NCBI GenBank assembly: GCA_029982205.1
Contig: JARRCM010000008.1
Span: 1-64,000 of the forward strand
Direction: 5' to 3'
Source: Thermosediminibacterales bacterium
GTDB lineage: Bacteria; Bacillota; Thermosediminibacteria; Koleobacterales; JARRCM01
DNA: 64,000 nucleotides
Positions 1 through 64,000 of this stretch are shown here, piece after piece; positions within the stretch are counted from its first letter, which is position 1, and each line of letters starts with the position of its first letter. The position numbers and the translations under genes are program-made. The notes below the pieces were generated by a model, which was given only the letters and a program-made list of their open reading frames with translations, was not told where the DNA came from and made no database searches.

Positions 1-1550
1 TGAACAATCAAGAAAAAATCAACGAATTATACGAGAGGCGTAAGAAAATAGAACAAGGTGGAGGGCAGAAAAGGATCGAGAAGCAGCACAAAAGCGGCAA
101 GCTCACGGCGAGGGAGCGTCTGGAAAAACTGCTAGACGAAGGCAGTTTCAAAGAAATAGACGCCTTTGTAACCCACAGGAGCACCGACCTAGGGATGGAC
201 AAAGTCGAAGCCCCGGGAGAAGGAGTAGTAACAGGCTACGGCACAATAAACGGCAAACTGGTTTTTGTCTATGCCCAGGACTTTACAGTAATAGGCGGCT
301 CACTGGGGGAAATGCATGCAGCCAAAATATGTAAAGTACAAGACCTTGCACTAAAAATGGGAGCCCCCATAATAGGCCTAAACGACTCAGGAGGAGCAAG
401 GATACAAGAAGGAGTATGCGCCCTAAGCGGCTACGGCCAGATATTTTACAGGAACACCATAGCCTCAGGAGTAATACCGCAGATATCAGTCATAATGGGC
501 CCCTGTGCAGGAGGAGCAGTATACTCACCCGCACTAACCGACTTTATCTTCATGGTAGACAAAACAAGCAAAATGTTCATAACCGGCCCGCAGGTAATAA
601 AAGCAGTAACAGGAGAAGAAGTAAGCGCAGAAGCATTAGGAGGAGCAATGGCCCACAACCAGACAAGCGGAGTAGCCCATTTTATAGCAGCAGACGAACA
701 AGACTGCATAAACCAAATAAAACAACTAATATCATACCTGCCATCAAACAACCTAGAAGATGCGCCACAGATACAACCGACAGACGACCCAAACAGGACA
801 TCAGAAACCCTAAACCAAATAATACCCGAAAGCTCAAACAAACCATATGACATGAAACAAATAATAACAGAAATAGTAGACAACGGAGAATACCTAGAAG
901 TACAACCCTACTATGCCCAGAACATATTAACAATATTTGCCCGGCTAAACGGCAGGACAATAGGAATAATAGCAAACCAACCCAACAAACTGGCCGGATG
1001 TTTAGACATAAACGCATCAGACAAAGGAGCAAGATTCATAAGATTCTGTGACGCATTCAACATACCCATACTAAACCTAATAGACGTACCCGGTTTTCTA
1101 CCCGGAGTATCCCAGGAACACGGAGGAATCATAAGACACGGAGCAAAAATGCTGTATGCATACTCAGAAGCAACAGTGCCAAAAATAAGCTTAATAACAA
1201 GAAAAGCATATGGAGGAGCATACCTGGCCATGTGCAGCAAAGACCTGGGAGCAGACCAAGTATATGCATGGCCCACAGCCGAAATAGCAGTAATGGGCCC
1301 AGAAGGAGCAGCCAACATAATATTCCGGAAAGAAATCGAAGCCTCAGACAATCCCCAACAAACAAGACAAGAAAAAATAAAAGAATACCGTGAAGAGTTT
1401 GCAAACCCGTACAAAGCAGCATCACTGGGATTTGTAGACGACGTAATCGAACCATCACAGACAAGGCCCATACTCATATCAGCCCTAGAAATGCTGATAA
1501 CCAAACGAGAGACCAGGCCTGCCAAAAAACACGGGAACATACCGGTATAA
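1..1550 (+). CDS. mmdA: Carboxyltransferase subunit of a biotin-dependent Na+-pumping acyl-CoA decarboxylase (methylmalonyl-CoA decarboxylase alpha)
   Basis: Transfers the carboxyl group from an acyl-CoA, probably methylmalonyl-CoA, to the biotin carrier encoded two genes downstream. The reading frame is open from base 3, and the first two bases (tg) need only one preceding A to make an ATG, so the start is probably one base outside the window and the protein about 516 aa, the usual family length. The N-terminal part ([12 protein letters not shown], then [11 protein letters not shown]) and the C-terminal half ([19 protein letters not shown]) are typical crotonase-fold carboxyltransferase motifs. 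Genes for OadG-like, biotin and OadB-like subunits follow in order, which favours a membrane decarboxylase over soluble propionyl-CoA carboxylase. From about base 200 codon choice is strongly A/C-ending. Substrate is inferred, since the same layout is found in related decarboxylases. Confidence 0.88.
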
Positions 1551-1565
1551 AGGAGGTAAAAAACC

Positions 1566-1880
1566 GTGGAAAAACTCATAACAGGGCTGCAAATAACCCT
1601 AATAGGCATGGGGATTGTATTCATAATACTATATCTCATATCCCTGGTATTAGACCTAATGCGGCCCATATTCTATAAACCAGAAAAACAAAAACCAGAA
1701 CAAAAACCGGCAGAACCAAACCAGCCGGAAAAAGACGACAGCGAACTAATAGCAGTAATAACAGCCGCCATAACAGCGGCAACAGGCACAACAAAACAAA
1801 TAAAAGTAACAACAATAAAAAGAATACCCACAACAACCCCAGTATGGGGCCTAGCCGCAAGGCAGGAAAACACCAGATAA
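1566..1880 (+). CDS. mmdD: OadG-like small membrane subunit of the decarboxylase (delta/gamma)
   Basis: A 104-aa protein with one N-terminal membrane segment (about residues 4-30) followed by a charged, Lys/Pro/Glu-rich linker and a short Ala/Thr-rich stretch. In OadG/MmdD proteins this subunit anchors and assembles the carboxyltransferase and biotin carrier on the membrane beta subunit. The GTG start at 1566 sits 7-8 bases after AAGGAGG, 15 bases after the mmdA stop. The short conserved motif PVWGLAARQENTR near the C-terminus is like the tail of OadG-family proteins. It shares the A/C-ending codon dialect of its neighbours. Confidence 0.8.
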   Translation: MEKLITGLQITLIGMGIVFIILYLISLVLDLMRPIFYKPEKQKPEQKPAEPNQPEKDDSELIAVITAAITAATGTTKQIKVTTIKRIPTTTPVWGLAARQENTR

Positions 1881-1908
1881 AAAAACAAAAAGAAAGGAGA
1901 AAACCCAA

Positions 1909-2301
1909 ATGAAAAAATACAGAATAACCGTAGACGGAAAAACCTATGAAGTAGAAGTAGAAGAAATAAGAGGAACAAAACCACAACCAACAACAACCCC
2001 GGTATCAGCACCAGCACCAAAACCACAACCAGCACCGGCGCCCAAACCAGCAGCACCAAAACCAGCCCCGGCCCCAGCAGCCAAAGGAGCAGGCACAGTA
2101 GAAGCACCGATGCCCGGAACAGTACTAACAATAAAAGTAAAACAAGGAGACAAAGTAAACCAGGGAGACGTCCTACTAATACTAGAAGCCATGAAAATGG
2201 AAAACGAAATAATGGCGCCCGTATCAGGCACAGTAACAAACATAACCACAAGTGAAGGAGCATCAGTAAACTCCGGTGACGTCCTAATGACAATAGAATA
2301 A
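1909..2301 (+). CDS. mmdC: Biotin carrier subunit of the decarboxylase (gamma)
   Basis: A 130-aa biotin carrier. Residues 1-20 form the usual short N-terminal strand region ([16 protein letters not shown]), residues ~25-60 are a flexible Pro/Ala/Lys linker, and residues ~62-130 are a biotinyl/lipoyl domain. The biotinylation motif EAMKM spans residues 93-97, so Lys96 is the expected attachment site. It carries CO2 from the carboxyltransferase to the membrane beta subunit. The RBS AAAGGAG precedes the ATG. The near-exclusive use of CCA and GCA codons in the linker makes the DNA there look like a low-complexity repeat, but it is ordinary linker coding sequence. Confidence 0.93.
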
Positions 2302-2330
2302 ACACAAAACCCGAGGGGAGGAAGAAACCG

Positions 2331-3488
2331 ATGATACAAAAACTCATGATGTTCATAGACAGCACCGGGTTTATGCACCTAACACTAGGCCACATAATAA
2401 TGATACTAATATCCCTATCGCTTTTATACCTAGCAATAGTAAAAAAATACGAACCACTGCTATTAGTGCCGATAGGATTTGGGATGCTCCTTACAAACCT
2501 ACCGCTCACAGGACTTATGGCAGAACCAATAATGGAAATAGGCAAAGAAGGCTTACACGTAAAACAAATAGGAGGCCTATTATACTATCTCTTTCAGGGA
2601 GACGAACTAGGGATATTTCCACCATTAATATTCATGGGAGTAGGAGCAATGACAGACTTTGGGCCGCTCATAGCAAACCCCAAAAGCATACTATTAGGAG
2701 CAGCCGCCCAATTCGGCATATTCACAACATTCATAGGAGCAATATTCTTAGGATACACATTCCAAGAAGCAGCATCAATAGGAATAATAGGAGGAGCAGA
2801 CGGCCCCACAGCAATATTTTTAGCATCGAGACTGGCGCCCCACATGTTAGGCCCGATAGCAGTAGCAGCATACTCATACATGGCCCTAGTACCCATAATC
2901 CAGCCGCCCATAATGAAACTTTTAACAACCAAACAAGAACGGCAGATAAAAATGGAACAACTAAGACCAGTATCAAAACAAGAAAAAATCATATTCCCCA
3001 TAATAGTAACAATCATGGTATCACTGTTTTTACCTCCTGCAGCGCCGCTTATAGGAATGCTGATGCTGGGTAACCTGTTCAGAGAATGTGGAGTAACAAA
3101 CAGGCTGTCAGACACAGCCCAGAATGCGCTGATAAACATAGTAACAATATTCTTAGGAGTAACAGTAGGAGCAACAGCAAGTGCAGAAAGATTCCTGAAC
3201 TGGAAGACAATAGGGATAATAGCATTAGGCCTAGCGGCATTTGCAGTAGGCACAGCAGCAGGAGTAATACTAGCAAAAATAATGAACAAACTTACAGGCG
3301 GTAAAATAAACCCGCTGATAGGATCAGCAGGAGTATCAGCAGTACCCATGGCAGCAAGGGTATCCCAGGTAGTTGGCCAACAAGAACTGCCAGGAAACTT
3401 CCTGTTAATGCACGCAATGGGTCCCAATGTGGCCGGAGTTATCGGTTCTGCTGTTGCTGCAGGTGTTATGCTGTCTGTGTTCGGTTAA
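2331..3488 (+). CDS. mmdB: Membrane Na+-pumping decarboxylase beta subunit (OadB/MmdB/GcdB family)
   Basis: A 385-aa polytopic membrane protein that decarboxylates carboxybiotin and couples this to Na+ export. The family signature [15 protein letters not shown] begins at residue 154, with Asp157 matching the essential membrane aspartate of OadB; a second conserved stretch, [16 protein letters not shown], lies near residue 330. The length fits MmdB/GcdB, which lack the longer OadB extensions. RBS GGGGAGGAAG precedes the ATG. The last ~25 codons, from about base 3417 (GPNVAGVIG onward), switch abruptly to T/G-ending codons although the protein sequence stays in family register. A strong terminator follows. 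Confidence 0.92.
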
Positions 3489-3494
3489 TATATA

Positions 3495-3524
3495 AGCTCA
3501 CCCTTCAGGGTGAGCTGTTTTTTT
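3495..3524 (+). terminator. Rho-independent terminator of the mmd operon
   Basis: Nine-base-pair stem (3495-3503 with 3508-3516), TTCA loop, then G and seven T. It starts 7 bases after the mmdB stop. Confidence 0.9.
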
Positions 3525-3535
3525 ACGCGCCCGGC

Positions 3536-3568
3536 ATGAAACAAAAGGGACGGTTCTTTTTGTTTCAT
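3536..3568. repeat. Short palindrome of the GGGACGGTT type (REP-like element)
   Basis: Perfect 11-bp inverted repeat (ATGAAACAAAA at 3536-3546 and its complement at 3558-3568) around the centre GGGACGGTTCT. From memory, similar palindromes with a GGGACGGTTCTTTTGTTTC core are scattered in many clostridial genomes, often near REP-associated IS200-like (Y1) transposases; no transposase gene is present here. It lies between two convergent genes and has no poly-T tail outside the stem. Confidence 0.55.
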
Positions 3569-3572
3569 CGAA

Positions 3573-4631
3573 TTAAATTAAAATATCACCTTCAATCACA
3601 GTTACAGCTTTACCTCCCACCTTTACTTTTTCAATAATGAAATGTTCTACATCATGTTGTAGATTTGAGCAACAACTGCTGCATCTACGAGGTTCTGTTA
3701 GTTTGGAAACATTTTCACTATTGGGGAAGATGATTTTGCTTTCTGGCGAGTGAGCGGATTGAACTTCGGTTATATCTATTTCTACTTCGATCCTGCTTGG
3801 TCTATCCATAAAAAATCCCTGTTCGCAAATAATTTTTGTGGTAGGTTTTTTGATGGGAACAAAGCCAAAAGCTGTTAAATATGCACCCAAAGCTCCGCTT
3901 GCGGTTCCGGTAGCCGATTCTTCATTTATTCCTACTCTGGGGCCAAAGTTGCGGCAACATACGGTAGAATCTTCACTAAATGTGTCAAATGTAAAAGCGT
4001 GGACACTTATTACATCTAATCCTTTTGAAAAACTTGATAATGAATTAAAATCTGGTTTGATTGTTTTTAATGTTTCCAGGTCTTTTACTGGAACCAGTAA
4101 ATTTGAAAGCCCTGTAGAAACGATAACAGGTTGTGCTATAGGTTTTGATGGAATATAAAAATCATCTGTTGAAAGCCCAAGGATTTTTGCGAGGGCAGAT
4201 TTTTGCTTTTTATCTAATGCTGGATAAAATTTTGGGTCTGACTGTAGCATCATGACTTTTTGAATTTTTCCACATAAAGAGTATATAGCTAAAGGCAAAA
4301 TACCTGCTTTTGTTTCCTGGGTTAAAATTTTTACCGGTTCTTTCATTTCGATATATCCTTTTTCTGCTAATAGCCAGAAAGAAGCTATTGTAGCATGACC
4401 ACATAAGTCTACTTCTTCTTTGGGTGTAAAAAACCTCACCTTATAGTCGGCTATCGGATTATCAGAAAGGGTTATAAAAGCAGTTTCAGCACAGTTAATT
4501 TCCCGGGCAATTTTCTGCATCTGATTTTCGTTTAATTTCACTTTTTCATCAATTAAAGGTACTACTCCAGCGGGATTTCCTCCATAGGCTGTGTCTGTAA
4601 AGGCATCTACTTGAAATATTTTTAATTTCAT
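3573..4631 (-). CDS. PhzF-family isomerase-like protein
   Basis: A 352-aa PhzF/YddE-type protein with the two-lobed diaminopimelate-epimerase fold. Family motifs visible are QVDAFTDTAYGGNPAGVV at the N-terminus, CAETAF with Glu49 at the position of the PhzF catalytic glutamate, DLCGHATIASFW, and ESATGTASGALGAYL in the second lobe. It is longer than most members (~280-300 aa): the C-terminal ~40 residues include a Cys-rich RRCSSCCSN segment. The ATG is preceded by CGGAGG. Substrate unknown; members isomerise or epimerise small metabolites. It is a lone gene convergent with the mmd operon. Confidence 0.82.
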   Translation of the reverse strand: MKLKIFQVDAFTDTAYGGNPAGVVPLIDEKVKLNENQMQKIAREINCAETAFITLSDNPIADYKVRFFTPKEEVDLCGHATIASFWLLAEKGYIEMKEPVKILTQETKAGILPLAIYSLCGKIQKVMMLQSDPKFYPALDKKQKSALAKILGLSTDDFYIPSKPIAQPVIVSTGLSNLLVPVKDLETLKTIKPDFNSLSSFSKGLDVISVHAFTFDTFSEDSTVCCRNFGPRVGINEESATGTASGALGAYLTAFGFVPIKKPTTKIICEQGFFMDRPSRIEVEIDITEVQSAHSPESKIIFPNSENVSKLTEPRRCSSCCSNLQHDVEHFIIEKVKVGGKAVTVIEGDILI

Positions 4632-4720
4632 AAATATTTACCTCCGTTTCTGATTGTCTATTTACGATTTTTTCATAGTTTATTATACTATTTCTTTATT
4701 AATCAAGAAAATCCTATCTT

Positions 4721-4747
4721 AAAAATAAAAAAAGCGGCATGTGCCGC
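4721..4747 (-). terminator. Terminator of the small Cys-rich gene (minus strand)
   Basis: GCGGCA/TGCCGC stem at 4734-4747 with a T-rich run on the minus strand (A-rich 4721-4733 on plus), 7 bases past the stop of the small gene at 4755-4934. Confidence 0.75.
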
Positions 4748-4754
4748 ACATTTC

Positions 4755-4934
4755 TTAATTGTGACTAACTAAAATTTTAAAAGCTTTTTCACATTTGATG
4801 TTGTTTTTTTTCCAGTTAATACATTTCCGGCAGGAGTCAAATCTTTGCAGGTAACCGGAATCAAATTTGAAATTTTCATCAACACAATAATCATCACAAT
4901 TTTTAGCTACTAATATAGATTGCTCAGGGCTCAA
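4755..4934 (-). CDS. Small Cys-rich hypothetical protein (59 aa, TTG start)
   Basis: A short open frame read on the minus strand from a TTG at 4934, preceded by a good RBS (AGGGAGG) and followed at once by a terminator, which together argue that it is a real one-gene unit. The product is 59 aa with five cysteines at residues 13, 17, 35, 38 and 48 (C-x3-C, then C-x2-C-x9-C), a pattern that suits a small metal-binding fold. I recall similar small clostridial proteins with a CxxC-x9-C core but know no function. There is no signal peptide or membrane segment. Confidence 0.6.
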   Translation of the reverse strand: MSPEQSILVAKNCDDYCVDENFKFDSGYLQRFDSCRKCINWKKNNIKCEKAFKILVSHN

Positions 4935-5070
4935 ATCAGGTCGCCTCCCTAAATGTTTGGTATTATATATTATAACATAAATAATCGAAATGTGCTATAC
5001 TAATTTTATTAAAAACAAAAAAACTGTTTAAATGTTATAAAAAAGGTTATGTTTATTCAAAACCAGTTTA

Positions 5071-5079
5071 TGATATAAT
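5071..5079 (+). promoter_or_regulatory. Extended -10 promoter for the DUF1232 gene
   Basis: TGaTATAAT at 5071-5079. No good -35 is seen, as is common for extended -10 promoters. Transcription would begin near 5086, inside the longer frame's ATG-leading segment, so the downstream TTG at 5114 must be the start. Confidence 0.55.
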
Positions 5080-5113
5080 TATGACTAGACTCATGAAGAT
5101 GGAGGTATTTAAA

Positions 5114-5449
5114 TTGGCAAAAAATTTATCAACTTTTCAAATATTAAGGTTGTTAAAAAGAATTCCTGCGGTTTTTTCATTTTTGCTTGATCCTCAGGTT
5201 CCGTTTACCAGAAAGATAATTATTCTGGGAGGTTTATTGTATTTTTTGCTTCCTATAGACTTTATTCCTGATCCTGTACTGGGTTTTGGTTTTATAGATG
5301 ATGGAGTAGTTCTGCTTCTGATACTAATGAAGCTTTCTGAAGAACTAGATAAATATGTAAAGAAAAATGAACAGAAAAAAACATATTATGAGAATAAAAA
5401 TGAAGATTTTATAGATATCAGTGATTATGATATATCTGATGATGAATAA
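5114..5449 (+). CDS. DUF1232 (YkvA-like) membrane protein
   Basis: A 111-aa protein with the DUF1232 core: a membrane hairpin-like segment (residues ~35-75) containing LPIDFIPDPVLGFGFIDD, then a charged, Lys/Glu/Asp-rich tail that is probably cytoplasmic. Function unknown for the family. I chose TTG 5114 because GGAGG at 5101-5105 is spaced correctly and the predicted transcription start (~5086) excludes the in-frame ATG at 5081. It is monocistronic, with a promoter before and a terminator after it. Confidence 0.75.
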   Translation: MAKNLSTFQILRLLKRIPAVFSFLLDPQVPFTRKIIILGGLLYFLLPIDFIPDPVLGFGFIDDGVVLLLILMKLSEELDKYVKKNEQKKTYYENKNEDFIDISDYDISDDE

Positions 5450-5480
5450 TTCCATATGTTACCATAACCAAGCTTTTTTT

Positions 5481-5518
5481 AAAACCCTGAATGAATTCGA
5501 TGCATTCAGGGTTTTTTT
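5481..5518 (+). terminator. Terminator after the DUF1232 gene
   Basis: Ten-bp stem (5484-5493 with 5503-5512) followed by seven T. Confidence 0.9.
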
Positions 5519-5552
5519 ATGTCAGCTAAAAACTCACTACTGTTTTTATGGT

Positions 5553-5582
5553 TTGAGGGATTATATTAGAAAAACCTATAAT
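5553..5582 (+). promoter_or_regulatory. Predicted sigma-A promoter for the CAP-domain gene
   Basis: TTGAGG at 5553-5558, 18-bp spacer, TATAAT at 5577-5582. Confidence 0.55.
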
Positions 5583-5611
5583 AATAATATAACATACAAG
5601 GAGGAATGTGG

Positions 5612-6445
5612 ATGAGAAAAGCAAAAGTTGTATTTTTGTTTTTAGTAGCAGTGTTTTTAGTAATGGGAGTTATAACCCCAAGTGAATCTAGTGCATTTGG
5701 CAGTGATCGATTTAGCCTGTACGACCGCAGCGGCAGATACCAAGTTTATGACCCAAGCAGAGATAATGAGCCATCGATACCACCAACAGACCTACCGGCA
5801 GAACCTAGTGAACCGCCAACACAGCCTAACGAACCGTCAACACAACCGAATAATCCACCTGCTGAGCCGACAAACCCTCAGATAAATTCAGATGATCAAT
5901 GGTGGCAAAAAGATACAAGCCATCGATTTAATAGTTACAGAGATGGTACCTTTATTCCTAACTTATCAACAGAACCTGTAGATAATCCACAGCAGCTACA
6001 GGAACCTACAAATCCTCCTTCTGATGGTGAACTGCCTCCAATTCCGGAACCTCCAGCAGGATTAACTGAGGAAGAAGCAAAGGCTTATAGGTTATTAAAC
6101 GAGTTCCGTGTAAAAAACGGAGTACCTCCTGTGGAAATAGATATGGAAATTGTAAGAGTAGCAAGGATGAAAGCACAGGACATGGTTGACAATGACTATT
6201 TTGGTCATGTATCACCCACTTATGGCAGTGTGGGTCAGATGCTTAGGGATAACGGGATTTCCTACAGCAGAGCAGGTGAATGCCTTGCTAGAGCCGGAAC
6301 AATAACAAAGGCTCATCTGTTATTAGAGTACAGCACTAAAGGTCATCGAGAAATAATGTTAAGACCAGACTATACTAAAGTAGGAATTGGAGTTGTAAAA
6401 GAAAAATATAGTGTTACTTTAGTAGAAATCTTTGTAAAACCATAG
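5612..6445 (+). CDS. Secreted CAP/SCP-domain protein with Pro-rich linker (YkwD-like)
   Basis: A 277-aa exported protein. Residues 1-~28 are a signal peptide (RKAK, hydrophobic core, SESSAFG). Residues ~40-95 are a Pro/Glu/Gln/Asn-rich linker built from degenerate EPSEPPTQPN-like units. The C-terminal ~120 residues are a CAP domain: AYRLLNEFRVKNGVPP, MKAQDMVDNDYFGHVSP with the conserved His, GECLARAG where the usual GEN becomes GEC, and HREIMLRPDYTKVGIGV. I chose ATG 5612 because AAGGAGG ends 7 bases upstream; ATG 5606 is too close. Similar YkwD-type proteins occur on spores and cell walls. The role is not known. Confidence 0.85.
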   Translation: MRKAKVVFLFLVAVFLVMGVITPSESSAFGSDRFSLYDRSGRYQVYDPSRDNEPSIPPTDLPAEPSEPPTQPNEPSTQPNNPPAEPTNPQINSDDQWWQKDTSHRFNSYRDGTFIPNLSTEPVDNPQQLQEPTNPPSDGELPPIPEPPAGLTEEEAKAYRLLNEFRVKNGVPPVEIDMEIVRVARMKAQDMVDNDYFGHVSPTYGSVGQMLRDNGISYSRAGECLARAGTITKAHLLLEYSTKGHREIMLRPDYTKVGIGVVKEKYSVTLVEIFVKP

Positions 6446-6460
6446 TTGTTATTAAAAGGA

Positions 6461-6485
6461 AGAGGGCGAACATGCCCTCTTTTTA
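6461..6485 (+). terminator. Terminator between convergent CAP and yheC/D genes
   Basis: AGAGGGC/GCCCTCT stem (6461-6467 with 6474-6480) and a T run on the plus strand. It reaches the last bases of the convergent yheC/D gene. Confidence 0.8.
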
Positions 6486-7870
6486 AATCAATTTCTGTAA
6501 CCCTCCAGAGTTTACCGGATTTGCAAATACTGTTTTATTTATATTTAAAAGGTAGGAACAGTAATCATATATATGCCTAGCAAAATCACTCTCCAATAAG
6601 GCCTGATCTGAATGAGCTGGAACGGCCCAGTTTGGTTTGGGATTTACTTCGATCATATGGACTTTTTTATTCGTATCTAAGCCTATGTCAAAACCCAGTT
6701 CTCCAAAACCTCCAGAATAAGTTATATCTATATAGTGAGCTATTTCTAATGCTGCATTTTTGAACTTTTGAATAATTGCTTTTGACTCCGAAGGGAAAAG
6801 ACTTGCTAAGACATGTTCAGTAGATTCCCGGTAACCGTCTCCCCAGTGCCGACTGCTTGTAACAGAGCCTTCTGGCCCGACTTTAGCCGAAACTGATAAA
6901 ACATCCCAACCGCCGTTTCGATTTTTAAAAAGGTGGACTCTAAAATCTACCGGGCGGTTAAAGTAATGAATTAATCTTATCCCCTGCTGTATTAGATAGG
7001 GCCTTTTACAGATTATTTGTTTTACTTCATCTTTTAGTATTTGTAAATCTCCGAAAGATTTATTAATGTTACTTCTTTCTGGCGATAGCCTATGTTAAAG
7101 TCCCCATCGGACAAGTAAGTAATTCTATAAACTCCCATACTGAGTGAAGAATCAGTAGGTTTTAAATATACCATTTTGTAGTTATTTAAAAAAGATTCAA
7201 GTATATCTGTTGAATTTAACAATTCTGTATCAGGAAGGTATTTTTGGATAGAATTATATTGTTTAAGCTGTTGATAAATTTTCCATTTATCTCCCAAACC
7301 GAAAGGGTTAAAAAACTTTACATCTACATTATCTTTTAAAAATCTTAAGAAAAACCTCGAATAAGCTTTTTTTGCTTCATCACTTATTAAAAAACCCACC
7401 TTGTTATAAACAATATCCGGAATTGGAAATTGTTTGAGCACCCATCCTAACTCTCCGGCTGTCGTTTTACCTACTGTAAATCCCCATACAGTTTTGTTGT
7501 TGAATTCTATGTTTTCTGAAGTAAATAAAAAGCAGGGGATTCCCAACATTTTTCCTGTTTCTACAATTGTTTTATAAAGGGAAATTAGATGGTCTTTCAT
7601 AAATACTACCGGTTGACTTGTCATAATACCGATTAGAGGCCCGATTTTAAGGGTGTTATCATCTTTTAGAAAAAAGCTAAAAGGTTGTTGAAATATGCTA
7701 TTTAGATATAACAACCTTTGAAATACATATGGAATTTTGAAACTTTTAGTTATATTTTTTAATTCTTTTATACTGACTTCAACTTTCTTTATTCCAAATG
7801 ATAATTTAATATTTTTGCCGGGATATAAGTTCAGTTCTTCAATTATGTTTCTTGACAGGTAAATCTCCAT
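6483..7870 (-). pseudogene. YheC/YheD-family spore-coat ATP-grasp protein, split by a frameshift
   Basis: The N-terminal 278 codons (start 7870, RBS GAGGGGG) run to a stop at 7034, but the family sequence continues in another minus-strand frame to 6483. That part contains YLIQQGIRL, RPVDFRVHLFKN, GPEGSVT, GGFGELGFDIGLD and MIEVNPKPN, the ATP-grasp catalytic half. Adding one A near 7066-7067 restores an uninterrupted ~462-aa protein reading KEVTINKSFGDLQ across the join, which fits the family. So a single-base deletion, real or a sequencing error, separates the halves. YheC/D proteins are endospore coat-associated. If the shift is real, the protein lacks its active site. Confidence 0.82.
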
Positions 7871-7892
7871 AAAAGCCCCCTCTTTTTACTAT

Positions 7893-7901
7893 TACTATAT
7901 G
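7893..7901 (-). promoter_or_regulatory. CATANNNTA (-10, sigma E/K type) upstream of yheC/D
   Basis: On the minus strand CATATAGTA lies 23 bases before the ATG. No convincing -35 was found. Confidence 0.35.
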
Positions 7902-7960
7902 ATATTAAAGATTAATTGATTATGTTTAAGAAAAATTACTCAATGGAGATACAGAAAACA

Positions 7961-7989
7961 AAAAGGGCCAAACAATCGGCCCCTTTTTA
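7961..7989 (-). terminator. Terminator of the Cys-rich coat gene (minus strand)
   Basis: GGGGCCGATT...GGCCC stem on the minus strand followed by TTTTT, 13 bases past the stop at 8002. Confidence 0.85.
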
Positions 7990-8001
7990 AGGTTTTTAGT
8001 A

Positions 8002-8709
8002 TTAAGGATCTTCCACTTCTTCCTGAGGTGGGAACAGGCTTTCTAAAGGAGGACACTCTATTTCTATTTCTTGTGGAGCTGCTTCACATGGGGGCGGTAC
8101 ACAGAACCCGTATGTCGGGATCAGCAGTTTAATGAGAGCAGTTACCTCAACTATCTTACAGATTTTAATTGTGCAGATTACTTCATCTGGTGCTTCGCCT
8201 GGCGGGACAGTTTCTAAGCGGCAGAAGCAGACGGCACCAACTACCTCACAGAACACAAACGGTCCTCCGATGGTAGGCCCAAACAGTAAACCCGGCGGTG
8301 GAACATACATTACAATATCCTGGCATACATCAGTAATGGTATGGGTGAATGAACATTGAAGATGAGTTCCTTTAAACAGAGATATGGTTATTTCTACATC
8401 CTGACAGACGGTAATTATCCTCTGGTTATTAGTGCCTGGGATAGGGGGACTGACATTTACTACATTACAATCTGCAAGATTTACTTTGCATTCTACTCGT
8501 GTTGTTTTTGTTGTGTCAACATTTTTGCAGGGTTCGCTTGGGTTTGTGGGTATACGGATTCTTCGAGTGATGATTTCTTCTTTAACACACTGATCAAAGA
8601 CCTTTTCTACAACAATACAGTCTTTTTCAGTTGTAGGCGGGCATTCACGCTGCCCGGTTTGGGGGTTTATAGGGCAAAGACCTGGTTGAAATGGTGCAGG
8701 ACCTGCCAT
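8002..8709 (-). CDS. Cys- and Pro-rich hypothetical protein, probable spore coat/exosporium component
   Basis: A 235-aa protein with 20 or so cysteines, many in the pattern V/I-C-x-V/I or VCQDV/ICKI, and Pro-rich ends (N-terminal GPAPFQPGLCPINPQTGQ, C-terminal acidic PPQEEVEDP). There is no signal peptide and no membrane segment. The repeated strand-like segments (VEKVFDQCVKEEI, VCQDVEITISLFKGT, VCQDIVMYVPPPG, ICTIKICKIVEV) suggest a beta-rich, disulfide-crosslinked fold like those of clostridial spore-surface proteins. RBS AAAGGAGTG precedes the ATG, and a sigma K-like promoter lies ~75-100 bases upstream. I do not recognise the exact family; the coat role is inferred from composition, promoter and neighbours. 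Confidence 0.6.
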   Translation of the reverse strand: MAGPAPFQPGLCPINPQTGQRECPPTTEKDCIVVEKVFDQCVKEEIITRRIRIPTNPSEPCKNVDTTKTTRVECKVNLADCNVVNVSPPIPGTNNQRIITVCQDVEITISLFKGTHLQCSFTHTITDVCQDIVMYVPPPGLLFGPTIGGPFVFCEVVGAVCFCRLETVPPGEAPDEVICTIKICKIVEVTALIKLLIPTYGFCVPPPCEAAPQEIEIECPPLESLFPPQEEVEDP

Positions 8710-8781
8710 ATTCAGTTCACTCCTTTCTTTTTAAGTATGAATTATTTTTTCGCTTGATTAAGGTTTATCTCTTTCTGATAT

Positions 8782-8809
8782 TATATTATGAAGCAGGCAT
8801 TTAAGTTGT
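8782..8809 (-). promoter_or_regulatory. Sigma K-like promoter for the Cys-rich protein gene
   Basis: Minus strand: AC at 8809-8808, 17-base spacer, CATAATATA at 8790-8782, matching AC-N16/17-CATANNNTA. Confidence 0.5.
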
Positions 8810-8867
8810 TACGGTGTTTTATAAGTTTTTATAGGTTTTAAGTGTTTTAGTTTCTTGATACATAATA

Positions 8868-8896
8868 TTGAAAACCATTAAGGAATGTTACATAAT
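8868..8896 (+). promoter_or_regulatory. Possible sigma-A-type promoter upstream of the 8985 gene
   Basis: TTGAAA at 8868-8873, 17-bp spacer, CATAAT at 8891-8896. A second, sporulation-type candidate lies downstream. Confidence 0.35.
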
Positions 8897-8927
8897 TAGA
8901 TAAACTAAAATTTAAAACGAAGGAGTA

Positions 8928-8954
8928 ACACCCGTTAGATAACCTCATATTATA
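8928..8954 (+). promoter_or_regulatory. Sigma K-like promoter for the 8985 gene
   Basis: AC at 8928-8929, 16-base spacer, CATATTATA at 8946-8954, about 30 bases before the TTG start. Confidence 0.5.
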
Positions 8955-8984
8955 TATTAGAGAAATGGAAAGGAGGGAAAAGTA

Positions 8985-9203
8985 TTGGGTGAAGGTGCTG
9001 TGAGAAGATCTAAGGACAGTCAAAAAGAAAAATTTTTGGTACGTTTCGGCAGGCGTGGATTTACCGAAGAGGATTATGAAAAAATCTTTTCAAAAAAACA
9101 AAATGGAGTCATTAAGCTTAACAGAAGTTCTAGAAAGCTAAATTCAGCAATTAAAACCTATTCTAGGGGAAAAAAAGTTGAATTTGAAAACCCTCGCTGT
9201 TGA
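8985..9203 (+). CDS. Small basic hypothetical protein (72 aa), possibly frameshifted
   Basis: TTG start with a strong RBS (AAAGGAGGG) and a product of 72 aa rich in Arg/Lys (VRRSKDSQKEKF, FGRRGFTEEDYEKIFSKK). No family is recognised. A terminator at 9251-9282 closes the unit. From about 9130 another frame (+2 relative) reads as a coiled-coil-like stretch (QQLKPILGEKKLN, then AVEKNKLEITDRESEIKQ), more protein-like than this frame's own C-terminus, so a frameshift near 9104-9140 is possible. The sporulation-type promoter and neighbours suggest a spore-associated product. Confidence 0.45.
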   Translation: MGEGAVRRSKDSQKEKFLVRFGRRGFTEEDYEKIFSKKQNGVIKLNRSSRKLNSAIKTYSRGKKVEFENPRC

Positions 9204-9250
9204 AAAAAATAAATTAGAAATAACTGACCGTGAGTCAGAAATTAAGCAGA

Positions 9251-9282
9251 CTCTATCAGGGGATTTCCTGATAGGGTTTGTT
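9251..9282 (+). terminator. Terminator after the small basic gene
   Basis: CTATCAGG/CCTGATAG stem (9253-9260 with 9267-9274) and a GT-rich tail with few consecutive T. Confidence 0.6.
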
Positions 9283-9313
9283 TGTATTATTGGTAACAAA
9301 AAGGAATGAAAAT

Positions 9314-9341
9314 GAATATAATACATTAATGCCATATTATA
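9314..9341 (+). promoter_or_regulatory. Mother-cell (sigma E/K-like) promoter for the CotE-like gene
   Basis: GAATATA at 9314-9320 (near sigma E -35) and CATATTATA at 9333-9341; the 9-mer is identical to the one at 8946-8954. The 12-base gap is short for sigma E. Confidence 0.4.
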
Positions 9342-9363
9342 TTAAGGAAGGGGGGAGTGAATG

Positions 9364-10068
9364 ATGGCTGTAAATCAACAAATTCTAGCTAGAGGAACTA
9401 AAGGTTTTCAACACAGGTTTCAGTTTGCTACACCACCTAAAGTTGAAGTTGCAAGCATGAAAGTGTACAATATAAAAACTTTTGGAGAGCTTATTGGAAA
9501 AAATAAAATACTGATTTTTGGAAGCTATGACTTGATTGTTTGCTATAGAGGCGAACAGACTAATTATGAAGTAAAGAAATTATCTAAAAACTTTTGTGAA
9601 GTTTTAAACCTGGAGTTTGAAAATGAGAAACTTAATGATGAAACTGAAATACAGGTTATGACCTATTTTTGCAGGGAACCAGATACTAAATATCATATTA
9701 TAATGGGTTTAGACCCTTCCATTAAAGGGTTGATTCAGAACCTTTCGGGAACACCTCATAAGATGGTTATAGAAGTAAATGGGGAGATTTGCGGTGAGGT
9801 TAAAGAAAAAGAAAAAGAAACACAAAAGGAAGGCTTGATTGATAGACAAGAATTTCAAACAGATAAACAGCTTATGGAAACCATAAATTCAACTATGAGA
9901 AATACTCAGTATAAAGATATAAAAGGTGTTAAAGCGGTGGATTCCGGTCAAAAGGACCTAAAACTGAAAAATCATACTTCGGGATCAAAAAATCATTCAA
10001 TAAGCATGACTGAAGAGGAATATAATAAAATGCTGAGAGAACTGAAAAAAAGGTATTCAGGTGGGTGA
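9364..10068 (+). CDS. CotE-like outer spore coat protein
   Basis: A 234-aa protein. The N-terminal ~145 residues resemble CotE: a G-x-YD-x-x-V-x-Y beta segment (FGSYDLIVCYRGEQTNYEV), then LSKNFCEVLNLEFENEKL and TEIQVMTYFCREP, matching the GFYDVNVWYS and RQPNC regions I recall from Bacillus CotE. The C-terminal ~85 residues are Lys/Glu-rich and low complexity, without the acidic CotE tail. In Bacillus CotE organises the outer coat. I prefer ATG 9364 (MAVNQQILARG), 7-8 bases after GGGGAG; ATG 9361 is possible. Call made from motif similarity only; SPOCS/DUF3794-like is the alternative. Confidence 0.55.
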   Translation: MAVNQQILARGTKGFQHRFQFATPPKVEVASMKVYNIKTFGELIGKNKILIFGSYDLIVCYRGEQTNYEVKKLSKNFCEVLNLEFENEKLNDETEIQVMTYFCREPDTKYHIIMGLDPSIKGLIQNLSGTPHKMVIEVNGEICGEVKEKEKETQKEGLIDRQEFQTDKQLMETINSTMRNTQYKDIKGVKAVDSGQKDLKLKNHTSGSKNHSISMTEEEYNKMLRELKKRYSGG

Positions 10069-10326
10069 GGCACTCGGAACGCTAATTGTAAACCCAGTCG
10101 GGGGCTGGGATTAATCGATAGTTTGAAGGACATCAGATTTACTAACAATCATTATAAATCGGGTTTTAAAATTGAAAGTAATAATAGCAATAAAAACAAG
10201 TGAACCTTTAAAGGCCAGCAAATTATGGGGTCTTTAGTTTTTGCTTTAGGCAATAGTTTTAATCTTTATAGTTTAAAACTGGTCAAAAAAGGGTATTATA
10301 TTAATAAGAAGAAAGGAGGTGTTTTA

Positions 10327-10776
10327 TTGGCTTTAATACCTTGGGAACCGTCATATGAACTTGGAAGGCTCAGGGAGGAAATGAATAGGCTTTTTGATCG
10401 CTCTTTCAATGATATTTTTCCTGTTTTTGGCCGGCAGCCTTCAGTAGATATTTTTCAAACGGAAAATGATGTTGTAATTAAAGCTGAGATGCCGGGAGTA
10501 AATCCTCAAGATCTGGATATCAATGTAACTGAAAATACCATAACTTTACAAGGGGAAATAAAACATATAAATGAAACAAATGAGGAAGGATATATTAGGA
10601 AAGAGCGCAGATATGGTAAATTCTACAGAACTTTTCCTTTGCCTGTAGAGGTAAAACCAGAAAATGCCAGAGCATCTTTAAAAAATGGGATTCTTGAAAT
10701 TAGATTGCCTAAGTCCGAAAAAGCAAAACAAAAAGGCATAAAAATAAAAGTTGAAGGCGATAACACCATTCATTAG
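10327..10776 (+). CDS. Hsp20/alpha-crystallin family small heat shock protein
   Basis: A 149-aa chaperone that holds unfolding proteins. The alpha-crystallin domain spans residues ~40-145, with PSVDIFQTENDVVIKAEMPGV at its start, RRYGKFYRTFPLP in the middle and the A-x-x-x-NGILEIRLPK motif near the end. The N-terminus (LIPWEPSYELGRLREEMNRLFD) is typical. TTG 10327 is chosen because AAAGGAGGTG lies just upstream; the same frame extends to an ATG at 10225 but that extension lacks family similarity. The 258 bases between it and the CotE-like gene hold only a short GC stem near 10090-10105; I see no gene there. Confidence 0.92.
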   Translation: MALIPWEPSYELGRLREEMNRLFDRSFNDIFPVFGRQPSVDIFQTENDVVIKAEMPGVNPQDLDINVTENTITLQGEIKHINETNEEGYIRKERRYGKFYRTFPLPVEVKPENARASLKNGILEIRLPKSEKAKQKGIKIKVEGDNTIH

Positions 10777-10894
10777 GCCGGGTAAAAATTTCTGGCCTTG
10801 CTGTCAGGGTTAGAAAATTAAGAATATAAAAAATTTGTAGTTTTAGAGATAACAGGAAGGATTTTTCATCTCTGTGTTGAATTTATGTTTGAAT

Positions 10895-11103
<209 letters not shown>

Positions 11104-11110
11104 AAATTAT

Positions 11111-11145
11111 AATTTCCCCCTTCGTCTTTTGGACGGAGGGGGAAT
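11111..11145. terminator. Stem-loop between convergent ferredoxin and the RNase HII-like gene
   Basis: AATTCCCCC-TTCGTC paired with GACGGAGGGGGAATT; weak T run on either side. It probably serves both convergent genes. Confidence 0.6.
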
Positions 11146-11183
11146 TGTATTATTATGGTATCAATGTTTAGTTCAGGGAGGTT

Positions 11184-11822
11184 TTAACACCGATCATGAA
11201 TATAAATAGTATTGTTTCGGTTGCTTTTATAAGTAAGAATCTTTACAAAACTTTTGTCCGGAATCTTTTTACCGCATTTAAGACAATAAAACTTAGAATT
11301 TTCAAGATAGCCATATGAAACATTGACAGGCAGGTTGCCGTATTTCTGCCAGCTGCGCCATCCGGTTTTACATAAGTTTGCCCTGTTTTCATAATCTGCA
11401 TAAACCCATTTTAACAATTTATGAAAATGAAAAGGGTATTTTGTATATGTTATATAGTCTCGGGGCAGGCCTAATGAAACAACATAGTTTTCAAAAGTTC
11501 TTTCTACAAGAGTTTGAAGAGGGTTTTGGATTTTGGTGTTTTGGTACTTATAGCTCTGATTTTTGAGCCATTCCCTAAGTTTATCAAAAATATATCCTTT
11601 GCATACATAAATTTCTTCGTTTTTAGTTACATTAAATCTGTCAAACGCTTTTTTTGCTATTTTTATAACATAATCTTGATAAAGTTTTTTGTTGAAATTT
11701 TCCGGTGTATATAAACTTAATGGAATAATCTCATAGAAGAATTTGTCAGTCTCTCGTTTGAGTATCCCTATACAGGTTCCTCCTATAAGGCTTCCACTTC
11801 CGGCATCGTCAATTTCTATCAA
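11184..11822 (-). CDS. Hypothetical protein with RNase HII-like N-terminal motif and zinc-ribbon C-terminus
   Basis: A 212-aa protein of no family I can name. Residues 3-15 (EIDDAGSGSLIGG) closely echo the RNase HII active-site loop D-E-A-G-R-G-x-L-x-G, with Asp5 and Asp6 in place of Asp and Glu. This is followed by strand-helix patterns that fit an RNase H fold (CIGILKRE, FFYEIIPL, EIYVCKGYIFDKLREWL). The C-terminus has CLKCGKK (about residues 186-192) and a final HDRC, a likely zinc site. It is longer and more divergent than a house-keeping rnhB. ATG 11822 is preceded by GGAGGGAG. Enzymatic activity is inference. Confidence 0.6.
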   Translation of the reverse strand: MIEIDDAGSGSLIGGTCIGILKRETDKFFYEIIPLSLYTPENFNKKLYQDYVIKIAKKAFDRFNVTKNEEIYVCKGYIFDKLREWLKNQSYKYQNTKIQNPLQTLVERTFENYVVSLGLPRDYITYTKYPFHFHKLLKWVYADYENRANLCKTGWRSWQKYGNLPVNVSYGYLENSKFYCLKCGKKIPDKSFVKILTYKSNRNNTIYIHDRC

Positions 11823-11938
11823 TAAACTCCCTCCTGCTATAATAGTATTTCATTAAAAAGGATAAGTATAAAAAAAACGTCTTACGACGCTTCCTCTAAT
11901 ATCGTTTATTTAAAACATATATTTTAGTGTTAAAAAAA

Positions 11939-12015
11939 TGGTCGGGGCGGCGGGATTTGAACCCACGACCTTTCGGACCCGAACCGAACGCGCTACCAAA
12001 CTGCGCTACGCCCCG
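11939..12015 (-). tRNA. tRNA-Pro (anticodon CGG)
   Basis: 77 nt including an encoded CCA. Acceptor CGGGGCG/CGCCCCG, D stem GCGC/GCGC, anticodon stem TTCGG/CCGAA with loop TTCGGGT giving anticodon CGG and G37, T arm GTGGG-TTCAAAT-CCCGC, discriminator A. It reads codon CCG. Confidence 0.97.
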
Positions 12016-12024
12016 ACGAATTAT

Positions 12025-12053
12025 ATTATACTATAAAACAATAAAAAATTCCA
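12025..12053 (-). promoter_or_regulatory. Promoter of tRNA-Pro(CGG)
   Basis: Minus strand TGGAAT (12053-12048), 17-bp spacer, TATAAT (12030-12025), 10 bases before the tRNA. Confidence 0.5.
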
Positions 12054-12079
12054 GATTACTTAATTTATTTTTTTAATTA

Positions 12080-12110
12080 GGGGGAAAAGATTTTTAGATA
12101 GCTTTCCCCC
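12080..12110 (-). terminator. Stem-loop downstream of the DUF1657 gene
   Basis: GGGGGAAA/TTTCCCCC stem, 14 bases past the DUF1657 stop. It lacks a poly-T tail on the minus strand, so termination is uncertain. Confidence 0.4.
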
Positions 12111-12123
12111 CCTATTCTGATTG

Positions 12124-12336
12124 CTACTGCTGATACTGCTGATTTAATGGGTTGTTTTCATTTAAATAGTTAAGTCTGCCGTTTATCTGTTCAATGTGTC
12201 TTTGCATATCATTGGCCATAGACTGAAACATTGTTTTAGCAGTTTGATCTTGTGTTGACTCGGCGAAAGTTTGATAGCTTCCCAGTGCGGATTGAGCAGT
12301 GGCCAGTGCTTTTTTTAGATCACTTTGAACTGTCAT
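12124..12336 (-). CDS. DUF1657 small helical protein
   Basis: A 70-aa, all-helical, Gln-rich protein (TVQSDLKKALATAQSALGSYQTFAESTQD, then TAKTMFQSMANDMQRHIEQINGRL), matching DUF1657. In Bacilli the family is found in the spoVA2mob group of germination and spore-heat-resistance genes, and in clostridia as stand-alone sporulation genes. A strong RBS (TTGGAGGTG) precedes the ATG. The upstream region holds a near-perfect forespore promoter, so expression inside the developing spore is expected. Molecular role unknown. Confidence 0.82.
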   Translation of the reverse strand: MTVQSDLKKALATAQSALGSYQTFAESTQDQTAKTMFQSMANDMQRHIEQINGRLNYLNENNPLNQQYQQ

Positions 12337-12375
12337 GTATTCACCTCCAATTTAAAAAAATTCATTTTACAAAAA

Positions 12376-12405
12376 TAGTATGGTGTTTAACAGTTTGATT
12401 TATAC
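12376..12405 (-). promoter_or_regulatory. Forespore (sigma F/G) promoter of the DUF1657 gene
   Basis: Minus strand GTATA (12405-12401), exactly 18 bases, CATACTA (12382-12376). This matches GHATR-N18-CATNHTA at every informative base. Confidence 0.72.
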
Positions 12406-12484
12406 TAATTAAAAGATTCCTTTAATATAAATCTTATAAATGTTAAACAAAAAAAGGGAAAATGCTCAATTTATAGAACTATGT

Positions 12485-12498
12485 ATTACATATGTAAT
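12485..12498. promoter_or_regulatory. 14-bp perfect palindrome upstream of the M16 operon
   Basis: ATTACATATGTAAT, about 10 bases before the RBS of the first M16 gene. It may be an operator or chance in AT-rich DNA. Confidence 0.25.
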
Positions 12499-12521
12499 TA
12501 ATTTTTGGGAGGTTGTAGATA

Positions 12522-13796
12522 GTGAATGGTGTATTTGTTAAAAAAGAAATTAATGATGGTATTCGCGTTTTTGTAAATTCCACTGACAAATTTAAGACTA
12601 TTACTGTAAAAGTTTTTGTTCACCAAAGTTTACGAGAAGAAACAGTTACAAAAACGGCTCTCATTCCATTTGTTTTAAAGAGGGGCTGTGAATTTATGCC
12701 CACATCTCAGGAAATTACAACTTATTTAGAAAACCTTTATGGAGCCGGGTTTGATGTGGATATTATCAAAAAAGGGGAACGCCAGATTATTGAATTTGAC
12801 ATGGATGTAGTAAATGACAAGTTTTTACCACCTAACACAGAAGGACTTTTAGAAAAAGGCCTTCAAGCGTTAAAAGAAATAATGATGAATCCACTCTTAG
12901 AAAACGGTGGCTTTAATAAGACCTACTTTGAACAGGAAAAAGATGTTTTACTCAGAAATATTAAAGACCTCTTTAATAACAAAAGGGCTTATGCAGTGGA
13001 ACGTTGTTTCCAGGAAATGTGTCGGGATGAAAGGTTTAGCCTTTACAAATATGGTAAAGAAGAAGACTTAGAAGATTTAGATCCTGTGAAACTTTATGAT
13101 TATTATGATGAAATGTTAAAACATAATCCCATTGATGTGTTTGTAATGGGAGATGTTGATGTAGAAAAGGTATTTGAAACTGCAGAGAAAATGTTTAAAT
13201 ATCCCAGGGGAAATATAAAAGCAATTCCTCCAACACTTGTTGATAAAAAAGTTGAAAAAGAAAAAACGGTTATAGAAAAACAAAAAGTTAACCAAGGAAA
13301 ACTATCCCTTGGTTTGAGAACATATACTGTTTATGGGGATGATGACTATTATCCATTACTTGTATGTAATGGTATACTAGGTGGAGGAGTTCATTCAAAA
13401 CTGTTTCAAAATGTGAGAGAAAAGGCAAGTCTTGCTTATTATGTTTTTTCAAGAATTGAAAAACTAAAAGGAGTCATGGTTATAGCTTCAGGAATAGAGT
13501 TTAAAGATTATGATAAGACCCTTGATATAACGAAAAAACAGATATCAGATTTAAAGAATGGTGTAATTTCCGACTACGAAATGTCTGCCACAAAAAAAAT
13601 GATTATCAGTTCTTTAAAAGAAGTTGCAGATAATCCAATGGCAACGATAAATCTCTATCTGGATGGTGTGATAGCCGGCAAAATAGAGGAAATCGATGAC
13701 ATGATAAAAAATATCGAAAAAGTAACTAAACAGGAAGTTGTAGAGGCCGCGAACAAACTTAAGCTTGATACTGTTTACTTCTTGACACAAGAATAA
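12522..13796 (+). CDS. M16-family peptidase-like protein, non-catalytic partner (YmfF-like)
   Basis: A 424-aa M16 (insulinase/pitrilysin) family protein. The fold is recognisable (LYGAGFDVDIIKKGERQIIEFDM, QGKLSLGLRTYTV, LFQNVREKASLAYYVFS), but the N-terminal zinc motif HxxEH is absent: the matching segment reads LIPFVLKRGCEF. It therefore likely pairs with the active homologue encoded 31 bases downstream, as YmfF and YmfH do in Bacillus. GTG 12522 follows GGGAGG. The pair degrades or processes peptides in the cytoplasm; the substrate is unknown. Confidence 0.85.
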   Translation: MNGVFVKKEINDGIRVFVNSTDKFKTITVKVFVHQSLREETVTKTALIPFVLKRGCEFMPTSQEITTYLENLYGAGFDVDIIKKGERQIIEFDMDVVNDKFLPPNTEGLLEKGLQALKEIMMNPLLENGGFNKTYFEQEKDVLLRNIKDLFNNKRAYAVERCFQEMCRDERFSLYKYGKEEDLEDLDPVKLYDYYDEMLKHNPIDVFVMGDVDVEKVFETAEKMFKYPRGNIKAIPPTLVDKKVEKEKTVIEKQKVNQGKLSLGLRTYTVYGDDDYYPLLVCNGILGGGVHSKLFQNVREKASLAYYVFSRIEKLKGVMVIASGIEFKDYDKTLDITKKQISDLKNGVISDYEMSATKKMIISSLKEVADNPMATINLYLDGVIAGKIEEIDDMIKNIEKVTKQEVVEAANKLKLDTVYFLTQE

Positions 13797-13827
13797 ATTT
13801 ACCGAACCAAAGAAAGGTGGATTGATT

Positions 13828-15093
13828 ATGAAAGAGAGAATTGTTTCTAAGGTATTGGATAATGGGCTTAGTGTTTTTTTGATGCGTAAAAAGGGTTATA
13901 ATAAAAAATTTGCCATTTATGCTACACATTATGGTTCCATTGATAACGAGTTTGTTATTCCGGGAGAAGAAAAACCCATTAAGGTGCCTGATGGCATAGC
14001 CCATTTTTTGGAACATAAACTATTTGAAGAAGAATACGGCAGTGTGATGGACAGATTTGCCGAACAAGGAGCTTCTTCAAACGCTTATACAAATTACACT
14101 ACAACTGCTTACCTTTTTTCATGTACTGACAGATTTTATGAAAATTTAGACCTTTTAATAGATTTTGTTCAAAAGCCGTATTTTACAAAAGAAAATGTTG
14201 AGAAAGAAAAAGGAATCATCGAACAGGAAATCCGCATGTATTTAGATGACCCTGGATGGAGGGTTTTTATGAATCTTCTAAAAGCGTTATATCATAAACA
14301 TCCTGTCAGAATTGATATAGCAGGAAGTGTAGAATCAATTAGACAAATTGATATGGATACCCTTTATAAATGCTATGAAACCTTTTATAATCCAGAAAAC
14401 ATGGTGCTTTTTGCAGTGGGTGATTTCGATGAAGCTGAGGCCCTGAATAAAATTGAGTCAAACTTTAAAAAGAGGAAGTATGAAGTTCATGGAAAAATTA
14501 AAAGGTTTTATCCTGAAGAACCGAAGGAAATTTATAAAACAAAAATAGTTGAAAACCTCTCGGTTTCAGAACCTCTTTTTCATATGGGATTTAAAGATAC
14601 AGATGTAGGTTATGATGGCAGTAAGCTGTTAAAAAAAGACATTACAACCCGGATTCTCTTAGACATGATACTGGGAAGAAGTTCCAAACTCTACCGGCAA
14701 TTATATGAAGAGGGTTTGATTGATGATCGTTTCAGTTTGGATTATGAAGGCCAAAAAGACTACGGTTTCTGTGTTATTGGTGGCCCTACTCGTGATCCTG
14801 AAATGCTTCATGATCGTATTTTAAAAGGATTAGAAGAATATAAGGTTAAAGGCTTAAACAAAGAAGATTATGAAAGAAACAAAAAGAAAATGATTGGAAA
14901 CTATATTAAAGGCTTTAATTCTCCGGAATTTATAGCAACAACGTTTATATCCTACCATTTTAAAAATATTAATATTCTACAGTACCTTGAATATTTGAAT
15001 ATTATCACTTTCAAGGATGTTGAGGAGCGTTTTTCAAGCTTTTTAGACCCTAAATACCATTCTTATTCAGTAATTTTACCTGATGAGAAGTGA
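13828..15093 (+). CDS. M16-family zinc peptidase (YmfH-like)
   Basis: A 421-aa M16 peptidase with the inverted zinc motif HFLEH at residues 59-63 and the downstream glutamate region KENVEKEKGIIEQEIRMYLDDP, so it should be catalytically active. The C-terminal half carries the usual R-x-L-Y segment (SSKLYRQLYEEGLIDD). ATG 13828 is favoured, with AAAGGTGG 7 bases upstream; a TTG two codons earlier is possible. It forms an operon with the inactive-looking homologue upstream and lgt downstream. Confidence 0.9.
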   Translation: MKERIVSKVLDNGLSVFLMRKKGYNKKFAIYATHYGSIDNEFVIPGEEKPIKVPDGIAHFLEHKLFEEEYGSVMDRFAEQGASSNAYTNYTTTAYLFSCTDRFYENLDLLIDFVQKPYFTKENVEKEKGIIEQEIRMYLDDPGWRVFMNLLKALYHKHPVRIDIAGSVESIRQIDMDTLYKCYETFYNPENMVLFAVGDFDEAEALNKIESNFKKRKYEVHGKIKRFYPEEPKEIYKTKIVENLSVSEPLFHMGFKDTDVGYDGSKLLKKDITTRILLDMILGRSSKLYRQLYEEGLIDDRFSLDYEGQKDYGFCVIGGPTRDPEMLHDRILKGLEEYKVKGLNKEDYERNKKKMIGNYIKGFNSPEFIATTFISYHFKNINILQYLEYLNIITFKDVEERFSSFLDPKYHSYSVILPDEK

Positions 15094-15125
15094 GCTGTTC
15101 AGTATTTGATTAAGAGGTGAAAAGA

Positions 15126-15878
15126 GTGAATCCAATAGCTTTCGAAATCGGAAACGTAAAAGTATACTGGTATGGAATTATTTTGGCTTCTGCTACGCTG
15201 ACAGGTTTAACACTAGCTGTGATGGAAGCGAAAAGAAGAAACTTTAATGTTGACAATATAATAGATTTAGTTGTTTTTGCAGTTCCCGTTTCAATAGTTT
15301 TTGCAAGGTTATATTATGTGATATTCAATTGGGAATTATATAGAGGAAATTTTTATGAGATGATTGCTGTATGGCATGGGGGAATTGCTATACATGGAAG
15401 TATATTAGGAGGGCTTTTAACCACTTATGTTTTTACAAAAATCAGGAAGATGAACTTTTGGGAGACTTTGGATATATTTGCGCCAAGCCTGATCATTGGC
15501 CAGGCTATAGGCCGATGGGGCAATTTTGTTAATCAGGAAGCTTATGGATATGAGACCAATTTGCCCTGGGCGATGTATATAGATGGTGCCTATAGACATC
15601 CTACTTTTCTTTATGAGTCTCTCTGGGATTTTGGAGTGTTTCTTTTTTTGACGTGGTTTAAGAAAAAGCAGGGTTTAAAAAACGGCGATGTTTTCTGGGC
15701 ATATGCTGCCATGTACTCTGTGGGAAGGTTTTTTATAGAAGGGTTTAGAACAGACAGCCTTATGTTAGGCCAATTCCGTATTGCTCAGGTTGTGAGTGTT
15801 ATAGCGATAATCTTAGCGGTTATATTTATTTTCAGAAACCATAATGAGATTTTCAAAAAACAATCCGGATCTGTTTGA
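15126..15878 (+). CDS. lgt: Prolipoprotein diacylglyceryl transferase
   Basis: A 250-aa polytopic membrane enzyme that transfers diacylglycerol from phosphatidylglycerol to the lipobox cysteine of prelipoproteins, the first step of lipoprotein maturation. LspA for the next step is encoded at 62944. The Lgt signature G-R-W-GNFVNQEAYG is present at about residue 130, with YWYGI near the N-terminus and HGG-rich loops (WHGGIAIHGSILGG). GTG 15126 is chosen because AAGAGGTGA lies just before it; GTG 15117 overlaps the RBS. The terminator stem overlaps the last codons. Confidence 0.95.
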   Translation: MNPIAFEIGNVKVYWYGIILASATLTGLTLAVMEAKRRNFNVDNIIDLVVFAVPVSIVFARLYYVIFNWELYRGNFYEMIAVWHGGIAIHGSILGGLLTTYVFTKIRKMNFWETLDIFAPSLIIGQAIGRWGNFVNQEAYGYETNLPWAMYIDGAYRHPTFLYESLWDFGVFLFLTWFKKKQGLKNGDVFWAYAAMYSVGRFFIEGFRTDSLMLGQFRIAQVVSVIAIILAVIFIFRNHNEIFKKQSGSV

Positions 15879-15896
15879 TCCGGGTTGTTTTTTTTA
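15858..15896 (+). terminator. Terminator of the M16-lgt operon
   Basis: CAATCCGGATC/GATCCGGGTTG stem (15861-15871 with 15877-15887) and eight or more T. The lgt stop codon lies inside the stem. Confidence 0.88.
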
Positions 15897-15955
15897 TAAA
15901 AAAATGAGGTGGCAAAGAAGGAATTTACATTTACATATAGAATACAGAAATAAAC

Positions 15956-15985
15956 AAGTGGAGTAAAGTGGTTTAAAGTGGAGGA
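15956..15985 (+). promoter_or_regulatory. MraZ operator: three 10-bp direct repeats
   Basis: AAGTGGAGTA, AAGTGGTTTA and AAGTGGAGGA follow each other with exact 10-bp periodicity, 27 bases before mraZ. Tandem TGG-containing repeats on one helix face upstream of mraZ are the known autoregulatory MraZ binding sites, so the dcw promoter is probably repressed by MraZ. Confidence 0.8.
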
Positions 15986-16012
15986 TAATCCCTGAACGAG
16001 GCGGTGATATGT

Positions 16013-16444
16013 ATGTTTATGGGGGAGTATAACCATACAGTAGACTCAAAAGGGAGGCTAATAATACCTGCAAAGTTCAGGGAAATTTTAGGTGAAAAAT
16101 TTATTATTACAAAAGGTTTAGACAACTGCCTTTTTGTGTACCCTATGGAAGAATGGACTAATTTAGAACAAAAGTTAAAATCTCTTCCTTTTACACGAAA
16201 AGATGCCAGGGCATTTATGAGATTTTTCTTTTCAGGTGCGACAGAATGTGAAATTGATAAACAGGGCCGTGTGGTTTTACCCACAAATCTTCGAGAGCAT
16301 GCTAAGATTTGCAAAGATGTAGTAGTTATTGGAGTATCAACTAGAGTTGAAATATGGAGTAAAGAACTTTGGGATAAATACAGCAGCAATGCGGAAATAT
16401 CTTATGAAGAAATTGCTGAAAAGATGGTTGAATTAGGTATATAA
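16013..16444 (+). CDS. mraZ: MraZ, transcriptional regulator of the dcw cluster
   Basis: A 143-aa DNA-binding protein made of two AbrB/MazE-like half-domains ([20 protein letters not shown] and [20 protein letters not shown]). It represses its own operon by binding the upstream repeats. I chose ATG 16013 (MFMGEY), the conserved family start; a GTG three codons earlier is in frame. It is the first gene of the division/cell-wall cluster, followed 16 bases on by rsmH. Confidence 0.96.
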
Positions 16445-16460
16445 GAATGGGTGAATCAAA

Positions 16461-17396
16461 TTGGAATTTAATCACATACCTGTAATGCTAAATGAAACAA
16501 TAAAAATGTTAAATTTAAAGCCAAACGGGATATATGTAGATTGTACTTTGGGAGGCGGAGGTCATGCCTTTGAAATTATAAAAAGGATTTATCCTCATGG
16601 TATTCTTATTGGATTAGACAGGGATTTGGCAGCGATAAATGCAGCTCGTGAAAGGTTGAAGGATTTCAAAAAAAACATTCATTTTGTTAATGAAAATTTC
16701 CGGAACCTAAAGTTAGTTGTAAAGGGTTTGGGATATGAAAAGGTTGATGGTATATTATATGATTTAGGAGTTTCTTCTTATCAGTTGGATCAACCTGAAA
16801 GGGGTTTTACTTATAGCACTGATGCTCCTCTTGATATGAGAATGGATATGAAAAATAAAGTTACTGCTGAGGAGCTTGTTAATAAGTTGTCCAAACAGGA
16901 ACTTACTAAAATAATAAAGGATTATGGTGAAGAACGTTGGGCATCCCGAATTGCAGAGTTTATTGTGCGAGAACGACAAAACCGAAAAATAAAAACCACA
17001 GGTCAGCTTGTTTCAATTATTAAAAAAGCAATTCCGGCTGGAGCGCGACGTCAGGGGCCGCACCCAGCAAAACGAACCTTTCAGGCCCTTAGAATTGCAG
17101 TGAATGACGAACTTAAAGCTGTAGAGGAAAGTTTGAAGGATGCTGTAGATTTGCTTAAAACAAAAGCAAGAATCTGTGTGATTAGTTTCCACTCTTTAGA
17201 AGATAGAATAGTAAAATCGATTTTTTTAGAGATGGCTTCAAATTGTAGTTGTCCTCCAGAATTGCCTGTATGTATTTGTAACAAGTCTAAGAAGCTGGAG
17301 ATTATAACTAAAAAACCGATAGTCCCTCAAGCAGATGAAATTGAAAAAAATCCCCGTTCCAGGAGTGCAAAACTAAGGGTTGCTGAAAAAATCTAA
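16461..17396 (+). CDS. rsmH: 16S rRNA (cytosine-1402 N4)-methyltransferase
   Basis: A 311-aa SAM-dependent methyltransferase that modifies C1402 in the ribosomal P site. The N-terminal [10 protein letters not shown] and the SAM loop [13 protein letters not shown] are diagnostic, as are [12 protein letters not shown] and [13 protein letters not shown]. The start is a TTG at 16461 with a weak RBS. In the dcw cluster its invariable place is between mraZ and ftsL, as here. Confidence 0.96.
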
Positions 17397-17418
17397 AAGG
17401 TTCTAAAAAAATGGGAGT

Positions 17419-17823
17419 GTGAATAAAGTGATATTAGCCGAGAAAAAAAGAGTATTGCAGCGCCAGTGGGAATCTGTACCTCATGAACAAAAACAAAATA
17501 AATCAGAGAGAGCGATTAACAAGAAGTTTCGCTACTTTTTAGTGGTTTTAACAATGTTTTTGATTGGTATAATTATTTTGATTCGTTATGCGAATATTGT
17601 GGAGGCAAATTATCGCCTTGAAGCCAGCAAAAAAAGACTTGCTGAAATCAAAAATGAAACAGCTTTGCTTAAAGTAAAACTTGCAGAATTACGCTCATAT
17701 GATAGAATTGAGGAAATCGCTATAAATAAATTGGGAATGCAGAAACCTACTAAAGAACAGTTTGTTTTTATAGAAGAGAAAGAACACAGCCCTATGATAA
17801 TGAATTATAAACATTCTCCCTGA
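17419..17823 (+). CDS. ftsL: FtsL-like cell division protein
   Basis: A 134-aa bitopic membrane protein: basic N-terminal cytoplasmic part (~1-40), one membrane segment (about residues 41-60, FLVVLTMFLIGIIILIRYA), then a Leu-zipper-like coiled coil (EASKKRLAEIKNETALLKVKLAEL) outside. This is the FtsL/DivIC architecture; sequence is poorly conserved, so the call rests mainly on place between rsmH and the PBP gene. Two GTG starts (17419, 17428) share one GGGAG; the second has the better spacing. Confidence 0.82.
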   Translation: MNKVILAEKKRVLQRQWESVPHEQKQNKSERAINKKFRYFLVVLTMFLIGIIILIRYANIVEANYRLEASKKRLAEIKNETALLKVKLAELRSYDRIEEIAINKLGMQKPTKEQFVFIEEKEHSPMIMNYKHSP

Positions 17824-17866
17824 AAGCCTGTTTTTTTATCCTCTTTTTAAATTAAGGGGGATTTTT

Positions 17867-19930
17867 ATGTCAGCTGTAAACATCAAAATAAAGAAAAGAT
17901 TGGTTTTAATTTTACTTTTTGGCTGGATAGCTTACATTCTTCTAATAGGTAGATTGGCATGGATTCAGCTAGTAAGAGGTGAGGAACTCCAAAAAAGAGC
18001 TTTAAGTCAATGGACCCAGGAAATAGCAGTTGAACCCAAAAGAGGAACCATTTTTGACAGACATGGAAGAGAGCTGGCTATTAGTGCAAGCGTTGATACT
18101 ATAGTGGCTTATCCTCCTGAAATAAAAAATCCTAAAGAAACAAGCGAAAAATTAGCTGAAATTTTATCTATGGATGCCGAAGAGATATTTCAAAAAATAA
18201 CACAAAAAAAAGGTTCTGTATACATAAAACGAAAAGTCGAAGATGAAATTTCAGATGCTGTAAGGGAATTGGAACTACCCGGAATAGGATTTACTGAAGA
18301 AAGCAAGAGATATTATCCTGACAGGAATTTAGCATCTCATATTTTGGGGTTTACCGGAATAGACAGTCAGGGTCTTGACGGGATAGAGTTTTACTATGAT
18401 AAATACCTCAAAGGTTTCCCTGGTTACATAGCATCTGAAACAGACGCTTTGAGCAGGGAACTTCCCTTTGGTTCACAGCACTATGTACCACCTAAAAATG
18501 GTTACAACCTGACTTTAACTATAGATAAAGTGATTCAACATATAGTTGAAAAAGAACTAGAAAGGGCCATGAATATTCATAAAACTAAAAAAGCCAGTGC
18601 AATTGTGATGAACCCTCAAACAGGAGAAATTTTAGCATTAGTTAACAAACCTGATTTTGACCCTAACAATTGGAAGGAATATTCTCCTAAGATATGGAGA
18701 AATTTTGCTGTTTCAGATGTTTATGAACCAGGTTCAACTTTTAAAATAGTTACAGCTTCTGCCGGGCTTGAAGAAGGAGTTGTTCGGCCAGAAGACCGTT
18801 TCTATGACCCTGGATATATAATAGTTGCCGGAGAAAGAATTAAATGTTGGAAAGCCGGCGGCCATGGCAGCCAGACATTTGTGCAGGTAGTTGAAAACTC
18901 ATGCAACCCCGGCTTTGTTAGTGTGGGAATGAAGCTGGGTACACAGCGTTTTATGGAATACATAAAGGCTTTTGGCTTCGGGCAGACTCTTGGTGTAGAC
19001 CTTCCAGGTGAAGCAAAGGGAATTTTTAATCCGGAAAAAGTCGGCCCTGTTGAACTTGCAACAATTTCTTTTGGTCAGGGGATTTCTGTAACACCTTTAC
19101 AGCTTATTAGCGCCTTATCGGCAGTGGCTAATGGCGGAAAACTGATGCAGCCGCATCTTGCTAAAGAATTTAGAGATGATGATGGAAATGTAATTCTTGA
19201 ATTTAAACCAAGAGTATTAAGACAGGTAATATCGGAAGAAACATCTAATGAAATGCGAAAGATTTTGGAGAGTGTGGTTGCTAACGGTACAGGCAAATGG
19301 GCGCAGATAGAAGGGTATAGAATTGCAGGCAAAACTGGGACTGCAGAAAAATATCGTGACGGTAAATATGTTGCGTCTTTTGTAGGTTTTGCTCCGGCAG
19401 ATGATCCACAAATTGCTATATTGGTAGTTTTAGATGAACCTGTAGGTGTTTATTATGGCGGTCAAACAGCTGGTGTAGTTTTTAAGAGAATTATGTATGA
19501 TGTTTTAAGATATTTAGGAATAAAACCCCAGACAACAGAAAACGGTGAATTGGGTAAAGGTTTGGTGCCAGACGTTAGAAACCTTTATGTTTCGGAAGCT
19601 ACTTCCAGACTTCTTAAGAGCAATTTAAAATTCAAAATAGAAGGTTCCGGTCAAATTGTTATTCATCAATTTCCAATGCCTGGTGCTGAAGTGTCTGAAG
19701 GCACAACTGTTATTTTAACCCTAAATTCCAGCAAAAACGGGGAAAACACTGTTTTAATACCTGATCTAACGGGAAAGTCAATTCGGGAAGCCAGTGAAAT
19801 TCTCGATGCAATTGGGCTGAGGATTGAAATAATCGGATCCGGGTTAGCTGTCAGGCAGGAACCCTCTGCAGGTCAAAAGGTTAAACGCAATACTTCTATT
19901 AAAGTTTTTTTTGAACCACCATCAGATTAA
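17867..19930 (+). CDS. spoVD: Class B penicillin-binding protein with C-terminal PASTA domains (SpoVD/PBP2B type)
   Basis: A 687-aa transpeptidase that cross-links peptidoglycan at the septum or spore cortex. N-terminal membrane anchor (~11-30), pedestal domain with RGTIFDRHGRELA, then the transpeptidase domain with STFK at 290-293 (Ser290 nucleophile), SCN at 345-347 and KTGTAEK from 489. Two PASTA units follow (about 562-620 and 625-687). Bacillus SpoVD has one PASTA and PBP2B two, so whether this is the vegetative or the sporulation enzyme cannot be decided; it may do both since it is the only PBP here. Confidence 0.92.
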   Translation: MSAVNIKIKKRLVLILLFGWIAYILLIGRLAWIQLVRGEELQKRALSQWTQEIAVEPKRGTIFDRHGRELAISASVDTIVAYPPEIKNPKETSEKLAEILSMDAEEIFQKITQKKGSVYIKRKVEDEISDAVRELELPGIGFTEESKRYYPDRNLASHILGFTGIDSQGLDGIEFYYDKYLKGFPGYIASETDALSRELPFGSQHYVPPKNGYNLTLTIDKVIQHIVEKELERAMNIHKTKKASAIVMNPQTGEILALVNKPDFDPNNWKEYSPKIWRNFAVSDVYEPGSTFKIVTASAGLEEGVVRPEDRFYDPGYIIVAGERIKCWKAGGHGSQTFVQVVENSCNPGFVSVGMKLGTQRFMEYIKAFGFGQTLGVDLPGEAKGIFNPEKVGPVELATISFGQGISVTPLQLISALSAVANGGKLMQPHLAKEFRDDDGNVILEFKPRVLRQVISEETSNEMRKILESVVANGTGKWAQIEGYRIAGKTGTAEKYRDGKYVASFVGFAPADDPQIAILVVLDEPVGVYYGGQTAGVVFKRIMYDVLRYLGIKPQTTENGELGKGLVPDVRNLYVSEATSRLLKSNLKFKIEGSGQIVIHQFPMPGAEVSEGTTVILTLNSSKNGENTVLIPDLTGKSIREASEILDAIGLRIEIIGSGLAVRQEPSAGQKVKRNTSIKVFFEPPSD

Positions 19931-20028
19931 TCATAACAAGAAGGAATAAAAAACCAATATATGTGAAAAATATACACAAATGTTTTGTGAGATTTTTTAT
20001 ATAGATTTTCTGTGAGAGCGGTGAAAAA

Positions 20029-21474
20029 ATGCAATTGTATAAACTGCTTGAAAATGTAAAAGCAAACAGAATTTGCGGGGATAAAAATGTAGAAGTCAGA
20101 GGTATTACATATGATTCCAGAAAGGTTGAAAACGGTTTTGTTTTTGTTGCAATTAAAGGGTTTGAGAAAGATGGGCATGATTTTATTCAGGATGCGATAA
20201 ACAGGGGCGCTGTTGCTGTAATTTCTCAAAAATACGTTCATATTTCACCTCCAACAGTTTTTATACAGGTAGAAGACTCTAGACAGGCACTAGCCGAAAT
20301 TTCAGCAGCATATTATGATTATCCGTTCAGGAAATTAAAAGTTATAGGTGTTACAGGGACAAACGGAAAAACCACAACTACCTATCTAATAAAAAGTATT
20401 CTGGAAGAGGCAGGATTTAAAGTTGGTCTTATTGGAACAATAGCTAACAAAATAGGCCAAAAAGAACTTCCTTCAGTGAGAACTACTCCTGAATCATCGG
20501 ATTTATATGATTTGTTTTCTCAAATGATTAAGGAAGGTGCGGAATATGCAGTGATGGAAGTTTCCTCACATTCATTGGAACTTAAAAGAGTGTATGGCTG
20601 TGAGTTTGAAGTTGGGGTTTTTACAAACCTTACTCAGGATCATTTAGATTTTCATAAAACTATGGAAAACTATTTTCAGGCTAAAAGAAAACTTTTTTAT
20701 CAATCGAAAAAAGCGGCCATTAATATAGATGATGTTAGTGGGAAACGCTTACTGACAGAATTAAAGCTACCTGTTTATTCTTATGGGATAGAGGAAAATG
20801 CCACCGTAATTGCACGGGATATTCAAATAAATGAATTTGGTATTAAATTTAGTGCTGTTACACTTGACGAAAATACCCAGATTTCTTTGAAAATACCGGG
20901 AAAATTCAGTGTATACAATGCCCTTGCCGCGATAAGCTGTGGTTTGTTATTAAATATTGATTTGAAAACAATAAGCACTGCACTTAAAAAACAGCCCGGT
21001 GTGCCGGGCCGTTTTGAACTGATTGATGAAAAACAGGAATTTGCTGTGATCGTAGATTATGCCCATACACCTGATAGTTTAGAGAACATTTTAAAAGCAG
21101 TCAGAAACTTTGTAAGAAAAAGAGTTATTCTGGTGTTCGGTTGCGGTGGTGATCGAGACAGGTCTAAACGCCCCATAATGGGTGAAATTGGAACTAAATA
21201 CTCAGATGTTTGTATTATTACTTCTGACAATCCTCGAACCGAAAATCCTGAATCGATAATTCAAGAAATTGAAAAAGGCTGTAAAAATGTAAGTAAAAAT
21301 TATATAAAAATAACCGATCGAAAAAAAGCAATAGAATATGCTATTGCAATAGCCCGACCAGGAGATGTTGTTTTAATAGCCGGAAAGGGCCATGAGGCAT
21401 ATCAGGTTATAGGTGATAGAGCTATTCCTTTTGATGATCGGAAAATTGCCCGGCAGGCTTTAAGAAAGAGGTGA
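20029..21474 (+). CDS. murE: UDP-MurNAc-tripeptide synthetase (meso-DAP adding)
   Basis: A 481-aa cytoplasmic Mur ligase adding the third stem amino acid to UDP-MurNAc-L-Ala-D-Glu. The ATP loop GTNGKTTT is at residues 110-117. DNPR at 400-403 is the specificity motif of meso-diaminopimelate-adding MurE, so the wall should be of the meso-DAP type. RBS is weak (GCGGTG). It lies 98 bases after the PBP gene and 4 bases before murF. Confidence 0.95.
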   Translation: MQLYKLLENVKANRICGDKNVEVRGITYDSRKVENGFVFVAIKGFEKDGHDFIQDAINRGAVAVISQKYVHISPPTVFIQVEDSRQALAEISAAYYDYPFRKLKVIGVTGTNGKTTTTYLIKSILEEAGFKVGLIGTIANKIGQKELPSVRTTPESSDLYDLFSQMIKEGAEYAVMEVSSHSLELKRVYGCEFEVGVFTNLTQDHLDFHKTMENYFQAKRKLFYQSKKAAINIDDVSGKRLLTELKLPVYSYGIEENATVIARDIQINEFGIKFSAVTLDENTQISLKIPGKFSVYNALAAISCGLLLNIDLKTISTALKKQPGVPGRFELIDEKQEFAVIVDYAHTPDSLENILKAVRNFVRKRVILVFGCGGDRDRSKRPIMGEIGTKYSDVCIITSDNPRTENPESIIQEIEKGCKNVSKNYIKITDRKKAIEYAIAIARPGDVVLIAGKGHEAYQVIGDRAIPFDDRKIARQALRKR

Positions 21475-21478
21475 CAAA

Positions 21479-22867
21479 ATGCTTCCATTAAAATTAGAAG
21501 AGGTTGCAAAAGCAGTGAAAGGAACATTTATTAAGGGCAATAAAAACATTGAAGTCAAAGGAGTATCTACTGACAGCAGAACAATATCAGAAGGGGAGCT
21601 TTTTGTCCCTTTAAAAGGAGAAAAATTTGATGGTCATGATTTTATCGAAGACGCATTTAAAAAAGGAGCTGTTTCCAGTTTAACAGAAAAACCGGATACT
21701 GTTAAATCAGCTGAGAGCCTGATACTTGTTGAGGATACCCTTAAAGCATTACAAGGCCTTGCCGGCTTTTATCGAAACCTTTTCCAAATACCTTTTGTTG
21801 CTGTCACTGGAAGCACTGGAAAGACTACTACCAAAGATATGATTTCAGCTGTTTTAAGACAAAGATTTAAAGTTTTATCCAATAAAGGAAATTACAATAA
21901 TTTAATCGGTTTACCATTGACTATTTTTAATCTGAATAAAGAACATAATGTTTGTGTTGTTGAAATGGGCATGAACGCTTTTGGAGAAATAAAAAAAATG
22001 GCGAAAATTGTTAGGCCAAAATATTCGATTATCACAAATATAGGCCAGTCACATATTGAAAAATTAGGTTCTGTAGAAAACATACTTAAGGCAAAAATGG
22101 AAATTTTAGAAGGCATGGATGAAAATGATACGGTTTTTTTAAATGCTGATGACTCTTCTTTAAAAAGCATAATAGGCCAAATAAAGCAAAATGTTGTAAC
22201 ATATGGTATTGTTAATGGTGATATCAAAGCCAGTAAGATTAGATTTAAAGGGTCAACGGCTACCTGTTTTGATGTAAATATTTTGGATAAAGTATATAAT
22301 TTTGAAATACCAGTACCAGGCAAACATAATGTTTATAATGCATTAGCGGCAATAGCAGTAGGAATTGAATTAGGTATTGACCCTGAAGAAATCAAAAAAG
22401 GATTGTTGTCATTTATGCCTCAAAAAATGCGTTTGGAGTTTAAAAAAGGGCTGAGAAATTCTATAATAATAAATGATGCATATAATGCCAGCCCTGATTC
22501 TATGAGGGCAGCTATTGATGTTTTAAGAAATATCCAAGAAGGGAAAAGGAAAATTGCCGTATTAGGTGACATGCTTGAAATGGGGGAATGGGCCCCCGCA
22601 GCCCATAAGCAAGTGGGAAGATTTATAGAAGAAAATGAAATTGATTTTTTGTTTACTGTTGGAGAATTAGGAAAGTTTATAGCTAAAGGCGCTTTAGAAA
22701 AGGGGATGCCAGAAAAAAGAGTTATTGAGTGTGATACAAATGAAGAGGCCTCAAAAAAGCTCGAATCAATAATTGAAGAATATGATATAATTTTGGTGAA
22801 AGGTTCAAGGGGCATGAAAATGGAACAAATAGTAGATTATTTAGTTTCCAGGGGGAAAGATAAATGA
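21479..22867 (+). CDS. murF: UDP-MurNAc-tripeptide-D-Ala-D-Ala ligase
   Basis: A 462-aa Mur ligase that adds D-Ala-D-Ala to complete the pentapeptide precursor. ATP loop GSTGKTTTKDM at about residue 113, N-VCVVEMGMNAFGEI, and NDAYNASPDSMRAA, the MurF signature, at about residue 335. Four bases after murE with RBS AGAGGTG, and overlapping mraY by four bases (ATGA). No ddl is found in the window. Confidence 0.95.
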   Translation: MLPLKLEEVAKAVKGTFIKGNKNIEVKGVSTDSRTISEGELFVPLKGEKFDGHDFIEDAFKKGAVSSLTEKPDTVKSAESLILVEDTLKALQGLAGFYRNLFQIPFVAVTGSTGKTTTKDMISAVLRQRFKVLSNKGNYNNLIGLPLTIFNLNKEHNVCVVEMGMNAFGEIKKMAKIVRPKYSIITNIGQSHIEKLGSVENILKAKMEILEGMDENDTVFLNADDSSLKSIIGQIKQNVVTYGIVNGDIKASKIRFKGSTATCFDVNILDKVYNFEIPVPGKHNVYNALAAIAVGIELGIDPEEIKKGLLSFMPQKMRLEFKKGLRNSIIINDAYNASPDSMRAAIDVLRNIQEGKRKIAVLGDMLEMGEWAPAAHKQVGRFIEENEIDFLFTVGELGKFIAKGALEKGMPEKRVIECDTNEEASKKLESIIEEYDIILVKGSRGMKMEQIVDYLVSRGKDK

Positions 22868-23823
22868 GGCCTTATATTTTTGTTATACTACTTGGATTTA
22901 TTGAAACAATCATTTTTGCACTTGTTTTTATTCCGATTTTAAGAAAGTTGAAGTTAGGCCAGAATATTAGGGTAGATGGCCCTAAACGACATTTAGGTAA
23001 AGCCGGAACACCGACAATGGGAGGCATAATTTTTTTAATACCTCTTTTAATAAATTCACTTATTTTTGAATATAAAGATACAGATACTTTAATGGTTTTA
23101 AGTATAACCTTAGGATTTGGGTTGATCGGATTTTTAGATGATTTTTTGAAAATTGTTTTTAAAAGGTCACTAGGTTTAAAGGCAAATCAAAAAATATTAG
23201 GCCAGCTTGTTTTTTCAACTCTCCTTGCTTATTATATGTTTGCAATAAAAGGTAGTAGTGAACTGTATCTGCCTTTTATTAATGGATATATTGATCTGGG
23301 ATGGTTTTACATACCCTTTACCGTGTTTGCAATAATAGCTACTGTTAACAGTGTCAATCTCACGGACGGTCTGGATGGTTTGGTGACTGGAATTACTATA
23401 ATCGTTGTTTTAGCTTTTGGTTTGATGTTTGAAAAAATGGGCATGAAAAACATCGTTGTTTTTAGCTCTTCACTAATTGGGGTCTGTTTAGGATTTCTGA
23501 TGTTTAATAAACACCCTGCAAAAGTTTTTATGGGTGATACCGGCTCCCTAGCTTTGGGGGGAGCTATAGTAGCCCTTGCGGTTGTGACAAAGACTCAACT
23601 TTTTATTCCTATAATTGGAATGATCTTTGTTTTTGAATCTTTATCGGTGATTCTGCAGGTGCTTTTTTTTCGTTTTACAGGGAAGAGGATATTTAGAATG
23701 AGCCCTATTCACCATCATTTTGAGTTGATGGGATGGCCAGAATATACAGTTGTAAAAACTTTCTGGATATTTACCGTAATTACTGCAATAGTGGGTTTGA
23801 TAGGTTTTAAAAAGATCTTTTAA
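22864..23823 (+). CDS. mraY: Phospho-N-acetylmuramoyl-pentapeptide transferase
   Basis: A 319-aa integral membrane enzyme that moves phospho-MurNAc-pentapeptide onto undecaprenyl phosphate to make lipid I. Motifs: PKRHLGKAGTPTMGG in the first cytoplasmic loop, the Asp pair GFLDDFLKI, NSVNLTDGLDGL and the HHHFE segment (SPIHHHFELMG) near the end. Start ATGA overlaps the murF stop, indicating translational coupling. Confidence 0.97.
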   Translation: MRPYIFVILLGFIETIIFALVFIPILRKLKLGQNIRVDGPKRHLGKAGTPTMGGIIFLIPLLINSLIFEYKDTDTLMVLSITLGFGLIGFLDDFLKIVFKRSLGLKANQKILGQLVFSTLLAYYMFAIKGSSELYLPFINGYIDLGWFYIPFTVFAIIATVNSVNLTDGLDGLVTGITIIVVLAFGLMFEKMGMKNIVVFSSSLIGVCLGFLMFNKHPAKVFMGDTGSLALGGAIVALAVVTKTQLFIPIIGMIFVFESLSVILQVLFFRFTGKRIFRMSPIHHHFELMGWPEYTVVKTFWIFTVITAIVGLIGFKKIF

Positions 23824-23839
23824 AAGGCAGGCGAGGCAA

Positions 23840-25201
23840 ATGGATTTTAAAGGCAAAAAAGTCTTGGTTATAGGTATGGCTAAAACCGGCCTTTCTGTAG
23901 CTTCTTTTTTACATGATCATGGAGCAGAGGTTTTGGTTAATGATATTAAAAGCAGGGATGAAGTTTTTGAAGAAGTTAAAATCCTGGAAAGTATGGGTAT
24001 TAAAACATTTACAGGTGGTCATCCTGAAAAACTTTTAGATGACGTAAACCTTGTAATACCAAGCCCGGGTATATCATTAAATATTCCTATTTTAAAAGAA
24101 GCAAAACTTCGCGGTTTACATATTATCAGCGAACTTGAACTGGGTTTTTTGTTTTCTAGAGCCAGAATTATAGCAGTAACCGGTACTAATGGCAAAACCA
24201 CCACCACAACATTAATCAATGAGATACTTAAAAATGATGGGAAAGAAACGGTAGCAGCCGGAAATATAGGGGTACCTTTAATTCAGGTAGCTGAGAGTGT
24301 TAGTATAAATGGTTATATAGTAACAGAAGTAAGCAGCTTTCAACTGGAAGCTACTGAAAAATTTAAACCCAAAATTAGTGTTGTATTGAATATAACCCCG
24401 GACCATTTGAACAGACATATTACTTTTGAAAACTATGTTTTGGCGAAGAGCCGAATTTTTGAGAACCAGGATGAAAACGATTTTACAGTGTTGAATGCTG
24501 ATGATGATATTGTCAGAGACCTATCCCAAAAAACTCGAAGTAAAGTGGTGTTTTTCAGTAGAAAAAAAGAATTAGATGACGGTGTTTTTGTGAAAAACGA
24601 TGTTATTGTAATCAAAGATAAAGATAGGCTGTGTCCTGTTTGCCATAGCAAGGAATTGGGGATTAAAGGTTGCCATAACCTTGAAAATGCTTTGGCTGCA
24701 ACTGCTGTCGCATGGCTCTGTAATGTAAACTTAAACAGCCTTGCAGAAACTCTAAAAGAGTTTCAAGGAGTTGAACATCGTTTGGAATATGTTGACACCG
24801 TAGCAGGCGTTAAATTTATTAACGATTCAAAAGCTACTAATCCAGATGCTGCTATTAAGGCCCTTGAAGCTGTAGAAGAACCTATTGTATTAATAGCGGG
24901 GGGAATGGATAAAGGTGTGAATTTTACAAGGTTTGCTCAAAGTTTCAAAAATAGAGTTAAAGCCCTTGTGGTTTTAGGAGAAACCGCATCAAAAATTGCA
25001 GAAGCTGCTCGAGAAAATGGTGTAACTTGTATTAAAGAAGTATCTACAATGGAAGATGCTGTTGATGAAGCTTTTAAAAGGGCTGTTCCTGGAGATTGTG
25101 TTTTGCTTTCACCTGCCTGCGCAAGCTGGGATATGTTCAAAGATTTCGAGGAAAGAGGAAGGATTTTCAAAAAAAGCGTTAAAGAAATGGGGAGGAAATA
25201 G
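23840..25201 (+). CDS. murD: UDP-MurNAc-L-Ala:D-Glu ligase
   Basis: A 453-aa Mur ligase adding D-Glu to UDP-MurNAc-L-Ala. N-terminal Rossmann region (KKVLVIGMAKTGLSVA), ATP loop GTNGKTTTTTL at about residue 114, and NDSKATNPDA at about 328, which is typical of MurD. The ORF is 16 bases after mraY and one base before ftsW. A Cys pair (CPVCHSKELG) occurs in the central domain, not usually seen in the enzyme. Confidence 0.95.
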   Translation: MDFKGKKVLVIGMAKTGLSVASFLHDHGAEVLVNDIKSRDEVFEEVKILESMGIKTFTGGHPEKLLDDVNLVIPSPGISLNIPILKEAKLRGLHIISELELGFLFSRARIIAVTGTNGKTTTTTLINEILKNDGKETVAAGNIGVPLIQVAESVSINGYIVTEVSSFQLEATEKFKPKISVVLNITPDHLNRHITFENYVLAKSRIFENQDENDFTVLNADDDIVRDLSQKTRSKVVFFSRKKELDDGVFVKNDVIVIKDKDRLCPVCHSKELGIKGCHNLENALAATAVAWLCNVNLNSLAETLKEFQGVEHRLEYVDTVAGVKFINDSKATNPDAAIKALEAVEEPIVLIAGGMDKGVNFTRFAQSFKNRVKALVVLGETASKIAEAARENGVTCIKEVSTMEDAVDEAFKRAVPGDCVLLSPACASWDMFKDFEERGRIFKKSVKEMGRK

Positions 25202-25202
25202 A

Positions 25203-26303
25203 ATGGCTCCATCAAACAAGAAATCCCCCGATTTTGTTTTGATTATGACGATTTCTATCCTTTTAGGTATAGGAATCGTCATGGTGTTTAGTTCCAGTGC
25301 TGTTTGGGCTTTTTATAAACATAAAGATAGTCTTTATTTTCTTAAGCGGCAGATGGCATGGTGTATCATTGGTCTCTTTGCCATGGTTATAATGATGAAT
25401 TTCAGTTACTGGAAGCTTAAAAGGTATTCGAAATTAGTACTTTATGGAACCCTTTTTTTACTTATAATTGTTCTAATACCCGGAATTGGAATTGAATTGA
25501 ATTATGCCCGCCGATGGATTGGAATTGGATCAATTACAGTACAACCGTCGGAAATAGCCAAAATGGGAATAATACTTTTTATGGCTTCAAGTTTAAGTAA
25601 GAGGCAGAGTGAAATAAAACATCTCATAACTGGAATTAGCCCCTACCTTTTGATACTCGGGATAGTTTGCTCCTTAATTTTAAAACAACCTGACTTAAGT
25701 ACTTCAGTAGTTATAGCTGCTACAGCAATGATAATGATTTTTGCTGCTGGAGCAAGGATGTCCCATATGATAATGATAGGGATTACATCTACATTATTGG
25801 GAATATATTTTATTCTAAGTGAAGATTACAGATTAAAAAGGTTTATTTCTTTTATGAATCCATGGGCAGATCCTAAGGATACAGGCTATCATATTATTCA
25901 GTCTCTTTATGCACTTGGTTCGGGTGGTATTCTCGGTTTAGGTTTAGGGAAAAGTCGACAGAAATTTTTTTATCTTCCTGAACCCCAAACAGATTTTATT
26001 TTTTCGATATTAGGTGAAGAACTAGGATTTATAGGAGGGTTTATCGTAATATTTCTTTTTATTATTTTTGTCTGGCGAGGTTTCAAGATAGCATTAAGAG
26101 CACCAGACCTGTTTGGATGCCTTTTGGCAATGGGGATAACTACAATGATTGGATTACAGGCTATAATCAACCTTGCCGTTGTAACTGCTTCGATTCCTGT
26201 TACTGGTATTCCTCTTCCTTTTATAAGTTTTGGAGGTTCCTCCCTGGTTTTAACTCTAGCAGGGGTTGGAATACTTTTGAATATATCTAAATATACCGTT
26301 TAA
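25203..26303 (+). CDS. ftsW: FtsW/SpoVE peptidoglycan polymerase (SEDS family)
   Basis: A 366-aa SEDS glycosyltransferase with ten or so membrane spans that polymerises lipid II together with the class B PBP. Motifs: FSSSAVWAF at the N-terminal, ARRWIGIGSITVQPSEIAK (the catalytic and conserved R-W-I-x-QPSE region), KQPDLST, YHIIQSLYALGSGG, and PLPFISFGGSS near the end. ATG 25203 with GGGGAGGAAA before it; the open frame continues upstream inside murD but that is not coding. In sporulating species this locus is usually spoVE; which role it plays cannot be told. Confidence 0.93.
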   Translation: MAPSNKKSPDFVLIMTISILLGIGIVMVFSSSAVWAFYKHKDSLYFLKRQMAWCIIGLFAMVIMMNFSYWKLKRYSKLVLYGTLFLLIIVLIPGIGIELNYARRWIGIGSITVQPSEIAKMGIILFMASSLSKRQSEIKHLITGISPYLLILGIVCSLILKQPDLSTSVVIAATAMIMIFAAGARMSHMIMIGITSTLLGIYFILSEDYRLKRFISFMNPWADPKDTGYHIIQSLYALGSGGILGLGLGKSRQKFFYLPEPQTDFIFSILGEELGFIGGFIVIFLFIIFVWRGFKIALRAPDLFGCLLAMGITTMIGLQAIINLAVVTASIPVTGIPLPFISFGGSSLVLTLAGVGILLNISKYTV

Positions 26304-26323
26304 ATATACAGAGGTGATTTCTG

Positions 26324-27436
26324 ATGAGAGTCCTGTTTGCCGGGGGCGGAACTGGCGGTCATATTTATCCTGCTACGGCTGTTGCAAATTTTTTAAAAGA
26401 CAAATTAAGCGATGTTGAAATTCTTTTTGTAGGCACCGAGAAGGGGTTAGAGAGTCATCTGGTTCCTAAAGAAGGCTTTAAACTTAAAACAATTACTGTA
26501 AGAGGATTTAAGAGAAATATTTCTTTAGATTTGTTGATTTCAGTTAAAGAAATGTTTCAAGGGGCATGGCAAGCCAGAAATATTTTGAGAGATTTTAAGC
26601 CTGATATTGTTATTGGCACAGGAGGATATGTTTGTGGGCCGGTGGTTTTTTCAGCAGCTGTTATGGGAATTCCTACTCTGATTCATGAACAAAATGTTGT
26701 TCCCGGCATTACAAACCGTATATTATCACGATTTGTAGACGGAATTGCGGTTAGTTTTGAAGAATCTGTAAGATATTTTCCCAATAACAAAAACATAAGA
26801 GTTACCGGAAATCCAATAAGGCCTTTAATATTAAAGTCTGATAAATATAAAGGATTATCTAATTTCCATTTATCACCTGCCAAGAAAACTGTATTGGTTT
26901 TTGGAGGCAGTCGAGGAGCAAGAGTAATAAATAATGCAATGGTCGGATTCATAATGAAAAACTTAAAAAAAACAGGTCTTCAAATAATACATATTACTGG
27001 CCGAGATGAGTACGAGTTCTTTATGAGACAACTGGCAATGTCAGGAATAGAACTTAAGGAGTATGGAAATATTATTATTAAGCCATATATATATAATATG
27101 CAGGATGCCCTGGCGGCTGCTGATTTGGTTGTATCTAGGGCTGGCGCTGTTACTATTGCTGAAATAACTGCTTTAGGCAAACCATCTGTTTTAATCCCTC
27201 TTAAAATTGCTGCGAATAATCATCAAGAATATAATGCCCGAACATTGGAATCTTTAGGTGCATCTTTAATTATTTTAGAATCACAGCTTTCGGCAGAGTC
27301 TTTACATCAAACTGTATGGGGACTTTTAAACAAACCTTCAAAGTTAAAGATGATGGGACAAAAAAGTAAGGCTTTAGGTAAACCTAGAGCGGTTGAAGAT
27401 GTTTTTGAGTTCATTTTACATATTTTAAATCGCTAA
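26324..27436 (+). CDS. murG: UDP-GlcNAc:lipid I N-acetylglucosaminyltransferase
   Basis: A 370-aa peripheral membrane GT28 enzyme making lipid II. N-terminal GGGTGGHIYPA, GTGGYVCGPVVF and HEQNVVPGITN; the C-terminal domain has FGGSRGARVINN and SRAGAVTIAEI with the nucleotide-sugar site, then NHQEYNAR. ATG 26324 with RBS AGAGGTG, 20 bases after ftsW. Confidence 0.97.
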   Translation: MRVLFAGGGTGGHIYPATAVANFLKDKLSDVEILFVGTEKGLESHLVPKEGFKLKTITVRGFKRNISLDLLISVKEMFQGAWQARNILRDFKPDIVIGTGGYVCGPVVFSAAVMGIPTLIHEQNVVPGITNRILSRFVDGIAVSFEESVRYFPNNKNIRVTGNPIRPLILKSDKYKGLSNFHLSPAKKTVLVFGGSRGARVINNAMVGFIMKNLKKTGLQIIHITGRDEYEFFMRQLAMSGIELKEYGNIIIKPYIYNMQDALAAADLVVSRAGAVTIAEITALGKPSVLIPLKIAANNHQEYNARTLESLGASLIILESQLSAESLHQTVWGLLNKPSKLKMMGQKSKALGKPRAVEDVFEFILHILNR

Positions 27437-27550
27437 AGTTATTTTTTTGGTCTGCTAAGTACAAGCCTAAGATGAATTGTAACAAAATTAGAGCAACTGA
27501 ATATTATGAAGATATAAGCCGTTTTCTAAGTAGATTGGAAGGAGAGAAAT

Positions 27551-28924
27551 ATGTTGATTGGTAATTATAAACGCATTCATTTTATTGGTATTGGCGGCAC
27601 AGGAATGAGCGGTATAGCAAAAATCCTTTTAGAAATGGGTTATAGGGTATCAGGTTCGGATCTTAAGAAAACTGAAATAACTGATAGATTAGAAGAAATG
27701 GGTGCAGAAGTTTTCAAGGGTCATAGAGCTTTAAACATAGGTGATTCAGATTTGGTAATAGTATCTTCTGCAATTCCCCCTGATAATCCTGAACTATTAG
27801 AAGCCATAAGAAGAAACATACCCATCATGCACAGAGCTGATATGTTAAGTAAAATTATGAGTTTGAAAAAAGGGATAGCCATAACAGGCGCACATGGCAA
27901 AACAACTACTACTTCAATGATATCATTAATACTTGATAGGGCAAAATTTCAACCTACTGTTATTATAGGCGGAGAACTTAATGATATAGGTGGGAACGCG
28001 GTATGGGGTAAAGGAGAGTATCTGGTGGCTGAAGCAGATGAAAGCGACGGGTCCTTTCTGAAACTAAATCCGAAAATAGCAGTGGTTACAAATATTGAAG
28101 ATGACCACTTAGATTATTATAAAACTATGGATAATCTTATCAAGGCATTTGAACAATTTCTAGAAAACTTGTCAGCTGACAGCATAGCAGTATTAGGTAT
28201 AGATAATGAAAACGTTGATAAATTGTCAAAAAAAATAAAGAAAAAATATATAAGTTTTGCAATACAAAAACCTGCTGATTTTGTTGCGAGAAATATTGAA
28301 TTTGCAGGAGTTAATACTTTTTTTGATGTCTACTACAAAGAAAACAAACTGGGCAAACTGGAACTAAAAGTTCCCGGTCTTCATAATATAAATAATGCAC
28401 TGGCTGCTACTGCAGTTGCGAAACAAATCGGTATTAGTATTAATGATATAAGAAGTGTTCTGAGGGATTTTTCCGGGGTTCAGCGAAGGTTTCAACTAAT
28501 TGGAGAAAATAAAAACATTAAAGTGTTTGATGATTATGCTCATCATCCAACTGAAATAAAGGCAACTTTAGCTGCGGCTAAACAATGTAACCCTGAAAGA
28601 ATAATAGCTGTGTTTCAGCCTCATCGATATACTCGTACTCTTAATTTACACGAAGAGTTTAGTGATGCATTTACTGATGCAGATATTTTGATAATAACAG
28701 ATATTTATAGTGCAGGAGAAAAACCGATTACAGGTGTTACTTCACAATTAATAATTAATTCTATAAAACGAGAACAAAAAAGAGATGTTATATATATACC
28801 AAATAAAGATGAAATTGTTCCTTATTTAAAAAAGACAATTAGACCAGGTGACTTTGTTTTTACAATTGGAGCAGGAGATATTTTTAAAGTAGCCGAACAA
28901 CTGACAGAACAATTGAATATTTAA
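27551..28924 (+). CDS. murC: UDP-MurNAc:L-Ala ligase
   Basis: A 457-aa Mur ligase that starts the stem peptide. N-terminal FIGIGGTGMSGIA, ATP loop GAHGKTTTTSM at about residue 113, DEDD-type EADESDGSF, and YAHHPTEI at about residue 333. RBS GGAAGGAG. The 114-base gap after murG holds no clear terminator or second promoter. Confidence 0.97.
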   Translation: MLIGNYKRIHFIGIGGTGMSGIAKILLEMGYRVSGSDLKKTEITDRLEEMGAEVFKGHRALNIGDSDLVIVSSAIPPDNPELLEAIRRNIPIMHRADMLSKIMSLKKGIAITGAHGKTTTTSMISLILDRAKFQPTVIIGGELNDIGGNAVWGKGEYLVAEADESDGSFLKLNPKIAVVTNIEDDHLDYYKTMDNLIKAFEQFLENLSADSIAVLGIDNENVDKLSKKIKKKYISFAIQKPADFVARNIEFAGVNTFFDVYYKENKLGKLELKVPGLHNINNALAATAVAKQIGISINDIRSVLRDFSGVQRRFQLIGENKNIKVFDDYAHHPTEIKATLAAAKQCNPERIIAVFQPHRYTRTLNLHEEFSDAFTDADILIITDIYSAGEKPITGVTSQLIINSIKREQKRDVIYIPNKDEIVPYLKKTIRPGDFVFTIGAGDIFKVAEQLTEQLNI

Positions 28925-28960
28925 TAATGAATGAATAAGGAAAAAAAGGAGAGGAGAGTC

Positions 28961-28976
28961 TCCACCCGGAGGTGGA
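28961..28976 (+). promoter_or_regulatory. Hairpin occluding the murA ribosome binding site
   Basis: TCCACC (28961-28966), CGGA loop, GGTGGA (28971-28976). The stem and loop take up the Shine-Dalgarno GGAGGTGG that serves ATG 28984. Confidence 0.4.
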
Positions 28977-28983
28977 ACGCAAA

Positions 28984-30237
28984 ATGGGGAAATACGTAAT
29001 AACCGGCGGTTCAAAGTTAAAAGGAACTGTGAGAATTAACGGTGCAAAAAATGCAAGTCTACCGATCTTGGCCGCATCGGTCTTGAATAATTCTACAAGT
29101 GAGATAAAAGGGGTTCCTAAACTTAAAGACGTAGAAGTGATGTTAAACATTTTAAAACTTATAGGAGCTGAAGTAAAACAAGAAGACACTGCATTTGTAA
29201 TAGATTCAAGCAAAATAGACACATGTGAAGTTCCTGAACACCTTATGCGTAAAATGAGGTCATCTATTTTTTTGATGGGGCCTTTGTTAGGACGTTTTGG
29301 GTATGTCAAGGTTTCTTATCCAGGCGGTTGTGAAATCGGGCCACGCCCTATTGACCTTCATATTAAAGGTTTGAAAATTTTAGGAGCGGAAATAGAGGAG
29401 AAATATGGTTTTATTGAAGCAAAAGCCAAAAAACTTGTAGGTAATGAAATTCATTTAGATTTCCCAAGTGTTGGCGCAACTGAAAATTTGATGATGGCGG
29501 CTGTGTTGGCGGATGGATTGACCTCAATTCGTAATGCCGCTAAGGAGCCTGAAATTGTTGACTTACAGAATTTCATTAATGCTATGGGTGGAAAAATTAA
29601 AGGTGCCGGGACTGATACAATAAGGATAATAGGTGTGAAGGAACTACATCCTGTTAGTCATTCTGTTATTCCTGATAGGATTGTAGCCGGAACCTTTCTG
29701 GTAGCTGCAGCAATAACCGGAGGCAATATTTATGTTGAAAATGTTATTCTCGAGCATATTGAACCTACTCTAGCGAAGCTTAAAGAAGCAGGGCAGCTGA
29801 TTAAAACCTTTGGAGATGTAGTGGAAATTAAAGGTGTATTACCTCCAAAGTCAATTGATACATTGAGGACTTTGCCACATCCGGGTTTTCCCACTGATAT
29901 GCAGGCACCTATGATGTCATTGATGTCAATAGCTGATGGAACCACAATAATTACCGAAACCGTTTTTGAAAATAGATTTAAACATGCAGATGAGCTTAGA
30001 AGAATGGGTGCAAACATTAAGGTGAACGGTCGTATCGCGGTAATACGCGGTGTTAAAAGTCTTAGTGGAGCTATGGTTGAAGCAAAGGACTTAAGAGCAG
30101 GAGCTGCTTTGATACTTGCAGGATTGTCTGCAGAAGGTGTTACAATAGTTGAAGGTGCACAGCATGTAGAAAGGGGTTATGAAAATATAGATGAGAAGCT
30201 CCGCAATTTAGGTGCGGATATCAGAAAGGTTGACTAA
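28984..30237 (+). CDS. murA: UDP-GlcNAc 1-carboxyvinyltransferase
   Basis: A 417-aa enolpyruvyl transferase performing the first committed step of peptidoglycan synthesis, the fosfomycin target. N-terminal GGSKLKGTVRINGAKNASLP contains the catalytic Lys-Asn; PGGCEIGPRP places the active Cys at 116, so the enzyme should be fosfomycin-sensitive type. TDMQAPMMSL and ENRFKHADELRRMG are conserved. ATG 28984 is preferred; GTG 28972 lies inside the RBS. The RBS can fold into a hairpin. Confidence 0.96.
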   Translation: MGKYVITGGSKLKGTVRINGAKNASLPILAASVLNNSTSEIKGVPKLKDVEVMLNILKLIGAEVKQEDTAFVIDSSKIDTCEVPEHLMRKMRSSIFLMGPLLGRFGYVKVSYPGGCEIGPRPIDLHIKGLKILGAEIEEKYGFIEAKAKKLVGNEIHLDFPSVGATENLMMAAVLADGLTSIRNAAKEPEIVDLQNFINAMGGKIKGAGTDTIRIIGVKELHPVSHSVIPDRIVAGTFLVAAAITGGNIYVENVILEHIEPTLAKLKEAGQLIKTFGDVVEIKGVLPPKSIDTLRTLPHPGFPTDMQAPMMSLMSIADGTTIITETVFENRFKHADELRRMGANIKVNGRIAVIRGVKSLSGAMVEAKDLRAGAALILAGLSAEGVTIVEGAQHVERGYENIDEKLRNLGADIRKVD

Positions 30238-30263
30238 AAGGCGGCATTTATTGCTGCTTTTTA
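30236..30263 (+). terminator. Weak terminator or attenuator between murA and ftsQ
   Basis: AAAAGGCGGC paired with GCTGCTTTTT (two G-T pairs), a 7-base loop and a short T run. Partial read-through into ftsQ would be needed for the cluster. Confidence 0.5.
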
Positions 30264-30281
30264 ACTTTCTAAAAATAGGGG

Positions 30282-31016
30282 GTGTCTTCAATACGATTAA
30301 AGAAGCTGCTGATTTTATGTTTGTTTGTTTTTTCTGTAGGTATAATAGTTTTAACAAGCGATATATTTGGTATTAAACAGATTCAGGTTGAGGGAAACAC
30401 CTACCTTTCTAAGGAAGATATAATTTTGGAGTCAGGAATAAGCTATGGTCAGAACGTCTTAAAAATTAATCCTGAGGTTTGTGAAAAAAAAATAGAAAAA
30501 AACCCGTGGATTCAGTCTGCAATAGTCCATCGAGAGTTTCCTGATAAAATATTGATACAAGTAATTGAAAAAGAAGAAGCGGCTGCAGTTAAATACATGG
30601 GCAGTTTTGTGTTAATTGATATTAGCGGGTGTGTATTAAGCATTGTTGAAAATCTTAAAGATTTTAGCGTACCTGTTATAACAGGGCTAGATCTGGTAGA
30701 GATTCCTAAAATTGGCCAAGCTATTGAAACAAAAGATAAACTTCAGAAAGCAAAACTGTTAGAGTTTTTGAAAGCTTTTAAAGTAAATGATTTAAATGAA
30801 CAGGTCTCTGAATTAAACCTAGAGGATTTGCAGGAAATAAATCTTTATGTTAGAGGCGGTTTGGAAATAAAAACAGGAGAAGGTAAAAACATTGTCAAAA
30901 AGTTGGCCCTGCTCCAGCCAATATTAGAAGATGTTTGGAAAAATCATAGATCGAATGGATTTATTGATATGAGATTTGATGGGGACCCGATCTTCCGAAA
31001 AAATAATAATGAGTGA
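30282..31016 (+). CDS. ftsQ: Cell division protein FtsQ/DivIB
   Basis: A 244-aa bitopic divisome protein. Membrane segment near residues 8-27, then a POTRA domain beginning FGIKQIQVEGNTYLSKEDII, and the beta domain (VHREFPDKILIQVIEKEEAAAV, then SGCVLSIVENLKDFSVPVITGL). It bridges FtsL and the septal synthase. The start is uncertain: GTG 30282 overlaps the only RBS-like sequence (AGGGGGTG); an ATA at 30291, well spaced from it, is the other candidate. Confidence 0.88.
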   Translation: MSSIRLKKLLILCLFVFSVGIIVLTSDIFGIKQIQVEGNTYLSKEDIILESGISYGQNVLKINPEVCEKKIEKNPWIQSAIVHREFPDKILIQVIEKEEAAAVKYMGSFVLIDISGCVLSIVENLKDFSVPVITGLDLVEIPKIGQAIETKDKLQKAKLLEFLKAFKVNDLNEQVSELNLEDLQEINLYVRGGLEIKTGEGKNIVKKLALLQPILEDVWKNHRSNGFIDMRFDGDPIFRKNNNE

Positions 31017-31026
31017 AGGTGAACTA

Positions 31027-31749
31027 ATGAATAGGAATTCTCAGTGGATAGTTGGTTTTTTGTGTTTTTTATTGGGAATTATGCTGGTTACACAATTTAA
31101 AAATGCGCAATTAAGTTCAGGTATTGTTTCTCTTCAAAGAGCACAAGAATTAACTATGGAATTGAAAAATTTAAAGAACGAAAATAAAACTCTTATTCAA
31201 GAAATAGAGGATTTAAGAAAAAGGATTAAAGAGTATGAAGAATCTTTTTTAAAAAACGATTCGATAACTAAGGCGATGAAACAAGAACTTGAGAGAACGC
31301 GTCTTCTGGCAGGGTTGACAGATGTTGAAGGACATGGTGTAGTAATAATTTTAGATGACAGTAACCTGCCACGCAATGTGGGAGAAGATCCCAATCTTTT
31401 TCTCATTCATGATGATGATTTACTTAAAGTTGTAAATGAATTGCGTGCTGCTGGGGCAGAAGCTATTTCCATTAATGACCAGCGGATAATTGCAACCAGT
31501 GAAATTAGATGTATAGGACCAACAATCAGTATTAATTCTATCAAATTTTCTCCGCCTTTTAAAATTAAAGCTATTGGTGATCCTGCTACACTTGAAGCTT
31601 CATTAAGAATGAGAGGAGGGGTTATCGAAACATTAAAAGTTTGGGGGATAAGGGTATCTTTAAAAAAGCAGGAAAATATTGTAATACCAGGGTATAAAGG
31701 TGTATTGAAATTTAACCATGTAAAGGTTTTAGAAAATGGTGGTGAGTAA
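31027..31749 (+). CDS. DUF881 membrane protein
   Basis: A 240-aa protein: one N-terminal membrane segment (~8-26), a coiled coil (~35-85, QRAQELTMELKNLKNENKTL), and a globular DUF881 domain with GVVIILDDSNLP, VVNELRAAGAEAISINDQRI, and RCIGPTISIN, then the PPFKIKAIG motif. DUF881 genes sit between ftsQ and ftsA in many clostridia and are near division genes in Actinobacteria. Function unknown. ATG 31027 follows GAAGGTGA. Confidence 0.88.
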   Translation: MNRNSQWIVGFLCFLLGIMLVTQFKNAQLSSGIVSLQRAQELTMELKNLKNENKTLIQEIEDLRKRIKEYEESFLKNDSITKAMKQELERTRLLAGLTDVEGHGVVIILDDSNLPRNVGEDPNLFLIHDDDLLKVVNELRAAGAEAISINDQRIIATSEIRCIGPTISINSIKFSPPFKIKAIGDPATLEASLRMRGGVIETLKVWGIRVSLKKQENIVIPGYKGVLKFNHVKVLENGGE

Positions 31750-31750
31750 A

Positions 31751-32119
31751 TTGATTGCATTAATAGGCTTGTTATTAGGAATGTTTGTTGGTTTTTTTAT
31801 CCCAATTCATATTCCTTCAGCTTTTTCTGCATATTTTTCCATTGCAGTCTTGGCCGCTTTAGACTCAGTATTTGGAGGGTTCAGAGCAGCTATGGAGAAA
31901 AAATTTGATTATCTTATATTTATTTCAGGATTTTTAACAAATGCTCTCTTGGCTGCTTTTTTGGCTTATTTTGGAGATCGGATGGGAATCCCCATTTATC
32001 TTGCAGCAGTATTTGCTTTTGGCGTACGACTATTCGAAAATCTGGCCATCATAAGAAGGTATTATTTAAATAGAATTTTGGAATGCAATAAAAATTTTAT
32101 AAAAAAAAAGGGAAATTAA
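31751..32119 (+). CDS. sbp: Small basic protein Sbp (DUF1290)
   Basis: A 122-aa membrane protein with three to four hydrophobic spans and basic loops (GGFRAAMEKKFD, LAIIRRYYLNR). It belongs to DUF1290/Sbp, a family of unknown function encoded between ftsQ and ftsZ in Bacillus and clostridia. The likely start is TTG 31751, after GGTGGTGAG and two bases past the DUF881 stop; an ATG at 31736 in the same frame overlaps that gene. Confidence 0.85.
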   Translation: MIALIGLLLGMFVGFFIPIHIPSAFSAYFSIAVLAALDSVFGGFRAAMEKKFDYLIFISGFLTNALLAAFLAYFGDRMGIPIYLAAVFAFGVRLFENLAIIRRYYLNRILECNKNFIKKKGN

Positions 32120-32170
32120 TTTTCGTGTTGAATTAATTTAAAATAGGGCTGTCCCAAGGAGGTGCAGGTA

Positions 32171-33391
32171 TTGACAAAACGAAACATAGTAGCCGGAATA
32201 GATGTTGGTTCATTTAAGGTGTGTACAATAATTGGAGAAATCAAGAAAAACTCGGGAATAAACATTATCGGGATAGGGACAAGTCCATCTACAGGTGTAA
32301 AAAAAGGTATAGTAGTTGATATCGACAGTACAGTGAAAGCAATTTCAAATTCGGTTAAGAAAGCCGAGAAAATGGCGAATGTAAAAATAGATTCTGTGTT
32401 TCTTAATTTTTCCGGAGGCAATGTTGCATTAATAAAAAACCGTGGAATTGTAGCAGTATCCCGGGAAGACAAAGAGATTACAATAGAAGATGTAGAGAGA
32501 GCTATTCAAACTGCTAAGGTTGTTGCTATTCCGTCTGACAGAGAGATTATAGATGTTATTCCTGTTGAATTTATAATTGATGGAAACTCTGGGATAAAAG
32601 ACCCTGTTGGTATGGTTGGAGTTAGATTGGAAACTGTTGTGAACATAGTTACTGGGTCAACAACTATTGTACATAACCTTATGCGATGTGTTCGAAAATC
32701 CGGTTTAGACATAGAAGGGATGATTTTGGGTTCTCTTGCATCTGCTGAAGTCGTTTTGAACGATGATGAGAAAGAGCTTGGTGTTGTTTTGATAGACGTA
32801 GGAGGAGGTATTACAAACGTTTCTGTTTTTGAAGGAGGAAATTTGTGTTATATTTCTTCGATTCCCGTAGGAGGTGACTACATAACTAACGACATAGCTG
32901 TAGGTTTAAGAATACCTTTAAGTAAGGCTGAAGAGCTTAAAAGAAACTATGGGAGATTAATTTTAAACGAATCTGACAAGAGTAAAGATATTGAAATAAA
33001 GAGAATCGGTGAAAAAATACCTAGTAAAATTACTTATTATGAATTAAACAAAATTATTGAGGCTAGGGTTTATGAAATTATTGAGTTAGTCAAACAGGAT
33101 CTGGAAAAGTCAGGGTTCATAAACATTTTGCCTGCTGGAGCTGCGATTACAGGTGGTGGCGTTTATTCTTTTGAAGGCATGACAGAGCTTACTTCTTCAT
33201 TGCTTGATATGCCTGTAAGAATAGCTGTTCCTGAATATTTAGGTGTTAATGACCCGAGTTATACCGTTGCTATTGGTCTTTTAGAATATGCATATAAAAG
33301 CAAATTTTTTGTCAAACAAGCCGCTGCAAAGACAGATAGAATTGACAGCTTTATTAACAAGTTGAAGAATTGGTTAAAAGACTACTTTTAA
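32171..33391 (+). CDS. ftsA: Cell division ATPase FtsA
   Basis: A 406-aa actin-like protein that ties FtsZ to the membrane. N-terminal VAGIDVGSFKVCTIIGE is the phosphate-1 motif, GVVLIDVGGGITNVSVF phosphate-2, and AGAAITGGGVYS the adenosine motif. The C-terminal ends with a basic amphipathic segment (FINKLKNWLKDYF), the membrane-targeting helix. TTG 32171 sits 7 bases after AAGGAGGTG; a GTG at 32162 lies inside that RBS. Confidence 0.95.
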   Translation: MTKRNIVAGIDVGSFKVCTIIGEIKKNSGINIIGIGTSPSTGVKKGIVVDIDSTVKAISNSVKKAEKMANVKIDSVFLNFSGGNVALIKNRGIVAVSREDKEITIEDVERAIQTAKVVAIPSDREIIDVIPVEFIIDGNSGIKDPVGMVGVRLETVVNIVTGSTTIVHNLMRCVRKSGLDIEGMILGSLASAEVVLNDDEKELGVVLIDVGGGITNVSVFEGGNLCYISSIPVGGDYITNDIAVGLRIPLSKAEELKRNYGRLILNESDKSKDIEIKRIGEKIPSKITYYELNKIIEARVYEIIELVKQDLEKSGFINILPAGAAITGGGVYSFEGMTELTSSLLDMPVRIAVPEYLGVNDPSYTVAIGLLEYAYKSKFFVKQAAAKTDRIDSFINKLKNWLKDYF

Positions 33392-33413
33392 GGCCGATTA
33401 GGGAGGTTGAAAC

Positions 33414-34481
33414 ATGCTTGAATTTGATGTGGAAATGGAACAGTTTGCCAATATAAAAGTTATAGGTGTGGGTGGTGGCGGAAGTAATGGAGTTAATAGA
33501 ATGATAGATTTTGGATTAAAGGGAGTTGAATTTATCGCAATAAATACTGATGCTCAGGCCTTGTTTTTATCTAAAGCAGATACGAGGATTCAGATAGGCG
33601 AACAATTAACAAAAGGTCTTGGGGCCGGTGCAAATCCTGAAATTGGTAAAAAAGCAGCTGAAGAAAGCAGAGAAATGATTTTGAAAGCATTGAAAGGTGC
33701 CGATATGGTTTTTATAACCGCTGGCATGGGTGGTGGAACAGGAACAGGAGCAACACCGGTTGTTGCTGAAATATCAAAAGAGCTCGGAGCATTAACAGTT
33801 GGTGTTGTAACAAAACCTTTTAATTTTGAGGGTCGAAAGAGGATGGCAAATGCGGAAGCAGGGATTGAAGAACTTAAGACTAGACTGGATACACTTATAA
33901 CAATTCCGAATGATAGGCTTCTGCAAGTGGTAGAAAAAAAGACCTCTATAGTTGATGCATTCAGAATAGCGGATGATGTTTTGAGACAAGGTGTTCAGGG
34001 AATTTCGGATCTTATTGCTGTTCCTGGTTTGATAAATTTGGATTTTGCTGATGTACGAACAATAATGCAGGATACAGGGTTGGCCCATATGGGTATAGGC
34101 CGTGCAAGCGGTGAAAATCGAGCTGTTGAAGCAGCAAAACAAGCCATTTCTAGTCCGCTATTGGAAACCTCAATTCAGGGAGCCAAAGGAGTATTGATGA
34201 ATATAACTGGGGGAGAAAATTTGGGTTTGTTTGAAGTTAATGAAGCTGCAGAGCTGGTAGCCGATGCTGCAGATAAAGATGCTAATATTATATTTGGAGC
34301 AGTAATTGATGAAAAACTTCAAGATGATATAGTAATTACAGTAATTGCTACCGGATTTGACATTAACAAGAAAGAAAATATAGATGATATAGATAATATA
34401 GATGAATTAGAAATAAAACCTTTTTCTAGGGAAGATTTAGATATTCCTGCATTTCTTCGCCGTAAAAACAAGTTTAGATAG
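33414..34481 (+). CDS. ftsZ: Cell division protein FtsZ
   Basis: A 355-aa tubulin homologue forming the Z ring. Nucleotide-binding [11 protein letters not shown] near residue 20, the tubulin signature GGGTGTGA from residue 106, and NDRLLQV. After a short variable linker (residues ~316-340) comes the C-terminal peptide DIPAFLRRK that binds FtsA and SepF. RBS GGGAGG. A terminator follows directly, so the vegetative cluster ends here and spoIIG begins. Confidence 0.98.
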
Positions 34482-34505
34482 CACCTGAAGCAGGTGCTTT
34501 TTTTG
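34480..34505 (+). terminator. Terminator after ftsZ
   Basis: AGCACCTG-AAG-CAGGTGCT stem (34480-34498) and seven T. Confidence 0.93.
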
Positions 34506-34516
34506 TGCCTCATATT

Positions 34517-34549
34517 ATGACAAAATTTTAGAAAGAATTTCGATATAAT
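34517..34549 (+). promoter_or_regulatory. Predicted spoIIG promoter with long spacer and Spo0A box
   Basis: ATGACA at 34517-34522 and TATAAT at 34544-34549, 21 bases apart. TTCGATA at 34539-34545 matches the reverse Spo0A box TTCGACA at six of seven. The Bacillus spoIIG promoter also has an over-long spacer and is activated by Spo0A~P. Confidence 0.55.
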
Positions 34550-34622
34550 TATCATAAACAGCTTCTTTTTTGAATAAATATTTTTTATGAGAAAAACTAC
34601 CCTTTTTTAGGGGGAGTTATCA

Positions 34623-35537
34623 ATGAGGGTTATCTACTGGGATGTAGTTTTTGTAATAAACTTACTAATGAACATTATTATTCTCTCGCTTACTTCATAT
34701 TTCACAAAAAACCGTGTTGGTTTTCTAAGAATCCTGGGCGGGGCATGTATTGGAAGTATATATCTTATAATTGTTTTTTTCCCCGAATTAAAATTTTTAT
34801 ATACCGTATTTATGAAATTTGTCTTGTCTGTTCTTATTATTGTAGTTACTTTTTTCCCCTCAAACATAAAAGAATTTTTAAGGATAATAGTTTATTTTTA
34901 TCTTGTGTCTTTTATGATAGGAGGAGGAGCTTTTGCGCTTTTTTATTTTACTGATATAGGAGCTGTTTTTTATAATGGAATCTTTATTCTGAGAAATATT
35001 AGTATTCCATGGTGGACTTTGCTTTTATCAGCTGTAGTTGTGTTTGTATCTATAAAATATTGTTGGGAATATTTACAAAACCGCTTCTGGAAAGAAAGGT
35101 TGTATATCATTTTGACGATTTATTTTCAAACTGGTTTATATAAAGTAAAAGCGCTTATTGATACAGGCAATGACTTACATGATCCCCTCTCAAATGCTCC
35201 GGTTATTGTTGTTGAATATAAAGCGATTAAAAACATGTTATCGCCTGAAATGCAAAAAATCTTTGACGAAGGAAAAGAAGATGATTTAGAGGCTTTAACC
35301 AGAAGTTTATCAAACTCACCTATAGGGCACAGATTTCGATTAATACCATTTACATCTTTAGGCAAGTCAAAAGGGATGCTTTTGGGATTTAAGCCGGATA
35401 AAGTAAAAATAAATAACGGTGATAAAATATTCGAAATTAAAGAAACGACAATAGGAATTTATAATAAGGATCTATCCCCAGAAGGCAGATTTAATGCTCT
35501 CCTTAATCCGGAAATTTTAAATGGATTGAGCAACTAG
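34623..35537 (+). CDS. spoIIGA: Sporulation sigma-E factor-processing peptidase
   Basis: A 304-aa membrane aspartic protease that activates pro-sigma E on receipt of the forespore signal. Five hydrophobic spans (~1-145), then a pepsin-like domain with the catalytic motif LIDTGNDLHDPLS, Asp180, similar to Asp183 in Bacillus. The cytoplasmic end includes the LIPFTSLG motif. RBS AGGGGGAG. Encoded directly before its substrate gene sigE, the classic spoIIG operon. Confidence 0.95.
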   Translation: MRVIYWDVVFVINLLMNIIILSLTSYFTKNRVGFLRILGGACIGSIYLIIVFFPELKFLYTVFMKFVLSVLIIVVTFFPSNIKEFLRIIVYFYLVSFMIGGGAFALFYFTDIGAVFYNGIFILRNISIPWWTLLLSAVVVFVSIKYCWEYLQNRFWKERLYIILTIYFQTGLYKVKALIDTGNDLHDPLSNAPVIVVEYKAIKNMLSPEMQKIFDEGKEDDLEALTRSLSNSPIGHRFRLIPFTSLGKSKGMLLGFKPDKVKINNGDKIFEIKETTIGIYNKDLSPEGRFNALLNPEILNGLSN

Positions 35538-35548
35538 GAGGGATATAG

Positions 35549-36283
35549 GTGTTAAATTTTTTTATGAAAGCTCATTGGGTTTTTCGGTTAGCCGTAATTC
35601 GGATTTTACACAGACTTAATTTAAAGCCGGAACATCCAATATATTATATTGGTGGAAGTGAGGCACTACCTCCTCCGTTATCAAATGAGGAAGAAATGTT
35701 TTTGATAGAAAAATTAGAAAAAGGTGATGAAGCAGTCAAAACAGTTTTAATTGAAAGGAACCTTCGTTTAGTAGTATATTTGGCAAGAAAATTTGAAAAT
35801 ACAGGTGTAGGAATTGAAGACCTCATTTCAATAGGAACCATAGGGTTAATAAAAGCCGTAAATACATTTGATCCTCATAAAAAGATAAAATTGGCAACAT
35901 ATGCTTCAAAATGTATAGAAAACGAAATTCTGATGTATTTAAGAAGGAATAACAGAATCCGTTCTGAAGTTTCTTTTGATGAACCCCTGAATATCGACTG
36001 GGACGGAAATGAGCTTCTGCTTTCAGATATTTTAGGTACGGATAACGATTTGATTTTTAAATATATTGAAGAAGAGGTTGATAAAGAGCTTTTGAACATT
36101 GCAATGAAAAAACTGTCAAAGCGAGAAAGGAGAATCATGGAACTTAGGTTCGGCTTAAATAACTGCAGTGAAAAAACACAAAAAGAAGTTGCTGACCTTT
36201 TAGGAATTTCTCAATCCTATATTTCAAGACTCGAAAAAAGGATTATAAAAAGGTTAAAACGGGAAATTAACCGTATGATATAA
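35549..36283 (+). CDS. sigE: RNA polymerase sporulation sigma factor E (pro-form)
   Basis: A 244-aa sigma-70 factor for the early mother cell. The N-terminal pro-sequence (~30 residues, basic amphipathic, [20 protein letters not shown]) leads to the cleavage site region [14 protein letters not shown]. Region 2 ([40 protein letters not shown]) and region 4 ([28 protein letters not shown]) are well conserved. GTG start, RBS TAGGAGGG. Target promoters probably include that of spoIVA at 48124. Confidence 0.97.
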
Positions 36284-36287
36284 ATAT

Positions 36288-36326
36288 AAACAAAAAACTT
36301 GCCCTTTACCGGCAAGTTTTTTGTTT
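36288..36326 (+). terminator. Terminator of the spoIIG operon
   Basis: 16-bp stem AAACAAAAAACTTGCC (36288-36303) with its complement (36311-36326), CTTTACC loop. The arm itself supplies the T run. Confidence 0.88.
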
Positions 36327-36334
36327 ATACCTCT

Positions 36335-36364
36335 GAATAAAAAAAGCTTCTACTGGTAATAATC
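36335..36364 (+). promoter_or_regulatory. Possible forespore promoter of sigG
   Basis: GAATA at 36335-36339, 18-base spacer, AATAATC at 36358-36364. The -35 and spacing fit sigma F/G, the -10 only partly (CATNHTA). Confidence 0.3.
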
Positions 36365-36402
36365 AAAATACGAAGATGTAGTATATAACAGGGGGGTATA
36401 AA

Positions 36403-37176
36403 TTGCTGGCCAACAAAGTTGAAATCTGTGGAGTAAACACTTCAAAATTACCGGTTTTATCAAACAGTAAAATGCGGGAACTTTTCAAACAGCTGAAAGA
36501 GGGAGATGAAACAGCAAGGGATAAGTTGATAAAAGGCAACCTCCGGCTTGTTCTTAGCGTGATTCAGAGGTTTAACAATCGCGGAGAATATGTTGACGAC
36601 CTGTTTCAGGTTGGGTGTATAGGTTTGATGAAAGCAATAGACAATTTTGACCTGGAACAGAATGTTAAGTTTTCTACTTATGCGGTACCAATGATAATAG
36701 GTGAAATACGTCGTTATTTAAGAGACAATAACCCTATTCGTGTCAGCCGCTCGTTAAGGGATGTTGCATATAAAGCTCTGCAAGTAAGGGATTCACTTGT
36801 CAGTAAATATTCCAGAGAACCTTCCGTGGGAGAGATATCTAAAGAACTTAATATTCCTCGAGAAGAAATAGTGTATGCTTTAGATGCAATTCAAGATCCT
36901 ATCTCGCTGTTTGAACCAATTTACCATGACGGAGGGGATCCTATTTTTGTAATGGACCAGATTAGTGATGAAAAAAATCAGGATAATAATTGGCTTGAAG
37001 GAATAGCTATAAGAGAGGCTCTTCAAAAATTAAATGAGAGAGAGAAACTGATTTTATCCTTAAGATTTTTTGAAGGTAAAACTCAGATGGAAGTGGCAGA
37101 TGAAATAGGAATATCCCAGGCTCAGGTATCACGTTTAGAAAAAGCTGCATTAAGACATATGAGAAAATATATATAA
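36403..37176 (+). CDS. sigG: RNA polymerase sporulation sigma factor G
   Basis: A 257-aa late-forespore sigma factor. The N-terminal NKVEICGVNTSKLPVLSN is diagnostic for SigG, followed by GNLRLVLSVIQRFNNRGEYVD, the DNNPIRVSRSLRD region and a C-terminal region 4 (EGKTQMEVADEIGISQAQVSRLEKAA). TTG 36403 follows AGGGGGG. Its location just after sigE is conserved from Bacillus to Clostridium. It should drive the DUF1657 gene at 12336. Confidence 0.97.
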   Translation: MLANKVEICGVNTSKLPVLSNSKMRELFKQLKEGDETARDKLIKGNLRLVLSVIQRFNNRGEYVDDLFQVGCIGLMKAIDNFDLEQNVKFSTYAVPMIIGEIRRYLRDNNPIRVSRSLRDVAYKALQVRDSLVSKYSREPSVGEISKELNIPREEIVYALDAIQDPISLFEPIYHDGGDPIFVMDQISDEKNQDNNWLEGIAIREALQKLNEREKLILSLRFFEGKTQMEVADEIGISQAQVSRLEKAALRHMRKYI

Positions 37177-37186
37177 AAAATCAAGC

Positions 37187-37225
37187 TTTTAAAACCTCAA
37201 ATTTTTTTGGGGTTTTAAGTTTTTA
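37187..37225 (+). terminator. Terminator after sigG
   Basis: TTAAAACCTC (37189-37198) with GGGGTTTTAA (37209-37218), then GTTTTT. Confidence 0.7.
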
Positions 37226-37298
37226 AGTATCATATATTGATTTTATGTCATATATATAATTAAAGAGAAACAATCCCGTTTTTCAAGGGAGGGATAAA

Positions 37299-37589
37299 AT
37301 GATTAAAACCTCGGACTTGAGACAGAGAGAAATAATAAACATTTTAGACGGCAAAAGATTAGGAACTATTAAAGATTTAGAACTTGACCTTGAAGAAGGC
37401 AGGATTGAGTCAATAATAATCCCTGGGCCCGGCAAGTTTTTAGGGCTTTTTGGCAAAGATAATGATTATATTATTCCCTGGGAAGACATTAAAAAGATAG
37501 GTGTTGATGTAATCCTGGTAGAAATGAATGATTTGTCATCGAGAAGAACACGTAAAAAAAATAAAGACCTTGACCTTTATAGCGGTTAA
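37299..37589 (+). CDS. ylmC: YlmC/YmxH-family PRC-barrel protein
   Basis: A 96-aa protein with a PRC-barrel fold (LRQREIINILDGKRLGTIKDLELDL, IPGPGKFLGLFGKDNDYIIPWEDIKKIG), the YlmC/YmxH sporulation-associated family. A basic C-terminus (RRTRKKNK). In Bacillus the homologue lies next to sigG and nrdR-like genes. Function unknown. RBS AAGGGAGG. Confidence 0.88.
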   Translation: MIKTSDLRQREIINILDGKRLGTIKDLELDLEEGRIESIIIPGPGKFLGLFGKDNDYIIPWEDIKKIGVDVILVEMNDLSSRRTRKKNKDLDLYSG

Positions 37590-37599
37590 GGTCTTTTTT
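37563..37599 (+). terminator. Terminator after ylmC
   Basis: 13-bp stem (37563-37575 with 37584-37596, one G-T) and TTTTTT. It overlaps the last codons of ylmC. Confidence 0.85.
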
Positions 37600-37601
37600 A
37601 C

Positions 37602-37630
37602 TGGACACCTTATTTGTAGTAGAATATAAT
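37602..37630 (+). promoter_or_regulatory. Sigma-A promoter of nrdR
   Basis: TGGACA (37602-37607), 17-bp spacer, TATAAT (37625-37630). Confidence 0.6.
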
Positions 37631-37665
37631 GATATTAACATAAAATTTTTTTGAGGTGGTTTTTT

Positions 37666-38130
37666 ATGAAATGTCCATTTTGTGGTTTTGAAGAAACAAA
37701 GGTAGTAGATACCCGCCCTACTGATGAAGGCTTTGTAATACGACGACGAAGGGAATGCAATCACTGCCAAAAAAGGTTTACTACATATGAAAAAATTGAA
37801 GATACTCCATTGTTGGTTATAAAAAAGGACGGTAGTAGAGAAGTATTTAATTCTGAAAAAATTATGAAAGGTTTGCTGAAATCTTGTGAAAAAAGGACAG
37901 TTCCTGTTCGAGATCTTGAAGAGCTGGTAAATGATGTTGAGAGAGAACTGAGAAATACTATGGAAAAAGAGGTATCAAGCCAACAAATTGGAGAGATGGT
38001 GATGGAACGTTTGAAAGAAATAGATGAAGTGGCTTATGTACGTTTTGCATCAGTCTACAGACATTTTAAAGACATCAATACATTTATGGAAGAACTCAAA
38101 AAACTATTAGATGACAATAAACAGCAATAA
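37666..38130 (+). CDS. nrdR: Transcriptional repressor NrdR
   Basis: A 154-aa ATP/dATP-sensing repressor of ribonucleotide reductase genes. N-terminal zinc ribbon with CPFCG (Cys3, Cys6) and [12 protein letters not shown], then an ATP-cone ([27 protein letters not shown]) and C-terminal [18 protein letters not shown] 37666 with GAGGTGG; the frame opens at a TTG 37651 that overlaps the RBS. Confidence 0.96.
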
Positions 38131-38147
38131 TTAGAGGTGTAGAAAAA

Positions 38148-39887
38148 ATGAATTGGTTGGCAAATCAAAAATATAGAAAAATCGCGGACAATGAGATTTT
38201 TCTAATAGAGTCGAAACAGTTCGGCAGTGCTGAAATAAATGTTGCTGTTATTTACCCGAATAGATACCATATAGCGATGTCGAACCTGGGTTATTTGTCG
38301 ATTTATGCTCAACTTAACAAAAGGGAAGATGTTGTATGTCACAGGGGGGTTCTTCCGGAAGATGAAAATCAGCCTTTCCTTGCTTTGGAATCACTTAAAC
38401 CTTTTTTAGAATATGATATTATAGGATTTTCCGTGTCGTTTGAAATGGATTATATAAACATCGTAAAACAGCTTGAAATGGCTAAGATTCCAGTTTATTC
38501 AAAAGATAGAAATGAAAGATTCCCTTTAATAATCTGTGGAGGGCCAAGTGTTACATTTAACCCTGAGCCTTTAGCTGATTTTATTGATTTGTTTGTGATA
38601 GGAGAAGGAGAAGAGGTTATTCACGAACTGATAGAGGTTTATAATGAATCAAGGCATTTAAGTAAAGAACAAATGCTTTTTAATCTTGCCCAGATTGAAG
38701 GGATATATGTTCCAAGGTTTTATGAACCTCTTTATAATGAAACAGGAACTGTAAAGGAAATTAAAGCTATAAAAAAACATGTAAAAATACCAATAAAAAA
38801 AAGGTGGGTAAAAAATCTTGATAAGTATGACACATGTTCTTTTGTTTTAACACCAAATACTGAATTTGGAGACATGTTTTTGATTGAAATTTCACGAGGA
38901 TGTGGCAGAAACTGTCGTTTCTGTATGGCAGGATATTGTTATCGTATACCCAGGAACAGAAGTATAAAACATGTTATACGGTTGGCTGAGGAGGCTGTTC
39001 GTTATAGAAACAGGGTTGGACTGGTAGGTGCCGCAGTATCCGATTACCCATATATAGATGATTTGAGTAATGAACTTGTTTCTCGGGGTATAAGTTTTTC
39101 AGTAGCATCATTAAGGGCTGATTCATTAACCGAGACTCTTGCCGAAAACCTTGCAAAGAGTGGTCAAAAAACAATTACGATAGCACCCGAAGCAGCTTCT
39201 CAGAAAATGAGAAACATAATAAATAAAGGAATTAATGAAGAAGATATTTTTAATTCTCTTGAGCTGGCATCTAAAAAGGGAATACAAAATGTAAAACTTT
39301 ATTTTATTATCGGATTGCCGGGGGAAAACGAGGAAGATGTTTTTGAAATCATTAACTTAACCAATAAAATAAGGTGTTTTCTAGATAAAACAACCTCTAC
39401 AAAAAGTAGAATTACCTTAAGCATCAATCCCTTTATTCCAAAACCGTTCACTCCTTTTCAGTGGTTTCCTTTAAAAGATATAGATGGTCTAAATGCTGAC
39501 AAAAAAATGCTTCAGAAAAACTTAAATAAAATACCCGGGGTTAAAACCATCTTTGAAAGCATTCCTTGGTCAAAAATCCAGTGTCTTTTAGCAAGAGGTG
39601 ATAGAAGGTTAGGAGATGTGATTTATAAAGCTTTCAAGTATGGAGCTACTATGGGCGCATGGAAAAAAGCTCTAAAAAATACAGGGCTTGATTGGAATTT
39701 TTATACTCATAGAAAGATCCCTTATGATGAGGTTTTACCATGGGACCATATAGATATAGGAATAAAAAAAAGTTTTTTCATTCAAGAAAGCAAAAGGGCG
39801 ATGATGGGTCTTCCTACTACAAAATGTAGTGATGAAAAATGTCAGACCTGTATGATATGTGCAGGTTTAAAGGAGGTAACAAGATAA
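38148..39887 (+). CDS. B12-binding-domain radical SAM protein (TIGR03960-like)
   Basis: A 579-aa protein. N-terminal B12-like Rossmann region (residues ~30-160, with NVAVIYPNRYHIAMSNLGY and IICGGPSVTFNPEPLADF), then a radical SAM core with Cys252, 256 and 259 (GCGRNCRFC). The C-terminus has CSDEKCQTCMIC, a possible extra metal site. Such proteins are encoded alongside a DUF2344 partner and ribosomal/obg genes in many clostridia; here the partner is not adjacent. Function unknown; related enzymes modify RNA or proteins. Overlap with yfiH is close (same operon). Confidence 0.85.
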   Translation: MNWLANQKYRKIADNEIFLIESKQFGSAEINVAVIYPNRYHIAMSNLGYLSIYAQLNKREDVVCHRGVLPEDENQPFLALESLKPFLEYDIIGFSVSFEMDYINIVKQLEMAKIPVYSKDRNERFPLIICGGPSVTFNPEPLADFIDLFVIGEGEEVIHELIEVYNESRHLSKEQMLFNLAQIEGIYVPRFYEPLYNETGTVKEIKAIKKHVKIPIKKRWVKNLDKYDTCSFVLTPNTEFGDMFLIEISRGCGRNCRFCMAGYCYRIPRNRSIKHVIRLAEEAVRYRNRVGLVGAAVSDYPYIDDLSNELVSRGISFSVASLRADSLTETLAENLAKSGQKTITIAPEAASQKMRNIINKGINEEDIFNSLELASKKGIQNVKLYFIIGLPGENEEDVFEIINLTNKIRCFLDKTTSTKSRITLSINPFIPKPFTPFQWFPLKDIDGLNADKKMLQKNLNKIPGVKTIFESIPWSKIQCLLARGDRRLGDVIYKAFKYGATMGAWKKALKNTGLDWNFYTHRKIPYDEVLPWDHIDIGIKKSFFIQESKRAMMGLPTTKCSDEKCQTCMICAGLKEVTR

Positions 39888-40718
39888 GTGGAATCAGGCT
39901 TTTTACTTAGAAGAAAAGGCAAAATCCATTATTTGACAATTCCGCCTTTCGATAAAACCGGTATAGTAGACCATTGTTTTACTACACGTTTAGGTGGAGT
40001 AAGTGAAGGTGTTTATTCTCAATTAAATTTAGGTTTTAAAAGGGGAGACGATCAACAAAAAGTTTTAAAAAACTATGAATTGATTTGTTCGGCGATAGGT
40101 ATAAATTATAAAGATTTGGTCTGTTCAGACCAAATACACGGAGATAAAGTTTATGTCGCTACGGAAAAAGATAAGGGTAAAGGAATTGTTAGGGAATCAG
40201 ATATAATAGGGGTTGATGCGCTTATAACCAATAAACCGGGAGTTCCTTTAATAACTTACTATGCTGACTGTGTTCCCATTTTTATCCTGGACCCAGTAAA
40301 AAAAGCGATAGGTTTATGTCATGCAGGATGGAGAGGAACCGTTCAAAAAATCGGTCAAAAAACCATACTAAAAATGGAACAAGTTTTCGAAACCAGACCC
40401 AGTGATTGTCTTGTGGGAATAGGGCCTTCAATAGGACAATGCTGTTATGAGGTTGATGCTCCAGTAATAGCCCGTCTTAAAGAATCATTTTCTAACTGGC
40501 GTGAGATGGTTATAGAAAAAAGTGAAGGTAAATGGAACTTGGATTTATGGAAGGCAAACAAGTACCAATTAGAGGAAATCGGTGTAGTTGAGAGTAATAT
40601 AACTGTAAGCGGTTTATGTACATCATGCCGTAATGACCTTTTTTACTCTTATAGGAAGGAAAAGGGTGTTACAGGAAGCCTTGCAGCCATTATTCAACTT
40701 AAAAAATATAATAAATAG
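39888..40718 (+). CDS. yfiH: YfiH/YlmD-family purine nucleoside phosphorylase-like protein
   Basis: A 276-aa Cu/Zn-type protein of the YfiH (polyphenol oxidase / LACC1-like) family. The conserved HGDKVYV, YADCVPIFI, CHAGWRGT and GPSIGQCCYEV motifs supply the Cys and His metal ligands. Family members act on purine nucleosides. GTG start right after the rSAM stop with AAAGGAGG in its end, so translation is coupled. In Bacillus the homologue ylmD lies in the ylmC-H region. Confidence 0.92.
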   Translation: MESGFLLRRKGKIHYLTIPPFDKTGIVDHCFTTRLGGVSEGVYSQLNLGFKRGDDQQKVLKNYELICSAIGINYKDLVCSDQIHGDKVYVATEKDKGKGIVRESDIIGVDALITNKPGVPLITYYADCVPIFILDPVKKAIGLCHAGWRGTVQKIGQKTILKMEQVFETRPSDCLVGIGPSIGQCCYEVDAPVIARLKESFSNWREMVIEKSEGKWNLDLWKANKYQLEEIGVVESNITVSGLCTSCRNDLFYSYRKEKGVTGSLAAIIQLKKYNK

Positions 40719-40732
40719 ATTAGTTAATACTG

Positions 40733-40761
40733 AAACACCGTCTTTTGGGCGGTGTTTTTTT
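40733..40761 (+). terminator. Terminator after yfiH
   Basis: AAACACCG ... CGGTGTTT stem and seven T. Confidence 0.9.
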
Positions 40762-40853
40762 AGTTCGTATAAATATAGATGTTATGGGACAGTATATTTA
40801 TCAAAGCTTGTTATTTATGTTATTAAAACATATTAAAGAAAGGGTGGGGAAAA

Positions 40854-41558
40854 GTGCCTTTATCTACAATAATCTTGCTTGTTGTTGCATTATTAATTTA
40901 TTTTGGAGCAGCTCACAGGGTTTTAGATAGACTTCGGCTAAATGATAAAACCGCTTTTTTGTTTATTGGTGCAATGATTTTAGGGAGTTTTCTGCCTAAT
41001 ATACCATTAGTTGGAGGACTTTCAATAAACATCGGTGGAGGGATAATACCTATTATTTTAGCTGTGTATTTAATATTAAAAGCTGAATCAGCCAAAGAAA
41101 AAACAAGGTCTATTGTTGCTTCACTAATAACGGCAGCAGCAGTCTATGGAGCAGCTAAATTATTACCAAGCGACCCCGGTAACATGATCATTTCACCAAC
41201 TTATTTATTTGCGATTTTAGCTGGAATTGTAGCTTATATTTTTGGTCGTTCAAGAAGGGGTGCATTTGTGGCAGGGATAATGGGGATTGTATTAAGTGAC
41301 ATAATATATGCGGTGGAAATAGCAATAGGAAATACCCCTGGTGCTACAACCATAGGTGGAGCGGGAATATTTGACTCTGTTGTGATTTCAGGATTGATAG
41401 CTGTGGGCCTTGCAGAGGTTATCGGAGAAGCACGGGAAAAGTTGCAGGGAGGAACTAAAAAAACAGAATACGCCAGTTTCTTTGCTGATAAAAGCACTGA
41501 ATCAAATGAAAAAGAAAAAGATGAAAAGGCAGGTGAATATTGCAATGAAAAAAAATAA
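40854..41558 (+). CDS. DUF1614 membrane protein
   Basis: A 234-aa polytopic membrane protein (about six spans) matching DUF1614: FIGAMILGSFLPNIPL, SINIGGGIIPIILAVYLI and IFDSVVISGLIAVGLAEVIGE. The C-terminal ~35 residues are hydrophilic Lys/Glu-rich. Start GTG 40854 with GGGTGGGG. It overlaps the SpoIIP-like gene by 14 bases, so the two should be made together. Function unknown; the context suggests a sporulation role. Confidence 0.85.
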   Translation: MPLSTIILLVVALLIYFGAAHRVLDRLRLNDKTAFLFIGAMILGSFLPNIPLVGGLSINIGGGIIPIILAVYLILKAESAKEKTRSIVASLITAAAVYGAAKLLPSDPGNMIISPTYLFAILAGIVAYIFGRSRRGAFVAGIMGIVLSDIIYAVEIAIGNTPGATTIGGAGIFDSVVISGLIAVGLAEVIGEAREKLQGGTKKTEYASFFADKSTESNEKEKDEKAGEYCNEKK

Positions 41559-42675
41559 AGCTAAAAAGGTATGTGTAATTATAGGATTGTCTTCTTTTTT
41601 AATACTTTATTTAATATCCTTTGCGTGTGCAATGGATGAAAGAGACGATGGATTTTATTTTACTGTAAAGGATATAAAAACTGGTGAAACTATTTTTGTT
41701 ACTTCAAGGTACGTAAATGAAGGCGACCAGTATCTCAATGAAGAAAACAAACTTTTTGAAGTGATTAAAGTAGAAAAAGATACGGCATATGCAAAATTTA
41801 TAAAAAAAGAAAATTTGATGGATTTATTAAAAACAACAGGTAGGATTGATGAGGCAGAGACATCGTCTGCACAAGGTCAGTTAACCAAGAGAATAGGAAT
41901 TTATTGTACTCACAGTGATGAGTCATATGCCCCAACGGATGGGAGGTCAAGCATTCCCGGGCATGGAGGAATTTTTGAAGTAGCAGAAACTCTTAAAAAA
42001 GCATTAGAGAAAAACGGTGTAGAAGTGTTTTTTTCAGATAGACCTCATGACCCCCATGATGGAACTGCATATCAACGTTCGAGAAGAACGGCAGCAGAAC
42101 TTCTGAAAAATAGACTTGATGCCCTGATTGATGTTCATAGGGATGCTGTACCAGCTCAGTATTATAAAGGTAATATTAAGGGAGAAGATATTGCAAAAAT
42201 ACGTCTGGTAGTAGGACGGCAAAACCCAAACAGGGCGGCAAATGACAATTTTGCAAAACAGCTAAAAGCTATTTCTGATAAGATATATCCAGGTCTTGTT
42301 AAAGGTATTTTTTATGCTAAAGGTGACTATAATCAAGATTTAGCCCCCAGAACAATTTTGATTGAAGCCGGTTCTAACACGAACAGTCGTCAAGACGCAG
42401 AAGAAGGGGCTGCCTTCTTTGCCGATGTTGTAACAAGAACCCTTTACGGAGCGGATAACCGAAAGGATATAGGTCCCGGAGGGATGGCTGCTCCTATTAG
42501 AGGTGAAACAGCCTCTATTGGAAAAACATTGTTGTGGATTATTGCTCTTGCAGTAGTTGGCATAGGAGGATATGTCTTAATTTCGGGAGGAAGTTATAAA
42601 GAAATTTCCAGTAAGATAAAGAAATTTGCTAATGAAGAGTTGGCGAACTTTTTAGGAAGGAAACGAAAGAAATAA
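41545..42675 (+). CDS. spoIIP: SpoIIP-type stage II sporulation protein (peptidoglycan amidase/endopeptidase)
   Basis: A 376-aa membrane-anchored hydrolase of the SpoIID-P-M engulfment machine. N-terminal segment (~8-28), then a ~100-residue linker, and an amidase domain with YCTHSDESYAPTDG (SpoIIP HTH-xE-x-Y site), LDALIDVHRDAVP, and TILIEAGSNTNSRQDAEEG. A second membrane segment near the C-terminus (~332-350, LLWIIALAVVGIGGYVLI). ATG 41545, in frame with an ORF that opens earlier at 41410. Most genomes place spoIIP next to gpr; here it is with DUF1614 and DUF3189 genes, so it may be an extra copy. Confidence 0.88.
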   Translation: MKKNKAKKVCVIIGLSSFLILYLISFACAMDERDDGFYFTVKDIKTGETIFVTSRYVNEGDQYLNEENKLFEVIKVEKDTAYAKFIKKENLMDLLKTTGRIDEAETSSAQGQLTKRIGIYCTHSDESYAPTDGRSSIPGHGGIFEVAETLKKALEKNGVEVFFSDRPHDPHDGTAYQRSRRTAAELLKNRLDALIDVHRDAVPAQYYKGNIKGEDIAKIRLVVGRQNPNRAANDNFAKQLKAISDKIYPGLVKGIFYAKGDYNQDLAPRTILIEAGSNTNSRQDAEEGAAFFADVVTRTLYGADNRKDIGPGGMAAPIRGETASIGKTLLWIIALAVVGIGGYVLISGGSYKEISSKIKKFANEELANFLGRKRKK

Positions 42676-42717
42676 ATATAGAGAAAGGGAAAGCTATTCT
42701 AACCGGGAGACTATGTT

Positions 42718-43188
42718 ATGGCTAAAATTATATATCATTGTTATGGAGGAACTCATTCTTCAATTGTAGCAGCTGCTATTCATTTAAACCTCCTTCCCGA
42801 AGACAGAATTCCTACTGGTGACGAACTTTTAAACCTTCCTTTTTTCGACAAGTTAAACAAAGAGGATCATGGTAAAATAATCTATATGGGAACAGATGAT
42901 TTTGGGAACAGGGTATATTCTCTGGGAAGGCGGAACGCAGGAAATATAATAATCAGAGCAGTTAAGGGTGTAATTAAACTTTTTGGATTTGACAGTAAAT
43001 CAATTTATTTTATCGACACGATGCCAACGGTAAATTTTTATATGTGTATAGGCGGGATATTATCTCGTAAATTTGGTTTATCATCAGTAGGTAGACCTAT
43101 ATTAATCTATGGAATTAAAAGAGCCTATTATAATATATTAAAACTTGTTAAAACAAATAGATTTTTAAGTGAAACGAGTGGTGACTAG
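42718..43188 (+). CDS. DUF3189 family protein, first copy
   Basis: A 156-aa protein. The DUF3189 start KIIYHCYGGTHSSIVAAAIHL, LLPEDRIPTGDELLNLPFFDK and a final SVGRPILIYGIKRAYY are seen. No membrane segment. It is a paralogue of the next gene. Conserved His/Cys residues in YHCYGxxHS suggest a metal or redox site, but the activity is unknown. ATG 42718, with no strong RBS (AACCGGGAGAC). Confidence 0.82.
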   Translation: MAKIIYHCYGGTHSSIVAAAIHLNLLPEDRIPTGDELLNLPFFDKLNKEDHGKIIYMGTDDFGNRVYSLGRRNAGNIIIRAVKGVIKLFGFDSKSIYFIDTMPTVNFYMCIGGILSRKFGLSSVGRPILIYGIKRAYYNILKLVKTNRFLSETSGD

Positions 43189-43190
43189 AT

Positions 43191-43655
43191 TTGAAAGTGT
43201 TTTATCATTGTTATGGGAGCGCCCATTCTTCTGTTGTAGCTGCTTCAATCCATTTAGGGCTTCTTCCATCTGACCGCATTCCAACTGCTGAAGAGTTTGT
43301 GAAATTACCCCTTTATGATAAAACAGATTCTTATAAGATAGGTTATCCTTTTTATATTGGAACTGATAACAAGGGTATAGACGTATTTGTTATTGGGATG
43401 CTCAATCAGGAAAAAATCGTGGTAAATGCTTTAAACAGTATTTTAACTGAATATGGATTAGACCCGAAATTATGTTTAATGGTAGAAACTTTGAAATTAG
43501 TAAACATTACTACAAGAGTTGGAGGTTTTCTATCACGAAGATTAAAACTGGTTTCTGTAGGCCGGCCTTTAACGATTTATGGAATACAAAAAAACTATAA
43601 AAAATTTATATATTTAGTTGAAAAAGTTAAAGCAAAGTTGGATAATATTCTTTGA
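43191..43655 (+). CDS. DUF3189 family protein, second copy
   Basis: A 154-aa paralogue of the previous protein (YHCYGSAHSSVVAASIHLGL, LLPSDRIPTAEEFVKLPLYDK, VSVGRPLTIYGIQKNYK). It starts at TTG 43191, two bases after the first copy's stop. The two copies differ mainly in the middle, which suggests different partners or a heterodimer. Terminated by a hairpin at once. Confidence 0.82.
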   Translation: MKVFYHCYGSAHSSVVAASIHLGLLPSDRIPTAEEFVKLPLYDKTDSYKIGYPFYIGTDNKGIDVFVIGMLNQEKIVVNALNSILTEYGLDPKLCLMVETLKLVNITTRVGGFLSRRLKLVSVGRPLTIYGIQKNYKKFIYLVEKVKAKLDNIL

Positions 43656-43688
43656 ATGATGGTGGAGTTTCCCATCATTTTGTTTTAT
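43655..43688 (+). terminator. Terminator of the DUF1614-spoIIP-DUF3189 operon
   Basis: AATGATGG (43655-43662) with CCATCATT (43672-43679), T-rich tail. Confidence 0.8.
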
Positions 43689-43692
43689 ATCC

Positions 43693-43721
43693 TTGACTTA
43701 AAGGTCTATTTGAAGGATAAT
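43693..43721 (+). promoter_or_regulatory. Sigma-A promoter of the DUF512 gene
   Basis: TTGACT (43693-43698), 17-bp spacer, GATAAT (43716-43721). Confidence 0.6.
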
Positions 43722-43783
43722 ATTAGTAGCAGGTAATAAAAGTAGCCATTAATTGGTTTCTTCCTTAGAAAGGGGAAAACTAA

Positions 43784-45091
43784 ATGCTTAAAAAAGGAAA
43801 AGTTAACAGGGTTTTTCCTGAAAGTATTGCAGAAGAGGTGGGGATTGAACCTGGTGATGAACTTCTTAAAGTTAATGGAGAGCCTGTTCTTGATTATATA
43901 GATTACAAATATAAGATAAGTGAAGAACACGTTGATGTAACAATAAAAAAACCTGATGGTGAAATTTTTGTAGTTGAAATCGAAAAAGACTATGACGAAG
44001 ATTTGGGAATTGAGTTTGAAAACCCTTTAATGGATAAACCTAAAACTTGTACGAACAAATGCATTTTTTGTTTTATAGACCAAATGCCGAAAAATATGCG
44101 GAGGTCTCTTTATTTTAAAGACGATGACTATCGAATGTCTTTTGCTCAGGGAAATTTTGTTACTCTAACGAATATAGATGAAAAAGATTTGAATCGAATT
44201 ATAAAACAACGCTTGAGTCCATTATATGTATCTGTACATACTACAGACATGCAATTAAGAAAAAAAATGATGGGTAATGAAAAAGCAGGGGAGCTGATGA
44301 ATTATTTAAAGAGATTAGTTGAATCAAAAATTGAAATACACTGCCAAATTGTTTTATGCCCTGATATAAATGATGGTGAAAATTTAGATAAAACAATAAA
44401 CGATTTGGCAAAATTCTGGCCTCAAGTCAAATCAGTAGCAGTTGTACCTGTTGGCTTGACCAAGTATAGACAACGGCTCTTTAAATTACTGCCTTTTAAC
44501 AAAAAACGAGCACGTTATGTAGTGGAACAGGTTTCAAGTTGGCAAAACAAAATAAAAAAACAAATTGGCTATACTTTCGTGTTTTTGGCTGATGAGTTTT
44601 ATCTCCAGGCTGATATGGATTTTCCCCCTTTAGAATCTTATGAAGATTTTCCCCAGATAGAAAATGGGGTTGGCCTAGTTGCTGTTTTTACAAATGAATT
44701 TATGAATATTAAAAAAAAATTGCCAAAAAAGATTTCTAGAAAGAAAGAAGTCTCGATTGCGACAGGGGTGTTGGCTGAAAGTGTTTTAAGACCTGTTGTT
44801 AATGAATTTAATAAAGTAGATAATTTGAAAGTAAATCTTTATCCGATTATAAACTATTTCTTTGGAACACAGATTACAGTTTCAGGCCTCATTACAGCCG
44901 AAGATTTAATCAGTCAGCTAAAAGGGAAACCCCTTGGAGAGAAATTGTTAATTCCTGAAACAATGATAAAAGAAGGAGATTCAAGGTTTTTGGATAATTT
45001 AACGATTAAAGAAGTGGAAGAAACCCTAAAAACACCATTGAAAATAGTTGAAATAAGCGCAGAAGAATTAGCTAAAAATGTCTTAGATTGA
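43784..45091 (+). CDS. PDZ/radical-SAM DUF512 protein
   Basis: A 435-aa protein: N-terminal PDZ-like domain (~1-70, ESIAEEVGIEPGDELLKVNG), then a radical SAM-like Cys motif CTNKCIFC (Cys89, 93, 96) with FCFIDQMPKNMRRSLYFKDDDYRMSF, and the DUF512 domain (ATGVLAESVL, GLITAEDLISQL). Widely conserved in anaerobic Bacillota next to der. Function unknown. It lies 13 bases before der. Confidence 0.9.
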   Translation: MLKKGKVNRVFPESIAEEVGIEPGDELLKVNGEPVLDYIDYKYKISEEHVDVTIKKPDGEIFVVEIEKDYDEDLGIEFENPLMDKPKTCTNKCIFCFIDQMPKNMRRSLYFKDDDYRMSFAQGNFVTLTNIDEKDLNRIIKQRLSPLYVSVHTTDMQLRKKMMGNEKAGELMNYLKRLVESKIEIHCQIVLCPDINDGENLDKTINDLAKFWPQVKSVAVVPVGLTKYRQRLFKLLPFNKKRARYVVEQVSSWQNKIKKQIGYTFVFLADEFYLQADMDFPPLESYEDFPQIENGVGLVAVFTNEFMNIKKKLPKKISRKKEVSIATGVLAESVLRPVVNEFNKVDNLKVNLYPIINYFFGTQITVSGLITAEDLISQLKGKPLGEKLLIPETMIKEGDSRFLDNLTIKEVEETLKTPLKIVEISAEELAKNVLD

Positions 45092-45106
45092 AGTGAGGTT
45101 GGATTG

Positions 45107-46420
45107 ATGGTGAAACCCATTGTTGCTATTATAGGACGTCCAAACGTTGGCAAATCGACTCTTTTTAATAGAATAGTAGGTAAGCGTATAGCTATTGTTG
45201 AAGATAAGCCGGGGATAACCCGTGACCGTATTTATGCAGATGCTGAATGGTTGAAATATAATTTTACAGTAATTGATACTGGAGGAATTGAAACGGGTAA
45301 AAAGGATACGATAATTGAACAGACCAAGGCACAGGCTGAAATAGCAATTGAAACAGCAGATGTGATTTTGTTTATGGTAGATGCCCGAGATGGAGTTGTA
45401 GCAGCAGATGAAGAAATTGCTGACAGGTTGAGGAAGACTTTTAAGCCGGTGATTCTGGTTGTAAATAAAGTTGATACAAAAGAGGTTATGGATAATATAT
45501 ATAGTTTCTACGGACTCGGATTAGGAGAACCTATAGCAATTTCTGCGTCTCAAGGTTTAAACATTGGTGATCTACTTGATGAAACAGTAAAACACTTTGG
45601 GAATATAAAAGAAGATTACGTTGAGGATGAAGATGCCATAAAAATAGCCTTGATTGGCAGGCCTAATGTTGGAAAATCATCTATTCTAAATTCGATTTTG
45701 GGCGAGGAAAGAGTTATAGTAAGTGATATTCCTGGTACAACTCGGGATGCTGTTGATACTGTATTTGAATTGGACGGTGAAAGGTTTGCCTTTATAGATA
45801 CTGCGGGAATAAGAAAAAAAAGCAGGGTGAATGAGTCTATAGAGTATTACAGTGTTCTCCGGGCGTTAAAGGCAATTGAACGTTCTGATGTTGTATTGAT
45901 GATTTTAGATGCTGTAGAAGGGGTTACAGAACAGGACAAAAAGATTGTGGGCTATGCACATGAAGCAGGAAGGGCAATAATTTTGGTTGTTAACAAATGG
46001 GATCTTGTTAAAAAAGACCATCGAACCATGGACAATTATAGAAAAGTGATCAGAATCGAGATGCCTTTTATTCAATATGCACCAATATTATTTGTGTCTG
46101 CCAAAACACGCCAGAGAATTAACAGGATAATTGACCTTGTTAAATTTGCGGCTGACCAATATTCTATGCGAATACAAACAGGAAACTTAAATAGGTTTTT
46201 AGATGACATTACAGCGATGGTAGAACCTCCCTCAGACCGTGGTCGAAAATTGAAAATCTATTATATTACACAGCCGAAAACTAAACCACCCACCTTTTTG
46301 TTGTTTGTAAACGATCCTCAATTAATGCACTTTTCATATAAGAGATATATAGAAAACCAGTTGAGGGCAAGTTTCGGTTTGGAAGCAACCCCGATAAAAA
46401 TACTGGTACGAAAAAGATAA
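45107..46420 (+). CDS. der: Ribosome-associated GTPase Der (EngA)
   Basis: A 437-aa double GTPase needed for 50S assembly. G1 motifs GRPNVGKSTLFN (residue ~9) and GRPNVGKSSILN (~183), the second G-domain DTAGIRKK switch, NKVD and NKWD specificity motifs, and the C-terminal KH-like domain (QTGNLNRFLDDITAM, QLRASFGLEATPI). ATG 45107 follows GTGAGGTTGG. Confidence 0.97.
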   Translation: MVKPIVAIIGRPNVGKSTLFNRIVGKRIAIVEDKPGITRDRIYADAEWLKYNFTVIDTGGIETGKKDTIIEQTKAQAEIAIETADVILFMVDARDGVVAADEEIADRLRKTFKPVILVVNKVDTKEVMDNIYSFYGLGLGEPIAISASQGLNIGDLLDETVKHFGNIKEDYVEDEDAIKIALIGRPNVGKSSILNSILGEERVIVSDIPGTTRDAVDTVFELDGERFAFIDTAGIRKKSRVNESIEYYSVLRALKAIERSDVVLMILDAVEGVTEQDKKIVGYAHEAGRAIILVVNKWDLVKKDHRTMDNYRKVIRIEMPFIQYAPILFVSAKTRQRINRIIDLVKFAADQYSMRIQTGNLNRFLDDITAMVEPPSDRGRKLKIYYITQPKTKPPTFLLFVNDPQLMHFSYKRYIENQLRASFGLEATPIKILVRKR

Positions 46421-46436
46421 TTTCGGAGGTGAAATT

Positions 46437-47039
46437 TTGTTACAAGTTTTAACCGTAATTGCCAGTTATTTGCTTGGTTCCATATCTTTTTCTTATATAA
46501 TAGTGAAGTTATGGATGAATATTGATATAAGGAATTACGGCAGTGGAAATGCAGGAGCAACAAACGTACTACGTGTTCTTGGCAAAAAAGCTGCAGCCGC
46601 TGTTCTGTTTTTAGATATGCTTAAAGGGTTTATAGCAGTAGTAATAGGCAATCAGATAGGCGGAGAGAATATATCTCTTATTTGTGGTATTGCTGTGGTT
46701 TTGGGTCACAACTGGCCGGTGTTTTTTAAGTTTAAAGGAGGTAAAGGTATTGCAACAAGCATAGGGGTTGTTTTGGCAATAAGTCCATTAATAATGTTAT
46801 ATTTAATATTGATAGCTGTGGTGATAATCTATTTTACACGTTATGTTTCTCTTGCTTCGATAACCGGTGCATTAATATATCCGTTACTAGTTTTACTTTT
46901 TAAAATGCCAAAGGAATATATTATATTTTCCTTAATACTCTCAATTTTAGCCGTTATTCGCCATCACTCGAATATTTATAAGCTTTTAACAGGAAAAGAG
47001 TCTAAAATAGGAGAAAAAATCCATCCTAAAGTTGAATGA
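46437..47039 (+). CDS. plsY: Glycerol-3-phosphate acyltransferase PlsY
   Basis: A 200-aa polytopic membrane enzyme using acyl-phosphate to acylate glycerol-3-phosphate. The three motifs SGNAGATNVLRVLG, FKGGKGIATSIGV, and a later RHHSNI are present. TTG 46437 with CGGAGGTG. It lies immediately before gpsA, which makes its substrate, so the two form a phospholipid precursor unit. Confidence 0.96.
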   Translation: MLQVLTVIASYLLGSISFSYIIVKLWMNIDIRNYGSGNAGATNVLRVLGKKAAAAVLFLDMLKGFIAVVIGNQIGGENISLICGIAVVLGHNWPVFFKFKGGKGIATSIGVVLAISPLIMLYLILIAVVIIYFTRYVSLASITGALIYPLLVLLFKMPKEYIIFSLILSILAVIRHHSNIYKLLTGKESKIGEKIHPKVE

Positions 47040-47048
47040 GGTGTAAAG

Positions 47049-48086
47049 ATGAGTAAAAACATTGGTGTGATTGGTGCGGGGAGTTGGGGTACAGCTTTAG
47101 CGATTCTCTTAGGTGGCAAAGGTTATAACGTAAAGCTTTGGGCCAGAAGAATAGAGCATAAAAAACAAATAGATGCTTATGGTGAAAATACTGAATACCT
47201 TCCTGGGGTTAAGATACCAGACAACGTTAAAGTTACAAATGAAATTGAGGAAGCAGTGGCGAAAAGTAAATATATTGTTATTGCTGTTCCTTCTCATTGT
47301 GTCCGGAATATCGTTAAAATTATAAAGAATCTGTTAAATAAAGATTCTATAATAATAAATGTTGCCAAAGGGATTGAAATTGATTCTCTTAAAAGGATGT
47401 CAGAAGTAATTAGGGAAGAACTGGATGATGATTTTTATTACAATATTGCAGTGCTTTCCGGCCCCAGCCATGCTGAAGAAGTTTCGCGAAATATCCCAAC
47501 TACTGTTGTTGTAGCAGCAGAAAAGAAACGCATAGCCGAAATAGTGCAGGACCTTTTTATTACACCAAATTTTAGAGTTTATACGAATCCTGACATTATA
47601 GGAGTAGAACTAGGAGGAGCATTAAAAAATGTTATTGCATTAGGCGCTGGTATTTCTGATGGATTAGGTTTTGGAGACAATTCTAAAGCAGCTTTAATGA
47701 CGAGAGGTATTGCAGAAATAAAAAGATTAGGAATAGCTATGGGTGCAAACATTCTAACTTTTGCAGGTTTGTCCGGTGTGGGTGATTTGATAGTAACATG
47801 TACCAGCCCCCACAGTCGTAATCGCAGAGCAGGTATTGAATTGGGAAGAGGAAAAAGCCTAAAAGAAATATTAGAAAACACTAATATGGTTATAGAAGGA
47901 GTAAGAACAACTAAAGCAGCATATAAACTTCAAAAAAAATATAATGTAGAAATGCCAATAACTACGGAGCTTTATAAGGTTTTATTTGAAGGAAAACACC
48001 CTAAAGAAGCTGTAAGTGATTTGATGATGAGGGGCCGTACCCATGAAATTGAGGAAGTAGCAATTTCAATGAACTGGAAGTTATAA
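47049..48086 (+). CDS. gpsA: Glycerol-3-phosphate dehydrogenase [NAD(P)+]
   Basis: A 345-aa enzyme reducing dihydroxyacetone phosphate to glycerol-3-phosphate. N-terminal VIGAGSWGTALAILL, VLSGPSHAEEVSRNIPTTVV, ELGGALKNVIALGAGISDGL with the conserved Lys, and TCTSPHSRNRRAG. ATG 47049, 10 bases after plsY with TGAGGTG. Confidence 0.97.
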   Translation: MSKNIGVIGAGSWGTALAILLGGKGYNVKLWARRIEHKKQIDAYGENTEYLPGVKIPDNVKVTNEIEEAVAKSKYIVIAVPSHCVRNIVKIIKNLLNKDSIIINVAKGIEIDSLKRMSEVIREELDDDFYYNIAVLSGPSHAEEVSRNIPTTVVVAAEKKRIAEIVQDLFITPNFRVYTNPDIIGVELGGALKNVIALGAGISDGLGFGDNSKAALMTRGIAEIKRLGIAMGANILTFAGLSGVGDLIVTCTSPHSRNRRAGIELGRGKSLKEILENTNMVIEGVRTTKAAYKLQKKYNVEMPITTELYKVLFEGKHPKEAVSDLMMRGRTHEIEEVAISMNWKL

Positions 48087-48113
48087 AAAAGTGTGGATAA
48101 GCCACACTTTTTT
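48087..48113 (+). terminator. Terminator after gpsA
   Basis: AAAAGTGTGG-ATAAG-CCACACTTTT stem and TTTTT. Confidence 0.9.
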
Positions 48114-48123
48114 GTTTTTTCGG

Positions 48124-48151
48124 TAATATTTCCCTAGAAAAATCATATATA
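48124..48151 (+). promoter_or_regulatory. Predicted sigma-E promoter of spoIVA
   Basis: TAATATT (48124-48130), a full match to the sigma E -35 KMATATT, then 13 bases and CATATATA (48144-48151), a partial match to CATACAMT. Confidence 0.5.
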
Positions 48152-48269
48152 TATAATGTTAAAACTTACTATTTTTAATTTGGAAATAACCATTATATTG
48201 TTAAATATTGTAAAGTATAGGGGGGATGGTAAACAAAAACTACTTTTTAGAAAAGGAGGGAAAAAACGA

Positions 48270-49748
48270 ATGGAAAAATATGACCTGTTTAAGGATATTG
48301 CTGAACGGACTAAGGGTGATATTTACTTAGGCGTAGTTGGCCCGGTCAGGTCAGGGAAATCAACTTTCATAAAAAAATTCATGGAACTATTAGTATTACC
48401 ATTAATTGAAGATCCTTTTGACAAAACAAGGACAAAAGACGAACTCCCCCAAAGCGGAGCCGGAAGAACCATAACTACTGCAGAACCCAAATTTATACCC
48501 AATGAAGCCGTAGAGGTTAAAATCAATGATAATTTAAAACTAAAAGTAAGAATCGTTGATTGTGTGGGTTATACTGTAAAAGGCGCACTTGGTTATGAGG
48601 ATGAAGACGGGCCTCGAATGGTTTCAACTCCATGGTTTGAACATGAGATTCCATTCCAGGAAGCTGCAGAACTTGGAACTCGTAAGGTGATATCCGATCA
48701 TTCTACTATCGGTCTAGTAATAACCACCGATGGTAGTATAGCTGATATATCCAGAGAAAACTATATTGATGCTGAAGAAAGGGTAATAGAAGAATTAAAG
48801 GAAATAGGGAAACCTTTCGCTGTTGTTTTAAATTCGGCATGTCCGACTTCTGAAAAAGCTCAGGAAATAAAAGAAATTATCGAAAGTAAATATGATGTAC
48901 CGGTTATGGCTATTAATTGCGCTGACATGAAACAGGAAGATGTTTTAAAAATATTACAAGAACTCCTTTATGAATTTACTGTGAGAGAAATAAACATAAA
49001 CATGCCCCGATGGGTAGAAGCCCTTGATAATGAACACTGGTTGAAAAAAGGTATGTTTGATATGGTTAAAGAAGTCATTCCAAATGTAAAACGTTTGCGT
49101 GACGTTGAAGCTTCTGTTGATTGGTTTAAGGAATATGATTTAATCGAAGATGTAATATTACGAGAAATGGATGCCGGGCAGGGGTTAGCTTCGTTAGAGA
49201 TGAGAGTTCATAACAGCCTCTATTATAAAGTATTAAGTGAATTGACCGGAACAGAAATCAATAATGATCATAACCTTATAAGTTTATTAAAAGAACTTGT
49301 CATTGCAAAAAAAGAATATGATAGGATTGCTCATGCTCTAGATGAAGTCAAAGAAACCGGTTATGGAATTGTAGCACCTCAGCTTGATGAAATGACACTT
49401 GAAGAACCGGAAATAATTCGTCAAGGCTATAGGTTTGGAGTAAGGCTGAAGGCGAGCGCGCCTTCAATTCACATGATTAAAGCTGATATTAAAACTGAAA
49501 TAGCTCCTCTGGTTGGGACTGAAAAACAGAGTGAAGAACTGGTTAATTATCTCTTAAATGAATTTGAGACAGACCCAAAAAAAATCTGGGAATCAAATAT
49601 TTTTGGTAAATCATTATATGATCTTGTTAGAGAGGGTATTCAGAACAAACTCCACCATATGCCGGAAAACGCGCAGATGAAATTACAGGAAACTTTGCAA
49701 AGAATAATAAACGAAGGCAGTGGAGGTTTGATATGCATAATTTTATAA
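48270..49748 (+). CDS. spoIVA: Spore coat assembly ATPase SpoIVA
   Basis: A 492-aa protein, the same length as Bacillus SpoIVA. It binds ATP and polymerises on the forespore outer membrane as the coat platform. Walker A GPVRSGKS is at 24-31, followed by the switch region and DCVGYTVKGALGYEDEDGPRM. The C-terminal ends GGLICIIL, needed for localisation. ATG 48270 follows AAAGGAGGG with 8 bases; the frame is open further upstream without family similarity. Confidence 0.97.
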   Translation: MEKYDLFKDIAERTKGDIYLGVVGPVRSGKSTFIKKFMELLVLPLIEDPFDKTRTKDELPQSGAGRTITTAEPKFIPNEAVEVKINDNLKLKVRIVDCVGYTVKGALGYEDEDGPRMVSTPWFEHEIPFQEAAELGTRKVISDHSTIGLVITTDGSIADISRENYIDAEERVIEELKEIGKPFAVVLNSACPTSEKAQEIKEIIESKYDVPVMAINCADMKQEDVLKILQELLYEFTVREININMPRWVEALDNEHWLKKGMFDMVKEVIPNVKRLRDVEASVDWFKEYDLIEDVILREMDAGQGLASLEMRVHNSLYYKVLSELTGTEINNDHNLISLLKELVIAKKEYDRIAHALDEVKETGYGIVAPQLDEMTLEEPEIIRQGYRFGVRLKASAPSIHMIKADIKTEIAPLVGTEKQSEELVNYLLNEFETDPKKIWESNIFGKSLYDLVREGIQNKLHHMPENAQMKLQETLQRIINEGSGGLICIIL

Positions 49749-49752
49749 CTTC

Positions 49753-49779
49753 GGGCCCGAGATGGGTCTTGTTTTTTTT
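49753..49779 (+). terminator. Terminator after spoIVA
   Basis: GGGCCC-GAGAT-GGGTCT stem (two G-T) and eight T. Confidence 0.6.
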
Positions 49780-49880
49780 GTAGTTGATGATATTCAATGA
49801 TTTTAGTTGACTTTAAAACAGCCAAAGGAAGTGGGATTCTTAATAACGTGAAGTAAAATTAAAAAAAACACAAGATATTT

Positions 49881-49915
49881 TAAAAATACTCTTTTTTTGA
49901 GGGTATTTTTGTTTT
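49881..49915 (+). terminator. Second stem-loop upstream of the threonine operon
   Basis: AAAAATACTC paired with GGGTATTTTT around a run of T, followed by GTTTT. Function unclear; may shield the next promoter from read-through. Confidence 0.5.
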
Positions 49916-49942
49916 GCATAAAAAATAGGGTTATGATATAAT
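49914..49942 (+). promoter_or_regulatory. Sigma-A promoter of the threonine/lysine operon
   Basis: TTGCAT (49914-49919), 17-bp spacer, TATAAT (49937-49942) with TG at 49934-49935. The leader is about 45 nt, too short for a riboswitch or T-box. Confidence 0.7.
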
Positions 49943-49993
49943 GTCTTCCATGCAAACATAAACGTGCACCAGAGGAAGACAGGAGGTGGTTTG

Positions 49994-50437
49994 ATGGATG
50001 ATACAACCACTTATTATATTATAAAAGCAGAAGTATTGCCTGAAATCTTAAAAAAAACTTTAAAAGCAAAAAGACTTTTAAAAAAAGGGAAAGCAGCTAC
50101 TATAAATGAAGCAGTGAAAATGGCAGGAATGAGCCGGAGTGCTTTTTATAAATATAAAGACAGTATTTTCCCCTTTTTTGAAGTAAGTAGAGGTAAAATA
50201 ATAACACTGGCACTTACATTAGAGGATCAGCCGGGTGTGTTATCAAACATTCTTGATAATATTGCCAGGGCAAAAGGTAATGTTTTGACTATAAATCAAA
50301 ACATACCTATCCAGGGTATTGCAAATGTAACAATTTCTATTAGAACTGCGGGAATGCAGGAAAGCGGGGAAGAACTTATTAAGTCAATTCAAAAAATAGA
50401 AGGAGTTCAAAATGTAGATATATTGGCTCAAGAATAA
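49994..50437 (+). CDS. ACT-domain protein, UPF0735/PheB-like, putative threonine operon regulator
   Basis: A 147-aa protein with a small helix-turn-helix-like segment (INEAVKMAGMSRSAFYKYKDS) and a C-terminal ACT domain (ALTLEDQPGVLSNILDNIARA). This is the UPF0735 family. It heads the asd-hom-thrC-thrB-lysC operon, which fits a sensor of amino acids that controls it. I recall a Bacillus ACT protein (ThrR) controlling hom and thrCB, but am unsure it is the same family. ATG 49994 with GGAGGTGG. Confidence 0.82.
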   Translation: MDDTTTYYIIKAEVLPEILKKTLKAKRLLKKGKAATINEAVKMAGMSRSAFYKYKDSIFPFFEVSRGKIITLALTLEDQPGVLSNILDNIARAKGNVLTINQNIPIQGIANVTISIRTAGMQESGEELIKSIQKIEGVQNVDILAQE

Positions 50438-50455
50438 AAGAAAGGAGATGTCTAT

Positions 50456-51469
50456 ATGAAGAAATACAACTTTGGTATTGTTGGAGCTACCGGAGCAGTT
50501 GGCCAGCAGGTATTAAAAGTGTTGGAAGAGAGGAATTTTCCGGTAGCTGGTTTAAAACCTATGGCATCAGACCGTTCAGCAGGAAAGGAGGTTACTTTTA
50601 AAGGCAAACCTTATAAAGTGATTGAGGCTACTCCTGAGGCCTTCGACGGGCTGGATATGGTGATTTTCAGTGCAGGCACTGAGGTTAGCAGAAGACTAGC
50701 ACCTGAATGTGCTAAGCGCGGAGCTGTTGTTATAGATAACAGTAATGCATTTAGAATGAATGAAAACGTGCCATTAGTTGTACCGGAAGTAAACCCGGAA
50801 GAAGTGAAGAAACATAATGGAATAATTGCAAATCCTAATTGTTCTACTATTCAGATGGTGGTTGCATTAAAGCCATTACATGATTACGCAAAAATAAAAC
50901 GTATTGTTGTTTCTACATACCAAGCAGTGTCAGGAACTGGCCTGGCAGCAATGGAAGAGCTAAAAATTCAGTCAAAAGCATTGTTGACAGGAGATGAAAT
51001 TAAAATAGAAGTTTATCCACATCAAATAGCGTTTAATGTTTTACCACATATAGATGTTTTTGATGACATGGGCTATACCAAAGAAGAGATGAAGATGGTT
51101 AATGAAACAAAAAAAATATTAAATGATTATACTATAAAAGTTACTGCTACAACTGTTAGGGTGCCTGTCTTAATTGGCCATTCTGAATCAGTAAACATTG
51201 AGACAGAAAAAAAGATAACGAGAAGCAAAGCTCATGAACTGTTATCAAAAGCCCCGGGTGTAATACTACAGGATGATCCTTATAACAATGTGTATCCTTT
51301 ACCGGCTAATGTTGCAGGCAGAAATGAGGTTTTTGTGGGCCGTGTTAGAGAGGACTATTCTATAGAAAATGGATTAAACCTCTGGGTTGTTGCTGATAAT
51401 TTGCGCAAAGGTGCTGCTTTTAATGCTGTTCAAATAGCAGAACTGTTAATTAAATATAAAATAGTATAA
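50456..51469 (+). CDS. asd: Aspartate-semialdehyde dehydrogenase
   Basis: A 337-aa NADPH-dependent enzyme forming aspartate semialdehyde from aspartyl phosphate. N-terminal GIVGATGAVGQQVL, active-site Cys129 in ANPNCSTIQM, and the catalytic His region (VPVLIGHSESVNIE). RBS AAAGGAG. The next genes take the product towards threonine. Confidence 0.96.
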   Translation: MKKYNFGIVGATGAVGQQVLKVLEERNFPVAGLKPMASDRSAGKEVTFKGKPYKVIEATPEAFDGLDMVIFSAGTEVSRRLAPECAKRGAVVIDNSNAFRMNENVPLVVPEVNPEEVKKHNGIIANPNCSTIQMVVALKPLHDYAKIKRIVVSTYQAVSGTGLAAMEELKIQSKALLTGDEIKIEVYPHQIAFNVLPHIDVFDDMGYTKEEMKMVNETKKILNDYTIKVTATTVRVPVLIGHSESVNIETEKKITRSKAHELLSKAPGVILQDDPYNNVYPLPANVAGRNEVFVGRVREDYSIENGLNLWVVADNLRKGAAFNAVQIAELLIKYKIV

Positions 51470-51484
51470 AGGCAGGTGTGGAAA

Positions 51485-52759
51485 TTGATAAATATTGGTT
51501 TGCTGGGTTTAGGCACTGTAGCAACTGGAGTTGTTGAAGTCCTTGAAAAAAATCAGAAAAATATTGAGAAAAAAGTAGGGGAAGCAATTAAAATCAAAAA
51601 GATACTTGTCAGAGATATTAATAAAAAACGTAATCTTCCTTACAATCTACCTCTTACCACAAAGCCTGAAGAAATTTTAGAAGATAGTGACATAGATATT
51701 ATTGTTGAACTTATTGGAGGGGAAGAGCCTGCATTAAGTTATATAAAAACGGCATTAACTAATGGGAAACATGTGGTTACCGCAAACAAAGAAATAATTT
51801 CAAAACACGGTAAAATTCTTTTTGGCCTAGCTGAAAAAGCCGGGAAAAACCTCTTGTTTGAGGCAAGTGTTGGAGGAGGCATTCCAATAATTAGACCGCT
51901 GAAGGAATGCCTTGCTGCAAATGAAATTTATGAGATAATGGGTATTGTAAATGGAACTACTAACTACATCCTTACAGAAATGACAGAGAGGAAAAAAGAA
52001 TTTGGTCAAGTGTTAAAAGATGCTCAAAGGCTAGGCTATGCTGAAAGTGATCCTTCGGCTGATATAGATGGCTTTGATGCTGCAAGGAAATTGGCAATTT
52101 TGGCTTCCATTGGTTTTAATACTAGAATAAATCCTGCGGAGATCTATACTGAAGGAATTCGAAACATTACAAGTAAAGATATTTTATATGCGAAAGAATT
52201 AGGATATGTAATAAAACTTCTTGCAGTTTCCCGCAAAAGAAATGGTAGAATAGAAGCAAGCGTTTCACCGGTCTTTATGCCGATAAAACACCCCCTTGCA
52301 GGCGTGAATGATGTCTATAATGCCATAATGGTAACTGGCTATCCCGTTGGCCGGGTTATGTTTTTTGGTAGAGGGGCAGGAAAAGATCCTACTTCCAGTG
52401 CTGTAGTGGGAGATATAATTGAAATAGCGCGTAATAAAAATAATTGTAAAAATGTTTTATGTACATGTTTTGTTGAAAAGCCTGTAATAAATATTGGTGA
52501 GACTGAATCAAGGTTTTATTTACGTTTACAGGTAGAGGACAAACCTGGAGTCCTGGCTAAAATAGCAGGAATATTTAGTAACTATAATGTTAGCATTCAT
52601 TCCGTTGTACAAAAGAGTGCTGAAAAAGCAACTGCTGAATTGGTATTAATAACTCACATGGTAAAAGAAAAAAACATGAAACTGGCACTTGATGAAATTT
52701 TATCATATTCACAGACTCTAGAAGTTTCTAACGTAATCAGGGTGGAAGGGGATGTTTGA
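51485..52759 (+). CDS. hom: Homoserine dehydrogenase with C-terminal ACT domain
   Basis: A 424-aa enzyme. NAD(P) site ([18 protein letters not shown]), [24 protein letters not shown] and a catalytic [15 protein letters not shown]. The C-terminal ~80 residues form an ACT domain ([16 protein letters not shown]), expected to allow threonine feedback. TTG 51485 sits after AAGGCAGGTG; an upstream GTG lies in that RBS. It overlaps thrC by 8 bases. Confidence 0.95.
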
Positions 52760-53810
52760 TTTGTGGAGCGGTTTAATAAGACGGTATTATGATTTTCTCC
52801 CGGTTTCTAAAAAAACACCAATAATAACTTTGAACGAAGGCAATACGCCTCTTATTCGGGCAAAATATATAGAAAAATTATTAGGTGACGTAGAATTATA
52901 TTTAAAATATGAAGGGCTTAATCCCACAGGTTCATTTAAAGACCGTGGAATGACTATGGCCGTTTCTAAAGCCAAGGAAGAAGGTTCATCTGCAGTTATA
53001 TGTGCTTCGACTGGCAATACTTCTGCTTCTGCTGCGGCTTTTGCAGCTAGAGCAGGAATGAAATGTATTGTTTTGATACCAAATAAAAACATTGCATTAG
53101 GAAAGCTTGCGCAGGCAATTACTTACGGTGCTCAAGTTATTGCCGTTAACGGAAATTTTGATATGGCACTTAAAATGGTGAGAGAGATTGCTTCTAAACA
53201 TCCAATAACTCTTGTTAATTCTATTAATCCGATGAGGATTGAAGGTCAGAAAACAGCAGCTTTTGAAGTGTGTGACCAGCTGGAAGACGCTCCGGACTAT
53301 TTGGCCATCCCGGTTGGTAATGCAGGTAATATCACTGCTTATTGGAAAGGGTTCAAAGAATATAAAAATGCAGATAAAATCAAAAAACTCCCAAAAATGT
53401 TAGGTTTTCAGGCGGCAGGAGCAGCACCTATTGTTGAAGGAAAAATAGTGGAAAAACCTGAAACGATTGCTACTGCTATCAAAATCGGCAACCCTGCTTC
53501 GTGGAAAGGTGCAGAAGAGGCTATTAAATCATCCCAAGGTTTAATAGATAAAGTAACAGATGAAGAAATTCTTGAAGCATATAAGCTATTAGCAAGTAAA
53601 GAAGGAGTATTTGTGGAGCCTGCTTCTGCTGCTTCAGTTGCCGGTGTTCTTAAAATTGCTAGGTCAGGTTTTTTTGAACCTAATAGTAGAATTGTCTGTG
53701 TTGTAACAGGGCATGGGCTCAAAGACCCTGATATAGCAGTTAAGACAGGGCAAAAACCCAAAATTATACCTCCTGATATTAGTATATTGGAAAACGAAAT
53801 AATCAATTAG
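52752..53810 (+). CDS. thrC: Threonine synthase
   Basis: A 352-aa PLP enzyme converting O-phosphohomoserine to threonine. Lys63 in [11 protein letters not shown] is the Schiff-base lysine, and [19 protein letters not shown] binds the phosphate. ATG 52752 overlaps the hom stop, so translation is coupled. Confidence 0.96.
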
Positions 53811-53822
53811 GAGGTAAAAGTT

Positions 53823-54725
53823 ATGCTTAAAGTCAGACTACCAGCTACTACTGCAAATTTAGGTTCGGGGTATGATTCTATAGGAGCCGCTCTGAATATA
53901 TTTAACTTTATCGAACTGGAAGAAACAGACAACGGCCTTTTTATAGAGGTAGAAGGTGAAGGTAAAGATATTATTGAGAAAAACAAGAACAACCTGGTAT
54001 ATAAAGCTATAAGGAAAGTTTTTGAAAAAACAGGAACACCTCTTAAAGGGTTGAAGATAAAACTGATTAATAATATTCCTATTGCTAGAGGGTTAGGCAG
54101 TAGCGCTGCTTGTATAGTTGGAGGGATTTTAGGAGCAAATTATTTGCTTTCTAAACCCTTACCAGATGAAGAGTTACTTAAAATCGCAGTAGAAATGGAA
54201 GGTCATCCCGATAATATTGTTCCGGCGTTTTTAGGGGGAGTTGTTGTTTCTTGCTTAAGTGAGCAAGGTATAACACATATGAAACTTAATGGAATAAATG
54301 GATTAAAATTCGTTGTGGTGGTGCCCAATTTTATGATTGAAACCTCTCTTTCAAGAAAAGTAGTTCCCCAAAAGGTTGATATAAAGGATGCTATATATAA
54401 CATAGGGCGCGCATCTTTACTTGCTGCAGGTTTGGCCTTAGGTAACTTAGAAGTGTTAAAAGAAGCTACAAAGGATAGACTTCATCAACCTTATCGAAAT
54501 AAACTTATTCCAGGTATGATGGAAGTGATTAATGCTGCCGAAGCCAATGGCGCTTTAGGGTCTTTTTTAAGCGGATCAGGCCCAACGGTAATTGCACTTG
54601 CAAATAATAATATTGAGGCCATCGGTTCGGCTATGAAAAAAGCTTTTAAGCAAGAGGGTATAGATTCAAAGGTTTATATTACTGAACCATGTTTAGAGGG
54701 GGCAAAACTATACGTGGAGGAATAG
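53823..54725 (+). CDS. thrB: Homoserine kinase
   Basis: A 300-aa GHMP kinase that phosphorylates homoserine. The N-terminal [17 protein letters not shown] and the phosphate loop [16 protein letters not shown] are typical, as is [17 protein letters not shown] 53823 with TTAGGAGGT. The gene order hom-thrC-thrB matches Bacillus. Confidence 0.96.
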
Positions 54726-54727
54726 AT

Positions 54728-55969
54728 ATGAAGATAATAGTGCAAAAATATGGCGGTTCATCAGTAGCTGATTCTAACAAAATAAAAAATGTGGCAAGAA
54801 GGATTATAAAATCGAAAAAAAAGGGATATGGGGTTGTCGTGGTTGTTTCGGCTATGGGAGACACCACAGATAAACTTTTAGATATGGCTTATAAAATAAA
54901 TCCTCATCCTTCAGAACGGGAACTGGATATGCTTTTATCTACAGGTGAACAGGTTTCTATTTCGCTTCTTGCTATGGCTATAGAGGCTTTAAACGAACCA
55001 GTAATATCCCTTACAGGAGGGCAGGTTGGGATACTTACAGATGATATTCACAACAAAGCACGTATCTTGAAGGTGGATTCGAAAAGAATAAACAAGGAAC
55101 TCCAGCAGGGCAAAATAGTAATAGTGGCAGGCTTTCAAGGTATAAACAACAACAATGATATCACCACTCTTGGTCGTGGTGGTTCAGATACTACTGCAGT
55201 AGCTCTTGCTGTGGCATTACAGGCAGAAAAGTGTGAAATATACACTGATGTAGAAGGAGTATATACAGCAGATCCCAGGATTGTTCCTGAAGCTAAAATG
55301 CTTAGTGAAATTTCATATGATGAGATGTTAGAAATGGCCAACCTTGGTGCTAAAGTTTTACATCCCCGTTCGGTAGAGCTCGCAAAAAACTATGGTGTTA
55401 ATCTGATTGTGCGTTCAAGTTTTTCTTCTAATCCTGGTACTGTGGTTAAGGGGGAGATTCAATTGGAAAATATAATGCGTATTAGTGGTGTAACGTGTGA
55501 TAAAAAAATAGCAAAAGTTGCTGTTCTTGAAGTTCCAGATAAACCTGGGATAGCATGTCATGTATTTTCTGAGCTGGCATCAGCAAATATTAATGTTGAT
55601 ATGATTATACAAAGCATACGCCGCGAAAAAGTCAATGATATATCTTTTACCGTAAGCGAAGATGATTTGGACAAAACGGTGAAAATAATGGAAAATACAG
55701 CAAAAAAACTGGGAGCAATGGGAGTGGAGTTTGATAAAAATGTGGCTAAAGTGTCTATAGTAGGAGCGGGCATGGCCAGCAAAGCAGAGTTTGCAAAAAC
55801 CATGTTTCAGGCTCTTGCAGAAGAAAATATAAACATACAGATGATAAGCACATCGGAGATTAAAATATCATGTTTAGTTTCTCAAACTGAGGCAGATAGA
55901 GCTGTCAGGTCAATTCATAAGAAGTTTAAACTAAACGGCTTTGAAATAGAAGAAAAAGAGGTTGGCTAG
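54728..55969 (+). CDS. lysC: Aspartate kinase
   Basis: A 413-aa enzyme that opens the aspartate family pathway. N-terminal [35 protein letters not shown], and two ACT domains in the C-terminal ~170 residues ([32 protein letters not shown]) for feedback inhibition by lysine or threonine. ATG 54728, two bases past the thrB stop. Confidence 0.96.
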
Positions 55970-55980
55970 TTATTTTTGGC

Positions 55981-56009
55981 TTGAAATTTATATTGAATTT
56001 ATGTATAAT
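55981..56009 (+). promoter_or_regulatory. Promoter of tRNA-Pro(GGG)
   Basis: TTGAAA (55981-55986), 17-bp spacer, TATAAT (56004-56009). Confidence 0.65.
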
Positions 56010-56033
56010 AAATAATGCAAAAAGTAAAAATGT

Positions 56034-56110
56034 CTGGGTGTGGCGCAGTTTGGTAGCGCGCTAGAATGGGGTTCTAGAGGTCGGGGGTTCAAGTCCCCCC
56101 ACTCAGACCA
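56034..56110 (+). tRNA. tRNA-Pro (anticodon GGG)
   Basis: 77 nt including encoded CCA. Acceptor CTGGGTG/CACTCAG, D stem GCGC/GCGC, anticodon stem CTAGA/TCTAG with loop ATGGGGT (anticodon GGG, G37), T arm GGGGG-TTCAAGT-CCCCC, discriminator A. It reads CCC and CCU. Confidence 0.97.
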
Positions 56111-56127
56111 TTAATAAAGTCTTGTAT

Positions 56128-56152
56128 AACGCCTGTGAGAGGCGTTTTTTTG
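56128..56152 (+). terminator. Terminator after tRNA-Pro(GGG)
   Basis: AACGCCT ... AGGCGTT stem and seven T. Confidence 0.9.
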
Positions 56153-56202
56153 TTAGAAACTGAAAAATCAAAAGCTTTTTTTGGAGACATCAAATACATC
56201 TG

Positions 56203-56231
56203 TTGAATATAAATATATTATAATTTATTAT
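56203..56231 (+). promoter_or_regulatory. Possible promoter of the MFS transporter gene
   Basis: TTGAAT (56203-56208), 17-bp spacer, TATTAT (56226-56231), in very AT-rich DNA. Confidence 0.35.
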
Positions 56232-56307
56232 AATTATAAAAATAGATTATTAAAAGCTATCACTTAACAAAAGCAAGAGTGATATAAATAATTATGGAGG
56301 TTTATTT

Positions 56308-57486
56308 ATGGATGAATATAATTATAAAAAAAATTTTATATATGATTTGATTGCTACTGTAGCTTTTCTTGCTACTTATTATGTGATGATGCCCGTGATT
56401 CCGGCTTATATGCTTCAAACAGGCTTTGACAAATTGACTATAGGTTTTGTTTTAGGCCTTTTTTCTGTTAGCTCATTAATTTCAAGACCTCTAGGAGGAA
56501 CTTGGGTGGATGTTATAGGTTGTAGGAAACTCATGATGTTGTCCATAGCTTTATTTTTCCTTACTCCGGTATTGTTCAAGGTTTCCATGGGATTATTAGG
56601 TATGAGTTTAGCTCAACTGTTATATGGATTTACAGTAGGAGGTTTTACGGTTGCAGCAACCACTTTTGTAGCTGATATTTCTTCGTCACAAAATGTAGCG
56701 CAGTTTATGGGTTTTCACAGCATAGCATGTATTACAGCTAAGGGATTAGCGCCGGCCCTTGGAGTTAAGCTTATGGAAACATACGGTTTTGAGGGAGCGG
56801 TTGTTTCTACATTGATATTGGCATTTATAGCGGGTATTTTTGTGTTTTTATTAAAAGATATCACAATAGAAAGAAAAAAAGATCAACACTTCAGTTTTTT
56901 TGAAGTGCTATTGAAAAAAGGCGTTTATATACCAACACTGGTGCTTTTTTGTGGGCTAGTAACTTTTGGAGCCATATCAGCCATGATGCCTGTTTTTGCA
57001 CATGAAAGACAAATTAGCGGTATTGAGTATTTCTTCATGATAAACACAGCAACTGTTGTGTGTACGAGGTTTATTATGGGACGCTGGAGCAACAAATACT
57101 TAGAACAATTGGTGGCTGTATCTTTAATAATATTAACATTGTCTTTTCTTTCTATGAGTGTTGTGTTTAATCTTAATCAACTGGTGGCAGTAGCTGTTCT
57201 TTATGGATTTGGTTATGCAATACTGTTTCCCATGCTTAGTGCTCTTTTAGTAATTCATATTCCGAAAACTTACAGGGGCATGGCGTTAGGAATATATACA
57301 GCTGCTTTTGATTTGGGTGTAGCAGCAGGAGCAATGCTGGGTGGCTTAAGTAAATTTATAAGTTTCAAATGGGTATATCTATTGCTATCAATAGTACCTT
57401 TGATGGGATATTTTCTATTCCAGTACGTTTATAGACCTTATATAGAAAAAGAATCCATTAATGTTGAAGTGAAGGTTAACATTTAA
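56308..57486 (+). CDS. MFS family transporter
   Basis: A 392-aa polytopic membrane protein with 12 predicted spans. The first-loop MFS signature reads SRPLGGTWVDVIGCRKLMML, and after the central loop (DITIERKKDQHFSFFEV) the second half mirrors it. Members of this branch are drug or small-molecule exporters, but the substrate cannot be read from the sequence. RBS TGGAGG precedes ATG 56308. The next gene is a HlyD-like adaptor. Confidence 0.88.
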   Translation: MDEYNYKKNFIYDLIATVAFLATYYVMMPVIPAYMLQTGFDKLTIGFVLGLFSVSSLISRPLGGTWVDVIGCRKLMMLSIALFFLTPVLFKVSMGLLGMSLAQLLYGFTVGGFTVAATTFVADISSSQNVAQFMGFHSIACITAKGLAPALGVKLMETYGFEGAVVSTLILAFIAGIFVFLLKDITIERKKDQHFSFFEVLLKKGVYIPTLVLFCGLVTFGAISAMMPVFAHERQISGIEYFFMINTATVVCTRFIMGRWSNKYLEQLVAVSLIILTLSFLSMSVVFNLNQLVAVAVLYGFGYAILFPMLSALLVIHIPKTYRGMALGIYTAAFDLGVAAGAMLGGLSKFISFKWVYLLLSIVPLMGYFLFQYVYRPYIEKESINVEVKVNI

Positions 57487-57604
57487 TAACGTTATTATAA
57501 ATAGGAGAGGCATTGCCGCTTATTTTATTGAAACAAATATACTCGGTGGCAGGATTTTATTAACTAAACAAGAATAATAATACTTAGGTTTAGAGGTGGT
57601 GTTA

Positions 57605-58804
57605 ATGAAAAACACAAAAAAACTTATAAAGTTTCCAAGAAAAAAACGGTTTTTTCTTCGCAAAACAATAATAGGTTTAATAATTATAATCCTTACCTTT
57701 ATTGCTTATTACAATTTTTTCGAATCAGAAAAAACAATATTAGCAGAATATGGAAGTATTAAATCGGCATATCCATTGGATGGGATAATAATTAGAGAAG
57801 AACAAGTCGTTAAGTCACCTATAACTGGACAATTAAAATATCTAGTTAATAAAAATCGACGTGTAAGATATGGTGAAACAGTTGCCGTAATTACAAAACC
57901 TTCCATTGATTTGGTTTTTTTAGAAAATCGTCTCAGAGAGATTGAACGACGTATAGATGATTTAAAAACCTTTGAGAAAGCAGATGATAAAAAAAACACG
58001 GAAATATTAGATCAAGCATTAAATAAAAAACTTGAATTGATTATAAGCGATATAGAAAAAGGAGATTTTTTTGGAGTTATTAAAAAAAAAGAAGAACTTT
58101 TAACAATTTTAAACAAGGGCAAGCATCTTGGTTTGAATCAAAATGATTCACTAAAACAGGCTGAAATTGAAAGGGAAATGATATTAAATGAATTAAAAAA
58201 AGGGAAGATTGAATTAAAAGCTCCTTTTTCAGGTATAGTAAGTTTTAGAATTGATGGGCTTGAAGACTTGTTAAAGCCTGAAAAACTTCAGCAGATAAAT
58301 CCAGAAAAACTTCTTGAAGCTAATTCTGGATTTATTGACATAAAAAAAGAGGAGATAAAAGCTGGTGAGCCGGTTTTTAAAATTGTTAACAATTTTAATT
58401 ACTACATAGTATCATATTTAGAAGCTCCTATAGAAATGGATATCAAGGAAGGTAACTATATTAATATTTCTGCATGTAAACCGGAAAGTCCGGAAATAAA
58501 AGCAAAGGTCTACAAGGTCATTAATAGCGATGATGGCAAAACAGTTCTTATTCTTCAAACAGATCAAATGCTTCCTGATTTTACAGAGATACGGAAAATA
58601 TGTTTTCAGATTTTATCTGATAGGATTTGGGGCATTAAATTACCTTTGGAAACGGTAATAAACAGAAATGGAGTTAATGGGGTTTGGGTTTTAGAGAATA
58701 AAGTTAAAACTTTTAAGCAAATAAACATAATTGGACAAAATGCTGATTCGGTTGTAGTAGAGGGTATTAAGAGATGGGAAAAAATCATATTACCAAACAA
58801 TTAA
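57605..58804 (+). CDS. HlyD-like membrane adaptor protein
   Basis: A 399-aa protein: basic N-terminus, one membrane segment (~20-40), then an HlyD-type barrel-sandwich region (EYGSIKSAYPLDGIIIREEQVVKSP, lipoyl-like half), coiled-coil helices (~95-185), second half (KKGKIELKAPFSGIVSFRIDGL) and a beta-barrel C-terminus (LETVINRNGVNGVWVLENKV). This resembles the RND/MFS adaptor fold, but in Gram-positives such genes lie before ylmE-sepF in several clostridia, hinting at a role near the division site or wall. ATG 57605 follows AGAGGTGG. Confidence 0.78.
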   Translation: MKNTKKLIKFPRKKRFFLRKTIIGLIIIILTFIAYYNFFESEKTILAEYGSIKSAYPLDGIIIREEQVVKSPITGQLKYLVNKNRRVRYGETVAVITKPSIDLVFLENRLREIERRIDDLKTFEKADDKKNTEILDQALNKKLELIISDIEKGDFFGVIKKKEELLTILNKGKHLGLNQNDSLKQAEIEREMILNELKKGKIELKAPFSGIVSFRIDGLEDLLKPEKLQQINPEKLLEANSGFIDIKKEEIKAGEPVFKIVNNFNYYIVSYLEAPIEMDIKEGNYINISACKPESPEIKAKVYKVINSDDGKTVLILQTDQMLPDFTEIRKICFQILSDRIWGIKLPLETVINRNGVNGVWVLENKVKTFKQINIIGQNADSVVVEGIKRWEKIILPNN

Positions 58805-58865
58805 AATGAAAAATCTTTGAAGGAAAATTATAGTTTTTAGAGAATTATTAAGGAGTTGATTTTCT

Positions 58866-59561
58866 GTGAGTTATATAAGGAACAATTTAAAAGATGTCAA
58901 AAATATTATAAAAAAAGCTGCTTTAAAATCAAACAGAAATCCTGAAGAGATTGCTCTTGTGGCAGTAACTAAAACCGTAGGTCCAAACGAGATAAATGAA
59001 GCTATAAAAGCCGGCGTAAAAATTATCGGTGAAAACAGGGTTCAAGAAATGCTTCAAAAAATTGATAAGGTAGATAAAAATGTGAGTTGGCACATGATAG
59101 GGCACCTCCAAACAAATAAAGTAAAATATGCCTTAAAACATTTTGATTTAATACACTCTCTTGATAGATACTCATTAGCTAAAGAGATTAATAAAAGGGC
59201 ACAAAAGGAAGGGAAGATTCAAGATACTTTATTACAATTAAATATCACTGGTGAAAAGACAAAGTATGGTCTCAAACCAGATGAAGTTGAAGATTTTATT
59301 AATGGGATTGGTCAGTTTTCTTTTTTAAGGTTAAAAGGTCTTATGACTATTATGCCTTATGTTGCTAATACTGAAGAATTGAGGCCGTATTTTAGAGAAA
59401 TGAAAAGAATTTTTGATCATCTGCAGAAGGCAAATCTACCAAAAAATGTCGAGATGAAATACCTTTCTATGGGCATGACAAACGATTTTGAGATAGCAGT
59501 TGAGGAAGGCTCAAACATGGTAAGGATTGGCACAGGCATTTTTGGAGAAAGAAATTACTAA
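58866..59561 (+). CDS. ylmE: YggS/YlmE PLP homeostasis protein
   Basis: A 231-aa PLP-binding TIM-barrel protein that controls vitamin B6 levels. Lys36 in LVAVTKTVGP binds PLP; IGENRVQEML, WHMIGHLQTNK and SMGMTNDFEIAVEEGSNMVRIG are conserved. GTG start with AAGGAG. It heads the ylm cluster ylmE-sepF-yggT. Confidence 0.95.
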   Translation: MSYIRNNLKDVKNIIKKAALKSNRNPEEIALVAVTKTVGPNEINEAIKAGVKIIGENRVQEMLQKIDKVDKNVSWHMIGHLQTNKVKYALKHFDLIHSLDRYSLAKEINKRAQKEGKIQDTLLQLNITGEKTKYGLKPDEVEDFINGIGQFSFLRLKGLMTIMPYVANTEELRPYFREMKRIFDHLQKANLPKNVEMKYLSMGMTNDFEIAVEEGSNMVRIGTGIFGERNY

Positions 59562-59582
59562 AAGTTTGTGGAGGAGGATAAA

Positions 59583-60035
59583 ATGAGTCGGGGTTTTTTT
59601 GATAAATTTCTTTGTCTGATAGGTTTAGGTGATGAAAACGAAGAACCAGAACAAACTGATGATTATCCTAAATGGGATAAGGGCGGTTTTTCTAAACCAG
59701 ATAAAACTAAAATTGTAAACCTTCACAGAATATCCAATGTTAAAGTGATGGTTATAGAATGCAAAAAGTTTAATGATGTAATGGAGATTTGTAATAATTT
59801 GAAAAACCGATGTCCGGTTATTACCAATCTAACAAAAATGAATATTGAGGAAGCAAAACGATTGATTGACTTTGTTAGTGGTGCTGTATATGCAATTGAT
59901 GGAGAGATCAAAAAAATAGGAAAAGGGGTTTTTCTTCTTACTCCAAACAATATTAATGTTTCCGGGAACATAACAGAAGAAGGTAAAGAGTTGGAAAACA
60001 AAAATTTCATTTCATTAGCTAATACAGAAGAATAG
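59583..60035 (+). CDS. sepF: Cell division protein SepF
   Basis: A 150-aa FtsZ-bundling protein. The N-terminal membrane amphipathic helix (SRGFFDKFLCLIGLG) and the C-terminal SepF domain (VKVMVIECKKFNDVMEICNNL, DFVSGAVYAIDGEIKKIGKGVFLLTP) are clear. ATG 59583 with GAGGAGG. It assists ring formation from FtsZ encoded at 33414. Confidence 0.94.
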   Translation: MSRGFFDKFLCLIGLGDENEEPEQTDDYPKWDKGGFSKPDKTKIVNLHRISNVKVMVIECKKFNDVMEICNNLKNRCPVITNLTKMNIEEAKRLIDFVSGAVYAIDGEIKKIGKGVFLLTPNNINVSGNITEEGKELENKNFISLANTEE

Positions 60036-60048
60036 AAGAGGTGAAGAA

Positions 60049-60327
60049 ATGATACTATACAGGGCTGTTGATTTGTTTTTTGAGTTTTTGTTTTTGCTTA
60101 TTTTGGTAAGAATATTGTTGTCTTGGGTCAGACCGGATCCATATAATCCAATAGTTAGATTTATTTATCAAGTGACTGACCCGGTTTTAGAGCCTTTTAG
60201 GAGATTAACTTACAGGTTTTTCCCTCCTTCACCAGGGATGCCTTTTGATTTTTCTCCGCTAATAGCAATATTTGTGCTTAAAATCTTAAGGGATATAATT
60301 TTAAGGATTTTGTTGATACTGTTTTAA
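60049..60327 (+). CDS. ylmG: YggT-family membrane protein
   Basis: A 92-aa protein with two membrane segments and SWVRPDPYNPIVRFIYQVTDPVLEPFRRL between them, the YggT (YlmG) signature. Function is not settled; the family is linked with division and osmotic stress. RBS AGAGGTG, 13 bases after sepF. Confidence 0.92.
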   Translation: MILYRAVDLFFEFLFLLILVRILLSWVRPDPYNPIVRFIYQVTDPVLEPFRRLTYRFFPPSPGMPFDFSPLIAIFVLKILRDIILRILLILF

Positions 60328-60347
60328 GCACAGAAGGAGGTCCATTA

Positions 60348-60857
60348 ATGGATACATACATGTTTACTCCTATTGATATAAAAAAAATAGAGTTTAAAAA
60401 AAGTTTTAGGGGTTATAATATTGAAGAAGTTGATGAGTTTATGGAAAAGATCAAAAAAGACTATGAGAAATTGTATGAGCAAAATATACGGTTCAAAGAA
60501 GAAATAAGCGAATTAAAAGATAAAATAGAAAATTATAAAAATATAGAGGAAACCCTGCAGAATGCTTTGATTCTTGCTCAGCAAACTGCAGAAGAAGTGA
60601 AAAACAACGCATATAAAGAAAAGGAAATCATATTAAGAGAAGCCCATGAAAATGCAAAAAAAATTATTCAGACAGCCAATTTAAAAGTTGTTGACATGCA
60701 AAGGGAATATGAGGAAATTAAAAAGGATTTTCTTGTTTTTAAAACGCGCTTTATTAATTTCCTAAAATCACAATTGGAATTAATCGAAACACAAGAATTG
60801 CATGAAGGAATTTCTACCGACCAATTGAAGGAGGAGATTTCAAATGGCAACAGCTAA
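60348..60857 (+). CDS. divIVA: DivIVA-domain protein
   Basis: A 169-aa polar/septal scaffold. The N-terminal DivIVA domain (MFTPIDIKKIEFKKSFRGYN, DEVDEFM) binds curved membrane, and the rest is coiled coil to about residue 150. RBS AGGAGG. It overlaps the next gene by 14 bases. Confidence 0.92.
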   Translation: MDTYMFTPIDIKKIEFKKSFRGYNIEEVDEFMEKIKKDYEKLYEQNIRFKEEISELKDKIENYKNIEETLQNALILAQQTAEEVKNNAYKEKEIILREAHENAKKIIQTANLKVVDMQREYEEIKKDFLVFKTRFINFLKSQLELIETQELHEGISTDQLKEEISNGNS

Positions 60858-61095
60858 TAGAATTGCTGTTGTTGGTATAGTTGTGATGGACAGGGGGAAT
60901 GCAGCCCGTAAAGTTAATGAAATTTTAAGCGAGTATGGAGACATTATAGTTGGTAGAATGGGTATTCCTTATAAAGAAAGAGGGATATCGGTTATTTCAT
61001 TAATCATTGATGCTACTACAGACGAAATTGGTGCTTTAACAGGAAAGTTGGGTAATATAAAAAACGTAAAAGTCAAATCTGCTTTTACAATTTAG
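60844..61095 (+). CDS. ACT-like small regulator of the iron-only hydrogenase system type (TM1266-like)
   Basis: An 83-aa ferredoxin-like ACT-type protein (NRIAVVGIVVMDRGNAARKVNEIL, GRMGIPYKERGISVISLIID, LTGKLGNIKNVKVKSAF), the family called putative iron-only hydrogenase system regulator (Thermotoga TM1266). ATG 60844 starts inside the end of divIVA, after GAAGGAGG. The hydrogenase link is by family name only; no hydrogenase gene is in the window. Confidence 0.85.
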   Translation: MATANRIAVVGIVVMDRGNAARKVNEILSEYGDIIVGRMGIPYKERGISVISLIIDATTDEIGALTGKLGNIKNVKVKSAFTI

Positions 61096-61107
61096 TTAAA
61101 ATCAAAT

Positions 61108-61140
61108 CCTCCCCGGTGGAAGGGTGAGGGTTTTCTTGTT
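61108..61140 (+). terminator. Terminator after the ACT-like gene
   Basis: CCTCCCC ... GGGTGAGG stem with a one-base bulge, followed by GTTTTCTTGTT. Confidence 0.6.
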
Positions 61141-61166
61141 TATTATGAATGAAAGAGGGGTTTTTA

Positions 61167-61865
61167 ATGAAAACTATAGGTATAATTGGTGCAATGGATG
61201 AAGAAATAACTTTTTTTAAAAATCATTTAAACAACCTAAAAACTATAAAAAAAGCGCGTAAAAATTTTTATAGTGGAAAGATGAAGGGAAAAAATATAAT
61301 TGTTGTGGAAAGTGGTATTGGTAAGGTAAATGCTGCTGTTTCCTGTCAAGTATTAATAGATTTGTTTAATGTTGAATCAGTTTTAGGATGTGGGGTTGCC
61401 GGTGGGATACATCCTGATTTAGAGTTTGGAGATATTGTTATTTCAAAGGATTTGATACAGTACGATATTGATGTGACGTGTTTTGGTTATGAACTTGGCT
61501 TTATTCCACGACTTAAGATTAAAGAGATTGAAGCAGATACAGGTTTAGTGAAACTTGCTAAATCTATTGGGGATAGAGAAATTAAAGACAACAGAGTTTT
61601 TGTAGGCAGGATTTTAACAGGTGACAGATTTGTTTCAGATCCAAAAACCCTTGAAAAGCTTAGGGAAGATTTTAAAGGATGGTGTGTAGAGATGGAAAGT
61701 GCTGCAATAGCACAAACTTGTTTCTTAAATAATATACCTTTTGTGATTATCAGAAGCATTTCGGACAAAGCAGACTCGTGTGCCTCTTTGGATTATAAAA
61801 AATTTGCAGAAAAAGCTGCAGAGAATTCGTTTACCTTAATTTCTAAGATGTTAGATTACATCTAA
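61167..61865 (+). CDS. mtnN: 5'-methylthioadenosine/S-adenosylhomocysteine nucleosidase
   Basis: A 232-aa hydrolase releasing adenine from MTA and SAH. N-terminal GIIGAMDEEI, VVESGIGKVNAAVSCQ, GVAGGIHPDLEFGD, the base-binding EMESAAIAQTC and RSISDKAD with the catalytic Asp. ATG 61167 with AGAGGGG; in-frame ATG at 61149 has poorer spacing. Confidence 0.95.
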   Translation: MKTIGIIGAMDEEITFFKNHLNNLKTIKKARKNFYSGKMKGKNIIVVESGIGKVNAAVSCQVLIDLFNVESVLGCGVAGGIHPDLEFGDIVISKDLIQYDIDVTCFGYELGFIPRLKIKEIEADTGLVKLAKSIGDREIKDNRVFVGRILTGDRFVSDPKTLEKLREDFKGWCVEMESAAIAQTCFLNNIPFVIIRSISDKADSCASLDYKKFAEKAAENSFTLISKMLDYI

Positions 61866-61898
61866 TTAATGGCTAAACTAATAAAGGGAGTGCTGGAG

Positions 61899-62189
61899 AT
61901 GGATGACAGCAAAATTCCTCTTAATATGCTTTATAAAAAAATACAAGAACTTTCGGTCAATATTGAGAAAATGCGGATTGCAGAATATATCAAGTTGTTA
62001 GATAACCCTAAAAGGTTACTTTATATTAATTTTATAGCTGGGATTGCCAGAGGTTTTGGGATGGCTGTAGGTTTTACACTTCTAGGTGCTTTATTATTAT
62101 ATTTGCTGCAAAAACTTTTGATTTTAAATCTACCACTTTTAGGGGATTTTATAGCAGATATTGTAAAAATAGTTCAACAACAGCTTTAA
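61899..62189 (+). CDS. DUF5665 membrane protein
   Basis: A 96-aa protein: amphipathic N-terminal helix (LNMLYKKIQELSVNIEKMRIAEY), then two hydrophobic segments (about 48-80). Family DUF5665, unknown function. I prefer ATG 61899, which follows AAAGGGAGTG; ATG 61869 is also in frame. Nearby genes (mtnN, DksA-like) form a loose run. Confidence 0.75.
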   Translation: MDDSKIPLNMLYKKIQELSVNIEKMRIAEYIKLLDNPKRLLYINFIAGIARGFGMAVGFTLLGALLLYLLQKLLILNLPLLGDFIADIVKIVQQQL

Positions 62190-62219
62190 AATCATCTCAA
62201 ATTGCAGGAGGAGTGATAA

Positions 62220-62876
62220 ATGAACCAGTCAGAATTAAACTACTTTAGAAATATACTTGTTAAACAAAAGAATGATATTTTGAATGAAATCAAAGGGCTT
62301 AAAGAAGGAGGGATTGATGTTTCCTTAAAGGACTCGTTAGGAGAGCTTTCCAGTTACGATAATCATCCGGCTGACCTTGGAGCAGAAACTTTTGAACGTT
62401 CAAAAGATACTGCACTGAAAGATAATGCAAAAATATTGCTTAGAAAAATCAATTATGCACTTGATAAACTGGAAAGGGGTGATTATGGGAAATGTGAATA
62501 CTGCGGTAAAGAAATATCTCAAGAACGATTAAAGGCGGTACCTTACACCCGGTTATGTATAAACTGTAAAAACTCAGAAGAAAAAATTAAAGACAGACAT
62601 CCACGACCAATTGAGGAAGAAGTGATTTCACATCCTTTTGGAAGGACTTTCACAGATTATGATAATGAGAGACCGGTTATGTATGACGGAGAAGATGCAT
62701 GGCAGGATGTAGCACGTTATGGTACAGCAAATTCCCCTCAAGATATTCCCGGCGCACACGGATATAATGATACGGTTATAGATGGCGATGAACTTCGAGG
62801 GATTGTTGACCGGATGGATGAATTTATTTATGAGGATGATGAAGAAAGAGAAGAAACAATTGAGAAGAGTGAATAG
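62220..62876 (+). CDS. yteA: DksA/TraR-type zinc-finger protein (YteA family)
   Basis: A 218-aa protein. N-terminal coiled-coil (~1-85), C4 zinc finger with Cys92, Cys95, Cys113 and Cys116 (KCEYCGKEISQERLKAV), and a C-terminal acidic tail (EDDEEREETIEKSE) with YGTANSPQDIPGAHGYNDT, the YteA motif. Members of this group are linked to sporulation; binding to RNA polymerase, as DksA does, is plausible but unproven. RBS AGGAGGAG. Confidence 0.88.
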   Translation: MNQSELNYFRNILVKQKNDILNEIKGLKEGGIDVSLKDSLGELSSYDNHPADLGAETFERSKDTALKDNAKILLRKINYALDKLERGDYGKCEYCGKEISQERLKAVPYTRLCINCKNSEEKIKDRHPRPIEEEVISHPFGRTFTDYDNERPVMYDGEDAWQDVARYGTANSPQDIPGAHGYNDTVIDGDELRGIVDRMDEFIYEDDEEREETIEKSE

Positions 62877-62943
62877 ATTTCCTTGAAAGCCATTAAAGAT
62901 GTATGCTAAAATTAAACAAAAAGTTGTTTGGGAGTGGGATAAA

Positions 62944-63396
62944 TTGGAGTTTTTTTTTGTGATAGTGTTTTTAGTGTTAATTGACCAAATTTCGAAAAGT
63001 TATATTCAAAAGCTCATGAGCCCAAATGAGTCTATACCAATTATTAAAAACCTGTTTCATATAACTTATGTAAAAAACTATGGTGCAGCTTTTGGTGTTT
63101 TGAAACATAGAACAACTTTTTTTGTATTTATTAGTGTTTTAATTGTAATAATTATTCTAGTATATATGCAGTTTGTTCCCAAAAACAAAAAAGCTCTTAG
63201 ATTTGCCTTTGCTCTTCAGATTGGAGGAGCTCTTGGAAATCTATTGGACAGGATAAGGCTAAGTTATGTTGTTGACTTCTTGGATTTAAGAATATGGCCT
63301 GTGTTCAATATAGCGGATATGGCTATAGTATTTGGAGTGGGTATATTAATTTATGAAATTGTTTTTAATGATAAAAAGAGTTTAAAACCTTCTTAG
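62944..63396 (+). CDS. lspA: Lipoprotein signal peptidase II
   Basis: A 150-aa membrane aspartyl protease that cuts lipoproteins after lgt has lipidated them. Four spans; the conserved ALGNLLDRIRLSYVVDFLDLR and FNIADMAI motifs place the catalytic pair at Asp111 and Asp125. TTG 62944 follows GGGAGTGGG, and starts the first membrane span as in homologues; the frame is open from an ATG at 62899 that would add 15 residues. Confidence 0.94.
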   Translation: MEFFFVIVFLVLIDQISKSYIQKLMSPNESIPIIKNLFHITYVKNYGAAFGVLKHRTTFFVFISVLIVIIILVYMQFVPKNKKALRFAFALQIGGALGNLLDRIRLSYVVDFLDLRIWPVFNIADMAIVFGVGILIYEIVFNDKKSLKPS

Positions 63397-63409
63397 AGGG
63401 AGGGTTAAT

Positions 63410-64000
63410 ATGTCCTCTAAGAAATTAATAGTCGATTGTGAAAATGTCAAACGAAGACTTGATGTTTATCTTGTGCAAAATCTTAATAACCTTTCCCGAT
63501 CATATATACAAAAACTAATTAATGAAGGTTATATAAAAGTTAATAATCGAACAGAAAAACCAAATTACAAACTGAAGCTTGATGATAAAATAGAAATAGA
63601 GTTTCCGCAGCCCAAAGAGTTGTCTGTAAAACCTGAAAATATAGAATTGGATGTTTTGTACGAAGATGATGAAGTTATTGTAATAAACAAACCGAAAGGG
63701 ATGGTGGTTCACCCAGCTCCCGGCAACTATACGTCTACCATGGTAAATGCCCTGTTGGCACATTGTGAAAATCTTTCCGGAATTAATGGAGTGATTAGGC
63801 CCGGAATTGTACATCGCCTTGATAAAGACACTTCTGGAGTGATTATGGCGGCTAAAACCGATGAGGCTCATAAAGACCTTGCCCGGCAGATTAAAGAAAG
63901 AACGGTTAAACGCCGTTATGTTGCTTTAGTTCACGGTATTATAAAAGAAGATAAAGGATGCATAGATGCTCCAATTGGACGGCATCCTGTCAATAGAAAA
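63410..64000 (+). CDS. rluD: Pseudouridine synthase, RluD/RluC type (5' part; runs off the window)
   Basis: The first 197 codons of a 23S rRNA pseudouridine synthase. An S4 RNA-binding domain (~1-70), then NKPKGMVVHPAPGN and HRLDKDTSG at 135-143 with catalytic Asp138. RBS GAGGGAGGG. The frame is open to the last base. It follows lspA, the order found in many Bacillota. Confidence 0.93.
   Translation, partial: MSSKKLIVDCENVKRRLDVYLVQNLNNLSRSYIQKLINEGYIKVNNRTEKPNYKLKLDDKIEIEFPQPKELSVKPENIELDVLYEDDEVIVINKPKGMVVHPAPGNYTSTMVNALLAHCENLSGINGVIRPGIVHRLDKDTSGVIMAAKTDEAHKDLARQIKERTVKRRYVALVHGIIKEDKGCIDAPIGRHPVNRK

Follow-up and report, generated by a model that had tools for sequence, protein, structure and literature searches.

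A conserved DUF1614–SpoIIP–DUF3189 gene module of spore-forming Bacillota as a candidate forespore-side envelope-remodelling unit

In the window, that is, the whole 64,000-nucleotide stretch of DNA that was analysed, a gene for a second SpoIIP lies between a gene for a polytopic DUF1614 membrane protein and two tandem DUF3189 genes, and the order of this module is conserved among Bacillota far beyond chance. We put the probability that the module is a forespore-side envelope-remodelling, peptidoglycan-hydrolase unit of endospore formation at about one half. Its forespore location, the physical complex, cytoplasmic regulation by DUF3189, the substrate and the engulfment role are parts of this reading that we infer. 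Open reading frames and Pfam matches agree with the four genes of the original prediction, on one strand and at the coordinates below, which also list the flanking signals:

40732..40758, + strand: rho-independent-type terminator 3' of pgeF, upstream border of the module (−15.7 kcal/mol, z −4.35)
40767..40796, + strand: SigF-like promoter, GTATA (40767-40771), 15 nt, GGACAGTATA (40787-40796), 11/12 consensus positions
40854..41558, + strand: DUF1614/YphA-like polytopic membrane protein, 234 aa (PF07758, PF24124, hydropathy, AF2)
41545..42675, + strand: second SpoIIP, of the module subfamily, 376 aa (PF07454, C-terminal helix, clade)
42718..43188, + strand: DUF3189 copy 1, 156 aa, soluble, YHCYGGTHSS intact (PF11385, AF2)
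43191..43655, + strand: DUF3189 copy 2, 154 aa, soluble, YHCYGSAHSS intact (PF11385, paralogue comparison)
~43654..43680, + strand: stem-loop (43658-43679 in the terminator scan) whose T run is weak, where the module transcript probably ends (−10.2 kcal/mol, z −2.2)

The SpoIIP ATG at 41545 lies inside DUF1614 (stop codon 41556-41558), and this 14-nt overlap makes translational coupling of the two genes plausible; the second DUF3189 gene starts 2 nt after the first. A single closing terminator had been proposed for the set. The downstream stem-loop is indeed in place, but it is modest and weaker than the one behind pgeF, and terminator-like sites in the region did not exceed chance in our scan (6 vs 3.8 ± 2.2 expected). 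A SigA-like site (43693-43721, 10/12 positions) lies 3' of the stem-loop and 5' of DUF512, so that the DUF512-der operon could have its own promoter. With the good terminator on the 5' side and the weaker stem-loop plus SigA-like site on the 3' side, the module looks like its own transcription unit, and der and its neighbours are probably transcribed from a housekeeping promoter of their own. Among related loci, 8 of 70 regions upstream of DUF512 carry at least 11 of 12 SigA positions (0.1 expected). The upstream genes sigE, sigG, ylmC, nrdR and pgeF were rejected as module members, as none occurred in 80 related loci with flanks of up to 8 kb.

These 80 named Bacillota loci were kept from 344 relatives found by scanning GTDB genomes with a DUF3189 alignment. 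Carriers include Moorella, Thermincola, Syntrophomonas, Pelotomaculum, Symbiobacterium, Dethiobacter, Candidatus Frackibacter and many other Bacillota assemblies. DUF3189 is accompanied by DUF1614 in 74, SpoIIP in 68, DUF512 in 70 and Der in 70 of the 80 loci, always encoded on one strand in a fixed order. The downstream row reads DUF512-der-plsY-gpsA-spoIVA, with SpoIVA last wherever the flank is long enough. Most of 20 further loci, picked by HMM score and not by motif, have the same neighbourhood. The predicted four-gene set is thus a conserved module, but an incomplete one: the fuller operon, seen in 48 of the 80 loci, adds ~1.1 kb with YIEGIA (PF14045) and YIEGIA_cap (PF21835) between SpoIIP and DUF3189. 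Both are absent from the window, and the source assembly has no YIEGIA match. Three of six class relatives (L158, L160, L162) lack them too, while L157, L159 and L161 have them, so their loss is recurrent. Their presence varies even within one genus (L159/L160). In L060, L061 and L068, a double-sized DUF3189 gene comes straight after DUF1614 without an intervening SpoIIP, so the partner is not SpoIIP in every case.

The link to sporulation was examined in a phylum sample of 200 genomes, in which SpoIIP was found in 175, Spo0A in 174, SpoIIM in 171, DUF1614 in 145, DUF3189 in 127 and YIEGIA in 92. DUF3189 occurred in 127 of 175 SpoIIP-positive and 0 of 25 SpoIIP-negative genomes (Fisher p 5e-13), and in 124 of 174 genomes with Spo0A vs 3 of 26 without it (p 6.5e-9); both p values ignore shared ancestry. 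The expected restriction to spore formers therefore holds for DUF3189, absent from 25/25 SpoIIP-less genomes, but not for DUF1614 at large, since the Sulfolobus and Methanosarcina controls also match PF07758. The B. subtilis control has YIEGIA and only one SpoIIP, and gave no match to DUF3189 or PF07758. From the original proposal of a spore complex with a membrane partner and two cytoplasmic subunits, a spore-former-linked module of membrane and soluble proteins is retained, while its assembly into a complex and its action in engulfment stay conditional.

The SpoIIP of the window is a clear family member (PF07454, 206.5 bits vs a cut-off of 24.4, 7e-61; TIGR02867, 182.9 vs 123.15). The source assembly (1.9 Mb, 86% complete) contains two SpoIIP genes. 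A second spoIIP at gpr, with the window copy dispensable, had been named beforehand as evidence against the original prediction, and as to the first part a gpr-linked copy does exist, directly behind gpr on another contig (G000:C6), which makes the window copy, a gene that follows DUF1614 and forms no gpr-spoIIP pair, a paralogue. In 17 other two-SpoIIP genomes whose non-module copy was retrieved, gpr lay within the retrieved stretch in 9. The assembly also contains three SpoIID-domain genes (G000:C27, C40, C3; L154-L156). It gave no match to SpoIIM or Spo0A_C, yet it has SigE, SigG, SpoIVA, SpoIID-type and two SpoIIP genes; the two absences probably reflect incompleteness.

A tree of 55 SpoIIPs placed the 34 module copies together on one side of a branch with support 100/100. 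Hydropathy revealed a C-terminal membrane helix in 34/34 module SpoIIPs vs 0/21 others, and the tail beyond this helix is net positive in 27 of the 34. The window copy has an N-terminal membrane helix and a C-terminal one at residues 328-346, followed by a basic tail (+6). By hydropathy the protein is thus membrane-anchored at its two termini. Basic segments flanking membrane helices face the cytoplasm (positive-inside rule), and by this rule the basic tail is predicted to be cytoplasmic. An EFANFLG-like motif after the tail helix was present in 28/66 module SpoIIPs vs 0/21 others. H123, E126, H198 and E274 are invariant across the 55 SpoIIPs, and the window copy keeps every family invariant, including the active-site histidines and glutamate, so it is probably enzymatically active. 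A search for PDB sequence relatives returned none up to E = 1.

Compared with the gpr-linked SpoIIP of the SpoIID-SpoIIM-SpoIIP (DMP) machinery, the module copy shares the catalytic domain, with H123/E126/H198/E274 and their neighbours, and the N-terminal helix. It differs in its separate clade, extra C-terminal helix and basic tail, in its location away from gpr, and in its SigF-type promoter and DUF1614/DUF3189 partners. Considering that some loci keep DUF1614-DUF3189 without SpoIIP, and that B. subtilis manages with YIEGIA, a single SpoIIP and no DUF3189, the neighbourhood might be conserved without any shared complex, the second SpoIIP serving as a back-up DMP hydrolase and DUF3189 as a hitchhiking metabolic enzyme. 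We regard this as unlikely, given that DUF3189 never occurs in a SpoIIP-less genome of the sample and that the DUF1614 and SpoIIP frames overlap in nearly all loci. Moreover, a plain back-up copy would not be expected to form a separate clade with an additional anchor.

Expression of the module was approached through a search for sigma-factor consensus sites within 159 nt 5' of DUF1614 at 65 loci; start codons of the relatives were picked by length, and distances are therefore approximate. With the SigF criterion of GYATA, 15-17 nt, GGNNANAHTR and at least 11 of 12 positions, sites were found at 28/65 loci vs 1.5 expected from shuffles. On the reverse complement there was 1/65, and before other genes of the locus 0-1, whereas the upstream regions of SpoIVA, used as a control, had SigE sites instead. 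The window site lies 57 nt before the DUF1614 GTG and has p ~0.05 when taken alone; the box in the six class relatives is weak (p 0.03-0.29) and suggestive only. In B. subtilis, the promoter of spoIIP itself is SigE-dependent, i.e., active in the mother cell. The SigF consensus has been quoted as GTATA ... GGNAANAMTR (PMC3416734), and B. subtilis YphB (YIEGIA) is reported to be SigF-regulated and not essential for sporulation (PMC12017682). The SigF enrichment, together with the reported SigF regulation of YphB, points to expression of the module in the forespore, as judged from promoter-like sequence.

SigG-type sites 5' of DUF1614 gave a weaker signal (11/65 vs 3.5 expected). This signal, the adjoining plsY, gpsA and spoIVA genes, and the occurrence of YIEGIA proteins in dormant spore membranes (PMC8624511, PMC12017682) would fit a later action, in which the second SpoIIP trims the germ-cell wall or cortex during forespore membrane or cortex maturation or germination, and not during engulfment. 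However, SigF is the better match, the SigF and SigG consensus sequences overlap, and the loci read contained no gene for cortex or germination functions, which leaves a late role somewhat improbable.

The two DUF3189 proteins match PF11385 over their full length (202.9 and 188.6 bits, cut-off 23.2; 2.5e-60 and 6.6e-56), and both carry the motif YHCYGxxHSSxVAA, as had been claimed. Invariant residues of the family include C8, G10, H13, S15, H22, G52, G58, G112, G113, S116, R117 and G125, a conservation pattern of the kind expected from an enzyme. Of 62 tandem pairs, 60 retain the C/H/S signature in the first copy and 18 in the second. No pair lacks an intact copy altogether, and 9/9 single copies are intact; this is partly built in because the motif was used for locus retrieval, but such retrieval does not account for the asymmetry between first and second copies. 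Loci chosen by HMM, natural DUF3189 fusions included, gave the same picture of one conserved and one degenerate copy. The six class relatives show the reverse, with a decayed first copy (YSCYWGSYLA and similar) and an intact second one. The window, with two intact copies, is unusual. Two equal DUF3189 subunits, as first supposed, are therefore not typical of relatives; the pairs look like an enzyme with a usually inactivated copy. A single frame encodes two DUF3189 domains, or one with a long extension, in L040, L041, L044, L060, L061, L068, L078 and L110, and also in L134, L140, L145, L148 and L150; in the latter five, which were inspected in detail, the signature is better kept in the N-terminal domain and the C-terminal one is degenerate.

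An AlphaFold model of DUF3189 copy 1 (pLDDT 88.5, pTM 0.85) had no match at E <= 0.001 in PDB and viral fold libraries, and the second copy had no PDB sequence relatives up to E = 1. The C-x-G-x-x-H-S-S loop is placed between the first strand and helix, as is the loop of low-molecular-weight phosphatases, and the weak Foldseek list was enriched in these enzymes and in P-loop GTPases. DUF3189 could thus be a related phosphate-handling enzyme that signals from the forespore. We consider this quite improbable, since TM-scores were <=0.37, none of the hits passed E <= 0.001, and S stands where the C-x5-R loop has its arginine.

Under the favoured reading of a forespore-side hydrolase unit, SigF-type transcription would place the module in the forespore as engulfment starts. 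There the second SpoIIP would act as an amidase/endopeptidase tethered to the membrane by both termini; its catalytic domain would lie in the compartment of the septal or germ-cell-wall peptidoglycan, and its basic tail would return to the cytoplasm. DUF1614, in many relatives together with YIEGIA and its cap protein, would be the membrane partner of SpoIIP, and the DUF3189 pair, an intact enzyme-like and a usually degenerate subunit, would sit at the cytoplasmic face and control or power the membrane part. A more specific version is possible and is offered tentatively: DUF3189 might be a new cytoplasmic enzyme/pseudoenzyme pair that, through DUF1614/YIEGIA, steers the doubly anchored SpoIIP as a forespore counterpart of the mother-cell DMP machinery. 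The module may be accessory to sporulation, since B. subtilis lacks DUF3189 and its YphB is reported as not essential (PMC12017682).

Clostridia lack several of the known localisation partners of engulfment (PMC3533761). The conserved SigF-type operon, which includes a separate SpoIIP subfamily, suggests that in many anaerobic spore formers the septal or forespore wall is cut from the forespore as well. Current understanding of engulfment comes mainly from B. subtilis, in which SpoIID, SpoIIM and SpoIIP are mother-cell proteins. The module provides a named gene set for deletion work, and the broadly conserved, spore-restricted DUF3189 family, with its intact and decayed copies, leads to the testable prediction that an enzyme is paired with a pseudoenzyme.

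Part of this neighbourhood is already published. Makarova, Galperin and Koonin (2015) placed bacterial COG4089/pfam07758 (arCOG02159) genes near SpoIIP and yphB/YIEGIA, and a membrane-remodelling complex was proposed for the COG4089-SpoIIP-YIEGIA neighbourhood (PMC5898192). The DUF1614-SpoIIP linkage is shared with the window, which differs in lacking YIEGIA; the passage of that paper on this neighbourhood does not mention DUF3189, a SpoIIP subfamily, SigF or the YphA-like nature of the module DUF1614. Searches by name for DUF3189 and DUF1614, and for SeaA with 'spore envelope', found no paper in the mostly open-access literature searched. Apparently new are the clade of module SpoIIPs and its additional helix, the SigF signal, the confinement of DUF3189 to genomes with SpoIIP, and the enzyme/pseudoenzyme pattern.

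The B. subtilis yphA-yphB (YIEGIA)-der-gpsA-spoIVA row occupies the same chromosomal slot as the module. Its YphA model, PF24124, matches the window DUF1614 (41.1 bits, cut-off 28; 2e-10), whereas DUF3189 and a PF07758 match are missing on the B. subtilis side. The window DUF1614, with seven hydrophobic helices by hydropathy, matches PF07758 at 55.8 bits (cut-off 23.9, 7e-15) over profile positions 44-169 of 171, the N-terminal quarter being unmatched; its AF2 model (pLDDT 86.1, pTM 0.79) had no fold match in the PDB at E <= 0.001. Scores of ~40-75 bits are general among module-linked DUF1614 proteins, which by their profile matches form a weakly matching, YphA-like subfamily. The idea that DUF1614 substitutes for SpoIIM was discarded, as nearly all module-bearing genomes do carry SpoIIM. 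A full-length DUF1614 subfamily (~170-194 bits) occurs in ~30 genomes of the phylum sample, away from the SpoIIP-linked one.
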